Below, piece by piece: positions 1 to 41,673 of a stretch of 41,673 bases of DNA (position 1 is its first letter; every line of letters begins with the position of its first letter). Origin of the DNA: Anaerolineales bacterium (GTDB taxonomy: Bacteria; Chloroflexota; Anaerolineae; Anaerolineales; Villigracilaceae); NCBI GenBank assembly GCA_020060235.1, contig JAGVAO010000045.1, forward strand, positions 1 to 41,673, given 5' to 3'. Position numbers and translations under genes: made by a program. The notes under the pieces were generated by a model. The model did no database searches and had not been told where the DNA came from. It saw nothing but the letters and a program-made list of their open reading frames with translations.

Positions 1-2653
1 GCGAGATGTGCCCGACCAGGTCGCCGGCCTTGACGCCGCGCTTAATCAGGTCTTGCGTCACCGCTACCATAACGGTCACGCTGCCTTCACCGGGCGAGGC
101 AATCACGCACACGCCGTTTTCGGCATATTTGGCGCGGAACTGGTCTGAGAGTTTGGTCAGCGAGTCCTTGTCCACGCCGGGCATTTCGGCCACCAGCAGG
201 CGTACATCGCCAACCATCTGGACGTTGGCAAGCTGCGCGGTGAAAGTCGAAAGAGCCAACTCGGCGCGGGCGGCTGCCAGTTGCTTTTTGACCGTCGCCA
301 GTTCATCCTGCAAGGATTCGGCTTTGGCGGGGACATCCTCCAAACTGGACTTGAGCGTGGCTGCGACATTTTTCAGCGCCTTGAAGCGCTTCGCGACCAG
401 TTCGTACGCCCCGCGGCCGGTCACCGCTTCGATACGGCGGACTCCAGCCGAGGCGGCTTCCTCACGGGTAATGACGAACAGGCCCACATCCGAGGTGCGC
501 TCGAGGTGCGTCCCGCCGCACAGTTCGTAGGAATGCTTATCGTCCGGGTCGCCGATGGTAATCGTGCGCACGACTTCGCCGTATTTCTCGCCAAAGAGCG
601 CCATTGCGCCCTCGGCAATCGCTTCGTCGCGCGATTTCGTCCTGGGCATGACGGACATATCCGCCGCGACGGCCTCGTTGACCAGGCGTTCGACGCGCTC
701 GATTTGCTCCGCGCTCATCGCTTCGGGATGGTTGAAGTCGAAGCGCAGACGGTCGGGCGCAACCAGTGACCCGGCCTGGCGGGCATGTTCGCCCAGAACC
801 TGGTGCAGGGCCGCGTGCATGAGATGGGTGGCGGTGTGATTGCGCATGATGTCGTGGCGGCGGGCCATGTCCACTTCGGCAATTGCCTTGTCGCCCACGC
901 GCGGACGACCGCTGACAACCTCGCCGATGTGCGAAATCAGCCCAGCCGCCGGGCGGCGAACGTCGGTGATTTCAATCTCCCAGCCAATGCCCCCTTCTCG
1001 GTCTCCCCCCATTGTCTGCGAAAATTGGGGGAGAAGGGAGATGGTACCCGTATCACCAACCTGTCCGCCGGCCTCGATGTAGAAACCGGTGCGCGGGATG
1101 ATGATTTCGACCCGGTCGCCAAACTGGGCTTCAGAGACGGAGCGCCCGTCCACGACCAGGGCCAGGACTTCGGCGTTGACTTGCAGGCTGTTATAGGGGT
1201 CGTATTCGACGCCTTTTTCGCCCAGTTTCCCGGCGGCTTGCAATTCCTTGAAAATCCCGGCGAAGTATTCCGAGTCTTCGCCTCCGAGAGCGCCCATGGC
1301 CTTGCCGCCGCCCGAGGCCAGGCGGTGTTCTTCCATACCAGCGCGGAATCCGGCTTCGTCCACATCCAGGTCTTGTTCGCGGGCAATGTCGCGGGTGATT
1401 TCGAAGGGCAGGCCGTAGGTGGCGTACAGTTCAAAGGCCTTGTGACCGTCCATGACGGTTTGGTCTGATTTTTTCAGTTCATCCAGCAGGTCTTGCAGGT
1501 GGGCCACGCCGCTCTCGACCGTGCGTGCAAAGCGGATTTCCTCGCGGGTCAGGTTTTCGAGAATCGGCTGGCGATTCTTGACCAGTTCGGGGTAGAACGC
1601 GCCGTATTCGTCGATAAAAGCATCCGCCACCCTGGCCAGGAACGGCTCGGTCAGGCCGATTTTGGTCCCGAAGCGGGCCGCGCGGCGGACAATCATGCGG
1701 CAGATGTAGTTGCGCCCGGCATTGCCCGGAACGACCCCATCCGCAATCAGGAAGGCCGCCGAGCGGGCATGGTCGGCAATGACGCGATAGGGCGTGAAAT
1801 CGGCGTACATTTCTTCGCGGGTCTTGCCGGTCAGTTGCGCGAGCACGTCCATCGCGCCGTTGAACAGGTCGGTCTTGTAGTTGGAATCGACGCCTTGCAG
1901 CACAGAGACAATGCGCTCGAAGCCCATGCCGGTATCGACATGCTTGGAGGGCAGCGGTTCGAGGCGGCCATCGTCAAACAGGTTGTACTGGATGAAGACA
2001 TTGTTCCACAGTTCGAGGAAACGGGTGCAATCGCCGTTGACGCCGCACTGGTGCGGCTGTCCGCGCAGGTTGTCATGTTCCTCGCCCAGGTCGATGTGGA
2101 TTTCGGAGCACGGGCCGCAGGGGCCGGTCTCGGCCATTTGCCAGAAGTTTTCCTTGCGCCCGAAGTACAGAACGTGGCTGGGGTCGAAGCCGGGCTGCTT
2201 CTTCCAGATGTCGGCGGCTTCCTCGTCGGTCGGGACGTTGCCCTTGTCATCCTTGAAGCAGGTCGCGTAGAGTTTGTCCTTGGGCAGGCCCCAGACATCG
2301 GTTAGCAGCTGCCACGACCAGGCAATGGCTTCTTCCTTGTAATAGTCGCCAAACGACCAGTTGCCGAGCATCTCGAAAAAAGTGTGATGGGTGTCATCGC
2401 GGCCCACATCGTCGAGGTCGTTGTGCTTGCCGGCCACACGCATACATTTTTGCGAGTTGGCGACGCGGGTGTAATCGCGCTTGTCGGTGCCGAGAAAGAC
2501 ATCCTTGAACTGCACCATGCCCGAGTTGGTGAAAAGCAGGGTCGCATCCCCGCCCGGCACGAGCGACATGGAGGGCACAAAGGTATGCCCGTGCTCGACA
2601 AAGAAATCAATAAAGGTCTGGCGAATTTCGTTTCCGGTCAGTTTTTTGCTCAT
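1..2653 (-). CDS. alaS: Alanyl-tRNA synthetase, C-terminal end cut off by window
   Basis: Cytoplasmic enzyme that charges tRNA-Ala and edits mischarged Ser/Gly. The frame is open from the ATG at 2651-2653 to the left edge (884 codons; the E. coli enzyme has 876), so only the extreme C-terminal tail is missing. Visible in order: N-terminal catalytic domain with TFIDFFVEHGH and AETGPCGPCSE, the FYIEAGGQVGDTG start of the editing region, the HTATH zinc motif, CGGTHLERT, and a C-terminal coiled coil/DHHA1 part ending GVKAGDLVGHIS. A GGAG Shine-Dalgarno lies about 7 nt upstream. An unusual in-frame stretch around 987-1040 encodes LLPQFSQTMGGDREGG next to GDTG and sits on an inverted repeat (see findings). 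No frameshift was seen. Identification is firm; the reading frame was checked at 11-31, 1073-1080 and 2135. Confidence 0.97.
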   Translation of the reverse strand, partial: MSKKLTGNEIRQTFIDFFVEHGHTFVPSMSLVPGGDATLLFTNSGMVQFKDVFLGTDKRDYTRVANSQKCMRVAGKHNDLDDVGRDDTHHTFFEMLGNWSFGDYYKEEAIAWSWQLLTDVWGLPKDKLYATCFKDDKGNVPTDEEAADIWKKQPGFDPSHVLYFGRKENFWQMAETGPCGPCSEIHIDLGEEHDNLRGQPHQCGVNGDCTRFLELWNNVFIQYNLFDDGRLEPLPSKHVDTGMGFERIVSVLQGVDSNYKTDLFNGAMDVLAQLTGKTREEMYADFTPYRVIADHARSAAFLIADGVVPGNAGRNYICRMIVRRAARFGTKIGLTEPFLARVADAFIDEYGAFYPELVKNRQPILENLTREEIRFARTVESGVAHLQDLLDELKKSDQTVMDGHKAFELYATYGLPFEITRDIAREQDLDVDEAGFRAGMEEHRLASGGGKAMGALGGEDSEYFAGIFKELQAAGKLGEKGVEYDPYNSLQVNAEVLALVVDGRSVSEAQFGDRVEIIIPRTGFYIEAGGQVGDTGTISLLPQFSQTMGGDREGGIGWEIEITDVRRPAAGLISHIGEVVSGRPRVGDKAIAEVDMARRHDIMRNHTATHLMHAALHQVLGEHARQAGSLVAPDRLRFDFNHPEAMSAEQIERVERLVNEAVAADMSVMPRTKSRDEAIAEGAMALFGEKYGEVVRTITIGDPDDKHSYELCGGTHLERTSDVGLFVITREEAASAGVRRIEAVTGRGAYELVAKRFKALKNVAATLKSSLEDVPAKAESLQDELATVKKQLAAARAELALSTFTAQLANVQMVGDVRLLVAEMPGVDKDSLTKLSDQFRAKYAENGVCVIASPGEGSVTVMVAVTQDLIKRGVKAGDLVGHIS
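987..1040. repeat. Palindromic GC-rich element inside alaS
   Basis: TCTCCCCC (1002-1009) and GGGGGAGA (1027-1034) form an 8-bp inverted repeat, and CCCTTCTC to the left offers a competing pairing with GAGAAGGG. It encodes an extra run of about 16 residues in AlaS just after GDTG, where synthetases normally continue directly. A shorter look-alike (TTCCCCC/GGGGGAA with an A-rich loop) lies between genes at 5693-5717. Confidence 0.5.
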
Positions 2654-2683
2654 GGAGGCTCCGAGATGGTTAAGAGTGAAGGA

Positions 2684-2689
2684 ATTATA
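2684..2689 (-). promoter_or_regulatory. Candidate -10 box of alaS
   Basis: A perfect TATAAT on the minus strand, 30 nt before the alaS ATG. No convincing TTGACA stands 17 bp upstream; that position lies inside the 23-bp-arm palindrome at 2702-2752, so the palindrome would overlap the -35 region. Confidence 0.55.
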
Positions 2690-2701
2690 TCAAGGGGGAG
2701 G

Positions 2702-2752
2702 GGAGTTTCGATATTCGGTATTCGTTACTCGAATACCGAATATCGAAACTCC
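2702..2752. repeat. Perfect 23-bp-arm palindrome upstream of alaS
   Basis: Arms 2702-2724 and 2730-2752 are exact reverse complements with a 5-bp spacer TTACT. The arm core is CGATATTCGGTATTCG, AT-richer than the surroundings. It lies between an apparent terminator and the alaS -10 box. It could be a dispersed palindromic repeat, an operator, or a stable RNA hairpin in the alaS leader. Confidence 0.9.
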
Positions 2753-2786
2753 AAAACAAAACCCCGGGCTGGGAGAGCGCCGGGGC
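2751..2786 (-). terminator. Apparent intrinsic terminator in the alaS leader
   Basis: Read on the minus strand, CCCCGG (2785-2780) pairs with CCGGGG (2767-2762), extendable by two GC pairs across a bulge, and is followed by TTTTGTTTT. It would stop transcripts coming from the histidine kinase or from the short ORF at 2814-2903 before alaS. Confidence 0.5.
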
Positions 2787-2813
2787 GGGTGGATACAGGG
2801 GTAATTTCTCGCG

Positions 2814-2903
2814 TTACGAGCGGCGCAACCAGCAGGATGTGAAAGCCCCGGCTTTTGCAGCCGGGCGGGTAGCGGAGGCGCGTAAGGCAAGTTCGAGTTT
2901 CAT
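2814..2903 (-). CDS. Putative 29-residue alanine-rich leader peptide upstream of alaS
   Basis: A short ORF starting ATG-AAA-CTC and ending TAA. Seven of its 29 codons are Ala (codons 6, 9, 11, 15, 16, 18, 20). A TATAAT box ends 7 nt before the ATG, the same spacing as the leaderless genes of this window. Codons 13-15 contain CCCGGCT and codons 17-20 contain GCCGGGGC; these can pair with each other, and GCCGGGGC is also exactly complementary to GCCCCGGC at 2786-2779, the 5-prime arm of the downstream terminator. This is the geometry of a ribosome-mediated attenuator ahead of an alanyl-tRNA synthetase. Attenuation of a synthetase operon by a leader peptide is known for E. coli pheST. Alanine is common in GC-rich genomes, so the ORF could be chance. 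Confidence 0.35.
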   Translation of the reverse strand: MKLELALRASATRPAAKAGAFTSCWLRRS

Positions 2904-2910
2904 GGGGCAG

Positions 2911-2916
2911 ATTATA
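2911..2916 (-). promoter_or_regulatory. -10 box 7 nt before the leader ORF
   Basis: Perfect TATAAT on the minus strand, 7 bp past the histidine kinase stop codon. Transcription would start about at the A of the leader ORF's ATG. No clear -35 and no TGn extension. Confidence 0.45.
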
Positions 2917-2923
2917 CCTTAAA

Positions 2924-4693
2924 TCAACCCCTCACCAGCGGTAGTGTGACCGTAAAGGTGCTGCCCTGGCCGGGCTGGCTTTCGACGCGGATTTGGCCTT
3001 TCATCAGTTCGACCAGTTGCTTGGTAATCGATAATCCCAGGCCGGTACCGCGGTTGCGGCTGGTAATGGCGTCATCGACCTGGCGAAACGGCTCGAAGAT
3101 GAATTCCTGTTCGGCAGCCGAGATTCCGCGCCCGGTGTCGAAGACGGCAAATACCCAATGGGTGGCGTCGAGAAGGCGAATATCCAAAATCACCTGTCCC
3201 TGGTCGGTGAATTTGACGGCATTCTCGAGCAGGTTGGTGAAAACCTGCTCGAGGCGGTGTTCATCGCCATACAGCGCTTTGGGCAGGTCGGGCGCAACCT
3301 TCATCTCGAAACCCAGTCCCTTGGCGCTTGCCAGGCCGGAGAAATGCGCATCGAGCCGGTAAAAAAGCGGTTCGAGCGACAGGCGGGCATTTTGCAGAGC
3401 AAGCGTCTCAGCGCCGAGCTGGGCCTGGTCAAGCAGGTCGTCAATAATGCCGCGCAGGTAATTGGTGCTTTCGATAATTTCTTCTGTAAATTCGGCCTGT
3501 TTGGGATTCAACTCGCCAAATGAATTCATTTGCAACAATTCGGCAAAACCCAAAATGCCGCCCAGCGGGGTGCGTAACTCGTGGCTGACCCTTGCAAGCA
3601 GATGGCTCTTGAGGCGGCTGGCTTCCCTGGCCTGCTCGAGCGCAACCGCGAATGCGTTTTCGATTTCCTTGCGGGCAGTAATATCGCGCAAAATAATGAC
3701 CCTGCCCAGAAATTCCTGATAGCGGTCGTACAGGGGAGAAATCTGCAATTCGAACCAGCGGCCGTCCTCGACGGGGATTTCTTCACGGGCGTCGGTTACG
3801 CTCCGGTAACGGTCAACCAGCTCGGGCCAGGCGGCGAACATCCCGGCAACTGATTTGCCAATCGCCCGGGAAGCGGAAATCCCGACCATTTGCGCGGCGG
3901 CTGGGTTGACATCCACAACCAGTCCTTGGGCATCGATGACGACCATGCCGTCCTTCATCTCATCGACAATCAGGTCGCGGGCAATCGGGGCCAGTTCGAC
4001 CAGCCGAAAGCCGAGGATGGCCCAGGTCAGGAACAGGACCGTGACGGTAAAGGCAAAGGGCGTCAGGTCGAGATAAGGGATGGGGTTGAAGCCGGAAAAG
4101 TAGAGAATGTTACCCAACCAGGGGGCCAGCACAGAAATAATCAGGGCTACCGCCTGGCGGCGGTGCAGTCCCTGGCGGCGGCGCAGGGTGCCAAAGACCA
4201 GCATCGTGCCAGCCAGGATTAGCAGATACGAATAGCCAACATGCACCCAATACCAGGGGCCAAATTCAACATTGAAATCTGAAAACGCCCCTGCTTGCAG
4301 CCATTCGGGGTTGACCCAGAAAAGGCCGTGCCAGCGGGTGGTCACGGCAATCAGGCTGGTCAGGGCAGGCACAATGGCGAGGGCGGCCATCCATCGCCGG
4401 GTGAGGGCCTGGCTGCCCCAATTGGAGAATCGGATGGCAAAGAAAAGCCAGAGCAGGGGTGTTGTGGCAATCCCGATATATTTGATTTCCCCAAAAAGCA
4501 CCTTGGTTTGCAAATTGGCCCCGGCGAGTTGCAGGGTATAGAAGACCAGCCATTGCGTCAGGGCCAGCGAAAGGAAGGAGAGCAGCAGGGCATTGCGCGC
4601 AGCCCGGTGCCGCCAGCCATAGTAGGCTATCCAGCAGGCAATCAAAGCGGCGACAAAAACGGGCAAGGCGTAGGGGGTATATTGAAATTGCAT
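2924..4693 (-). CDS. 7TM-PAS sensor histidine kinase
   Basis: Membrane sensor kinase of 589 residues. Residues 1-230 hold about seven hydrophobic segments (HisKA_7TM type); a PAS domain covers about 243-340. The dimerisation/phosphoacceptor helix contains SHELRTP with His371, and the HATPase domain has the N box around Asn491, G1 DTGRG (519-523) and G2 GTGLGLS (549-555), so all catalytic motifs are intact. The ATG at 4691-4693 is preferred: a longer frame to 4879 would overlap the divergent lipase gene and adds no recognisable sequence. AAAGG lies just upstream. No response regulator is encoded next to it, so it is an orphan and its signal and partner are unknown. Confidence 0.93.
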   Translation of the reverse strand: MQFQYTPYALPVFVAALIACWIAYYGWRHRAARNALLLSFLSLALTQWLVFYTLQLAGANLQTKVLFGEIKYIGIATTPLLWLFFAIRFSNWGSQALTRRWMAALAIVPALTSLIAVTTRWHGLFWVNPEWLQAGAFSDFNVEFGPWYWVHVGYSYLLILAGTMLVFGTLRRRQGLHRRQAVALIISVLAPWLGNILYFSGFNPIPYLDLTPFAFTVTVLFLTWAILGFRLVELAPIARDLIVDEMKDGMVVIDAQGLVVDVNPAAAQMVGISASRAIGKSVAGMFAAWPELVDRYRSVTDAREEIPVEDGRWFELQISPLYDRYQEFLGRVIILRDITARKEIENAFAVALEQAREASRLKSHLLARVSHELRTPLGGILGFAELLQMNSFGELNPKQAEFTEEIIESTNYLRGIIDDLLDQAQLGAETLALQNARLSLEPLFYRLDAHFSGLASAKGLGFEMKVAPDLPKALYGDEHRLEQVFTNLLENAVKFTDQGQVILDIRLLDATHWVFAVFDTGRGISAAEQEFIFEPFRQVDDAITSRNRGTGLGLSITKQLVELMKGQIRVESQPGQGSTFTVTLPLVRG

Positions 4694-4730
4694 ATTGAGC
4701 CTTTTGAAAATGCGCAACCAGGATGGCTGG

Positions 4731-4739
4731 ATTTTACCA
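4731..4739 (-). promoter_or_regulatory. Extended -10 of the histidine kinase
   Basis: TGGTAAAAT on the minus strand, 37 nt before the kinase ATG, in the 156-bp divergent gap shared with the lipase gene. Confidence 0.4.
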
Positions 4740-4849
4740 TTCGCGGAATTCACCGAAGAGATGAAAAACAGAACATCTTCGTGCATTCTTATATGTAAAT
4801 CAGACCAAAACTGTGCAATAATAGACTCATTCGCCAAAGGAGGTACGCC

Positions 4850-5680
4850 ATGTTCTTTCCCCCCGGATTCGACAAACAACGCGCCATCGAGTTGGGCAGG
4901 CTGGTTGCCCAGGCCTACCAGCGGTTTGATGATTACAAAATCAACAAACCCTGGAAAATCAAAGACGGCTATACGCTCGTTTGCGAGATTTCGTACCGCA
5001 CATTTTTATCGTTTAATGCGGAGGATGAAGAAAACAAAACCGCCATCGACCGCGAGATGGAGGCCGTCATCGAAAGCCAGCCGGTTTCCTTCGGCCTGGA
5101 AGACATCCTTTACAAAGACGTGCCGATGGGCTTTGTGGCAACCAAAGACTCGACCGCCTACCTGATTTTTCGCGGAACCGTCACCCCGCGCGAATGGCTC
5201 TTCGATGTCAACATCCGAATGCAGAATTATCGGCTCAAAAACTGGGGCAAGGTTTCAGACGGATTCCAGAACATCTACCGGCGCAGTCGCGACAGTTTCA
5301 TGAAGACACTGGCCAAACTTTCGGCAGACTATCCGCTCTTCATCGGCGGACACAGCCTGGGCGGCGCGTTGAGCCTGCTTTCGCTGCCAGATGTCGCCCA
5401 TTCGACCCACTTCAAATCGCCAACGTTGTACAACTTTGGCGGCCCGCGGGTCGGCGATGCTGTTTTTGCAAGCAACTACAACGAGTTGGCCTGGGAAAGA
5501 ACCTTCCGGGTGGTCAATTCCTGCGACCTGGTAACGGCCATCCCGCTGCCGGTTGTCATCCCGGCCCTGCCAAGCGGATACTATACCCATGTCGGGGTGC
5601 CGGTCGAGTTCACTTTCCAGGGCGAAGGGCTGAGCCTCAACCACTCGATGGATACCTATATCGCTGCGCTTCAAGAATAA
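4850..5680 (+). CDS. Class 3 lipase (alpha/beta hydrolase)
   Basis: A 276-residue triacylglycerol-lipase-like hydrolase (Lipase_3 family). The oxyanion strand YLIFRGT is at 104-110, the nucleophile elbow GGHSLGGA places Ser169, the acid is probably Asp226 in NSCDLVTAIP, and the base is His265 in LNHSMD. The family's usual VHxGF is here VSDGF. No signal peptide is visible, so a cytoplasmic or membrane-surface role on lipids is likely; the substrate cannot be told. A strong AAAGGAGG Shine-Dalgarno fixes the start. It is divergent from the histidine kinase. Confidence 0.9.
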   Translation: MFFPPGFDKQRAIELGRLVAQAYQRFDDYKINKPWKIKDGYTLVCEISYRTFLSFNAEDEENKTAIDREMEAVIESQPVSFGLEDILYKDVPMGFVATKDSTAYLIFRGTVTPREWLFDVNIRMQNYRLKNWGKVSDGFQNIYRRSRDSFMKTLAKLSADYPLFIGGHSLGGALSLLSLPDVAHSTHFKSPTLYNFGGPRVGDAVFASNYNELAWERTFRVVNSCDLVTAIPLPVVIPALPSGYYTHVGVPVEFTFQGEGLSLNHSMDTYIAALQE

Positions 5681-5692
5681 GCAGGCAGGGGA

Positions 5693-5717
5693 TTTCCCCC
5701 ACAAAAATCGGGGGGAA
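5693..5717. repeat. Short palindrome between lipase and next gene
   Basis: TTCCCCC (5694-5700) and GGGGGAA (5711-5717) around an A-rich loop. It lacks a T tract on either strand, so it is a weak terminator; it resembles the palindrome inside alaS at 1002-1034. Confidence 0.5.
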
Positions 5718-5797
5718 GTGCGGGTATCAACCGGGTATCGTTCGGCGTACAATAATACTGGCTGGTTTTGCAAACAGAGCTAGGAAGGCGGCCAAAC

Positions 5798-6703
5798 ATG
5801 CCCACTGATACAAACAATCATGAGCCGGTTATGACCGGCGCGCGGCAAACCATGTCGACATGGTCAAAGCGCATCGAATCCTATGACGCCATCCCCGTCA
5901 TCTATCGCAGCGCGCTCGACCCCCAACTGGCAAACACAGCCAATTTTCCGCACATCGTCCTCATTCCCCCGCTCGACAAATTTCTGCGCAAGACCAACCA
6001 GAAATTAATCTGCGACAGCCCGGATGCCATCCAGATTTTGGAACGCAGCGGCAGCCAGGTCGTCAAAAAATGCTATCCATACCAGGGCATCACCATGCTC
6101 GAGCATGGAAGCATTTTATTAAGGTCATGGATAAGTGTTTACGGTCCGACCAGCGAAGGCGGCCTGGATTCCTCGACCTTCGATTTCAACACCGTGATGA
6201 GTGAGCGTCATTTTTCCATTTTCATCAACAAAGCCAGGCCAGCCCCGGCCAGTGTCGATGAGAGTGAATTCAAGGCCGAGCAGGAAAAATTCAAATACCT
6301 CGCCAGCCCGAACTTCAAATTTATGAACTATGGCCGCCATAGTCTCATCATAGGCCAAAAAGTGCGCCAGACCCTCTTGCAGCCCGAAATTCGTGGGGTC
6401 TCCTATAAATTGTTCGGCTGGACCTTTTACCGCACACTCGCCCTGGCAAGCCTGACGGTTCTGACCGGCCAGGAACTCATCTTCATCCAGGACGATGACC
6501 GGGGGGTCAAAAAAGGAGCAAAACATGGCGGGGTCTGGCAATACATCCCCTTGCGTGCCATCGCCTCCACCTCGCTGCAAGAGACCTCCGAAGACCTGCT
6601 GACCCTGACCGTCGCCCTGACCTCCGGCCACACCCTGAACAAAATTTTTGAATCATCAAACAAGGATGAACTTGAGTTGTTGCGCGAACAACTCGGCAAG
6701 TAA
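5798..6703 (+). CDS. Uncharacterised protein, possible tandem PH-like domains
   Basis: 301 residues from the ATG at 5798, chosen because AGGAAGG lies 7-13 nt upstream; an upstream in-frame start at 5768 has none. I do not recognise a named family. There is no signal peptide or membrane segment. Two stretches of beta-strand character end in an amphipathic segment: one near residues 70-160 (ITMLEHGSILLRSWISVYG, then FDFNTVMSERHFSIFI) and the C-terminal one (ELIFIQDDD to NKDELELLREQL), which looks like a bacterial PH domain. Tandem PH-like folding is an inference. A TACAAT box at 5748-5753 and the direct repeat GGGTATC-N4-GGGTATC (5723-5738) lie upstream. Confidence 0.75.
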   Translation: MPTDTNNHEPVMTGARQTMSTWSKRIESYDAIPVIYRSALDPQLANTANFPHIVLIPPLDKFLRKTNQKLICDSPDAIQILERSGSQVVKKCYPYQGITMLEHGSILLRSWISVYGPTSEGGLDSSTFDFNTVMSERHFSIFINKARPAPASVDESEFKAEQEKFKYLASPNFKFMNYGRHSLIIGQKVRQTLLQPEIRGVSYKLFGWTFYRTLALASLTVLTGQELIFIQDDDRGVKKGAKHGGVWQYIPLRAIASTSLQETSEDLLTLTVALTSGHTLNKIFESSNKDELELLREQLGK

Positions 6704-6726
6704 ACCGCCCCGGCGGCTTTCCGGCG

Positions 6727-6735
6727 TGTTATGAT
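6727..6735 (+). promoter_or_regulatory. Extended -10 of a leaderless gene
   Basis: TGTTATGAT ends 6 nt before the ATG at 6742. No Shine-Dalgarno lies between them, so the mRNA should begin at or next to the start codon. Confidence 0.6.
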
Positions 6736-6741
6736 GAAATC

Positions 6742-7317
6742 ATGAACGCCAAACGCTGGGCCTGGGTTTTTCTCCTTCCACTGCTGGCGGCCTGCGCGCC
6801 GTTGGGCGAATGCAATCCGCGCCCGGTTGTCGTCCCCACCCTGCCCGCAATTATCCCCGGTTATACCCAACTCGATACAAGCACCGGCCTGCACATCACC
6901 GGCACCTACCAGGAAATCGACGTCGAAACCTGGCGATTGCGCATTCACGGCAAAGTGGATGCACCGCTCGAATTATCGTACGACGAACTGCGCTGTATGC
7001 CAAAAATGAAATCGCTGGCTACCATCGTCTGCCGGGGGAATTTCGAAGACTCATCCACCTGGGCCGGGGTTCCACTCACGCACATCCTCGACCTGGCAGG
7101 AGTACAGGCCGAAGCGACCCAGATTCGGCTGGTCGGCGCAGATGGCTACACCTCGCATGTGCAACTCAAAGACGCGCTGGACGAAATCAACTTCCTGGCT
7201 TACGAGTGGGAGGGCCAGTCCGTGCCCATCCTGCACGGGTTTCCACTGCGGGCGGCTTTTCCGGCCCTGCCAGGCTACACCTGGGTCAAATGGCTGATGG
7301 AAATCGAAGTCAAATAG
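6742..7317 (+). CDS. Lipoprotein with sulfite-oxidase-type molybdopterin fold
   Basis: 191 residues. An N-terminal signal ends in the lipobox LLAACAP, so the protein should be anchored outside the membrane by a lipidated Cys. The rest matches the Oxidored_molyb (SUOX/YedY) fold: WRLRIHGKVDAPLELSYDEL, then a cysteine in TIVCRGN at the place where the family's Mo-ligating Cys normally sits, GVPLTHILDLAGV, and a C-terminal PALPGYTWVKWLMEIEV. It is short, with no dimerisation domain or heme domain. Whether it still binds molybdopterin and what it oxidises or reduces is unknown. Likely leaderless. It starts 38 nt after the previous gene. Confidence 0.85.
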   Translation: MNAKRWAWVFLLPLLAACAPLGECNPRPVVVPTLPAIIPGYTQLDTSTGLHITGTYQEIDVETWRLRIHGKVDAPLELSYDELRCMPKMKSLATIVCRGNFEDSSTWAGVPLTHILDLAGVQAEATQIRLVGADGYTSHVQLKDALDEINFLAYEWEGQSVPILHGFPLRAAFPALPGYTWVKWLMEIEVK

Positions 7318-7363
7318 GGTTGCGTTTGCATTAATGTAAGCGCTTTCTTAAATGGCGCGCGGG

Positions 7364-7372
7364 TGGTAGAAT
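7364..7372 (+). promoter_or_regulatory. Extended -10 of leaderless MFS gene
   Basis: TGGTAGAAT ends 7 nt before the ATG at 7380; no Shine-Dalgarno. Predicted start of transcription coincides with the start codon. Confidence 0.6.
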
Positions 7373-7379
7373 CGCGCCC

Positions 7380-8630
7380 ATGTCACAACTCGAAGCCACC
7401 ATCCGTAAAAATTTACCCTACAACGTCGCCATCGGACTGAGCGACGCCTCCTTCTTCGGCGTCGGCTGGGGGTTTGCCTCCTACGGCACCATCATCCCAC
7501 TTTTTGTCAGCACCATGACCGACTCGGCCATCCTCATCGGCCTGATTCCCGCCATCCACGCTGTCGGCTGGCAATTGCCACAACTGCTGACCGCCAACCG
7601 CGTGGCGCGCCTGCGGCGTTACAAGCCTATGGTCATGCTGATGACCATCCACGAGCGGGTTCCCATCCTGTTGATGGCTCTGGTTGCCTGGCTTTTACCC
7701 GCCACCGGGCCGGGACTCGCGCTCACCCTGACCTTTCTCCTGCTAATCTGGCAGGGACTCGGCTCGGGCGTCACCGCCAACGCCTGGCAAAGCATGATTG
7801 CCAAAATCATCCCATCCGAATACCGCGGCAGGTTCTTCGGCGTCCAGGCCGCCTTTGCCAACAGCCTGATTGCCGTCTCATCGATTCTCGCGGGGTACAT
7901 GCTCGGCTGGTTCGATGCGCCCAACAACTTTGCGCTTCTCTTCCTGATTGCCTCGCTGGCCTACGGGCTTTCCATGCTCATCCTGGGCTTTACCCGCGAA
8001 CCGGTTGACGAAGACAAAGAACTGCCCGCCGTGACCCGCTCACCCTTCGACGGCATGACCGCCATCCTCAAGCGCGACCGCAATTTTGCCTGGTTCCTGG
8101 CCCTGCGCATCCTCTTCCAGTTTGCCAGCATGGGCTTTGCCTTTTACATCGTCTACGGACTGCGCCGCTTCGACATGGACGGCATCACCGCCGGGTTGCT
8201 GACCGCCGCGGTGACCATTGCCCAGACCGTTGCCAACGTGGTCATGGGCTGGCTGGCCGACCGCTGGGGACACCGCAACATGCTCATCTTCGGCATGTTG
8301 ATGGTTTCGCTCAGTTCCATCCTGGCCTGGGCCGCCCCCAGCCTCGATTGGTTCTACGCCGTCTTCATCTTCTCCGGGCTGGCCAACGTCGCCTACTGGA
8401 CGATTGGCATGGCGATGACAGTCGAATTCGGCACCGAAGCCGAACGCCCGGTTTACATCGGCATGTCGAACACCCTGGTCGCCCCGGCCACCATCCTGGC
8501 CCCACTGCTGGGCGGCGTCATCGCCGACATTGCCGGGTACCAGACCACCTTCATGATTTCGGTTATCGGCGGGCTGGTCGCAGCGGCAATGCTGGTTTTC
8601 CTGATAAAAGACCCGAAGAAGATAAAATAA
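7380..8630 (+). CDS. MFS transporter
   Basis: 416-residue inner-membrane protein with about 12 hydrophobic segments in two halves separated by a charged loop (FTREPVDEDKELPAVTRSPFDGM). The second-half loop GWLADRWGHRN is the MFS A-like motif and SEYRGRFFGVQ is the equivalent conserved loop between early helices. Proton-coupled efflux or uptake of a small molecule is the family role; the substrate cannot be inferred. The start is supported by the leaderless promoter and by the conserved-looking N-terminus. It is followed by a palindromic repeat rather than a clear terminator. Confidence 0.9.
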   Translation: MSQLEATIRKNLPYNVAIGLSDASFFGVGWGFASYGTIIPLFVSTMTDSAILIGLIPAIHAVGWQLPQLLTANRVARLRRYKPMVMLMTIHERVPILLMALVAWLLPATGPGLALTLTFLLLIWQGLGSGVTANAWQSMIAKIIPSEYRGRFFGVQAAFANSLIAVSSILAGYMLGWFDAPNNFALLFLIASLAYGLSMLILGFTREPVDEDKELPAVTRSPFDGMTAILKRDRNFAWFLALRILFQFASMGFAFYIVYGLRRFDMDGITAGLLTAAVTIAQTVANVVMGWLADRWGHRNMLIFGMLMVSLSSILAWAAPSLDWFYAVFIFSGLANVAYWTIGMAMTVEFGTEAERPVYIGMSNTLVAPATILAPLLGGVIADIAGYQTTFMISVIGGLVAAAMLVFLIKDPKKIK

Positions 8631-8640
8631 ACTACGGCGC

Positions 8641-8727
8641 TTGTCATTTCGAAAGAGCCGCGCGGCGGCGACTGAGAAATCTTGCCGACGATAGGCAAAG
8701 ATTTCTCGCTGTCGCTCGAAATGACAA
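8641..8727. repeat. Dispersed palindromic repeat (GTCATTTCGA type)
   Basis: A long imperfect hairpin: TTGTCATTTCGA (8641-8652) pairs with TCGAAATGACAA (8716-8727), and GAGAAATCTTGCC (8674-8686) pairs with GGCAAAGATTTCTC (8694-8707) with a one-base bulge. This word family is a common intergenic repeat in several bacterial phyla. It fills most of the gap between the MFS and M24 genes. Confidence 0.85.
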
Positions 8728-8751
8728 ATGTACTAAAAAAAGGAAAACCTC

Positions 8752-9945
8752 ATGACCCTCGTTCAAGAAAAATCAAACCAGGCTGTTGAAATTCTCAAAG
8801 AAAAAGAAACCGACCTGTGGTTGACCTTCGTGCGCGAAACAAGCGGCGTGCGCGACCCGGCCCTGGATTTTATCCTCGGCCCCGGCGACCTGACCTGGGA
8901 AAGCGCCCTGATATTCACCCGCACCGGGCAGAAAATCGCCATCGTTGGCCGCTACGAAGCCGAGGAAGTGAGTCGCCTGGGCGTTTACGATGAAGTCATC
9001 GCCTACGATATCGCCCTGAGCGGCGTCCTGCGCGAGACACTGGACAGGCTCAACCCGCAGCAAATCGTCGTCAATTTCAGCCCCAACAACGTCCACGCGG
9101 ACGGGTTGACGCACGCCATGTACCTGAAGCTGTGCGCCTACCTGGAGGGCACGCCCTACGCTGAACGGCTGGTCAGCGCCGAGACAGTCATTTCGTCGCT
9201 GCGGGGGCGCAAAACCGCCGCTGAAACGGTAAAAATTAAACGGGCGGTCAAAATCACAGAGCAGATTTTCGCCGCCACGTTTGAGTACATCCGGGTCGGG
9301 ATGACGGAGAAAGAAGTGGCAGCATTCATGCACGCCAGGATGACGGAAGCAGCCGTCGGGTTTGCCTGGCCGCAGGGCTCGAATCCGGCCGTGAACAGCG
9401 GACCCGATTCAGTCGTCGGGCACGCCGGGCCGACCGATATAAAAATCGAGCCGGGACATTTGCTGCACTTCGATTTCGGGGTCAAGTTCGAAAACTACTG
9501 CTCCGACATCCAGCGTATGGTGTACGTGCTGCGCCCCGGCGAAACAGATGCACCCGCCGAGGTAAAGCGCGGCTTCGAGACAGTACGCGCGGCGGTGGAG
9601 GCCTGCCGGGCGGTGCTCAAGCCGGGCGTGGCAGGCAAGGATGCCGATGCCGCCGCGCGTAGGACGGTGGTTGCGGCGGGGTATCCAGAATATATGTACG
9701 GAACCGGCCACCAGTTGGGGCGCGTGGCGCACGATGGCGGCGCATTACTCGGGCCGCTGTGGGAGAAATACGGCGACCAGCCCAACCAATTTGTCGAAGC
9801 GGGCAATGTTTACACCATCGAGCCAGGGCTGGCGGTGCCGGGCTACGGCTACGTCGGCCTGGAGGAGGATGTGCTCGTCACCGAAAACGGCGCGGAGTAC
9901 CTGGGCAAACCGCAGCGGACGCTGGTTTTGCTGAAACCCGCATAG
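8752..9945 (+). CDS. M24 family Xaa-Pro peptidase
   Basis: 397-residue cytoplasmic metallopeptidase that would remove N-terminal residues ahead of proline. The creatinase-like N-domain covers about 1-150 and the pita-bread catalytic domain the rest. All five metal ligands are visible: Asp241 (HFDFGV), Asp252 (CSDIQR), His320 (GTGHQLG), Glu357 (YTIEPG) and Glu371 or Glu372 (GLEEDVLV). AAGGA upstream supports the start. It ends 3 nt from the stop codon of the convergent transglutaminase-like gene, leaving no room for a separate terminator. Confidence 0.93.
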   Translation: MTLVQEKSNQAVEILKEKETDLWLTFVRETSGVRDPALDFILGPGDLTWESALIFTRTGQKIAIVGRYEAEEVSRLGVYDEVIAYDIALSGVLRETLDRLNPQQIVVNFSPNNVHADGLTHAMYLKLCAYLEGTPYAERLVSAETVISSLRGRKTAAETVKIKRAVKITEQIFAATFEYIRVGMTEKEVAAFMHARMTEAAVGFAWPQGSNPAVNSGPDSVVGHAGPTDIKIEPGHLLHFDFGVKFENYCSDIQRMVYVLRPGETDAPAEVKRGFETVRAAVEACRAVLKPGVAGKDADAAARRTVVAAGYPEYMYGTGHQLGRVAHDGGALLGPLWEKYGDQPNQFVEAGNVYTIEPGLAVPGYGYVGLEEDVLVTENGAEYLGKPQRTLVLLKPA

Positions 9946-9948
9946 CGG

Positions 9949-10602
9949 CTACCCCGGACGATTGCCAAACGACTCGTCGAGATTGGTGTACATGGTTTCG
10001 GCAGCATAGGCCCGCTCACTGACAGGGCTCAGGCGCGCGGCCATGGCTGGCGTCACCAGCTGAATGGATGGGCGTCCATAGAAATGCCGGTCATACAACC
10101 GATTGGCCCCGGCTTCATCGCAAGCCCAGTCCAGGTGTGCATAGCGCGAAGCGTCCAGCGGGCGGGTATAGCCGCGCAGGGTTTTGGTCTTCCAGACGCT
10201 GCAATAATGCTCGAAATAAGTCATCACCAACTCGCGCAGGCTGCGGTAAACCGCTTCTCGAAAGCCCAGGTTAACGTAGTTTGATTTGGCAAGCGCGCCC
10301 CAGCGGCCTTCGTACTGGTAAAGGGCCAGGACGTGGTCATCGTCCTCACCGGGGTTGGGGGTCAGGTCAATTAACAGCGGACGGTGGCCCAGCCGCCAAA
10401 GCGCCAGTGCGGCCAGGAAGCCGCCATCGAGACAGTGGCATTGCCGGTCTAGCATGACATTTAAGGGTGAACGGTTTCTCTCCTCGCCAATATAGGGCAT
10501 CGAATCGAGAAAGCTCTGGATAGCAAACGGCGAATCGAGCGAGCACCACAATGAGCGTTCAGCGTCTGGCAGGTGGGATTCGAAATTGGACAGGAAAGTC
10601 AC
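9949..10602 (-). CDS. Transglutaminase-like cysteine protein, uncharacterised
   Basis: 217 residues from a GTG start. The GTG is preferred because AAGGAG stands 7 nt before it and a TAGAAT box at 10625-10630 predicts a 5-prime end near 10618; the ATG at 10623 would lie upstream of that transcript start. The core CHCLDGGFLAALALWRLGHRPLLIDL, followed by EDDDHVLALYQYEGRWGALAKSN, has the Cys-then-His order of transglutaminase-like folds; Cys57 and His90 are the candidate catalytic pair. Related proteins are widespread but, to my knowledge, uncharacterised. No signal peptide, so probably cytoplasmic. The substrate is unknown. Confidence 0.8.
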   Translation of the reverse strand: MTFLSNFESHLPDAERSLWCSLDSPFAIQSFLDSMPYIGEERNRSPLNVMLDRQCHCLDGGFLAALALWRLGHRPLLIDLTPNPGEDDDHVLALYQYEGRWGALAKSNYVNLGFREAVYRSLRELVMTYFEHYCSVWKTKTLRGYTRPLDASRYAHLDWACDEAGANRLYDRHFYGRPSIQLVTPAMAARLSPVSERAYAAETMYTNLDESFGNRPG

Positions 10603-10624
10603 AGGTTGGCTCCTTATTTTCATA

Positions 10625-10630
10625 ATTCTA
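10625..10630 (-). promoter_or_regulatory. -10 box deciding the GTG start
   Basis: TAGAAT on the minus strand; the start point about 7 nt downstream leaves a 16-nt leader that contains AAGGAG before the GTG at 10602. Confidence 0.5.
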
Positions 10631-10701
10631 GCATGGCCGCAATCATGCCAGGTTTTTGACACAATTTTGCCTGCGCCCGGGAAAACATGACCAAGGTAAC
10701 C

Positions 10702-10730
10702 TTGCGTTTTTGTTAGGTGCTATCTACAAT
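10702..10730 (+). promoter_or_regulatory. Promoter of the secreted nuclease gene
   Basis: TTGCGT (10702-10707), 17-bp spacer, TACAAT (10725-10730). The 5-prime leader is about 45 nt and contains GAGGAGAT before the ATG. Confidence 0.6.
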
Positions 10731-10781
10731 AAACATCTCGGTTCTCGATTTGGCCCATTCAACCCCAGAGGAGATAAATTC

Positions 10782-13700
10782 ATGAATAAATATTCTCATC
10801 GCGTGTTTGCCAGCCTGCTCATACTGGCACTCGCTGCAGCTCTGTTGCCCGTGCAGCCCGCAAGCGCTGCTACGCCAGCAGAGCTATTTTTTTCCGAGTA
10901 CATTGAAGGCTCCAGCAACAACAAGGCGCTCGAAATCTACAACGGAACCGGTGCCGCCATTGACCTGGCAGCCGAAAACTATAACGTACAAATGCACTTC
11001 AACGGCAATCCGACCGCCGGTTTGACCATCAACCTGACTGGCGTGGTCGCAGATGGCGATGTGTATGTCCTGGCCCACGCTTCTGCCAATGCCGCCATCC
11101 TCTCGCAGGCCGACCAGACCAACGGCGCGGGCTGGTTCAACGGGGATGATGCCGTTGTCCTGCGCAAAGGCACGACCGTACTTGATGTCATCGGCCAGAT
11201 TGGCTTCGACCCCGGTACGGAATGGGGCGCGGGGCTGGCCAGTACCGCTGACAATACCCTGCGCCGCAAAGCCGACATTTGCGCGGGCGATACCGATGGC
11301 AGCAACCCTTTCGACCCGGCCCAGGAATGGGATGGCTACGCGACAGATACTTTTAACGGGCTGGGAGCGCATACCAGCAATTGCAGCGGCACGCCCCCTG
11401 TTGATGATGCGCCCGAAATCATCAGCAGTTATCCGGCCAATGGCGCAGACGACTTCCCCATCAACGCAGACTTGACCATCACATTCAGCGAGCCAGTTGA
11501 CCTGGCAGGCAACTGGTTCAACCTGAACTGCTCAGCCAGCGGAATAGTCGCGGCAACCGTCAACGGCGGCCCGACCACCTTCACACTGGACCCGAATGTG
11601 GATTTGGTCAGCGGAGAAACTTGCACCCTGACTGTCTACGCAGCCAATATCAGCGACCAGGATACCAATGACCCGCCCGACAATATGGTCGTCGATTTTT
11701 CAGTCGGGTTCAGCACTCTCAATGTTTGCAGCCTTTCCTTCACACCCATTTACGATATTCAAGGCAGCGGATTGGCCGCCGCCATCACCGGCACAGTCAC
11801 CACTCAGGGCGTTGTCGTCGGCGACTTCGAAGGAAGCAGCGGTTTGCAGGGCTTCTATCTTCAGGATTTATCCGGCGATGGCAATCCGGCAACGTCAGAC
11901 GGCATTTTCGTTTTCACGGGCAACGCCAACCTGGTGAGCGAGGGTCAGGTAGTCCGTGTTACCGGCTTCGCGCGTGAACGATTCGACCAGACCACACTGA
12001 ACGGCTCGAACAGCAACGCTTCTGTGGTGCCGGCGGCAAACATCGTCTATTGCGGGACAGGCAGCATTACCCCGACTGAAATCTCGCTGCCGGTAACAAG
12101 CCTGAACGATTTGGAAGCCTACGAAGGTATGCTGGTCACCTTCCCACAGGAACTTTATATTTCAGAATACTTCAACTATGACCGCTTCGGCGAAATCGTG
12201 CTGACCACGCAGCGCTTCATGACCCCGACAGCCGAATTCGAACCCGGGCCGGATGCCGTCCAGGCCGCCCAGAACTTCCTGCTTAACCGCATCACGCTCG
12301 ACGATGCCCGCTCCGCCCAGAACCCCGACCCGGCCATCCACCCGAACGGGAGCGTCTTCGACCTGGATAATCTGTTCCGCGGCGGCGACATTCTGCGCAA
12401 TGTCACCGGCGTACTGGGCTACGACTTCAGCCTGTATCGCATCCAGCCCACCCAGGGCGCAGATTACACCCCAGCCAACCCGCGCACAGCCCAGCCGGAG
12501 GATGTCGGCGGCAACCTGAAAGTCGCATCCTTCAACGTGCTCAACTACTTCACCACGCTTAACAGCCGCGGCGCCAACACGCCCGAAGAATTTGCCCGCC
12601 AGCGCGCCAAGATTATCGCCGCCCTGGCTGCCATCGATGCCGATGTGGTTGGATTAATGGAAATCGAAAACAATACTGCCGCCATCGCAGACCTGGTGGA
12701 CGGCCTCAACGACAGCATGGGCCCAGGGACCTACGCTTATCTGGACACAGGCGTAATTGGCACCGACGAGATTAAAGTGGCCTTCATCTACAAACCCGCT
12801 TCGGTTTCGCTGGTTGGCAAATACGCCATCCTCGACTCGTCTGTCGACCCGCGCTTTATCGATACCAGGAACCGTCCGGCCCTCGCCCAGACCTTTATGG
12901 ATGACAGCACCGGCGGCATCTTCACCGTGGTGGTCAATCACCTTAAATCCAAAGGTTCGGCCTGTGACGGCGACCCCGACCTGGGTAACGGCGCAGGCAA
13001 CTGCAACCTGACACGCAAGGCCGCCGCCGAAGCGCTGGTGGACTGGCTGGCAACCGACCCGACCGGCAGCGGCGATGACGACTTCCTGATTATTGGCGAC
13101 CTGAACTCCTACGACAAGGAAGACCCGATTGACGCCATCCTGGCCGGTTCGGACGACATCCCCGGCACCGCCGACGACTACACAGACCTGGTCTATGCCT
13201 TTGAGGGCGAATACGCCTACTCGTACGTGTTCGACGGACAGTTGGGCTATCTAGACCACGCCCTGGCCAGCACCGGACTGGTGGACGAAGTTACCGGTGT
13301 AACCACATGGCACATCAACGCCGATGAAGCCGACCTGATTGACTACGACATGACCTTCAAACAGGATGCCCAGGACGCCATCTACGCCCCCGACCCGTAC
13401 CGCTCTTCCGACCACGACCCGGTTATCATCGGCCTGAACGTGTGCGACGAGATTGCCCCGACGCTCGAAGTATCAGTCACGCCTGATATACTCTGGCCGC
13501 CCAGGCACCAGTACGTGCAAGTCACAGCGACCGTCATCGCGGCTGACAATTTTGACCAGAACCCGACCGTCGAACTCGTTTCTATCACCTCCAACGAGCC
13601 GGATAACGGACTGGGTGACGGCGACACCGCCAACGACATTGTCATCCTGGATGACTTCACCATCCTGCTGCGCGCCGAGCGTTCTGCCCACGGCACAGGG

Positions 13701-13796
13701 CGTATTTACACGCTAACGTACAAAGTCACCGATGCCTGCGGCAACGAGACCTACGCAACGGCAACAGTCTTTGTACCCTTGAATCAAAAGAAGTAA
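10782..13796 (+). CDS. Secreted multidomain nuclease (LTD plus endonuclease/exonuclease/phosphatase domain)
   Basis: 1004 residues, ExeM/NucH-like. Signal peptide about 1-29 (ending ASAA). A lamin-tail domain follows (FFSEYIEGSSNNKALEIYNG), then a Big_5/Ig-like domain (APEIISSYPANGADDFPINA), an OB-like region (GTVTTQGVVVGDF), and an endonuclease/exonuclease/phosphatase domain from about 578 to 880 with SFNVLNYF, GLMEIENN, VVNHLKSKG, IIGDLNSYD and the terminal SSDHDPV. A further Ig-like domain closes the protein (885-1004). No cell-wall anchor is seen, so release outside the cell is likely; scavenging of extracellular DNA for nucleotides or phosphate is the probable role. GAGGAGAT fixes the ATG at 10782 rather than an upstream in-frame start at 10656. 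Confidence 0.93.
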   Translation: MNKYSHRVFASLLILALAAALLPVQPASAATPAELFFSEYIEGSSNNKALEIYNGTGAAIDLAAENYNVQMHFNGNPTAGLTINLTGVVADGDVYVLAHASANAAILSQADQTNGAGWFNGDDAVVLRKGTTVLDVIGQIGFDPGTEWGAGLASTADNTLRRKADICAGDTDGSNPFDPAQEWDGYATDTFNGLGAHTSNCSGTPPVDDAPEIISSYPANGADDFPINADLTITFSEPVDLAGNWFNLNCSASGIVAATVNGGPTTFTLDPNVDLVSGETCTLTVYAANISDQDTNDPPDNMVVDFSVGFSTLNVCSLSFTPIYDIQGSGLAAAITGTVTTQGVVVGDFEGSSGLQGFYLQDLSGDGNPATSDGIFVFTGNANLVSEGQVVRVTGFARERFDQTTLNGSNSNASVVPAANIVYCGTGSITPTEISLPVTSLNDLEAYEGMLVTFPQELYISEYFNYDRFGEIVLTTQRFMTPTAEFEPGPDAVQAAQNFLLNRITLDDARSAQNPDPAIHPNGSVFDLDNLFRGGDILRNVTGVLGYDFSLYRIQPTQGADYTPANPRTAQPEDVGGNLKVASFNVLNYFTTLNSRGANTPEEFARQRAKIIAALAAIDADVVGLMEIENNTAAIADLVDGLNDSMGPGTYAYLDTGVIGTDEIKVAFIYKPASVSLVGKYAILDSSVDPRFIDTRNRPALAQTFMDDSTGGIFTVVVNHLKSKGSACDGDPDLGNGAGNCNLTRKAAAEALVDWLATDPTGSGDDDFLIIGDLNSYDKEDPIDAILAGSDDIPGTADDYTDLVYAFEGEYAYSYVFDGQLGYLDHALASTGLVDEVTGVTTWHINADEADLIDYDMTFKQDAQDAIYAPDPYRSSDHDPVIIGLNVCDEIAPTLEVSVTPDILWPPRHQYVQVTATVIAADNFDQNPTVELVSITSNEPDNGLGDGDTANDIVILDDFTILLRAERSAHGTGRIYTLTYKVTDACGNETYATATVFVPLNQKK

Positions 13797-13811
13797 GTTC
13801 GAACCAGACAG

Positions 13812-13843
13812 AACGGGCGGAGCGCCATGCTCCGCCCGTTTTT
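13812..13843 (+). terminator. Intrinsic terminator of the nuclease gene
   Basis: AACGGGCGGAGC (13812-13823), loop GCCAT, GCTCCGCCCGTT (13829-13840), then a T run. Perfect 12-bp stem. Confidence 0.92.
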
Positions 13844-13896
13844 GGTTTAAAACCATCCATTCTGCTGGATTTTGTGGCTGCCTTGTTTTCCTCAAA

Positions 13897-13978
13897 CCAT
13901 CCACGAATCCTTTGGCAGACTCAGGACAAGTTTCTCACGAATGGACAGCCGCAAATTCGTGGCCGTGTTCGTGGATGG
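13897..13978. repeat. Nested inverted repeat in the 374-bp gap before the decarboxylase operon
   Basis: CCATCCACGAA (13897-13907) pairs with TTCGTGGATGG (13968-13978), and inside it CACGAAT (13936-13942) pairs with ATTCGTG (13955-13961). The rest of the gap 13797-14170 holds the terminator, an AT-rich stretch (about 14020-14085) and a possible TATACT -10 box at 14122-14127; no ORF is supported. Confidence 0.7.
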
Positions 13979-14170
13979 AGTGCGGTAAAACCACAAATTC
14001 CGTTAGAACCAATAAATTTCATCCATTCATCCTATTAATCTGACACAAATCATAAAAATTCCATTAATTTAATATGACTTTCACCTGACGGGCATCACTG
14101 GCAGGTTGGCGGGAGCGCGGCTATACTTTACACATATCCCTTCATATATTCCCGTGAAAAGGACTCCCCC

Positions 14171-15724
14171 ATGCCCGAAGAAGACCCTCGAATTTTGGAA
14201 CTCCGCTCGGTGCGCGCCAAAGCCCGCGCTGGCGGCGGACAAGACCGCATTGAGAAGCAACACGCCAAAGGCAAAGGCACGGCGCGCGAACGCATCGACG
14301 CCCTGCTCGACCCTGGCACCTTCAACGAACTGGAACCGTTCATCACCAGCGACAACGACGAGTTGGGCATGGCGCCCGAAAAATTCCTCGGCGATGGCGT
14401 GGTCAGTGGCTACGGACAAATCGAAGGTCGCCCGGTTTACGTCTACGCGCAGGATTTCACCATTTACGGCGGCACGCTCTCCGAGATGCAGAGCCACAAA
14501 ATCTGCCGCGTGATGGATTTGGCCCTGCGCAACGGCGCGCCTATCATCGGACTGATTGATTCGGGCGGCGCGCGCATCCAGGAAGGAATCAAAAGCCTGG
14601 GCGGCTACGCTGAAATCTTCCGGCGCAACGCCCAGTATTCGGGCGTCATCCCGCAAATCAGCGTCATGCTCGGCCCGTGCGCGGGCGGCGCGGCCTACTC
14701 GCCAGCCTTGCAGGATGTCATCATCATGGTCGAAAAACAGTCCTTCATGTTCCTGACCGGCCCGGAGGTCATCAAAGCCGTGACCGGCGAACAGGTGGAC
14801 CCCGAATCGCTGGGCGGTTCGGATATTCACATGTCGGTCAGCGGCACAGCTCACCTTGCCACCCGCAGCGAAGCCGAGGCGATTGCCCTGGCGCGACAGG
14901 TGGTTTCATATTTCCCATCCAACAACGTTGAAAATCCCCCCTTTAAGCCAACCAGCGACGACCCGCAGCGCGCGGACGACTTGCTCAACAGCATCGTCCC
15001 GCTCGACCCGAGCCACTCGTACTCAATGCACGAGGTCATTACCACCATTGTCGATAAAGACTCCTTCCTCGAAATCCAGCCCGAGTGGGCGCGCAACGCC
15101 GTCGTCGGCCTGGCACGGCTGGGCGGGCAGAGCGTCGGCATTGTGGCGCAGGAGCCTTCGGTCATGGCGGGCGTCATCGACATCGACGCCGCCGACAAGA
15201 TGACCCGCTTCGTGCGCATGTGCGACTGCTTCAATATTCCGCTGGTCACCTTTGTCGATTCGCCCGGCTTCCTGCCCGGCATCGCCCAGGAGCATGGCGG
15301 CATCATCCGTCACGGCGCGAAACTGCTGTACGCCTACTCCGAGGCCACCGTCCCGAAGGCGACTGTCATCACCCGCAAGGCCTACGGCGGCGCATATGTG
15401 GTCATGTCAAGCAAATACCTCGGCACCGACATCACCTACGCCTGGCCGAGCGCCGAAATTGCGGTCATGGGCGCAGAGGGCGCGGCCAACATTTTGTACC
15501 GCAAACAAATCGAGAGCGCCGAAAACCCCGCCGAAAAGCGCAAGGAAATGGCCGCGCTATACCGCGAAAAATTTGGCAATCCGTACTACGCCGCCGGGGC
15601 CGGTTACATCGACGACATCATCGAGCCCCGCGAAACCCGCGCCAAACTCATCGCCGCCCTTTCGGCCCTGCGCGACAAATACGCCCCCGCCCCGCCCCGC
15701 AAGCATGGGAATATTCCGGTCTAA
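14171..15724 (+). CDS. mmdA: Methylmalonyl-CoA decarboxylase, carboxyltransferase (alpha) subunit
   Basis: 517-residue crotonase-fold carboxyltransferase that moves the carboxyl group from an acyl-CoA, most likely (S)-methylmalonyl-CoA, to the biotin of the carrier subunit at the cytoplasmic face of the membrane. Signatures: KGKGTARERIDALLDPGTF near the N-terminus, the two oxyanion-hole Gly-Gly regions IDSGGARIQEG and GPCAGGAAYSPAL, and the C-terminal half FVDSPGFLPG and ITRKAYGGAYVVMSSK. Length fits MmdA; glutaconyl-CoA decarboxylase alpha is longer (about 587), and oxaloacetate decarboxylase uses a different fold. The downstream Na+-pump subunits exclude a plain propionyl-CoA carboxylase. 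AAGGA lies just upstream of the ATG. Substrate choice remains inferred. Confidence 0.92.
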   Translation: MPEEDPRILELRSVRAKARAGGGQDRIEKQHAKGKGTARERIDALLDPGTFNELEPFITSDNDELGMAPEKFLGDGVVSGYGQIEGRPVYVYAQDFTIYGGTLSEMQSHKICRVMDLALRNGAPIIGLIDSGGARIQEGIKSLGGYAEIFRRNAQYSGVIPQISVMLGPCAGGAAYSPALQDVIIMVEKQSFMFLTGPEVIKAVTGEQVDPESLGGSDIHMSVSGTAHLATRSEAEAIALARQVVSYFPSNNVENPPFKPTSDDPQRADDLLNSIVPLDPSHSYSMHEVITTIVDKDSFLEIQPEWARNAVVGLARLGGQSVGIVAQEPSVMAGVIDIDAADKMTRFVRMCDCFNIPLVTFVDSPGFLPGIAQEHGGIIRHGAKLLYAYSEATVPKATVITRKAYGGAYVVMSSKYLGTDITYAWPSAEIAVMGAEGAANILYRKQIESAENPAEKRKEMAALYREKFGNPYYAAGAGYIDDIIEPRETRAKLIAALSALRDKYAPAPPRKHGNIPV

Positions 15725-15726
15725 AT

Positions 15727-15771
15727 AGGTGTCAGGTGCGAGGTGCCAAGTGTCAGGAAAACCTGACACCT
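15727..15771. repeat. Inverted repeat between mmdA and mmdD
   Basis: AGGTGTCAGG (15727-15736) pairs perfectly with CCTGACACCT (15762-15771), and a second, closer copy GTGTCAGG (15750-15757) can pair with CCTGACAC across an AAAA loop. Two left arms compete for one right arm. It has no T tract, so it may act as a processing or stabilising hairpin within the operon or be a dispersed repeat. Confidence 0.8.
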
Positions 15772-15796
15772 GAACCCTGACATCCCAGGAGCTTTT

Positions 15797-16117
15797 ATGG
15801 AACTAATGACCAACGCACTCTGGATTACCCTCATCGGCATGGGGCTGACCTTTGGCGCGCTGGCGCTGTTTTGGGGCATGATGTGGGCGATTACGGCAAT
15901 GCCAGTTAAAGAAGATGCTGTAGAGCGGGATAGCATCCCACCCCACAAACAAGACCAAAAAGCCAAAGCCGCCGCAGTCGCCGTCGCCATCGCCCTGGCC
16001 GAACAGGAACAACAGCAAACCGCCTACTTCCCCATGCCCGAAACGGCTTTTGTCAGCGCCTGGCAGTTGGGCATGCGCACCCGCCAGATGTACCAGAAGG
16101 GTAGTAAATCAAAATGA
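15797..16117 (+). CDS. mmdD: Decarboxylase small membrane subunit (OadG-like, delta)
   Basis: 106 residues: one N-terminal membrane helix (about 8-34, LWITLIGMGLTFGALALFWGMMW), then a charged Ala/Gln-rich linker and a short C-terminal segment. This is the layout of the OadG/MmdD family, which holds the carboxyltransferase on the membrane subunit and helps assembly. Sequence similarity in this family is low, so operon position is the main support. AGGAG precedes the ATG. The stop overlaps the biotin-carrier start (ATGA at 16114-16117). Confidence 0.82.
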   Translation: MELMTNALWITLIGMGLTFGALALFWGMMWAITAMPVKEDAVERDSIPPHKQDQKAKAAAVAVAIALAEQEQQQTAYFPMPETAFVSAWQLGMRTRQMYQKGSKSK

Positions 16118-16539
16118 AATACACAGTCAAAATTGCGGATACCACCTACGAAGTCGAAATTGACGATTTAAATCGACGCCCAATCCTTGCCCGGATTGGG
16201 GACGAGACCTTTGAAGTGACTCCCGAAAACGGGACGAGCGTCCGCGCGGACTCCCCGCAGCCTGCTGCCGGTTCACAAACGGCGGCCCCGGCGAAGGGTG
16301 GAATGCCATCCGGCACGACGAGCGGGACCAGCGTCCTCGCGCCGCTGCCCGGCACGGTGACTGAGGTCAGCGTCAAGGCGGGCGACATTATCCAAAACGG
16401 TCAGCAGGTATGCGTCATCGACGCGATGAAGATGAAGAACGCCATCCGCGCCACGCGCGGCGGGACGATTGCTAAAGTGGCGGTGACGGTTGGACAGTCG
16501 GTGACGCACCGCCAGGTGCTGGTGGAGTTTGAAGCATGA
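16114..16539 (+). CDS. mmdC: Biotin carboxyl carrier (gamma) subunit
   Basis: 141 residues. An N-terminal beta domain (1-45), a short Ala/Gly/Thr-rich linker (46-72) and a C-terminal biotinyl domain. Biotin would be attached to Lys106 in DAMKMKN; the usual Glu before AMKM is replaced by Asp. The carrier shuttles carboxybiotin from MmdA to the Na+-pumping MmdB. The linker is much shorter than the long Pro/Ala linkers of many homologues. It overlaps its neighbours by ATGA on both sides, indicating translational coupling. No biotin ligase gene lies in the window. Confidence 0.93.
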   Translation: MKYTVKIADTTYEVEIDDLNRRPILARIGDETFEVTPENGTSVRADSPQPAAGSQTAAPAKGGMPSGTTSGTSVLAPLPGTVTEVSVKAGDIIQNGQQVCVIDAMKMKNAIRATRGGTIAKVAVTVGQSVTHRQVLVEFEA

Positions 16540-17684
16540 GCGGATTTGACATCCTCCCCGAGTTGCTGGCGGGCTTTACGTCTTTCAGCCTGGGCAATGC
16601 CTTCATGCTGGCGGTCGGCGGGATTTTGATTTACCTGGCGATTGCGAAGGAATACGAGCCAGTGCTGCTGCTGCCGATTGGGTTTGGCTGCATCCTGGCG
16701 AACCTGGGCATGTCGGTCTACGACGAGCACAGTTTTTTGAAAGTGATTTACGACGCCGGGATTAAGACCGAGTTGTTCCCACTCTTGATTTTTATCGGCG
16801 TGGGCGCGATGATTGACTTCCGCCCACTGCTGGCCCAGCCCAAACTGGTGCTGCTCGGCGCGGCAGGGCAGTTCGGCATTTTCGGCACGCTCATCCTGGC
16901 AATTTGGCTGGGATTTCCCCTGAACGAAGCCGCTTCGATTGGCACCATCGGTGCGATTGACGGCCCGACGGCGATTTTCGTGACCTCCAAACTGGCCCCC
17001 GAACTGCTCGGCCCGATTGCGGTGGCGGCCTATTCGTACATGAGCCTGATTCCGATTATCCAGCCGCCGATTATGCGCCTGATGACGACCCGCAAAGAGC
17101 GCCTGATTCGCATGGATTACGCCCCGCGCCCGGTCTCGCAGACGACGGTAATTCTCTTCCCGGTGGTGGTGACGGTGATTGTCAGCCTGATTGCGCCCGG
17201 CGCGGCCCCGCTGATGGCAACCCTGATGCTCGGCAACCTGCTCAAAGAGTCGGGCGTGGTCGAGCGGCTCAACAAAGCAGCCCAGAATGAAATCATCAAC
17301 ATCGCGACCCTGTTCCTGGGGCTGGCCATCGGCGCGACCATGACCGCCGACAAGTTCATCTTCGACCCGGCGACCGGCGAATGGCAGGTACGGACGCTGC
17401 TGGTACTTGGCCTGGGTTTACTGGCCTTTGTGATGGATACCGTTGCCGGGCTTTTGTTCGGCAAGCTGATGTCGTTCTTCTCCGGCGGCAAAATCAACCC
17501 ACTGATTGGGGCCTGCGGCATCAGCGCCTTCCCAATGGCCGGGCGGCTCTCTGCCAAAATGGCCCAGGAGGAAGATTTCGATAACTTCATCCTGATGCAC
17601 GCCATGGGCGCGAACACCGCCGGGCAACTCGGCTCGGTCATCGCGGGCGGCGTGCTGCTGGCAATTGTTGGGACGATGATGTAA
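16536..17684 (+). CDS. mmdB: Na+-pumping decarboxylase membrane (beta) subunit
   Basis: 382-residue polytopic membrane protein of the OadB/MmdB/GcdB family. It decarboxylates carboxybiotin and exports Na+ coupled to uptake of a periplasmic proton. The conserved SIGTIGAIDGPTAIFV loop carries the Asp known to be essential in Klebsiella OadB (family GGADGPT). The ends also match: LLLPIGFGCILANL near the start and GANTAGQLGSVIAGGVLLA at the finish. It completes a four-subunit Na+ pump, so decarboxylation energy can be stored as a sodium-motive force. Overlap ATGA with mmdC. A terminator follows at 17722. Confidence 0.95.
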   Translation: MSGFDILPELLAGFTSFSLGNAFMLAVGGILIYLAIAKEYEPVLLLPIGFGCILANLGMSVYDEHSFLKVIYDAGIKTELFPLLIFIGVGAMIDFRPLLAQPKLVLLGAAGQFGIFGTLILAIWLGFPLNEAASIGTIGAIDGPTAIFVTSKLAPELLGPIAVAAYSYMSLIPIIQPPIMRLMTTRKERLIRMDYAPRPVSQTTVILFPVVVTVIVSLIAPGAAPLMATLMLGNLLKESGVVERLNKAAQNEIINIATLFLGLAIGATMTADKFIFDPATGEWQVRTLLVLGLGLLAFVMDTVAGLLFGKLMSFFSGGKINPLIGACGISAFPMAGRLSAKMAQEEDFDNFILMHAMGANTAGQLGSVIAGGVLLAIVGTMM

Positions 17685-17721
17685 TTCAGTATCCAGTGTT
17701 CAGTGGGCAGTATGAAAAGGC

Positions 17722-17753
17722 AAGAGCCGGGGATGCGAGTCTCCGGCTCTTTT
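17722..17753 (+). terminator. Terminator of the decarboxylase operon
   Basis: AAGAGCCGG (17722-17730) pairs with CCGGCTCTT (17743-17751), followed by TT. Just before it, 17690-17712 carries repeated CAGTGTTCAGTG-like words typical of degenerate intergenic repeats. Confidence 0.85.
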
Positions 17754-17763
17754 GTGTTGCCTG

Positions 17764-17769
17764 TATAAT
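17764..17769 (+). promoter_or_regulatory. -10 box of the kinase gene
   Basis: Perfect TATAAT. A transcript starting about 17776 would carry GGAG at 17781-17784, 8 nt before the GTG at 17793. Confidence 0.55.
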
Positions 17770-17792
17770 TCAGGTTGAATGGAGCAAGCGCT

Positions 17793-18647
17793 GTGTTCCC
17801 TGAAAAACTAACCAACTTCATCATAGAGCAAGGCTGGGGAGAAATCACATCCGCTCAGGCGTTGGGCGGCGGGTGCATCAACGACGCCCGCGTGCTGGAA
17901 ACATCCAGCGGCCCGCGCCTGTTTTTCAAGCAAAATCGCGCCATCCCCGCCGACATGTTCCCCCGCGAAGCCGACGGCCTGCGCGAGTTGGGCAGCGTGC
18001 CGGGCGCGCCGCGCGTGCCGCAAGTCTTTTTGGAAGATGCAAGTTTTCTCCTGCTCGAATACCTGCCCCCGGAGCCCCGGCATCCGCGCATCTGGGAAAT
18101 TTTCGGCGCGGAACTCGCCACCCTGCACCTGCACACCGCACCCCGATACGGATTCCACGCCGACAACTACATCGGCGCGACGCCCCAGCCCAACCCCTGG
18201 ACGGAAAACGGCCATAACTTCTTCGTCGAACAGCGGCTATTGTTCCAGGCCCAACTCGCCCGAAAAAACGGCCTGCTTGGCGCAGACGGGCTCCACCAGG
18301 TCGAGCGGCTCTGCCAGCGGCTATCAGACCTCGTCCCAGCCCAGCCTGCCAGCCTGCTGCACGGCGACCTGTGGAGCGGCAACATCCACACCGGCCCCGG
18401 CGGCCTGGCCTGCCTGATAGACCCCGCCGCCTGTTACGGCTGGGCCGAAGCCGACCTGGCAATGGCGAACCTGTTCGGCTCCCTGCCCGCGGAATTTTAC
18501 GCCGCCTACGAAAACATCCGCCCGCTCGCGCCGGGCTACCGCGCGCGCTTCGACCTTTACAACCTGTACCACTTGCTCAATCACCTCAACCTGTTCGGCT
18601 ACGGATACCTGGCCCAGGTTCAGGCTGTCCTGCGGCGCTATGGCTAG
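17793..18647 (+). CDS. Fructosamine-kinase-family protein
   Basis: 284 residues from GTG at 17793, chosen for the GGAG 8 nt upstream (an in-frame TTG at 17775 is the alternative, leaderless start). The kinase-like fold shows the N-lobe QALGGGCINDARVLE, FKQN with the candidate ATP-contacting Lys, LLLEYLPP hinge, the catalytic loop LLHGDLWSGN, and the metal-binding LIDPAACYGWAEADLAM. These are the marks of PF03881, which phosphorylates protein-bound ketosamines so that glycation is reversed. It acts in the cytoplasm. It has its own promoter after the decarboxylase terminator, so no metabolic link is implied. Confidence 0.9.
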   Translation: MFPEKLTNFIIEQGWGEITSAQALGGGCINDARVLETSSGPRLFFKQNRAIPADMFPREADGLRELGSVPGAPRVPQVFLEDASFLLLEYLPPEPRHPRIWEIFGAELATLHLHTAPRYGFHADNYIGATPQPNPWTENGHNFFVEQRLLFQAQLARKNGLLGADGLHQVERLCQRLSDLVPAQPASLLHGDLWSGNIHTGPGGLACLIDPAACYGWAEADLAMANLFGSLPAEFYAAYENIRPLAPGYRARFDLYNLYHLLNHLNLFGYGYLAQVQAVLRRYG

Positions 18648-18706
18648 TTCGCAGGCTGAATCCTGGGCTACAGAAGTCAACTTACCGCAGCCAAATGAAT
18701 AAAGCA

Positions 18707-18736
18707 AAAACGGCACCCGATTTCGGATGCCGTTTT
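18707..18736. terminator. Bidirectional terminator between convergent genes
   Basis: AAAACGGCA (18707-18715) pairs with TGCCGTTTT (18728-18736) around a CCGATTTCGG apex. A/T runs on both sides let it serve the kinase (plus) and the small membrane protein (minus). Confidence 0.88.
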
Positions 18737-18754
18737 CTTGTTTAAGCCTGAATG

Positions 18755-18907
18755 TTAGCGGTTGAGCAGGTAGAGAACCCCTGCGACAATGGCCACCGCG
18801 CCGGTGATTTCCCCCATATAAGGAAAATCAAAGCCAAAGGCGGCAAGGCCGGCGAGGATAAGATAAACAGCAAGCAGGATGGTGGTCAAATTCTTGGGCA
18901 GTTTCAT
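18755..18907 (-). CDS. Small membrane protein, 50 residues
   Basis: A short ORF with a strong AAGGAG 7 nt before its ATG and a terminator just past its stop. It encodes two hydrophobic segments (about 8-25 and 33-47) separated by DFPYMGE and ends YLLNR, so a two-helix inner-membrane hairpin is likely. Similar tiny membrane proteins are common and unstudied. It occupies most of the 331-bp gap 18648-18979. Function unknown. It follows the aminotransferase gene by 72 nt on the same strand and could share its transcript. Confidence 0.75.
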   Translation of the reverse strand: MKLPKNLTTILLAVYLILAGLAAFGFDFPYMGEITGAVAIVAGVLYLLNR

Positions 18908-18979
18908 GAGTTTCTCCTTTTTTGAACGGGTGAATTGAAACCTGCCAGTAAAAACACCAACATGGCCTGCGGGTTGCTA

Positions 18980-20332
18980 TCAAGCAGAAACCTCGCGGTC
19001 AGTAATCTCCAGCGCGCTGTCAAGAATGGAAAAACCCTCCCGCAATTGTTCTTCCGTAATCACCAGCGGCGGGATAATTAAAATCGTGTGCCAATGGGTG
19101 TAAACGAACAGACCCTGTTCCAGGCAATATTTCTTGAGCGCGTTCATCACAGGGCTGGAGGCGTTCCACGGCGCCATCGGCTCTTTCGTCGCCCGGTCTT
19201 TGACCAATTCGATGATGCCGAACAGCCCAATCGAGCGCACGTCACCCACCGAGGGATGATTCTCACCCAGGTCGGCCAGCATTTTATGCAGTACCGGTCC
19301 CATCGCGGCAGCGTGTTCGACGATTTTGTCCTCGCGCATCACCTGGATATTGGCCAGCGCCGCCGCCAGAGAAATCGGATGGGCGGTGTAAGTCAGGCCG
19401 CTCTCGAAGACTGTTTCGTTGAAAGTTGCCGCAATTTCAGGCTTCATCGCCACTGCACCGAGCGGGGCATAGGCGGAGGTCAGTCCTTTTGCCATCGTCA
19501 TCAGGTCGGGGACGACATCCCAGTGCTGGATGGCAAACCACTTTCCGGTGCGGCCAAAACCGGCCATGACTTCATCCGCAATCATCAAAATGCCGTATTT
19601 GTCGCACAGCGCGCGAACACCCTGCATGTAGCCCTCCGGCGGAACGATGATGCCGTTTGTTCCGGTCACGCTTTCCATCAGGATGGCGGCAATCGTCTCC
19701 GGCCCCTCGTAGCGGATGATTTCCTCGAGGTGGTTGAGGTAATCCAGCGTAAAATCGGCCTCCGAAACGGCAGGATTACTGCGGTGGAAGGTCGAGCGGT
19801 AGCGGTATGGGTCGAGAAAATGGACGATGCCGGGCATCAGGTTCGGTTCCCAGGCGACCCGGCGCGGGTCGCCCGTGGCAGCCATCGCCCCGGCTGTCGC
19901 GCCATGGTAGGAGCGGTAGCGCGTCAAAATCTTGTGTCTCCCGGTGTGGGCGCGGGCAATTTTAATGGCGTTCTCGTTGGCATCCGCTCCGCCGAGGGTA
20001 AACAAGACTTTTGTCAGTTGTCCGCCGGGCGAGATGTCGGCAATCGCCCTGGAGGCCAGCGCGCGGACTTTGGTGGCCATGCCCGGCGCGGCATAGGGCA
20101 ATTCAGCGGCCTGCTGCTGGATGGCGCGGATGACGCGCTCATCGCCATGACCGATATTGACGCACATCGTCATCGAGTTGAAATCGAGGTAGCGCTTGTC
20201 GTCCACATCCCAAAAATAGACGCCTTTGGCGCGCTTGACCGGGATGGGGTTGATTTTGGCCTGGGCCGACCAGGTATAAAAAGCGTGTTCGCGGCTGAGC
20301 GGTAAGATTTGGTCATCGGGCAGGTCGAACAT
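18980..20332 (-). CDS. Class III PLP-dependent aminotransferase
   Basis: 450 residues from the ATG at 20330-20332 with GGAG upstream. Fold type I motifs: YHG at 142-144, ADEVMAGFGRTG with the pyridine-N-binding Asp253, and the Schiff-base Lys282 in MAKGLTSAYAPLG. The N-terminus (INPIPVKRAKGVYFWDVDDKRYLDF) is typical of the omega-amino acid/taurine:pyruvate aminotransferase branch. It would transfer an omega-amino group to pyruvate or a 2-oxo acid; the exact donor cannot be told from sequence. Neighbouring genes give no pathway context. A terminator upstream (20364-20395) separates it from the preceding minus-strand genes. Confidence 0.9.
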   Translation of the reverse strand: MFDLPDDQILPLSREHAFYTWSAQAKINPIPVKRAKGVYFWDVDDKRYLDFNSMTMCVNIGHGDERVIRAIQQQAAELPYAAPGMATKVRALASRAIADISPGGQLTKVLFTLGGADANENAIKIARAHTGRHKILTRYRSYHGATAGAMAATGDPRRVAWEPNLMPGIVHFLDPYRYRSTFHRSNPAVSEADFTLDYLNHLEEIIRYEGPETIAAILMESVTGTNGIIVPPEGYMQGVRALCDKYGILMIADEVMAGFGRTGKWFAIQHWDVVPDLMTMAKGLTSAYAPLGAVAMKPEIAATFNETVFESGLTYTAHPISLAAALANIQVMREDKIVEHAAAMGPVLHKMLADLGENHPSVGDVRSIGLFGIIELVKDRATKEPMAPWNASSPVMNALKKYCLEQGLFVYTHWHTILIIPPLVITEEQLREGFSILDSALEITDREVSA

Positions 20333-20363
20333 GGTTTCTCCGGGCAAAGATTGAAGGACGGGC

Positions 20364-20395
20364 AAAAAAACATCCCGCCAAATGCTCGCGGGATG
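20364..20395 (-). terminator. Terminator of the small secreted-protein pair
   Basis: On the minus strand CATCCCGC (20395-20388) pairs with GCGGGATG (20378-20371), followed by seven Ts. Confidence 0.9.
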
Positions 20396-20413
20396 CCAGG
20401 GTGGTATTCTATT

Positions 20414-20728
20414 TCAGGGTTTCAGGCGCGTATCGGCTGAATTCAACATTCTTTCCATCTTGTTGAATAAGGCGTCGAGCTGGTTGACCAGGTATTCTTC
20501 CTCGTCGAGGGTCGGCCAGGCCTGCACTTCGGCTTGCACCGCAGCCGTCGGTGTGACCGGAGCCGGAGTCTCTTCTTCGGGTATCTCGGAGGCCGTCGCC
20601 GTCGGCAAAATCCCAACCCGCACATTGGGGCCGGGCAGGGTCGGGTAAGGCGTGCCGCTGTTCTCCTGGCAGGCTGTCAAGAATGCCCCGAAAAACAGCA
20701 AAAACAAGACAAGGAATAGATTTTTCAC
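20414..20728 (-). CDS. Small lipoprotein, unknown function
   Basis: 104 residues from a GTG start. Signal peptide with lipobox LTAC, a Pro/Thr/Glu-rich linker (residues about 25-70) and a short C-terminal helix (EEYLVNQLDALFNKMERML). No family recognised. It starts 11 nt after the stop of the secreted protein gene on the same strand, with no Shine-Dalgarno, so it is probably translated by coupling. A TAGAAT box 4 nt before the GTG could also give a separate near-leaderless transcript. Confidence 0.75.
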   Translation of the reverse strand: MKNLFLVLFLLFFGAFLTACQENSGTPYPTLPGPNVRVGILPTATASEIPEEETPAPVTPTAAVQAEVQAWPTLDEEEYLVNQLDALFNKMERMLNSADTRLKP

Positions 20729-20739
20729 AACAATTCTAC

Positions 20740-21270
20740 TTACTTTCTAAAAACACGGTCTCTCCAAGCACCGTAAGCCGTCCTGAAATCCCTAACTCCA
20801 AAAAATAGGATGAAATGAACACTCTTGAGCGAATCGTGTACGTCAATAATGCTTTGCCCGGCCAAGTTACGGTCGAGAACCGTATAAAACCCGTTGAAAC
20901 CGGGGTTGCTGGTAAAGATGACATTGGCATTCACACGGGCCTGTTCAGCATCCCGTATTGCACCGTAGAAGTTGGAGAGCGCAACCTCCAGAGCATATAC
21001 ATCGCGACCGCGCTTGGCCTGGAAATCAATCAGGGACTGGAAGGTGTCAGCTGTGCGGTAGGCATCCCGAATCACCGTGGTCTGGTCATCGTACCAGGCG
21101 CGCTTCTTGAGCCAGGTGTTACGAATTTCAGTATCGGTCATCTTGCCCAGGCCGGGGACAGGACGGGCAGGCTCTGGGGTATTTGCCAGGGCAGGGGAAA
21201 CCGCCGAAAACGAAATCGCCGCCACACAAAGCACAATCACAAAAACAGATAAGATTCTCATTTTGTTCAT
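20740..21270 (-). CDS. Secreted protein of unknown function
   Basis: 176 residues. Signal peptide about 1-29 (ending PALA). The mature part is predicted mostly helical: KMTDTEIRNTWLKKRAWYDDQ, then a long segment about 75-125 (LIDFQAKRGRDVYALEVALSNFYGAIRDAEQARVNANVI) and an aromatic-rich C-terminus. I do not recognise a family. AAGGAG with a 5-nt spacer decides the ATG at 21268-21270; an in-frame ATG three codons later is a poorer fit. It forms a two-gene unit with the lipoprotein gene, so the two may act together at the cell surface. Confidence 0.8.
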   Translation of the reverse strand: MNKMRILSVFVIVLCVAAISFSAVSPALANTPEPARPVPGLGKMTDTEIRNTWLKKRAWYDDQTTVIRDAYRTADTFQSLIDFQAKRGRDVYALEVALSNFYGAIRDAEQARVNANVIFTSNPGFNGFYTVLDRNLAGQSIIDVHDSLKSVHFILFFGVRDFRTAYGAWRDRVFRK

Positions 21271-21385
21271 TTTTTCTCCTTATTGATTAGCAAACCGATT
21301 ATAGCATGTTAGAAAATCAGCCGGAGGGCCTAAGCAACCCTCAAAAAAATCCAAAAGTCACCTTTGCGCTTTTTGGCGCGAGGAG

Positions 21386-21391
21386 TATAAT
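21386..21391 (+). promoter_or_regulatory. -10 box of the P-loop kinase gene
   Basis: TATAAT, with TTGCGC 16 bp upstream at 21364-21369 as a possible -35. The transcript leader is about 30 nt and contains AGGAG. Confidence 0.6.
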
Positions 21392-21428
21392 ACGCGGCCT
21401 TTTCCCTACCATCACAAACAGGAGAGCC

Positions 21429-21974
21429 ATGCCCACCTTTCCTTATCGCCGCATTATCGTTATCGGCGTTACCAGCGCCGGGAAATCGACCCTGGCCGAA
21501 CAACTGGCCGCCAAACTCGGCCTCGACTTTATCGAACTGGATGCCCTGCACTGGGAACCCAACTGGGGCCATGCACCCGACGACGTCTTTCGCCAGCGGG
21601 TCGAAGCCGCCACCTCGGCCCCGGCCTGGGCGCTGGCCGGTAACTACAGCGTCGTGCGCGACCTGACCTGGCCTCGCGCCGAAGCCGTTATCTGGCTCGA
21701 TTATCCACTGCGCACCGTCTTCTGGCGCCTGCTAACCCGCACCCTGCGCCGCTGGTGGACGCACGAACTGCTCTGGGGCACCAACCGCGAAAACCTGTGG
21801 ACACATTTCAAGCTCTGGTCAGAAGACTCGCTCTTTCACTGGCTCTTCAAAACCTACTGGCGGCGCAAACGCCAGATACCGCACTTCCTCTCCCAGCCCG
21901 AATACGCCCACCTGAAACTCATCCACTTCAAAACCCCGCAAGAAGCCGAAAACTGGTTAAACTCGTTAACATGA
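21429..21974 (+). CDS. P-loop kinase, adenylate-kinase-like (topology modulation/FlaR type)
   Basis: 181 residues from the ATG at 21429, fixed by AGGAG. Walker A GVTSAGKST (13-21), the LDALHWEPNWG substrate segment, GNYSVVRDLTWPRAEAVIWLDYP (lid and Walker B-like) and the Arg-rich stretch RLLTRTLRRWW match the small kinases called topology modulation or FlaR-like, whose substrate is not established. It is cytoplasmic. Its stop overlaps the DUF4037 start by ATGA, so the two are co-translated and probably act together. Confidence 0.85.
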   Translation: MPTFPYRRIIVIGVTSAGKSTLAEQLAAKLGLDFIELDALHWEPNWGHAPDDVFRQRVEAATSAPAWALAGNYSVVRDLTWPRAEAVIWLDYPLRTVFWRLLTRTLRRWWTHELLWGTNRENLWTHFKLWSEDSLFHWLFKTYWRRKRQIPHFLSQPEYAHLKLIHFKTPQEAENWLNSLT

Positions 21975-23062
21975 AAACAAAATTCATCCCCGGCATCCAA
22001 CTTTGCGGGCAATTCTATGCCCAGGTCGTGCGCCCGCTGCTCGAAACGCACTTTCCCGCGCTCGAATACAGCGCCGCCCTGCTCGGCGACGGCTCGGAAA
22101 CCCTCGGCTACGATACGCCCATGTCCGCCGACCATCACTGGGGGCCGCGCGTCATGCTCTTCGTGCGCGAGACAGACATCGGCCTGGCCTCGCAAATTCA
22201 CCGGATGCTGGCCGACAACCTGCCCTACACCTTCATGGGATACTCGACTCATTTTTCGGAACCGGATATGGACGACAACGGCGTTCAGCATTTAACGCCC
22301 ATCGACTCCGGTCCCGTTAACCATCGCGTCACCGTTCAGACTCCCCTCAGCCTGCTCGCTGACCATCTCGGCTTAGACCACGCTGAAAATCTTTCCCCCG
22401 CCGACTGGCTCTCCATTTCCGAACAGCGTTTACTCACCCTGACGGCCGGGGCCGTCTACCACGACGGGATCGGCCTCGAAGACCTGCGCCAGCGCTTTGG
22501 CTGGTATCCTCACGACGTATGGCTCTACCTGCTGGCGGCAGACTGGGCGCGCATCGGACAGGAAGAACACCTGATGGGCCGCGCCGGGCTGGTCGGCGAC
22601 GAAGTCGGCTCTGCGCTGATTGGCGCTCGTTTGGTGCGAGACATCATGCGCCTGTGCTTTTTGATGGAACGCCGCTACGCGCCTTACCCCAAATGGTTCG
22701 GCACCGCCTTCAAACACCTCGAATGCGGCCCCGCGCTTTACCCCATCCTGCAAAAAGCCCTCGCCGCCCGCACCTGGCAAACGCGCCAAAAATATCTCGT
22801 CCCCGCTTACGAATTCATCGCCCGCAAGCACAATGCCCTCAGCCCAACTGCCCCGCTACCCGAAACCACCATCCAATTCTTCGGACGGCCCTTCCAGGTC
22901 ATTGCCCTGCAAGGCTTCGCCGATGCGCTACTCGCCCAAATCAGCGACCCGGCAATCGCCAGCCTACCGCCCATCGGCGGCATCGACCAGTGGAGCGACA
23001 ACACCGACCTGCTTGAGTCTCGCAGCCTGCGGGCAAAAATTGCGCAAATTTATGCCCCATAA
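21971..23062 (+). CDS. DUF4037 protein (nucleotidyltransferase-like N-terminus)
   Basis: 363 residues. The N-terminal part, ALLGDGSETLGYDTPMSADHHWGPRVMLFV, has the Gly-Ser and Asp/Glu layout of a minimal nucleotidyltransferase fold and is typical of DUF4037; the C-terminal part is alpha-helical (FLMERRYAPYPKWFGTAF). No reaction has been assigned to this family that I can name with certainty. Related proteins are sometimes placed near aminoglycoside nucleotidyltransferases. The ATGA overlap with the P-loop kinase gene suggests a two-protein unit acting on nucleotides or transferring a nucleotidyl or phosphoryl group. Confidence 0.85.
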   Translation: MKTKFIPGIQLCGQFYAQVVRPLLETHFPALEYSAALLGDGSETLGYDTPMSADHHWGPRVMLFVRETDIGLASQIHRMLADNLPYTFMGYSTHFSEPDMDDNGVQHLTPIDSGPVNHRVTVQTPLSLLADHLGLDHAENLSPADWLSISEQRLLTLTAGAVYHDGIGLEDLRQRFGWYPHDVWLYLLAADWARIGQEEHLMGRAGLVGDEVGSALIGARLVRDIMRLCFLMERRYAPYPKWFGTAFKHLECGPALYPILQKALAARTWQTRQKYLVPAYEFIARKHNALSPTAPLPETTIQFFGRPFQVIALQGFADALLAQISDPAIASLPPIGGIDQWSDNTDLLESRSLRAKIAQIYAP

Positions 23063-23074
23063 ATCGGACATTTT

Positions 23075-23083
23075 TGCTATAAT
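23075..23083 (+). promoter_or_regulatory. Extended -10 of a leaderless gene
   Basis: TGCTATAAT ends 6 nt before the ATG at 23090; no Shine-Dalgarno is present. Confidence 0.65.
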
Positions 23084-23089
23084 ATTTTC

Positions 23090-23386
23090 ATGTCTGACGA
23101 TAAAACAAAGCGACCCAGCACAGGCCTGTTATTCCTGGTCGATAATGGAATGAACTCACCCCACAAGATGACCCTTGTGCGCCTGGTGATGAAAGGCATC
23201 CGCATCAGCCATGAAGATTTGTGGACCAGCCTTAACCTGTTGCCAAAAGAAAAACTCATGGACAGGAAGACATTCGAGCAGATGCTTAACGAACTGGTCG
23301 AAGAAGAATGGATATGGCGCGTGGAAATGAACGGCAAAACCATCTACAGTCCGCGCCTAAAAACCACTGAAGGCAAACCGAGATAA
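23090..23386 (+). CDS. Small protein, possibly winged helix
   Basis: 98 residues, no signal or membrane segment. From residue about 26 the order of helices and the C-terminal hairpin (WRVEMNGKTIYSPRL) suggest a winged-helix fold: a first helix TLVRLVMKGI, a short helix HEDLWTSLNLL, a long helix RKTFEQMLNELVEEEW, then the wing. I do not recognise a named family; DNA or protein binding is an inference. It has its own leaderless promoter and a terminator 4 nt after its stop, so it is a single-gene unit. Confidence 0.75.
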   Translation: MSDDKTKRPSTGLLFLVDNGMNSPHKMTLVRLVMKGIRISHEDLWTSLNLLPKEKLMDRKTFEQMLNELVEEEWIWRVEMNGKTIYSPRLKTTEGKPR

Positions 23387-23390
23387 CACA

Positions 23391-23414
23391 ACGGGGCAGG
23401 AAAACCTGCCCCGT
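23391..23414. terminator. Terminator hairpin between convergent genes
   Basis: ACGGGGCAGG (23391-23400), loop AAAA, CCTGCCCCGT (23405-23414). The 10-bp stem is perfect; the T tract is poor on the plus strand. Confidence 0.8.
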
Positions 23415-23434
23415 CTTGATTCCTGCGCCATACT

Positions 23435-24187
23435 TTATGAATGCAAGAATTTGTAGGTCACAAACCCCAGGGTCAGCAAAAAGTTTAATAAAAACACCAG
23501 GGCCGCCATCAGCCAGCCGGAGACAACAGCCAGGAGAACGCCCAGGATGACAAGCCCGGCGTACCCAACCATCAGGCGGGAATTTTTCTCGTGCGCCAGG
23601 ACGGTTTGGGTCGCGCTGTTGCTGTCCCATAATTTCCAGCCAATGCCAATAAACAGTAAAGCCAGGAAAAAGAGAAAGCCCATAGCCTGGTTGCCGGTCA
23701 GGAACGGAAAATCAAGCACAAGAATGCCGCAATAACTTGCCATCGAGGGCAGCGGCGAACTTGGCAGCAGTATCGCCCGCGCCATGATAAAACGTCCCCA
23801 GGCTGCATCGGAGGCCTGCACCGGCCAGGAAAACTCAAACTCCTGACCGGGTTCAAAGGTCAGCGGCGATTCGAACAGATTAACCATCCCCGGCCCGCCA
23901 GTCTGCAACATACGCAAAATGGTCTTAACCTCGCGTTCCGAAGGGTTGCTGATTTTTGCGCTGATGGCGGCAGTTTCATTCCTCGTGATTGCCAGCGGAC
24001 AGGAGAAATTTTCTACTTCCTGCTCTGGCGCGCGACCATACAGTATCCTGTTCTGGGTCGGGAGTTCGAAAGACGAGGCTTCGAAATCAGCCCAGGTGAC
24101 AAGAATAGCCAGCAGAAGGGCAACGGCTATCCCAAGAGCGTACAAAATTATCCCCAGGCGCGCCTTCGTTTTCTGTGTCAATTGCAT
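23435..24187 (-). CDS. Membrane protein of unknown function
   Basis: 250 residues from the ATG at 24185-24187, chosen because GGAGGA lies 4-9 nt before it. One N-terminal membrane helix (about 11-32), an outside region of about 130 residues containing ENFSCPLAITRNETAAISAKISNPS and EFEFSWPVQASDAAWGRF that looks like a beta-sandwich, then three or four hydrophobic helices near the C-terminus (ILVLDFPFL, GFLFFLALLFIGIGW, GLVILGVLLAVVSGWLMAALVFLLNFLL). No family recognised. It stands alone on the minus strand with its own TATAAT. Confidence 0.78.
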   Translation of the reverse strand: MQLTQKTKARLGIILYALGIAVALLLAILVTWADFEASSFELPTQNRILYGRAPEQEVENFSCPLAITRNETAAISAKISNPSEREVKTILRMLQTGGPGMVNLFESPLTFEPGQEFEFSWPVQASDAAWGRFIMARAILLPSSPLPSMASYCGILVLDFPFLTGNQAMGFLFFLALLFIGIGWKLWDSNSATQTVLAHEKNSRLMVGYAGLVILGVLLAVVSGWLMAALVFLLNFLLTLGFVTYKFLHS

Positions 24188-24223
24188 GTAGTCCTCCGGG
24201 TTGTGATAAAAAACACGGCCATT

Positions 24224-24229
24224 ATTATA
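24224..24229 (-). promoter_or_regulatory. -10 box of the membrane protein gene
   Basis: TATAAT on the minus strand, 36 nt before the ATG at 24187. Confidence 0.55.
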
Positions 24230-24284
24230 ACCTGTCCCCCCCTTCACTTCGCACATTAAGACGGCCTTGCCTGCACACACGGCA

Positions 24285-24293
24285 TGATATACT
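24285..24293 (+). promoter_or_regulatory. Extended -10 of a leaderless gene
   Basis: TGATATACT ends 7 nt before the ATG at 24301, without any Shine-Dalgarno, so transcription should begin at the start codon. Confidence 0.65.
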
Positions 24294-24300
24294 ACCGGGC

Positions 24301-24804
24301 ATGTCCGAATTAAGGCCCTGCGACGGCAAACTACCCGAAAAAGTACTCGAAGGAATCGCCGCTTTCAACGCCGGCGATTATTTCGAGGCCCACGAACTTC
24401 TCGAGGAAGCCTGGGTGGCCGAAAAAGGAGAGATTCGAGATTTATACCGGGGGATTTTACAGGTGGCGGTCTGCTACTATCATATTACCCGCCAAAATCA
24501 CGAAGGCGCGCTCAAAATGTACGCTCGCAGCCTGAACTGGCTGACGAAATGGCAGCCCAACTGCCGGGGGGTGTGCGTCACAGAATTGTTGCGGGACGCA
24601 GAATCCGTCATCGAAGCCGTCACCGACCTGGGGCCGGAACGAATCGCGGAATTTAATCCTGCCCTGTTCAAGCCGGTGCTGGTCGAACACCATTACTGGT
24701 GCGACCGCTGCGGGGCCGAGATGTTCGAGCACAATTGCAAAATCACCTGCCCGAACTGCGGCAACCGCTTCGACTGTTCTGATTTGAATATCTATTTTGA
24801 TTAA
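24301..24804 (+). CDS. DUF309 domain protein with C-terminal zinc ribbon
   Basis: 167 residues. The N-terminal DUF309 helical domain carries its hallmark FEAHELLEEAWVAEKGEIRDLYRGILQ pattern in pieces (FEAHELLEEAW, then LYRGILQVAVCYYH). The C-terminal 35 residues form a zinc ribbon with CDRC, a middle Cys (EHNC), CPNC and a last Cys (FDC), i.e. at least four and possibly six ligands. DUF309 (B. subtilis YpuF-like) is uncharacterised. The added zinc ribbon could bind nucleic acid or protein. The start is fixed by the leaderless promoter; longer frames upstream lack support. Confidence 0.85.
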   Translation: MSELRPCDGKLPEKVLEGIAAFNAGDYFEAHELLEEAWVAEKGEIRDLYRGILQVAVCYYHITRQNHEGALKMYARSLNWLTKWQPNCRGVCVTELLRDAESVIEAVTDLGPERIAEFNPALFKPVLVEHHYWCDRCGAEMFEHNCKITCPNCGNRFDCSDLNIYFD

Positions 24805-24810
24805 ACGACC

Positions 24811-24846
24811 GTCCTTCGACTACGGGCTGCGCCCTCCGCTCAGGAC
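24811..24846. repeat. Dispersed repeat (GTCCTTCGACT...CTCAGGAC type)
   Basis: GTCCT (24811-24815) and AGGAC (24842-24846) bracket an inner GGGC-TGC-GCCC hairpin. The word is a familiar intergenic repeat in many genomes. It fills the gap between convergent genes and may end transcription. Confidence 0.7.
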
Positions 24847-24859
24847 TTATGATTTTGAA

Positions 24860-25492
24860 CTATCCAACCAGGATGGCGCGGGCGGGAGCGCCATCGGCCC
24901 CGGCGAGTTTGAGCGGCAGACAGTACAGGTCGTAAAAACCGCGCGGAACCTGTGACAGGTTCAGGCCTTCCAACGCAACAACGCCAGCCTTGAGCAAGAT
25001 TTGATGGGTGGGCACCGAATCACTGTAGGGGGCGACGGAGAGATAATCCACACCGACGAGTTTGATGCCCTGGGCCACCAGCCATTCCGCGCCGTCGGGG
25101 GTAATGGCGACAAAATCTTCTTGAAAAGTATTTTCACCGCGCGCCCACAGTTTGGAGTTGCGCGTACCGAATAAAATGCGCGGCACACCGGTCGGCAGGG
25201 AGGTGCGCCCGAGCACATCGGCGCTGATTTCGTCAATATCGTCGGGGAGTTGCAAAACATAGCATGGCCCGGTCAAGACCTCGAGCGGCAGCGATTCGAC
25301 GGTGCGGCCATCGTTGAGAAAATGATGCGGTGCATCGACATGCGTGCCGGTGTGGGCCGAAATATCGAGGCGGGTCAGGTTATATTCCGCGCCAGCGTCC
25401 ATGCTGACGGTCTGGGGCATCTTGATGGGCGGGTCGCCCGGCCAAACCGGCAGGGAGGGGGAAATAGCGAGGGAAATATCGTAAATTGGCAT
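24860..25492 (-). CDS. Cyclase-family hydrolase (kynurenine formamidase-like)
   Basis: 210 residues. The metal-binding signature HTGTHVDAPHHF is intact, and the conserved opening YDISLAISPSLPVWPGDPP and the VGVDYLSVAPYSDS segment also match PF04199. Members hydrolyse N-formylkynurenine or related amides and lactones with divalent metal. No tryptophan-degradation genes lie nearby, so the substrate is open. AGGA upstream supports the start. It begins 13 nt after the stop of the CapA-like gene and is therefore the second gene of that unit. Confidence 0.92.
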   Translation of the reverse strand: MPIYDISLAISPSLPVWPGDPPIKMPQTVSMDAGAEYNLTRLDISAHTGTHVDAPHHFLNDGRTVESLPLEVLTGPCYVLQLPDDIDEISADVLGRTSLPTGVPRILFGTRNSKLWARGENTFQEDFVAITPDGAEWLVAQGIKLVGVDYLSVAPYSDSVPTHQILLKAGVVALEGLNLSQVPRGFYDLYCLPLKLAGADGAPARAILVG

Positions 25493-25505
25493 TTTATCGT
25501 CCTTT

Positions 25506-27134
25506 CTACCAACCGCTTTCCTTGAAATACTCTTGCAGGAAAATCTCGCGCTCTTCGGGGGTCATCGGGCGAGGACGGGAGAAGTCCTCAAGCATGGTGG
25601 TCAGCAGTTCGATGCTCACCAACCTGCCATCGTAAAAGACGTAACGGGTAATAAATCCCCAGCGCGTCTTGGTGGTGCGAACACCATTGCTGGGGTTATC
25701 GTAGCCCATCTGGTCAAAAAACAAATTGCCCAGTCCATAATGGATAAACGAATCGCCGTAGAACTCCATCACCTGCGGGTAGTGGGCCTGAGAGCCGTTA
25801 ACCGCCACCGCCCCGGCTTCGGCCAAGCGGCGAAAATCGATTTGCTGCCAGGGGCGGGCTTCGGCGCTGTAATACTCAAAATACTGGAAAGTCGCCAGCA
25901 CAAGGTAGCCCTCGTCTTTCAGGCGCTTGATTTCGGCCACAATCCACTCATAATCGCCGCAAGCCGCCGCGCCCGGCCAGCCATCCTCGCGCGCCCAGGC
26001 AAATTCCGGCCCTACCGGATTGCAACCGATAAAGGCAAACTTCATTCCGCCGCGCTCCAAAAGAGCAGGCTTGCGCGAATCGGCCAAATCGGCCCCGCCG
26101 CCAAAATAGGGCCAGCCGCGCTCGTTGTACATATCAAGGGTATTAAATGTGGCTTCCTTGCCCCAATCCTGGAAGTGGTTGCCGGTCAACTCGACCACAT
26201 CGGTGCCGATGTATTCAAGCAATTCAATGTACTTGGGGTCCGAGCAAAAAATCAGGCGCAGCTGGTTGGGGTTGGGGTATGGGCAGCCAACCGCAAACGG
26301 GATTTCGTTCGAGATGTGGGCAATGTCTGCTTCCAAAAACCAGTCACGAATGTCACGGGCCGGGTAGAAATTGCCGTTCAGTTCCATCTTGTAGGCCGTC
26401 GCGCGCACCAGAGCGGTCACGCCGGTCATCACCACGGTTGCCATTTTTTCGGGGTCGCGGTTGCTGGCAGGCAAGGGAATGTCCGCGCCATCCAGCGCAA
26501 AGCGCACCAACAGCGGATAATTTTCCACCTCGAAGTTCTTGCGAATGGGCGACTGGCCGTCCACTTCAAGGACTTTCAATTTTGGCGTGATTTCATCGAA
26601 AGGAACGATGCCCCAGGCCTGGCGCTGCGCCCACAGGGCATATTCGACGTCGGGAGATGAAACGATGCGCACCGCGCCCTCGGCTGGCGGGCCGCCAAAC
26701 AGGCTTTCCAGCGCGCTGCGAGTGGATGCCGTCATCACCAGCGCCGGGCCTTCACCATCCCAGGCAGCGCGAACTTCCTCCCAGGTTGCCCCATCGCGCA
26801 CCGTCGGGAAGGCTGCCACCAGCGCGTAGACCCAGGTCGATTGCGCCTCAACCGGCGCAGACTCATCGTTTTGATGAACAACATCGAGGCGAATGGAGGC
26901 CGTTTCACGCGTATCAGTCAGGTTTGCGCCATCCAGGTTGACGGCAGCGCGCAGGCTGTCAGACGCAGACGGTGAAACCCAGGCCCAAACCGGCGTCTCG
27001 GTCGGGGCAGGCCGGGGCGTAGGCGTCTCCTGCGCCGGAGGCAGCGACGTCGGCGGAATAAAAACCTCCGGCTCGGGGCGGCAGGCAGACAGCAGCAGGG
27101 CAAACAGGGAAAACAAAAGAAAAAGTCGGCGCAT
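25506..27134 (-). CDS. CapA-like lipoprotein with N-terminal binding-protein-like domain
   Basis: 542 residues. Signal peptide with lipobox LLSAC (Cys18), a Pro/Thr-rich linker (22-48), then about 55-215 a region with TWVYALVAAFPTVRDG and ALVMTASTRSALESLFG that resembles a periplasmic binding-protein lobe. From about 232 a CapA/PgsA metallophosphatase-like domain follows: HISNEIPF, LTGNHFQDWG, PYFGGGADL, NGSQAHYPQVMEFY and HYGLGNLFFDQ. The Asp usually found in the first strand (GD motif) is replaced: the text reads MTGVTALVRAT. CapA proteins act in poly-gamma-glutamate or capsule biogenesis; here activity is uncertain. GAGG upstream; terminator-free junction with the cyclase gene. Confidence 0.88.
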   Translation of the reverse strand: MRRLFLLFSLFALLLSACRPEPEVFIPPTSLPPAQETPTPRPAPTETPVWAWVSPSASDSLRAAVNLDGANLTDTRETASIRLDVVHQNDESAPVEAQSTWVYALVAAFPTVRDGATWEEVRAAWDGEGPALVMTASTRSALESLFGGPPAEGAVRIVSSPDVEYALWAQRQAWGIVPFDEITPKLKVLEVDGQSPIRKNFEVENYPLLVRFALDGADIPLPASNRDPEKMATVVMTGVTALVRATAYKMELNGNFYPARDIRDWFLEADIAHISNEIPFAVGCPYPNPNQLRLIFCSDPKYIELLEYIGTDVVELTGNHFQDWGKEATFNTLDMYNERGWPYFGGGADLADSRKPALLERGGMKFAFIGCNPVGPEFAWAREDGWPGAAACGDYEWIVAEIKRLKDEGYLVLATFQYFEYYSAEARPWQQIDFRRLAEAGAVAVNGSQAHYPQVMEFYGDSFIHYGLGNLFFDQMGYDNPSNGVRTTKTRWGFITRYVFYDGRLVSIELLTTMLEDFSRPRPMTPEEREIFLQEYFKESGW

Positions 27135-27164
27135 CCATTAACCTCGGTAAATTTGCTGGCAGGC

Positions 27165-27173
27165 ATTGTAGCA
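27165..27173 (-). promoter_or_regulatory. Extended -10 of the CapA-cyclase unit
   Basis: TGCTACAAT on the minus strand, 30 nt before the CapA-like ATG. Confidence 0.5.
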
Positions 27174-27192
27174 TAAGAGCGCGGCAAAACAA

Positions 27193-27223
27193 AAGGCATC
27201 CGGGCGCAAAACCCGGATGCCTT
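27193..27223 (-). terminator. Terminator of the beta-propeller lipoprotein gene
   Basis: On the minus strand AAGGCATCCGGG (27223... as complement) pairs with CCCGGATGCCTT ending at 27193, followed by TTGTTTTG. The 12-bp stem is perfect. Confidence 0.9.
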
Positions 27224-27244
27224 CAAAAAAGAAAGGCAGGTGTG

Positions 27245-28690
27245 CTACTCTTCCAACGTCAGCGTACCGATGTCGTACGCTTCACCGGGCGGGATGAGGC
27301 TGCGCTCGGAGCCAATCCCAAATTGGGTGGTCAGTTGCGCCCATCCGTCGCCTGTTTGAGCCACCAGGACGTAGTAACCGGTCGGGATGTTCTCAATCGT
27401 AAAGACGCCATTGGCATCCGTCTCGGTGAACAGGAAGAAAGGTTGTTCGGAGCAGGGCGTATCGCCCGAAAACTGGGAACCGAGCGGTTCGACGCAAATC
27501 TCGACCCGCATCCCGGCCAGGGGCTTGTTGGAAGCATCTTCCAGTTTGCCGGTCAGCGTGCCGGTTTCTTTTTCGACCAGGCCGGGGATGACCGGCCCGT
27601 CGTTGGCAACGGCAATAAACTCGATAAAGTTATCGCCAATGTCGGAATTTTCCATGCGATAGGTCTGCCAGGTCGAACCGTCAAGAACAACCAGGCCATA
27701 ACTCGTCCCGGCCCAGATGCGCCCCTGGCTGTCAGCGGCCAGGGCGTTGACGCGGTCTGTCGGCAGGTGGTTGCTGCCGGCAGTGTAATTCGTCCAGACG
27801 CTGCCGTCGAAAAGCGTCAGGCCCGAAGATGTGTCACCCAGCCAGACCCTTCCATTGGCATCGAGTACCATCATCTTGGGAGAGTTGAAATCGGGCTTGC
27901 GGATTTGTTTCCAGACCCCGCCCTCGAAATAGGCGACCCCGGTGCTATACCCGGCCCAGGGGCGTTCAAGCGAATCAAGCACCAGGGCGTTGAAGAACAG
28001 GTTGTCATCAAAACCATTGCCCGGCTGGTAAACCGTCCACTCATCGTTTTCAAAAGCGGCCACGCTGCGCGAAGTCACCACCCACACGCGGCCATCGGGG
28101 GAGGGTATTGCGTTGTAAACCAGTTCGTTGGCATATTCGCCGCTTGCCAGCAATTCGGCACTGAAGGTTTCCCAGTTCCCGCCCAAATAGCGGCTGACGC
28201 CCCGGAAGTGAGCCACCCAGAGTGTGCCATCGTCAGTACAGGAAATCGAGTTGGCAGAACTATAGCCGTCACTCTTGGCGATATGCTGCCAGTTGGCGCC
28301 ATCGAACAGGCTGACCCCGCTCGTGTGGGCAATCACGATGCGCCCATCCGGGCAAACCCCGCCAGCCTGTACAAAATCACTGGGCAGGTCGGAATTGGCG
28401 CGGGTGTAGGTCTTCCATCCGTTTTCGTCCAGGCAGGTGATGCCCGCCGAGCGCAGGCCCAGGCAGGCCAGGCCGGGGCCTTTCGATGCAATCGGCTCAG
28501 GCATGGCGGCTTCGACCACCGGGGTCTCACGGGGCGTTTCAGGAGCGGCAGCGGGGGATTCCGGTTCGATGACCACCTCAACGATAGGCGTGGGGCCAGA
28601 TGCGCTACCGCCTTCAAGCGCCTGGCAGGCCAGGCTGGCAAGAAGCAAAACCAGCGCAGCCAGGAATACAGGAAACAGTTTGGATTTCAT
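27245..28690 (-). CDS. Beta-propeller lipoprotein with C-terminal carboxypeptidase-regulatory-like domain
   Basis: 481 residues from the ATG at 28688-28690; AAGGAGG lies 6-12 nt before it. Signal peptide with lipobox LASLAC (Cys22), a Pro/Glu linker, then about 75-365 a series of roughly 40-residue blades of the two-component-regulator propeller type (SLFDGANWQHI, GTLWVAHFRGVSRYLGGNW, GRVWLGDTSSGLTLFDGSVW, GRIWAGTSYGLVVLDGSTW). The final 100 residues form an Ig-like surface domain (GTLTGKLEDASNKPLAGMRV, TDANGVFTIENIPTGYYVL). There is no kinase part, so this is an outside-facing binding or scaffold protein; its ligand is unknown. Confidence 0.88.
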   Translation of the reverse strand: MKSKLFPVFLAALVLLLASLACQALEGGSASGPTPIVEVVIEPESPAAAPETPRETPVVEAAMPEPIASKGPGLACLGLRSAGITCLDENGWKTYTRANSDLPSDFVQAGGVCPDGRIVIAHTSGVSLFDGANWQHIAKSDGYSSANSISCTDDGTLWVAHFRGVSRYLGGNWETFSAELLASGEYANELVYNAIPSPDGRVWVVTSRSVAAFENDEWTVYQPGNGFDDNLFFNALVLDSLERPWAGYSTGVAYFEGGVWKQIRKPDFNSPKMMVLDANGRVWLGDTSSGLTLFDGSVWTNYTAGSNHLPTDRVNALAADSQGRIWAGTSYGLVVLDGSTWQTYRMENSDIGDNFIEFIAVANDGPVIPGLVEKETGTLTGKLEDASNKPLAGMRVEICVEPLGSQFSGDTPCSEQPFFLFTETDANGVFTIENIPTGYYVLVAQTGDGWAQLTTQFGIGSERSLIPPGEAYDIGTLTLEE

Positions 28691-28724
28691 CGATTCCTCC
28701 TTCAAAAGAATGGATTAGGCATTT

Positions 28725-28733
28725 ATTGTATCA
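28725..28733 (-). promoter_or_regulatory. Extended -10 of the beta-propeller gene
   Basis: TGATACAAT on the minus strand, 34 nt before the ATG. Between it and the next terminator lies an imperfect palindrome (TTGTTTGA at about 28779 with TCAAACAA at 28801). Confidence 0.5.
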
Positions 28734-28808
28734 ATTTCCCCATCAAGCGCGTATGAACCACTGGTACCAAACGATATTGTTTGAGGGTAGATAACCACCT
28801 TCAAACAA

Positions 28809-28839
28809 AAAGGCTGGCCGCTTTGCGCGTCCAGCCTTT
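28809..28839 (-). terminator. Terminator of the UbiA-family gene
   Basis: On the minus strand AAAGGCTGG pairs with CCAGCCTTT (28817-28809) around an inner CGC/GCG stem, followed by TTGTTTGA. Confidence 0.88.
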
Positions 28840-28864
28840 GGAGAAGTCAGGCTTCCGGCCCCGT

Positions 28865-29890
28865 TCAACGCCAGAAGGTAGGGAAAATGACACGGATGGC
28901 GACATCCAGAAGGAAAGCCAGCATGAACAGGCCGCCAAAGGAGCGGTTGTTGGCAAAGGCCAGCGGCGCAAAGAAGAGCGGCCAGCCTCCCTGACCGTCA
29001 GGGAAACCTTCGGGACGAGTTTCGGGCCGGGGCTTGAGGAAGTTGGGCAGGATGCGGCGCAGGGTGGGCAAGGCCAATAGCACGAGCAGCAAGACCGGGG
29101 TGAAGTAGCGCAGGGCTATCATCCCCAGAACCAGCAGGTAGGGCAATATCATCATCGCAACAACGGCGTAGCGCGAGGCCTTTTCGCCCAGAATGACGGG
29201 CAGGGTGTGAATGCGCTTTTCGGCGTCCACCTGGATTTTGTCGATATGTTTGCCAAAAATAACGGTGGTAACGCCAAAATAGTAGGGCAGGCTGGCCCAT
29301 GTGACGTTCCAGTCCCACTGGCCGGACAGGACGTAGTAGCCGCCGCCTATCATCAGCGGCCCCCAGACCAGCAGGACGGCGACTTCGCCGAGGGCAATGT
29401 ATTTGAGCGGCCAGGTGTAGAAGAGCACAAAAAACGCGCCCAAACCGAGTAAAACCCAGATGATGGGGTCGTTGCCGTTGGTGAGAATCAGGTACAGGCC
29501 GCACAGGAAGGCTGCCAGCCCGGTTCCGCCAGCGTAGGCCAGCAGCTGGCTGGTGGTCATCAACCCGTTGGCGACCGGCTGCGGACCGTAGAGGGTACGG
29601 AAGTAGTTGTCCTTATCGACGCCTTTGACGAAATCGGTATAGTCGTTGAACAGGTTGTTGGTGGCATGAGCCAGGATGAGCCCGAGAGTAAGCGCCAGCC
29701 AGGGCAGCAGGGAAAAATACCCGTCGCGGGCAGCGAACAAGCCCGCCAGGGCTGAGGAAATAAAGGTCATGACCAGCACCGCGGCGCGGGTCGAGATGAG
29801 CCATTTCGAGACGAAATCGAGGGCATCCCATTCGTCCTTCGAGACAGCCGGGATGACTTGCAGGGCTTTTTTCCACATGGCAAAGTTCAT
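28865..29890 (-). CDS. UbiA-family prenyltransferase (MenA-like)
   Basis: 341-residue membrane enzyme with 8-9 hydrophobic segments. The first Asp-rich motif is NNLFNDYTDFVKGVD and the second lies in DKIQVDAEKRIHTLPVILG; both bind Mg-polyprenyl diphosphate. The TLPVILG sequence after the second motif is characteristic of 1,4-dihydroxy-2-naphthoate prenyltransferases, so a menaquinone role is likely, but other UbiA aromatics are not excluded and no men genes are nearby. AGGAG fixes the ATG at 29888-29890. A TATAAT box (29922-29927) and terminator make it a single-gene unit. Confidence 0.87.
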   Translation of the reverse strand: MNFAMWKKALQVIPAVSKDEWDALDFVSKWLISTRAAVLVMTFISSALAGLFAARDGYFSLLPWLALTLGLILAHATNNLFNDYTDFVKGVDKDNYFRTLYGPQPVANGLMTTSQLLAYAGGTGLAAFLCGLYLILTNGNDPIIWVLLGLGAFFVLFYTWPLKYIALGEVAVLLVWGPLMIGGGYYVLSGQWDWNVTWASLPYYFGVTTVIFGKHIDKIQVDAEKRIHTLPVILGEKASRYAVVAMMILPYLLVLGMIALRYFTPVLLLVLLALPTLRRILPNFLKPRPETRPEGFPDGQGGWPLFFAPLAFANNRSFGGLFMLAFLLDVAIRVIFPTFWR

Positions 29891-29921
29891 GGTTGTTCTC
29901 CTGATTGGGGATATATGATAG

Positions 29922-29927
29922 ATTATA
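29922..29927 (-). promoter_or_regulatory. -10 box of the UbiA-family gene
   Basis: TATAAT on the minus strand, 31 nt before the ATG at 29890. Confidence 0.55.
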
Positions 29928-30001
29928 TCTGATTTGGGCGAGAAGCGTATCACCGCCTTCAGGCGGTTCTGACAGGCTAAAGCGCGGTCCAGGCTTGGAA
30001 A

Positions 30002-30040
30002 GCAAAATCCCCCGGCGGTGCGTTCTCCGGGAGATTTTGC
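30002..30040 (-). terminator. Terminator of the phosphofructokinase gene
   Basis: GCAAAATCNCCCGG arms (30002-30015 and 30027-30040) pair with one mismatch around an 11-nt loop. On the minus strand the hairpin ends in GATTTTGCTTT. It lies 17 bp past the stop. Confidence 0.75.
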
Positions 30041-30057
30041 ATGGCAGGGAAGAAGGC

Positions 30058-31257
30058 TTACAGTTCGCTGGTCATGATGAACTGCGGCTTCATTTCAAAG
30101 TTTTCGTACTTGGGGCGGTAGCGGTTGGTATCGTAGAACTGGTCTACCTTGACGAGTTTCTTGGTGGCCGTGACCACATCCAGCGGCATGTTGTCGTAGC
30201 GGCCGTTTTTGAGCACCACCAGGCGGCCATGCACGCCCTTGAGAATCAGGTCGAGGGCCAGGTTGCCAAAAGCCATCGGGACGATGGAGTCGATGGCATC
30301 CGGGTCGCCGCCGCGCACCATGTAACCGAGTTTTTGCTCGACGATATTTACCTTCTGCCCGTTGTTGAAGCGCGGGGAGATGTCCTTGACAGCTGCCGCC
30401 ACCAGTTCGCCAATTCCGCCCAGTTTGGCGTGGCCGTAGGCGTCGGTTTCCATGTTGGCAAAAATCATTTCGCCGCCTTCGAACATCGCGCCTTCAGAGA
30501 CCAGCGCAACCGAATAGTGGCTGGGATTGCGGTTGCGGTCATAAATCATCAGGTCGGTCAGGTGTTCGATGTTGAATTTGTATTCGGGGATGACACAGCG
30601 GTTGGCCGCGCCCGCCATGGTCGGGAGCATGGCGGTAAACCCGGCGTAGCGGCCAAAGACTTCGACAATCAGGAGGCGTTCGTGCGACCCCGCAATGGTG
30701 CGCAGGCTGTTGACCAACGAAATGGTGCGAGTGACGCAGGTGCTGAAACCGATGCAGTAATCGGTGCCGGGTACGTCGTTGTCCATCGTTTTGGGCAAGG
30801 CAACGACCTTAATTCCCTGCTTGTAAAGGTGGACGCCATAACTGAGCGTGTCGTCGCCGCCAATCGGGATTAGATAGTCGATGCCAAGGAAGTCGAGATT
30901 TTTTATCACCTCGGGAGTCAGGTCGTTGACTTCTTCGGTGTATTTATCCTTATACATTTCCGGCACGTCGGCTTTTTTGACATTGGTCGGTTTGGTGCGC
31001 GATGTGTGCAGGAAGGTTCCACCTGTGCGCCCGGCGCGGTTGACGACTTCTTCGGTGAGATACTGGAAGTTGTTGCTATTGTCGGCGTCTTTCTGGCGAA
31101 CAACGTCCACCAGGCCGCCCCAGCCGCGCCGAATGCCGATGACCTGGTAGCCCTCCCTCAATGCGCGGATGGTGACTGCCCGAATGGCCGGGTTGAGACC
31201 GGGGACATCGCCGCCGCCTGTCAGAATGCCAATCACACCTTGCTTTTTCTTAGTCAT
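30058..31257 (-). CDS. pfp: 6-phosphofructokinase, predicted PPi-dependent
   Basis: 399-residue cytoplasmic glycolytic enzyme converting fructose 6-phosphate to the 1,6-bisphosphate. PFKA fold: ILTGGGDVPGLNPAIR, IPIGGDDTLSYG, LPKTMDNDVPGTD (catalytic Asp159), EVFGRYAG and VSEGAMF. The phosphoryl-donor residues are diagnostic: GGDD has Asp136 where E. coli ATP-PFK has Gly104, and PKTMDND has Lys156 where it has Gly124. Asp plus Lys at these two places is the known PPi-type signature, so the donor is predicted to be pyrophosphate and the step reversible. GGAGG fixes the ATG. It has its own TATAAT (31300-31305) downstream of rarD. Confidence 0.93.
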   Translation of the reverse strand: MTKKKQGVIGILTGGGDVPGLNPAIRAVTIRALREGYQVIGIRRGWGGLVDVVRQKDADNSNNFQYLTEEVVNRAGRTGGTFLHTSRTKPTNVKKADVPEMYKDKYTEEVNDLTPEVIKNLDFLGIDYLIPIGGDDTLSYGVHLYKQGIKVVALPKTMDNDVPGTDYCIGFSTCVTRTISLVNSLRTIAGSHERLLIVEVFGRYAGFTAMLPTMAGAANRCVIPEYKFNIEHLTDLMIYDRNRNPSHYSVALVSEGAMFEGGEMIFANMETDAYGHAKLGGIGELVAAAVKDISPRFNNGQKVNIVEQKLGYMVRGGDPDAIDSIVPMAFGNLALDLILKGVHGRLVVLKNGRYDNMPLDVVTATKKLVKVDQFYDTNRYRPKYENFEMKPQFIMTSEL

Positions 31258-31299
31258 TGTTAGCCTCCATTGTGGGTATGCCGAATAATGCCTGCTTCT

Positions 31300-31305
31300 A
31301 TTATA
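31300..31305 (-). promoter_or_regulatory. -10 box of the phosphofructokinase gene
   Basis: TATAAT on the minus strand, 42 nt before the ATG, in the 68-bp gap after rarD. No good -35 stands at the proper distance. Confidence 0.5.
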
Positions 31306-31325
31306 ACCAGCGCGTCAACTGTTGG

Positions 31326-32222
31326 TTACATTTGAATCGGGGTTTTGACCGCCGGGGCGCGGTTGTGATACAGGCTTTCCGCCGCGAAAATCAGAAGGCC
31401 CAGCCAGACAATTCCGAAGCCAACCAACTGCTGGGATGAAAACGGTTCCTTGTAAACAAAGACGCCTATCAGGAATTGCATGGTTGGCGCGAAGTATTGC
31501 ATCAGGCCAATCATCGTCAGCGGGATGCGATGGGCTGCCCCGGCAAACATCAGCAACGGGATGGTGGTAACCAGCCCCGCGCCGACCAACAGCATATCAG
31601 AAACCGCGCCAACGTGTAAAAACGCCCCAGAGTCGGTCAATTCCATCGCAACCAGGTACCCGGCGGCGGGGAGAACGAGAATCCCGGTTTCGAGGGTCAG
31701 GCCGTAAACGGAACTGAGCGGAGCCAGTTTTTTGACCAATCCGTAAAATCCGAAAGAAAAGGCCAGGGTCAGGGCTATCCAGGGCAGTCGGCCATACGAG
31801 ACGGTCAGGTAGGTGACGCCAATGACCGCCAGGGCAACCGGAATCCATTGCAGGGGGCGCAGGCGTTCGCGGAAGAAAACCATGCCCAGCACGACGCTGA
31901 TAAGCGGGTTGATAAAGTAACCCAGGCTGGTTTCGACAATATACCCGGCATTGACCGCCCAGACATACATCAACCAGTTGACGCCAATCAGCACGGCGGC
32001 GATAGCGTAGATGCGCAAGGTTTTCAGGTCGAAGGCTTTTTCTCGCAGGGCCTTCAACTGCCCGCCTACCACGAGAATAATGAGCAAGAGGACGAAAGAC
32101 CACAGGATGCGATGCCCGAGCAGTTGCAGGGCCGGAACGTTTTGCAGGAATTTCCAGTAAATCGGGAACAACCCCCAGGTAAAGTAAGCGCCAAAAGCGA
32201 GCAGGAAGCCCTTCTTATCCAT
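31326..32222 (-). CDS. rarD: RarD-type EamA permease
   Basis: 298-residue inner-membrane protein with ten predicted helices in two EamA halves. The opening KKGFLLAFGAYFTWGLFPIYWKFL and the segments HRILWSFVLL, NWLMYVWAVNAG and GYFINPLISVVLGMVFFRERL are characteristic of RarD, a drug/metabolite-type transporter of unknown substrate. The ATG at 32220-32222 has GGAG upstream. The frame is open far beyond this (to 32990), but that extension lacks any family match and overlaps the divergent lipoprotein gene on the other strand. Confidence 0.93.
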   Translation of the reverse strand: MDKKGFLLAFGAYFTWGLFPIYWKFLQNVPALQLLGHRILWSFVLLLIILVVGGQLKALREKAFDLKTLRIYAIAAVLIGVNWLMYVWAVNAGYIVETSLGYFINPLISVVLGMVFFRERLRPLQWIPVALAVIGVTYLTVSYGRLPWIALTLAFSFGFYGLVKKLAPLSSVYGLTLETGILVLPAAGYLVAMELTDSGAFLHVGAVSDMLLVGAGLVTTIPLLMFAGAAHRIPLTMIGLMQYFAPTMQFLIGVFVYKEPFSSQQLVGFGIVWLGLLIFAAESLYHNRAPAVKTPIQM

Positions 32223-32342
32223 TTTTTCTCCATGAGCGGTGAAGTTGCAATGCGGGCAAGTATACACCCACAGCCTTCTTGAAAACAGTTCCGCAAGGGA
32301 GTACAGTACTATTGTGATTGTTTTCTCGAAAGGAGTTGAAGC

Positions 32343-32936
32343 ATGAAAAACCGACCGTTTTTCTGGCTTGGCGCGCTGCTGGCCGCCGCGCTGGCCTGCC
32401 AGGCAATCTCTCCAGACGCCGGGACACAGGAGCAGCAAAAACCTCCCGCCTCCACAGACCTGCGTTCTTACGAGACAGACACATTCCGGTTTACCATCCC
32501 GCAAGGGTGGCAAACGATGGAGGAACTGTGGCAACGCCCGATACCCACAGACCGCGAATATTACGATTTGGGCGTTATCGAAATCATCACCATCACCAGC
32601 GTACAGGTTCAAGGTGCGAGCGGCGCATTTTTTGCGGTTGCGAGTTCTCCCCTGGCAGGCGGGGTCGGATTGGAAGAACGGTTCGAAACGGCCTACACAG
32701 GAGTAAAAACCGAGATTCAGACTATCACGCAGCAGCCGTTCGAGCGCGGGCAATTGACAGGCTACGAAATCACCTACAAACGGCCCTGGGGCGAACCGTG
32801 GTGGATGTTCCACGACATCTGGCTTGAAAAAGACGGCATCATTTATGTGTTGTCTTTCCACGCTGCGCCAGCCAGTTTCGAAAATTACAGCGAAGTCATG
32901 GAAGAGATAGTCGACAGTTTTGAATTCAAAGAATGA
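32343..32936 (+). CDS. Lipoprotein with PsbP/DUF1795-like domain
   Basis: 197 residues. Signal peptide with lipobox AALAC (Cys19), a short linker and one compact alpha-beta domain beginning YETDTFRFTIPQGWQ, continuing through FFAVASSPLAG, GYEITYKRPWGEPWWMFHDIW and ending IIYVLSFHAAPASFENYSEVMEEIVDSF. That final strand-helix pattern is the hallmark of PsbP/DUF1795-like domains, which bind ligands or partner proteins on the cell surface; no specific role can be given. AAAGGAG precedes the ATG. It faces rarD head to head across 120 bp. Confidence 0.82.
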   Translation: MKNRPFFWLGALLAAALACQAISPDAGTQEQQKPPASTDLRSYETDTFRFTIPQGWQTMEELWQRPIPTDREYYDLGVIEIITITSVQVQGASGAFFAVASSPLAGGVGLEERFETAYTGVKTEIQTITQQPFERGQLTGYEITYKRPWGEPWWMFHDIWLEKDGIIYVLSFHAAPASFENYSEVMEEIVDSFEFKE

Positions 32937-32960
32937 AACCACTCTGGCAATAAGCCGTAC

Positions 32961-32966
32961 TATAAT
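32961..32966 (+). promoter_or_regulatory. -10 box of the GH25 fusion gene
   Basis: TATAAT, 38 nt before the ATG at 33005; the leader contains AAGGAG. Confidence 0.55.
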
Positions 32967-33004
32967 AAGACAACCGACAACCATATACACGAAGGAGCGT
33001 AACC

Positions 33005-35146
33005 ATGAGACAAATCATCGGCCCCGATATTAGTTTTTACCAGGACGAACCCTCGACCCCGCAGGGCGTTGATTTTGTCAAAATGCGCTCTGTCTCCGAT
33101 TTTGTGATTGTGCGCGCAGGTCAAAACCTTTGGATTGACTCGCGCTTTGCCTACCACTGGAGAGAATCGAAACGGGTGGGCCTGCCGCGCGGCTCTTACT
33201 GGTTCTACGACAGCCGCGCCGACCCCAAAAAACAGGCTGAATTATGGGTGCAGACCCTGGGCAACGACCTGGGCGAACTGCCGCTGTGGGCCGATTTCGA
33301 GGAGAAATACGGCGGCACATACAAGGGATGGCAGAACTGGTACGTTTTCCTCGAACGACTGCGCATGTTAATCGGACAATCGGCGGAAATTGGCATCTAT
33401 ACGGCTTACTATTACTGGCGCGACAACGCTCCAAACGCCACCAGCCAGGCTGCCAGCCTGGCCTACTTCCGCAGGTATCCACTCTGGATAGCACATTACA
33501 ACGCGCAGAAACCGCTGGTCCCAAAGCCCTGGGATGAAAACGAGTGGCTTTTCTGGCAATATACCGAAAAAGGCGACGGCAAACTATACGGCGTTGAAAG
33601 CAAGCAAATCGACCTGAACTACTTCAACGGCGACGAGGCGGCCTTCAAAAAACGTTTCAACCTTTCGGGCCAGCCATCCATCACCCAATACCGGGTCGAT
33701 TTGAGCATCCGCGAAGGCCCGGCGCTGACCTTCAACAGCATCGGGACACTCCAGCAGGACGAGGTTCTCAGCCGGGTCGAAGCATCGGAGGACGGAAATT
33801 GGACACGCGTCAAGCGCAGCGACGAACAGACCGGCTGGGTCAGCAACAACGTGCTCGTGCCCGTTCCGGCCACACCGCCGACAGACCCACCTCCCACTGA
33901 CCCGCCCCCGACTGACCCACCGCCAACCGACCCGCCGCCTGTCGGAACCGGGCGCATGTACCGCGTAACGGTCAATTCGCTGCGGGTGCGCAGCGGGCCG
34001 GGCACAAATTTCGGCATCATCGGCGGCTTGAGCCTGAACGAAATTGTCGAAGAAATGTCCTTCAACACCGACAAGTCCTGGATGGAACTGCGCAACAGCG
34101 AAGGCCTGGTCGGCTGGTCGGCCAGCGAATACCTGGTGCTGGTCAACGACGCCCCGCCTCCGCCGCCTCCGCCGAGCGCCTATCCCTGGTATCGGGTAAC
34201 AGCCGCTTCGGCCCTATTTGTGCGCGAAGGGCCGGGAACGAACTTCAAGACCATCGGCAACCTGGTTAAGGATGATATTGTCGCCGCTGTCGGGCCAGAA
34301 ACCAGCACGGGCTGGGTGCAAATAACGCGCTTCGACGGCCTGACCGGCTGGTCGTCAAAGACATACCTGGCCAGCCTGGGTCTGGAAAGGCCCAAATCCA
34401 TCCGCCAGCGGTTGTTCCCCGGCGCAACCTACTTCCGTCGCGAGTACAGTACGCCGCGTACCATTGTGGCGCATGTCCTGGCGCTTGATTTAAACGCCGC
34501 CAGCGTTTCCTTTTTCGTCACCCCGCAAAGCCTGACGGGCGGAATTTCATGCACGCGCACCACATCCCGATTCCTGTCCGAGTTCAGCCAGCACATCGCC
34601 ATCAACGGAGACGGGTTCACCTACCTGCCTGCCGGTTCGGCCTCCTGCGCGGCAGGCGGCGACCCGGTTAAGGTCAACGGGTATGCGGCATCGAAAGGCA
34701 ACATCTATAACACCAAAACTGCCGCCAGCATCTTCATGAATGTCAACAACGAGGTGACCCTCGAAAAAGCCAAGGGAACTGTTTACAACGCTGTCTCGGG
34801 CGACCGGATTGTGCTGCGGGCAGGCCAGCGAGTCGCCGACCTGGCAGTTGGCACCCCCGACCCGCGCACAGCCATCGGCCTGACCCAAAACGGGCGCGGC
34901 GTCATCCTGATGGTGGTGGATGGCCGCCAGCCCGGCTACAGCCAGGGTGTGACCCTGCACGAACTGGTCGATATGCTCCTGGCCTTTGGCGCGTATAGCG
35001 GCATCAACATGGACGGCGGCGGCTCCTCCTCCCTGGTCATCAAGGGCACCGACAGCCAGCCGCGGGTACTCAACTCGCCAATCGACAGCAATACCCCCGG
35101 CAAAGAGCGCGCCGTCGCCAACCACCTGGGAATCGTCGTCAGGTAG
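33005..35146 (+). CDS. GH25 muramidase - three SH3b - NAGPA phosphodiester glycosidase fusion
   Basis: 713 residues. GH25 lysozyme domain 1-215 with DISFYQ (Asp8), ADFEE (catalytic Asp97/Glu99) and QIDLNYF (Asp203). Three SH3b repeats: about 226-287, 318-380 (LRVRSGPGTNFGIIG) and 396-456 (LFVREGPGTNFKTIG), separated by a PPTDP repeat linker (291-312) and a poly-Pro run (384-390). The C-terminal 470-713 is a phosphodiester glycosidase (NAGPA, PF09992) domain with INGDGF, RTAIGL and NMDGGGSSS. Such parts cleave peptidoglycan or exopolysaccharide, yet there is no signal peptide or lipobox: the protein starts directly with the GH25 strand. AAGGAG supports this start. Export must be non-classical, lysis-dependent, or the start lies elsewhere, though none is visible. 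Confidence 0.92.
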   Translation: MRQIIGPDISFYQDEPSTPQGVDFVKMRSVSDFVIVRAGQNLWIDSRFAYHWRESKRVGLPRGSYWFYDSRADPKKQAELWVQTLGNDLGELPLWADFEEKYGGTYKGWQNWYVFLERLRMLIGQSAEIGIYTAYYYWRDNAPNATSQAASLAYFRRYPLWIAHYNAQKPLVPKPWDENEWLFWQYTEKGDGKLYGVESKQIDLNYFNGDEAAFKKRFNLSGQPSITQYRVDLSIREGPALTFNSIGTLQQDEVLSRVEASEDGNWTRVKRSDEQTGWVSNNVLVPVPATPPTDPPPTDPPPTDPPPTDPPPVGTGRMYRVTVNSLRVRSGPGTNFGIIGGLSLNEIVEEMSFNTDKSWMELRNSEGLVGWSASEYLVLVNDAPPPPPPPSAYPWYRVTAASALFVREGPGTNFKTIGNLVKDDIVAAVGPETSTGWVQITRFDGLTGWSSKTYLASLGLERPKSIRQRLFPGATYFRREYSTPRTIVAHVLALDLNAASVSFFVTPQSLTGGISCTRTTSRFLSEFSQHIAINGDGFTYLPAGSASCAAGGDPVKVNGYAASKGNIYNTKTAASIFMNVNNEVTLEKAKGTVYNAVSGDRIVLRAGQRVADLAVGTPDPRTAIGLTQNGRGVILMVVDGRQPGYSQGVTLHELVDMLLAFGAYSGINMDGGGSSSLVIKGTDSQPRVLNSPIDSNTPGKERAVANHLGIVVR
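33875..33940 (+). repeat. 15-bp tandem repeat encoding PPTDP linker
   Basis: Four to five copies of a 15-bp unit (type CCGCCCACTGACCC) inside the GH25 fusion gene, encoding PPTDP units at residues 291-312. The units differ at third codon positions, so the repeat is old or under protein-level selection. Confidence 0.85.
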
Positions 35147-35148
35147 TT

Positions 35149-35970
35149 ATGGACTTCCCGGCGCTGTTCACTTTTTCGCAATCGTCGCTGCAAGACTACG
35201 CCGACTGCGCCCGCCGCTTCCAGTTGCGGTACCTCGAGCGGCTGACCTGGCCGGCCATCGAGACCGAACCAACCCTCGAGAACGAGCGCCGCCAAAAGGC
35301 CGGGCAATTCTTCCATCGCATGGCCCAACAGGCTCTGGTTGGCATCCCGCTCGATAAACTGGATGGCCTCGCAGGCAGCCCCGAACTGGCGAAATGGTGG
35401 CAAAACTTCAGCGCGGAATATCCAAACATCACCCGCGCGGCAAAACTTTACCCCGAACTGACGCTTTCGGCCCCGCTCGGCGGCCACCGCCTGACGGCCA
35501 AATTCGACCTGGTCGCCGTTTCTGAGGGCAAAGCCGTCATCTACGACTGGAAAACCTACCACCATCGCCCGCGCAACGAGACGCTGTCCATCCGCTGGCA
35601 GACGCGAGCCTACAGATGGCTGCTGGCCGAAGCCGGGAAGCACCTGAACGACGGGAAAAATTTCGCGCCGGAAGATATCGAGATGGTCTACTGGTTTGCC
35701 GAGTTCCCCGACCAGCCGGCTCGCTTTGCCTATAACGCCGGGCAATTCGAACGCGACCAGGCCGGGCTGGAAAAAATCATCGAAGAAATCGGCGCAGCCA
35801 GGGACTATCCCAAAGTGGATGAAGGCCAGACCGGGAGAACCTGCCGCTTTTGCGCCTACCGCTCCTACTGCGCGCGCGGCGACCTGGCCGGAGACTGGCG
35901 CGAGGCCGAGTTCGCAGACGATGCCCTGCCCGAAATCCTGCTCGACCAGGTTGCTGAAATCGAACTGTAG
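35149..35970 (+). CDS. PD-(D/E)XK nuclease with Fe-S cluster (RecB/Cas4/AddB-like)
   Basis: 273 residues, PDDEXK_1 family. Active-site residues in order: His56 (GQFFHRM), Glu103, Asp120 (KFDLV), Asp133 and Lys135 (IYDWKT), and the QTRAY motif at 151-155. One N-terminal Cys20 (YADCARRF) and a C-terminal C-x2-C-x5-C (232, 235, 241) are the four ligands of the [4Fe-4S] cluster found in AddB and Cas4 nucleases. It is a stand-alone nuclease with no helicase domain and no cas genes nearby. The ATG is 2 nt after the stop of the GH25 fusion, so the two are in one transcript. DNA end-processing is the likely activity. Confidence 0.92.
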   Translation: MDFPALFTFSQSSLQDYADCARRFQLRYLERLTWPAIETEPTLENERRQKAGQFFHRMAQQALVGIPLDKLDGLAGSPELAKWWQNFSAEYPNITRAAKLYPELTLSAPLGGHRLTAKFDLVAVSEGKAVIYDWKTYHHRPRNETLSIRWQTRAYRWLLAEAGKHLNDGKNFAPEDIEMVYWFAEFPDQPARFAYNAGQFERDQAGLEKIIEEIGAARDYPKVDEGQTGRTCRFCAYRSYCARGDLAGDWREAEFADDALPEILLDQVAEIEL

Positions 35971-35995
35971 GGAAAGTTTTCTCGACTTTTTGTAA

Positions 35996-36054
35996 AGAAC
36001 CCTTGACAATTGTCAGGGGTTCTACTATACTCCCAGGTGTAAAGTGTGCTTTAC
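35996..36054 (+). promoter_or_regulatory. Strong sigma70-type promoter with two palindromes
   Basis: TTGACA (36003-36008), exactly 17 bp, TATACT (36026-36031): the best promoter in the window. A near-perfect 28-bp palindrome (35996-36023, one mismatched pair, core TGACAATTGTCA) covers the -35, and a second dyad GTAAAG-TGTG-CTTTAC (36039-36054) lies just after the expected start point. Both are placed where a repressor would block initiation. Confidence 0.8.
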
Positions 36055-36087
36055 TCAAACTCGCCATCGAAAGGATACTCCAAACCG

Positions 36088-37542
36088 ATGCACCGTCCCT
36101 ACCTGCTCTTCGCGCTACTTGCTTTCGCGCTAACCGCCTGTGCACCCTCGCAAAACCAGGCGAACTCACCAGAAGCCACACTGCCACTCACAGATTGCGC
36201 GCTGGTTACCTCGCGCGGCCAGCAAATTAGCGCGCGCTGCGGCGTTTTAAATATCCCCGAAGACCGCGCAAACCCTGACGGACGACAAATCCCGGTTCAT
36301 GTTGCTGTAATTCCGGCCATTTCGCGCGCGCCGCAACCCGACCCACTGTTCCTTCTAGCAGGCGGCCCAGGGCAGGCAGCCATCGAGGCTTTTGTGAGCC
36401 TGCTGCCCATGTTAAGTGACATCTCGCAGGAACGCGACATTGTGCTGGTCGACCAACGCGGAACGGGCAAGTCAAATCCGTTGCGCTGCCTCGACCCGCA
36501 AGACGAGACTCTGGACGAACAGGAAATGCTGGAAAAACTAAAAGCCTGCCCCACCCAACTGGACGCCGACCCGCGCTTTTACACCACTGAAATTGCCATG
36601 GCCGACCTGGACGAAATCCGCGCCGCGCTGGGTTATGAAAGCATCAACCTGTACGGCGCCTCTTACGGAACCCGCGCCGCGCTCACGTACCTGCGCATGT
36701 TCCCCGGGCGGGTACGCACTGTCACACTCGATGCTGTTGTGGACGCCGAATTCGTCCTTTTTATGGATGCCGCCCGAGATGGACAGGCCGCGCTGGATAA
36801 GTTCTTCGCGCGCTGCCAGAACGAGGAGACCTGCCAGGCCAAATTCCCGAACCTGGAATCTGAATTTGTTGCCCTGCTCAAGCGCCTCGAGCAGGCCCCG
36901 GCCGAAATTACCCTGGCGCACCCGGTGAACAACCAACCGGTCGAACTGACTGTCACCCGCAAAATGGTCACCAACCTGGTATTTAGCACACTATACGTCC
37001 CAGACCTGGTTGCGACCCTGCCGCTCAGCATTCACGAAGCCTATGCCAACGAAAACTATGTACCGCTGGTTTCGCAGGCCATGATGTTAAACGCAGGCCT
37101 GTATGATGGGATGTTTTATGCGACTGCCTGCACCGAGGATGCCCCGCTGATTTCGACGCAGGAAGCCCTGAGTCGCAGCGCCAACAGCCTCTTTGGCGAC
37201 CGGACAGCGGATTTTGCCGCCGTGTGCGCGGCCTGGCCCAAAGGGCAGGTTTCGCCTGATTTCCGCGACCCGGTTCAATCGGACGTTCCGGTGCTCATCC
37301 TGTCCGGCGGAGCGGACCCCATCACGCCGCCGCGCCATGCCGAAAACGCGGCCAAAACTCTGAGCAACAGCATCCACCTGGTTTTCAAGGACATGGGGCA
37401 CGGCAGCCTCGTCAATACGTGTGGCAGCAGCCTGCTCAAGTCCTTCATCGAAAACGCCTCCCCGGCAGGGTTGGACACATCCTGCGCCGAAAGCATCCAG
37501 GCGCCGCCGTTCTTTGTCGATTTCAGCGGGCCGCGCCCGTAA
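36088..37542 (+). CDS. Lipoprotein alpha/beta hydrolase, tripeptidyl-aminopeptidase-like (S33)
   Basis: 484 residues. Signal peptide with lipobox LTAC (Cys18), so it acts outside the membrane. Oxyanion segment FLLAGGPGQ, VDQRGTGKSNPL, nucleophile Ser192 in GASYGT, Asp410 in GGADPITPP and His438 in DMGHGS, with a TAP-like C-terminal part. This is the Streptomyces tripeptidyl/prolyl aminopeptidase family (S33), which trims N-terminal peptides. The ATG at 36088 is preceded by AAAGGA at a rather long distance (about 12 nt). It is the first gene of a likely five-gene unit: the ABC ATPase starts 10 nt after its stop. Confidence 0.92.
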   Translation: MHRPYLLFALLAFALTACAPSQNQANSPEATLPLTDCALVTSRGQQISARCGVLNIPEDRANPDGRQIPVHVAVIPAISRAPQPDPLFLLAGGPGQAAIEAFVSLLPMLSDISQERDIVLVDQRGTGKSNPLRCLDPQDETLDEQEMLEKLKACPTQLDADPRFYTTEIAMADLDEIRAALGYESINLYGASYGTRAALTYLRMFPGRVRTVTLDAVVDAEFVLFMDAARDGQAALDKFFARCQNEETCQAKFPNLESEFVALLKRLEQAPAEITLAHPVNNQPVELTVTRKMVTNLVFSTLYVPDLVATLPLSIHEAYANENYVPLVSQAMMLNAGLYDGMFYATACTEDAPLISTQEALSRSANSLFGDRTADFAAVCAAWPKGQVSPDFRDPVQSDVPVLILSGGADPITPPRHAENAAKTLSNSIHLVFKDMGHGSLVNTCGSSLLKSFIENASPAGLDTSCAESIQAPPFFVDFSGPRP

Positions 37543-37552
37543 AGGTTTTCTT

Positions 37553-38287
37553 ATGATAAAAGTTCAAGGTCTTTCCAAATCCTTTGGCAAGGTAAAAGCC
37601 GTTCAGAATGTTTCGTTCTTCGCCGCCGACAGACAAATTACCGGCCTGCTTGGCCCCAACGGGGCCGGGAAAAGCACCACCCTGCGAATGCTCTACACCC
37701 TGTTAAGCCCGGACAGCGGCACAGCCGAAGTGGACGGCTTCGACGTGCGTGAGTCCCCCATCGAAGTCCAGCGCCGAATCGGCGTGCTGGCAGACGCGCG
37801 CGGGTTGTATCCACGCCTGACAAGCCGCGAAAATATCCGCTATTTTGGCCGCCTGCACGGGCTGGGCGGGGAAGCGCTCGAAAAACGGATTGATGCGCTG
37901 ATAAGCCTGCTCGATATGCAGGCGATTGCCAACCGCAAGACAGACGGTTTTTCGACCGGCGAGAAGTTAAAGGTCGCGATTGCTCGCGCGCTGGTTCACG
38001 ACCCGCAAAATGTGCTGCTCGACGAACCCACCAACGGACTGGATGTGATGAGCACGCGCGCCATGCGCCAGTTCATCCAACGGCTGCGAGACGAGGGCAA
38101 GTGCGTACTGTTCACCAGCCACATCATGCAGGAAGTCGCTGCGCTGTGCGACCAAATCATTATTATTTCGCAGGGCATCGTCTCTGCCAGCGGCAGTCCT
38201 GACGAACTGCGCCGCCAAACCGGGCAGGAAAGCCTGGAAGACGCCTTTGTCGCCGCGATTGGCTCCGCCGAAGGATTGGAACGATGA
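37553..38287 (+). CDS. ABC transporter ATPase (NatA-like)
   Basis: 244 residues. Walker A GPNGAGKST, a Q-loop replaced by GVLADARGLYPRLTSREN, signature FSTGEKLKVAIARAL (degenerate LSGGQ), Walker B NVLLDEPTNGLD, and the switch His in TSHIMQEV. The family (NatA, CcmA-type) drives export through a two-component ABC-2 permease; B. subtilis NatAB exports Na+. AAAGG lies about 9 nt upstream. The stop overlaps the permease start by ATGA. No dedicated substrate can be inferred. Confidence 0.95.
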   Translation: MIKVQGLSKSFGKVKAVQNVSFFAADRQITGLLGPNGAGKSTTLRMLYTLLSPDSGTAEVDGFDVRESPIEVQRRIGVLADARGLYPRLTSRENIRYFGRLHGLGGEALEKRIDALISLLDMQAIANRKTDGFSTGEKLKVAIARALVHDPQNVLLDEPTNGLDVMSTRAMRQFIQRLRDEGKCVLFTSHIMQEVAALCDQIIIISQGIVSASGSPDELRRQTGQESLEDAFVAAIGSAEGLER

Positions 38288-39456
38288 AAAAGATTTGGAT
38301 AATTTTTGAAAAAGAAATGCTGGACAACCTGCGCGACTACCGCAGTTGGGTGACGGGTATTTTTTGGGCGCTGTTTGGACCGCTGATTTTGGGCGGCATG
38401 ATTATGATGCTCGGCAATACCCTGCGGGAGAAATCGGAAGAAGCGTTGCGCCTGCCGGTTTCAGGCGCGGAAAACGCGCCCAACCTGGTCGCCTTCCTGC
38501 GACAACAAAACGTCAGCATTGAACCTGCGCCACAAGACCCGCGCGCAGCGGTGCTTGCAGGCGATATTAACGTGGCCCTGATTATCCCGCCAGAATACGG
38601 GGAGAATTTCACCGAAAGCAGGACGGCCACGCTGCAACTGGTGTTCGACAGCACGCGCCAGTCGGCCATGTCTGACATTAACCGCGCCCAGAACCTGCTA
38701 ACCGGATACGGTGAATATATCGGCATGTTGCGCCTGAGCCTGCGCGGCGTCAGCCCGGAAGTCGTTCGCCCGCTGCAAATCGAACAGGTCGATATGGCCA
38801 CCCCGCAAAGCCAGGCCCTGATTTTCCTGTCGATGCTGCCATATTTCATCATCTTTGCCATTTTCAACGGCGCGGGGCCGGTCATCACCGACGCAACCGC
38901 CGGGGAGCGTGAGCGCGGCTCGCTGGAACCCCTGCTGATTAATCCCATTCCGCGCGGCCTGGTGGTCATCGGGAAAATGCTCGCCGCCGTTCCCTTTGCA
39001 AGCCTCAACCTGGTGATTACGCTGGCCGGTTTTGCCGCCATCTTCAACCTCCTGCCAGTTGAAAAAATGCTCGGAGTGCAAATCTGGCTCGACCCCGTCA
39101 CGCTGGGCGCCATTGTCGTCGTTGGAATTCCCATTGTCCTGCTGGCCTGCGCGCTCCAGACCCTGATTGCCTCGTTCACAAAAACCACCAAGGAAGCCGG
39201 AACCTACCTGCCTTTCGTCGGCCTGGTTCCCGCCCTGCCCGGCCTGGCCCTGGCCTTCCTGCCCGTCAAACCGGAACTCTGGACGATGCTGATTCCGACC
39301 TTCGGCCAGCAAATTCTCATCAACCAGATGCTGCGCGCCGAGCCGATTCTCACCTCCAATATGGCTATTTCAGCCGGGGTGACACTGGCGGCTTCGGTAA
39401 TCATCACCATCGCTGCAATCAAGTTCTACGAAAACGAACGAATTGTTTCGGGATAA
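38284..39456 (+). CDS. ABC-2 type permease (NatB-like)
   Basis: 390 residues. One N-terminal membrane helix (about 20-43), a large outside domain of some 150 residues (VSGAENAPNLVAFLRQQNVSIEPAPQD in part, DINVALIIPPEYGENF, FDSTRQSAMSDINRAQ), then five or six helices in the C-terminal half (LIFLSMLPYFIIFAIFN, PFASLNLVITLAGFAAIF, GAIVVVGIPIVLLACALQT). The loop TAGERERGSLEPLLINPIPRG between helices is typical of ABC2_membrane_3/NatB permeases. It pairs with the ATPase of the previous gene to form one exporter. Confidence 0.94.
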   Translation: MKKIWIIFEKEMLDNLRDYRSWVTGIFWALFGPLILGGMIMMLGNTLREKSEEALRLPVSGAENAPNLVAFLRQQNVSIEPAPQDPRAAVLAGDINVALIIPPEYGENFTESRTATLQLVFDSTRQSAMSDINRAQNLLTGYGEYIGMLRLSLRGVSPEVVRPLQIEQVDMATPQSQALIFLSMLPYFIIFAIFNGAGPVITDATAGERERGSLEPLLINPIPRGLVVIGKMLAAVPFASLNLVITLAGFAAIFNLLPVEKMLGVQIWLDPVTLGAIVVVGIPIVLLACALQTLIASFTKTTKEAGTYLPFVGLVPALPGLALAFLPVKPELWTMLIPTFGQQILINQMLRAEPILTSNMAISAGVTLAASVIITIAAIKFYENERIVSG

Positions 39457-39472
39457 ACAGGAGGCTTTTAGG

Positions 39473-39853
39473 ATGAACCAGAATGCAAAACGCTACGCGC
39501 GCGATTTAATCCTGAGTTCTGCCGCTTACGTGCTGATACTTTCCATCTCTACTTTCTTTGTCAACAACAACCCCGATTCGCCCTGGCACATCCTGATTGT
39601 CCTGACGCCGGTTATCCCGACAATCTTCATGGTGCTGGTCTTTGCGCGCTACCTGAACGGGCTAGACGAACTGCAACAGCGCATCCAGTTAATGGCCATC
39701 GGCGTTGCCGCTGCCGTCACAGGGCTTGCCACCTTTGCCTACGGATTCCTCGAAAATATCGGCTTCCCGCACTTGCCTCTGGTCTGGGTTTTCCCGATTC
39801 TTATGGCCCTGTGGGGGCTGGGTACGGCATACTTCTCGAGGAAATACCAATGA
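39473..39853 (+). CDS. Small four-helix membrane protein paired with an XRE regulator
   Basis: 126 residues from the ATG at 39473, decided by AGGAGG. Four hydrophobic helices (about 11-29, 37-60, 70-93 and 99-118), with the cytoplasmic loop RYLNGLDELQQRIQLMA between helices 2 and 3. Small proteins of this layout next to an XRE gene recur in many genomes; the DELQQRI loop is a recognisable mark but no biochemical role is known to me. The ATGA overlap with the regulator gene argues for a functional pair, e.g. membrane signal input or anti-regulator. Confidence 0.85.
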   Translation: MNQNAKRYARDLILSSAAYVLILSISTFFVNNNPDSPWHILIVLTPVIPTIFMVLVFARYLNGLDELQQRIQLMAIGVAAAVTGLATFAYGFLENIGFPHLPLVWVFPILMALWGLGTAYFSRKYQ

Positions 39854-40053
39854 AAAACAGGCTGAAGGTTTTGCGCGCCGAAAGGGACTGGTCGCAAGCC
39901 GACCTGGCCGAAAAACTGGATGTCTCGCGCCAGACCGTCAACGCCATCGAAACCGGCAAATACGACCCCAGCCTGCCGCTGGCATTCAAAATCGCCCGGC
40001 TTTTCGACCTGCGCATCGAGGAAGTTTTCTTCCCGCCCGCAGACGAATCTTGA
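39850..40053 (+). CDS. XRE-family helix-turn-helix regulator
   Basis: 67 residues, a single HTH_3 domain with nothing else: KNRLKVLRAERDWSQADLAEKL, then the recognition helix in VSRQTVNAIETGKYDPSLPLAFKIARLF and EEVFFP. This compact YgzD/YozG-like type usually partners a small membrane protein, as here. It is the last gene of the 36088-40053 unit, so it may control the unit's own palindromic promoter. A strong terminator follows. Confidence 0.93.
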   Translation: MKNRLKVLRAERDWSQADLAEKLDVSRQTVNAIETGKYDPSLPLAFKIARLFDLRIEEVFFPPADES

Positions 40054-40102
40054 CCCATTGCCAAAATTCCGAAAAAGTGCCGGGATTGTCCCAAAAAGCA
40101 GT

Positions 40103-40138
40103 AAAATCAAAGTCGTAATGCTACGACTTTGATTTTTT
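40103..40138 (+). terminator. Terminator after the exporter/XRE unit
   Basis: AAAATCAAAGTCGTA (40103-40117), loop ATGC, then TACGACTTTGATTTT and further Ts. Perfect 15-bp stem. Confidence 0.93.
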
Positions 40139-40170
40139 AACTGTAAAACATTCGGGAAGGTCGCCATATC

Positions 40171-40656
40171 ATGAATCGAGCAACAACCCCAAAAACAATA
40201 GCCGCTTCGCGCGTCTCCATCGGCCAGCTGATGCAGCCCGAACATGCCAATAGCCTCGGCAACGTGCATGGCGGCTATATTGTCAAACTGGCCGACGAGT
40301 GCGCCGCCCTGGCCTGTATGCGTCACGCCGGGAGCCGTTGCGTGACCGTCGCAATCGACCGCATGACCTTCCGACAGCCCATTCGCATCGGCGACCTGGT
40401 CACGCTGACTGCCGAAGTGACTTACGCCGGGCGGACTTCGATGGAAGCCGAAGTGCATGTCGTCGCTGAAGACCCCGTCAGCGGCGAGCAGACCCATACC
40501 AACAATGCCTACTTCGTTTTCGTCGCCCTGAACGAAGACGGAAGCCGCGCCAGTGTCCCGCCGCTGGTGGCCGGGGACGAAGAGGAAGCCCGGCGCATGC
40601 AAGCCGCCATTCGCCGCCAGGAAGAACGACTCAGACAGGCCAAATCGCATGAGTGA
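40171..40656 (+). CDS. Acyl-CoA thioesterase (hotdog fold)
   Basis: 161 residues. The N-terminal motif QLMQPEHANSLGNVHGGYIVKLADECAALAC in pieces (MQPEHANSLGNVHGG, then LADECAA) places the usual Asn and catalytic Asp/Glu on the hotdog helix, and VAIDRMTFRQPIRIGDLVTLTAEVTYAGRTSMEAEV is the shared central strand set of YciA/BACH-type acyl-CoA hydrolases. A charged helical tail (EEEARRMQAAIRRQEERLRQ) follows. GGAAGG upstream of the ATG. The stop overlaps the chelatase-like gene by 8 nt (ATGAGTGA), which suggests co-translation. Substrate chain length is unknown. Confidence 0.92.
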   Translation: MNRATTPKTIAASRVSIGQLMQPEHANSLGNVHGGYIVKLADECAALACMRHAGSRCVTVAIDRMTFRQPIRIGDLVTLTAEVTYAGRTSMEAEVHVVAEDPVSGEQTHTNNAYFVFVALNEDGSRASVPPLVAGDEEEARRMQAAIRRQEERLRQAKSHE

Positions 40657-41673
40657 TACCGAATCCACGCCCGCCCCCCAGGATGGCGAAACTGTATCCA
40701 CTTTTCGGACGCTAAAAGACCTGATTAATTTCGCCTCCAGCAAGGCCATCCTGCAAGGGATAACCGACATGGGCGAATCGGGCATTGCCGAGCCGCTGCC
40801 CTTCCCCTTCCTGGCCCTGGTCGGCCAAAACGAGATGAAACTGGCCCTGCTGCTGGGACTCATCAACCCCAACGTCGGCGGCATCCTGCTGGTCGGCCCG
40901 CGCGGAACCGGCAAAACCACTGCCGTGCGCTCGCTGCTCGAACTGCTGCCCAACGTCGAACGCTCGACCTGCTACTACGGCTGCACCCCCGAAGATGTCG
41001 AAAGCGGCAGCATCGACGCCATCTGTCCCGAATGCGCCCAGAAATACGCCGCCGGACAGCCCCTGACCGCGCCCGACCGCGTGCGCCTGGTCGAACTGCC
41101 GCTCAACTCGCGCCTCGAAGACGTGGTCGGCGGCATCGACGAGCGCGCCGCCATCCATGACCGCATGAAACTGCGCCGCGGAATTTTGGCCCAGGCCGAC
41201 CGCAACCTGCTCTACATCGACGAAATCAACCTGCTTTCCGACGAGGTCATGGACGCCATCCTCGATGCGGCGGCCCAGGGTATCTACACCGTGCGGCGCG
41301 GCCCGGTTTCGGCCACCTACCGCGCCCGCTTCGTGCTCATCGGTTCGATGAACCCCGAAGAAGGCAAACTGCGCCCCCAAATTCTTGACCGCTTCGGCCT
41401 GCGCCTGATTGTGCGCGGGCTGGAAAACGCCGCCGAGCGGCTCGAAGCCTATCGCCGCGTGCAGGCCTACCTGACCAATCCGCGCGCCATGATTGCCAAT
41501 TACAGCGCAGAAAGCCAGCAGGCCGCCGCCGAAATCCAGGAAGCGCGCAAACGCCTGCGCTCGGTCAACATCCCCGACCCGCTTGCCACCCGCGCCATCC
41601 ACCTGATTCAAAGCATGGGCATCGACAGCCTGCGCGCCGAAATCACCTGGTTCGAGGCCGCCCGCGCCTACGC
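40649..41673 (+). CDS. Magnesium chelatase-type AAA+ ATPase (ChlI/BchI-like), cut by window
   Basis: The frame is open from the ATG at 40649 to the right edge (341 codons). Walker A GPRGTGKTT, the family insertion with LPLNSRLEDVVGGID, Walker B NLLYIDEINLL, the sensor-1 region FVLIGSMNPEEG and the Arg finger in RPQILDRFGLR are all present, in the order of BchI/ChlI and cobaltochelatase ATPases. Four cysteines (CYYGCTPEDV and ICPEC) are a likely metal-binding loop found in many non-photosynthetic homologues. The C-terminal partner (VWA domain) should lie just beyond the window if the gene is like the fused BchI-BchD type. Metal chelation or protein remodelling cannot be told apart here. Confidence 0.92.
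   Translation, partial: MSDTESTPAPQDGETVSTFRTLKDLINFASSKAILQGITDMGESGIAEPLPFPFLALVGQNEMKLALLLGLINPNVGGILLVGPRGTGKTTAVRSLLELLPNVERSTCYYGCTPEDVESGSIDAICPECAQKYAAGQPLTAPDRVRLVELPLNSRLEDVVGGIDERAAIHDRMKLRRGILAQADRNLLYIDEINLLSDEVMDAILDAAAQGIYTVRRGPVSATYRARFVLIGSMNPEEGKLRPQILDRFGLRLIVRGLENAAERLEAYRRVQAYLTNPRAMIANYSAESQQAAAEIQEARKRLRSVNIPDPLATRAIHLIQSMGIDSLRAEITWFEAARAY

Follow-up and report, generated by a model that had tools for sequence, protein, structure and literature searches.

The trp, his, pheA, and pheST operons of Escherichia coli are the classical ribosome-mediated transcription attenuators, and pheST is itself an aminoacyl-tRNA synthetase operon. T-boxes (RF00230) place synthetase genes under the control of tRNA charging through a terminator/antiterminator switch, with a specifier loop as the sensor. 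The attenuation of aminoacyl-tRNA operons has reportedly been the subject of a comparative study by Lopatovskaya et al. in 2010 (cited in PMC4833913), and some of the sites described below may have been predicted there; no report of leader-peptide attenuation in the Chloroflexota (Chloroflexi) was found in the open-access literature. In the survey of the synthetase operons of Actinobacteria by Seliverstov et al. in 2005, alaS is unmentioned (PMC1262725). The control of alaS by an Ala leader was found in a single open-access report, for one Streptomyces genome. In Streptomyces lividans TK24, the Ala-rich AlaL (MNVIGRNIFATARATSSPVAAA) ahead of alaS was listed as an attenuator from RNA-seq and was called previously undescribed in bacteria, and most of the other leader peptides of that study were described as transcribed leaderless (PMC8079986).

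In this report, we describe a short Ala-rich ORF, followed by an intrinsic terminator, ahead of alaS in a 41,673-nucleotide contig from an Anaerolineales bacterium (the window), together with its counterparts in related genomes. We estimate at about 85% the probability that alaS is controlled by this element through leader-peptide (ribosome-mediated) attenuation of transcription. The element resembles AlaL in that an Ala-rich leader ORF precedes alaS in both; the two come from different phyla and have no obvious sequence similarity when compared by eye. AlaL was reported from one genome, whereas the leader described here occurs in dozens; its intrinsic terminator is conserved, and competing helices were computed for it. 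It shares with the classical attenuators a leader ORF rich in codons for the cognate residue and an intrinsic terminator, along with candidate alternative 1:2, 2:3, and 3:4 helices, but it is probably leaderless, employs Ala codons, and belongs to a Chloroflexota host, and its type II form (see below) lacks a single statistically outstanding 2:3 helix. With the T-boxes, it would have in common a synthetase gene responsive to tRNA charging and a switch between terminator and antiterminator, but the proposed sensor is the translating ribosome rather than a specifier loop.

Leader Element Upstream of alaS

The genome that contains the window (as contig C17) spans 4.0 Mb in 279 contigs, and the features of the locus are listed in Table 1. 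The sequence-only reading of this DNA had placed an Ala-rich leader ORF, a TATAAT box, a set of pairing words, and a terminator ahead of alaS, and every word and coordinate was found to be correct on the minus strand when the sequence was rechecked. The Ala codons of the leader are numbers 6, 9, 11, 15, 16, 18, and 20 of 29. Within region 2, the word AGCCGGG (2853-2847) is the partner of region 1, and GCCGGGGC (2852-2845) is the partner of region 3. The product of alaS was matched to TIGR00344 in a profile search (845.7 bits versus a cutoff of 457, E = 4.3e-254), and in a sequence search it was most similar to the AlaRS of Anaerolineales and Anaerolineae MAGs. A sensor histidine kinase gene lies upstream of the leader (2924-4879, minus strand) and is not kept beside alaS in relatives.

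Table 1. Features of the alaS Leader Region in the Window
Feature	Position	Strand	Remark
leader promoter, -10 box TATAAT	2916-2911	-	7 nt ahead of the leader ATG at 2903
leader ORF, 29 codons, MKLELALRASATRPAAKAGAFTSCWLRRS	2903-2814	-	7 Ala
region 1, CCCGGCT	2865-2859	-	partner is region 2
region 2, AGCCGGGGC	2853-2845	-	partner is region 1 or region 3 (putative antiterminator)
intrinsic terminator hairpin	2761-2786	-	about -17 kcal/mol
region 3, GCCCCGGC	2786-2779	-	5' arm of the terminator
region 4, CCGGGG	2767-2762	-	pairs with region 3 in the terminator
terminator T tail, TTTTGTTTT	2761-2753	-	from the sequence recheck
proximal promoter-like site, TCGAAA, 16 nt, TATAAT (box 2689-2684)	2684-2711	-	between the terminator and alaS
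GGAG, Shine-Dalgarno-like, for alaS	2659-2662	-	from the sequence
alaS, alanyl-tRNA synthetase, ATG 2653	2-2653	-	884 aa in the window; gene exceeds the window end

A 51-nt palindrome (2702-2752; GGAGTTTCGATATTCGGTATTCG-AGTAA-CGAATACCGAATATCGAAACTCC), in which a 5-nt loop joins two arms of 23 nt, is located between the terminator and alaS. This palindrome is a dispersed repeat: related copies are present at other sites of the genome and in relatives. At this position it is swapped for other sequence in relatives, and it lies outside the conserved block described below. No Rfam family was matched in the window at the gathering threshold. The T-box covariance model likewise gave no match to the window at this threshold, and the permissive matches at 2600-2960 include no T-box. 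The permissive Rfam matches, mostly of microRNA models to the palindrome, were rejected as chance.

In the fold of the free transcript, the ORF lies in a long hairpin that includes CCCGGCT/AGCCGGG (1:2), and the terminator, which is overlooked by a simple terminator scan, folds apart from it. The single-window folding statistics are weak, with z of -2.1 for the window and -0.9 for its relative G001, and were therefore not taken as proof.

Conservation of the Leader

A DNA search of 60 relatives located the whole block, -10 box through terminator, in G001 (83% identity) and G002 (78%), and the 5' half of the block in G028, which belongs to another genus (81% over about 72 nt). In these three genomes alaS is directly downstream of the block, and the upstream gene varies. 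Covariance model R1 gave 11 matches in 152 genomes of the family, 10 of which are immediately upstream of alaS. The divergent matches retain the layout rather than the sequence, as in G164 (MKSSLKPASARAAAATCATCKPATA), G133 (MKQTFKPSAAAQAAAATCATCEPATA), and G073 (MKQELKFHAAAALATSAAQALGLLCEPVTA).

The alaS upstream regions of the same bacterial family were surveyed, and 125 were usable. An ORF that begins 6-9 nt after a TATAAT-like box was found in 51 of these regions, and all 51 ORFs are Ala-rich, with 20-38 codons, 4-10 Ala each, and a mean of 30% Ala; the leaders share descent, and the counts are not those of independent events. Dinucleotide shuffles of the 125 regions yielded 3.55 such ORFs, of which 0.1 were Ala-rich, and the reverse strand yielded one, which was not Ala-rich. 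A hairpin (mean of -17.3 kcal/mol) and a T-run follow each of the 51 leaders. An alignment of related alaS upstream regions had been proposed as a check on the element; the Ala-rich ORF, the spacing to the -10 box, the terminator, and the linkage to alaS were found to be conserved over eight genera of the family and in another family of the order.

This comparison already refutes the reading that the element arose by chance from a GC-rich intergenic stretch and an alanine-rich proteome. GC-rich words do pair readily, as the sequence-only reading had itself cautioned, and the 2:3 complementarity of the window taken alone gives p = 0.095 versus shuffles. The count of 51 in 125 against 0.1 expected and the DNA block conserved across genera reduce the probability of a chance origin to practically nothing.

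The distribution of the leader is patchy. The whole element is absent upstream of alaS in the congeners G003 and G004, and other genera are also without a leader. In the second family of the order (f8), six genomes have an Ala-rich leader, for example, MKTDKTLIFSNTKAAAMAAAASAGAVAGAATSESQTVA, and then a terminator. These f8 leaders (L225, L229, L235, L255, L258, and L259) are longer and Ala-rich, and the terminator is mostly different (GGCCCGGACA...GTCCGGGC). In most other sampled families of the order, no Ala-rich leader was found before alaS. Among 80 scanned alaS loci of named genomes, this layout was found only in three Anaerolineales/Anaerolineae MAGs; the scanned loci from outside the Chloroflexota, a set without Streptomyces, had no Ala-rich leader of this layout. 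In G133, a second leader (MQQTFTSSRPLYTRSVTA; L198, G133:C369:30721-30841, minus strand) is located 1.4 kb upstream of the alaS leader, before a membrane-protein-like gene. It is decayed, with the Ala run gone and the same terminator.

Reading Frame and Probable Start of Transcription

In the leader set, Ala accounts for 30.5% of the residues in the frame of the ORF versus about 6% in the two other frames of the same strand. The word GCYCRAGC of the type II leaders is found at 27, 30, 33, 39, or 51 nt from the ATG, and it is in phase in 34 of 34 cases. The gaps from the stop codon to the terminator are spread across the three phases (19/17/15), and G036 carries an insertion of 21 nt (7 codons) within the 1:2 loop. 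The pN/pS is 0.80, a value that says little and is no proof of coding alone because the RNA itself is constrained. We infer from these sequence features that the leader ORF is translated.

The spacing between the -10 box and the ATG was found to be 7 nt in 38 leaders, 8 nt in 11, 6 nt in one, and 9 nt in one. A spacing of 7 or 8 nt puts the start of transcription at or beside the ATG, which argues for leaderless translation; in the window, transcription of the leader probably starts at or beside its ATG.

The restriction of the Ala bias to one reading frame of the strand and the phase that the conserved word keeps with the ATG despite the variable spacing also make it very unlikely that AlaRS, tRNA-Ala, or alanine is the direct sensor or signal at the leader RNA (through autoregulation, a T-box-like element, or a riboswitch), with the ORF being incidental. 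The high nucleotide conservation would fit such sensing, and the AlaRS of E. coli is a repressor of its own gene. However, no T-box or other Rfam match was obtained at the leader, though the genome does have candidate T-boxes at other sites.

Candidate Competing Helices and Modeled Ribosome Stalling

An attenuator read by a translating ribosome would depend on competing RNA helices, and two layouts of the leader RNA were found. In type I (the genus of the window, G028, G036, and G107), region 1 is GCCCGGC, region 2 is GCCGGG, and region 3 is CCCGGC. Candidate mutually exclusive 1:2, 2:3, and 3:4 helices are present in the window, at the p value for 2:3 given above, and in its close relatives. 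The 1:2 helix is kept in G001, G002, G028, G036, and G107; its one compensatory change, U-A to A-U, is in G036. The 2:3 helix of the window has 8 bp, and its counterpart in G001 and G002 (GCCGGGGUAAA/UUUGCCCCGGC) has 11 bp. Type II is the layout of most genera; there, the Ala run contains CTCAAGCC, and a complementary word, GGCTTGAG, is located at or close to the stop codon of the ORF. GGCTTGAG stays conserved in type II leaders with an earlier end of the ORF, and RNAalifold shows the CTCAAGCC/GGCTTGAG pairing and the terminator.

Covarying 1:2, 2:3, and 3:4 pairs had also been proposed as a check. Competing pairings are seen in relatives, among them the compensated 1:2 helix of G036 and the 2:3 helix of the window genus, but the exact helices vary among lineages. 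The 2:3 complementarity reached p <= 0.05 versus shuffles in 15 of the 51 alaS leaders.

The effect of a ribosome on the leader RNA was computed by constrained folding of the 51 leaders, with the positions under the ribosome (-15 to +12 relative to the A site) forced to be unpaired. The transcripts were cut right before the 3' arm of the terminator because full-length equilibrium folding kept the terminator dominant in most leaders despite a stalled ribosome. The value for capture of the terminator's 5' arm by upstream RNA was 0.54 with the ribosome in the Ala run. It was 0.33 both for the free transcript and when the ribosome had yet to reach the Ala run, 0.32 once the run had been passed, and 0.31 at the stop codon; the Ala-run value exceeded that of the free transcript in 50 of the 51 leaders. 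In these model structures, it is stalling at the Ala codons, and not at the stop codon, that frees the antiterminator on average over the leaders, and the computed capture is the pattern predicted for an attenuator.

The results for the window by itself are mixed. Full-length folding gave the terminator a probability of 0.98, which dropped to 0.52-0.54 when the ribosome occupied Ala codon 6 or 9. With the truncated transcript, the value for the 5' arm was 0.64 at the stop codon versus 0.59-0.60 at Ala codons 6 and 9; the occupancy of the 5' arm was 0.59-0.79 over Ala codons 6-11 and 0.38 when averaged over the densest Ala stretch. The proposal in the sequence-only reading that a ribosome stalled at Ala codons would free region 2 is supported by the computed average of the 51 leaders and left ambiguous by the window alone. 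Since the terminator is usually dominant at equilibrium, the model needs co-transcriptional kinetics, in which the order of synthesis matters.

Probable Proximal Promoter

It had also been observed that alaS has a TATAAT of its own downstream of the terminator, and this is the case in the window (Table 1). A proximal TATAAT-like box shortly before alaS was found in 49 of the 51 regions with a leader and in 65 of the 74 regions without one. The alaS leaders of G107 and G028 are without a recognizable proximal -10 box. The proximal promoter-like site is probably a basal promoter, to judge from its sequence, and it could bypass the attenuator. With this site present in 49 of 51 regions, attenuation would add inducible transcription to basal transcription.

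The same box would also suit an independent short gene or small RNA that has a promoter and terminator of its own, in which case alaS would be transcribed from the proximal promoter and would be unregulated by the leader. The small-RNA reading was weighed because the nucleotide conservation is high, and it is retained solely as a rival; it would also fit the RNA word AACCTGYCACGGCTTGAGAC, which is more conserved than the peptide and is kept where the ORF ends earlier. What makes a stand-alone gene unlikely is the strict linkage to alaS despite varying upstream genes and the identity of the biased residue, which corresponds to the amino acid used by the enzyme encoded downstream, for alaS and likewise for the Asn/Asp leaders of aspS and the Tyr leader of tyrS. 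The missing proximal box in G107 and G028 also speaks against it. We continue below with the reading of the leader as an attenuator of alaS.

Leaders of Other Synthetase Genes

Weak matches of model R2 pointed to aspS, and nearly all of the 30 aspS loci from the first search were found to carry a leader such as MQTSFANNNNDNDNDAPRGVGRSMAG. In total, 39 distinct Asn/Asp-rich aspS leaders with 1:2:3:4 complementarity and a terminator were found in the family (L293 at G000:C30:1800-2500, L261-L290, L299-L305, and L309). The divergent aspS leader in the genome of the window, MRELFTTAKDANNSLLAGWCRTGGIVIPA, is counted among the 39. In leaders of the common form, region 2 is GTTGGGCGA, a complement of the terminator's 5' arm, TCGCCCAAC. 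The aspS leaders share the layout of the alaS leaders, with a -10 box often 6-9 nt before the ATG, a run of cognate codons, 1:2:3:4 complementarity, a terminator, and then the synthetase gene. They differ from the alaS leaders in having two kinds of control codons and a much stronger 2:3 complementarity, for which p <= 0.05 was obtained in 35 of the 39. The computed capture of the 5' arm was 0.65 for the free transcript; it was 0.83 when the ribosome occupied Asn/Asp codons, 0.49 when it occupied other codons, and 0.51 at the stop codon. In two aspS leaders the frame is shifted past the Asn/Asp run and the RNA word is retained. The terminator is 21-39 nt from the start of aspS in some genomes, and the gap of 35 nt in the genome of the window leaves little room for another promoter.

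The two kinds of control codons fit the arrangement in G006, where aspS and then asnS are in tandem on the same strand behind one Asn/Asp leader (L310, G006:C3:119900-124100); asnS is several kilobases from aspS or absent in other genomes. If this reading is true, a single mixed Asn/Asp leader would sense the charging of two tRNAs.

In one genome, G018, tyrS is preceded by a putatively leaderless ORF with four Tyr in a row (MLELKCKSYYYYSHP) and a terminator (L308, G018:C11:298000-300000, with the ORF near 85-150 of L308). A search for a His-codon leader pattern gave no clear His leader, and the matches shown resemble ordinary leaderless genes. Two Pro-rich candidates were rejected: that in G000:C147 is the beginning of an ordinary long ORF, and that in G018:C10 precedes an apparently unrelated gene. 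Candidate T-boxes were found in 41 genomes of the order, mostly with 5-8 matches per genome (for example, G000:C117:1267-1529). T-boxes are thus common in the same order, and two charging sensors would coexist there.

Proposed Mechanism and Significance

Leaderless ribosome-mediated attenuation of transcription, and not of translation, is the likeliest mechanism for the alaS leader. The sequence-only reading had called the element a translational attenuator; the switch that it describes, and that the comparison supports, would be coupled to translation, but the step under control would be transcription. The promoter with the -10 box at 2916-2911 would begin the transcript at or beside the leader ATG, and a ribosome would load on the leaderless mRNA. 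When Ala-tRNA is scarce, the ribosome would stall at the Ala codons, which in the window are most likely 6, 9, and 11, and would prevent region 1 from pairing with region 2. The freed region 2 would then form the 2:3 helix with the terminator's 5' arm, and RNA polymerase would continue into alaS. If the leader is untranslated, the 1:2 helix would form and the terminator would form too. The second promoter, closer to alaS, would provide basal transcription.

It appears likely that the Anaerolineales tune several synthetase genes by leaderless attenuators (Ala for alaS, Asn and Asp for aspS, and Tyr for tyrS) alongside T-boxes, and this wider set of synthetase leaders in the lineage is of more interest than the alaS element alone. 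With a conserved series in dozens of genomes and the aspS leaders as a sister system, the control of synthetase genes by leaderless leaders becomes directly testable. These leaders would also constitute a natural set for studying attenuation under ribosome loading on leaderless mRNA.
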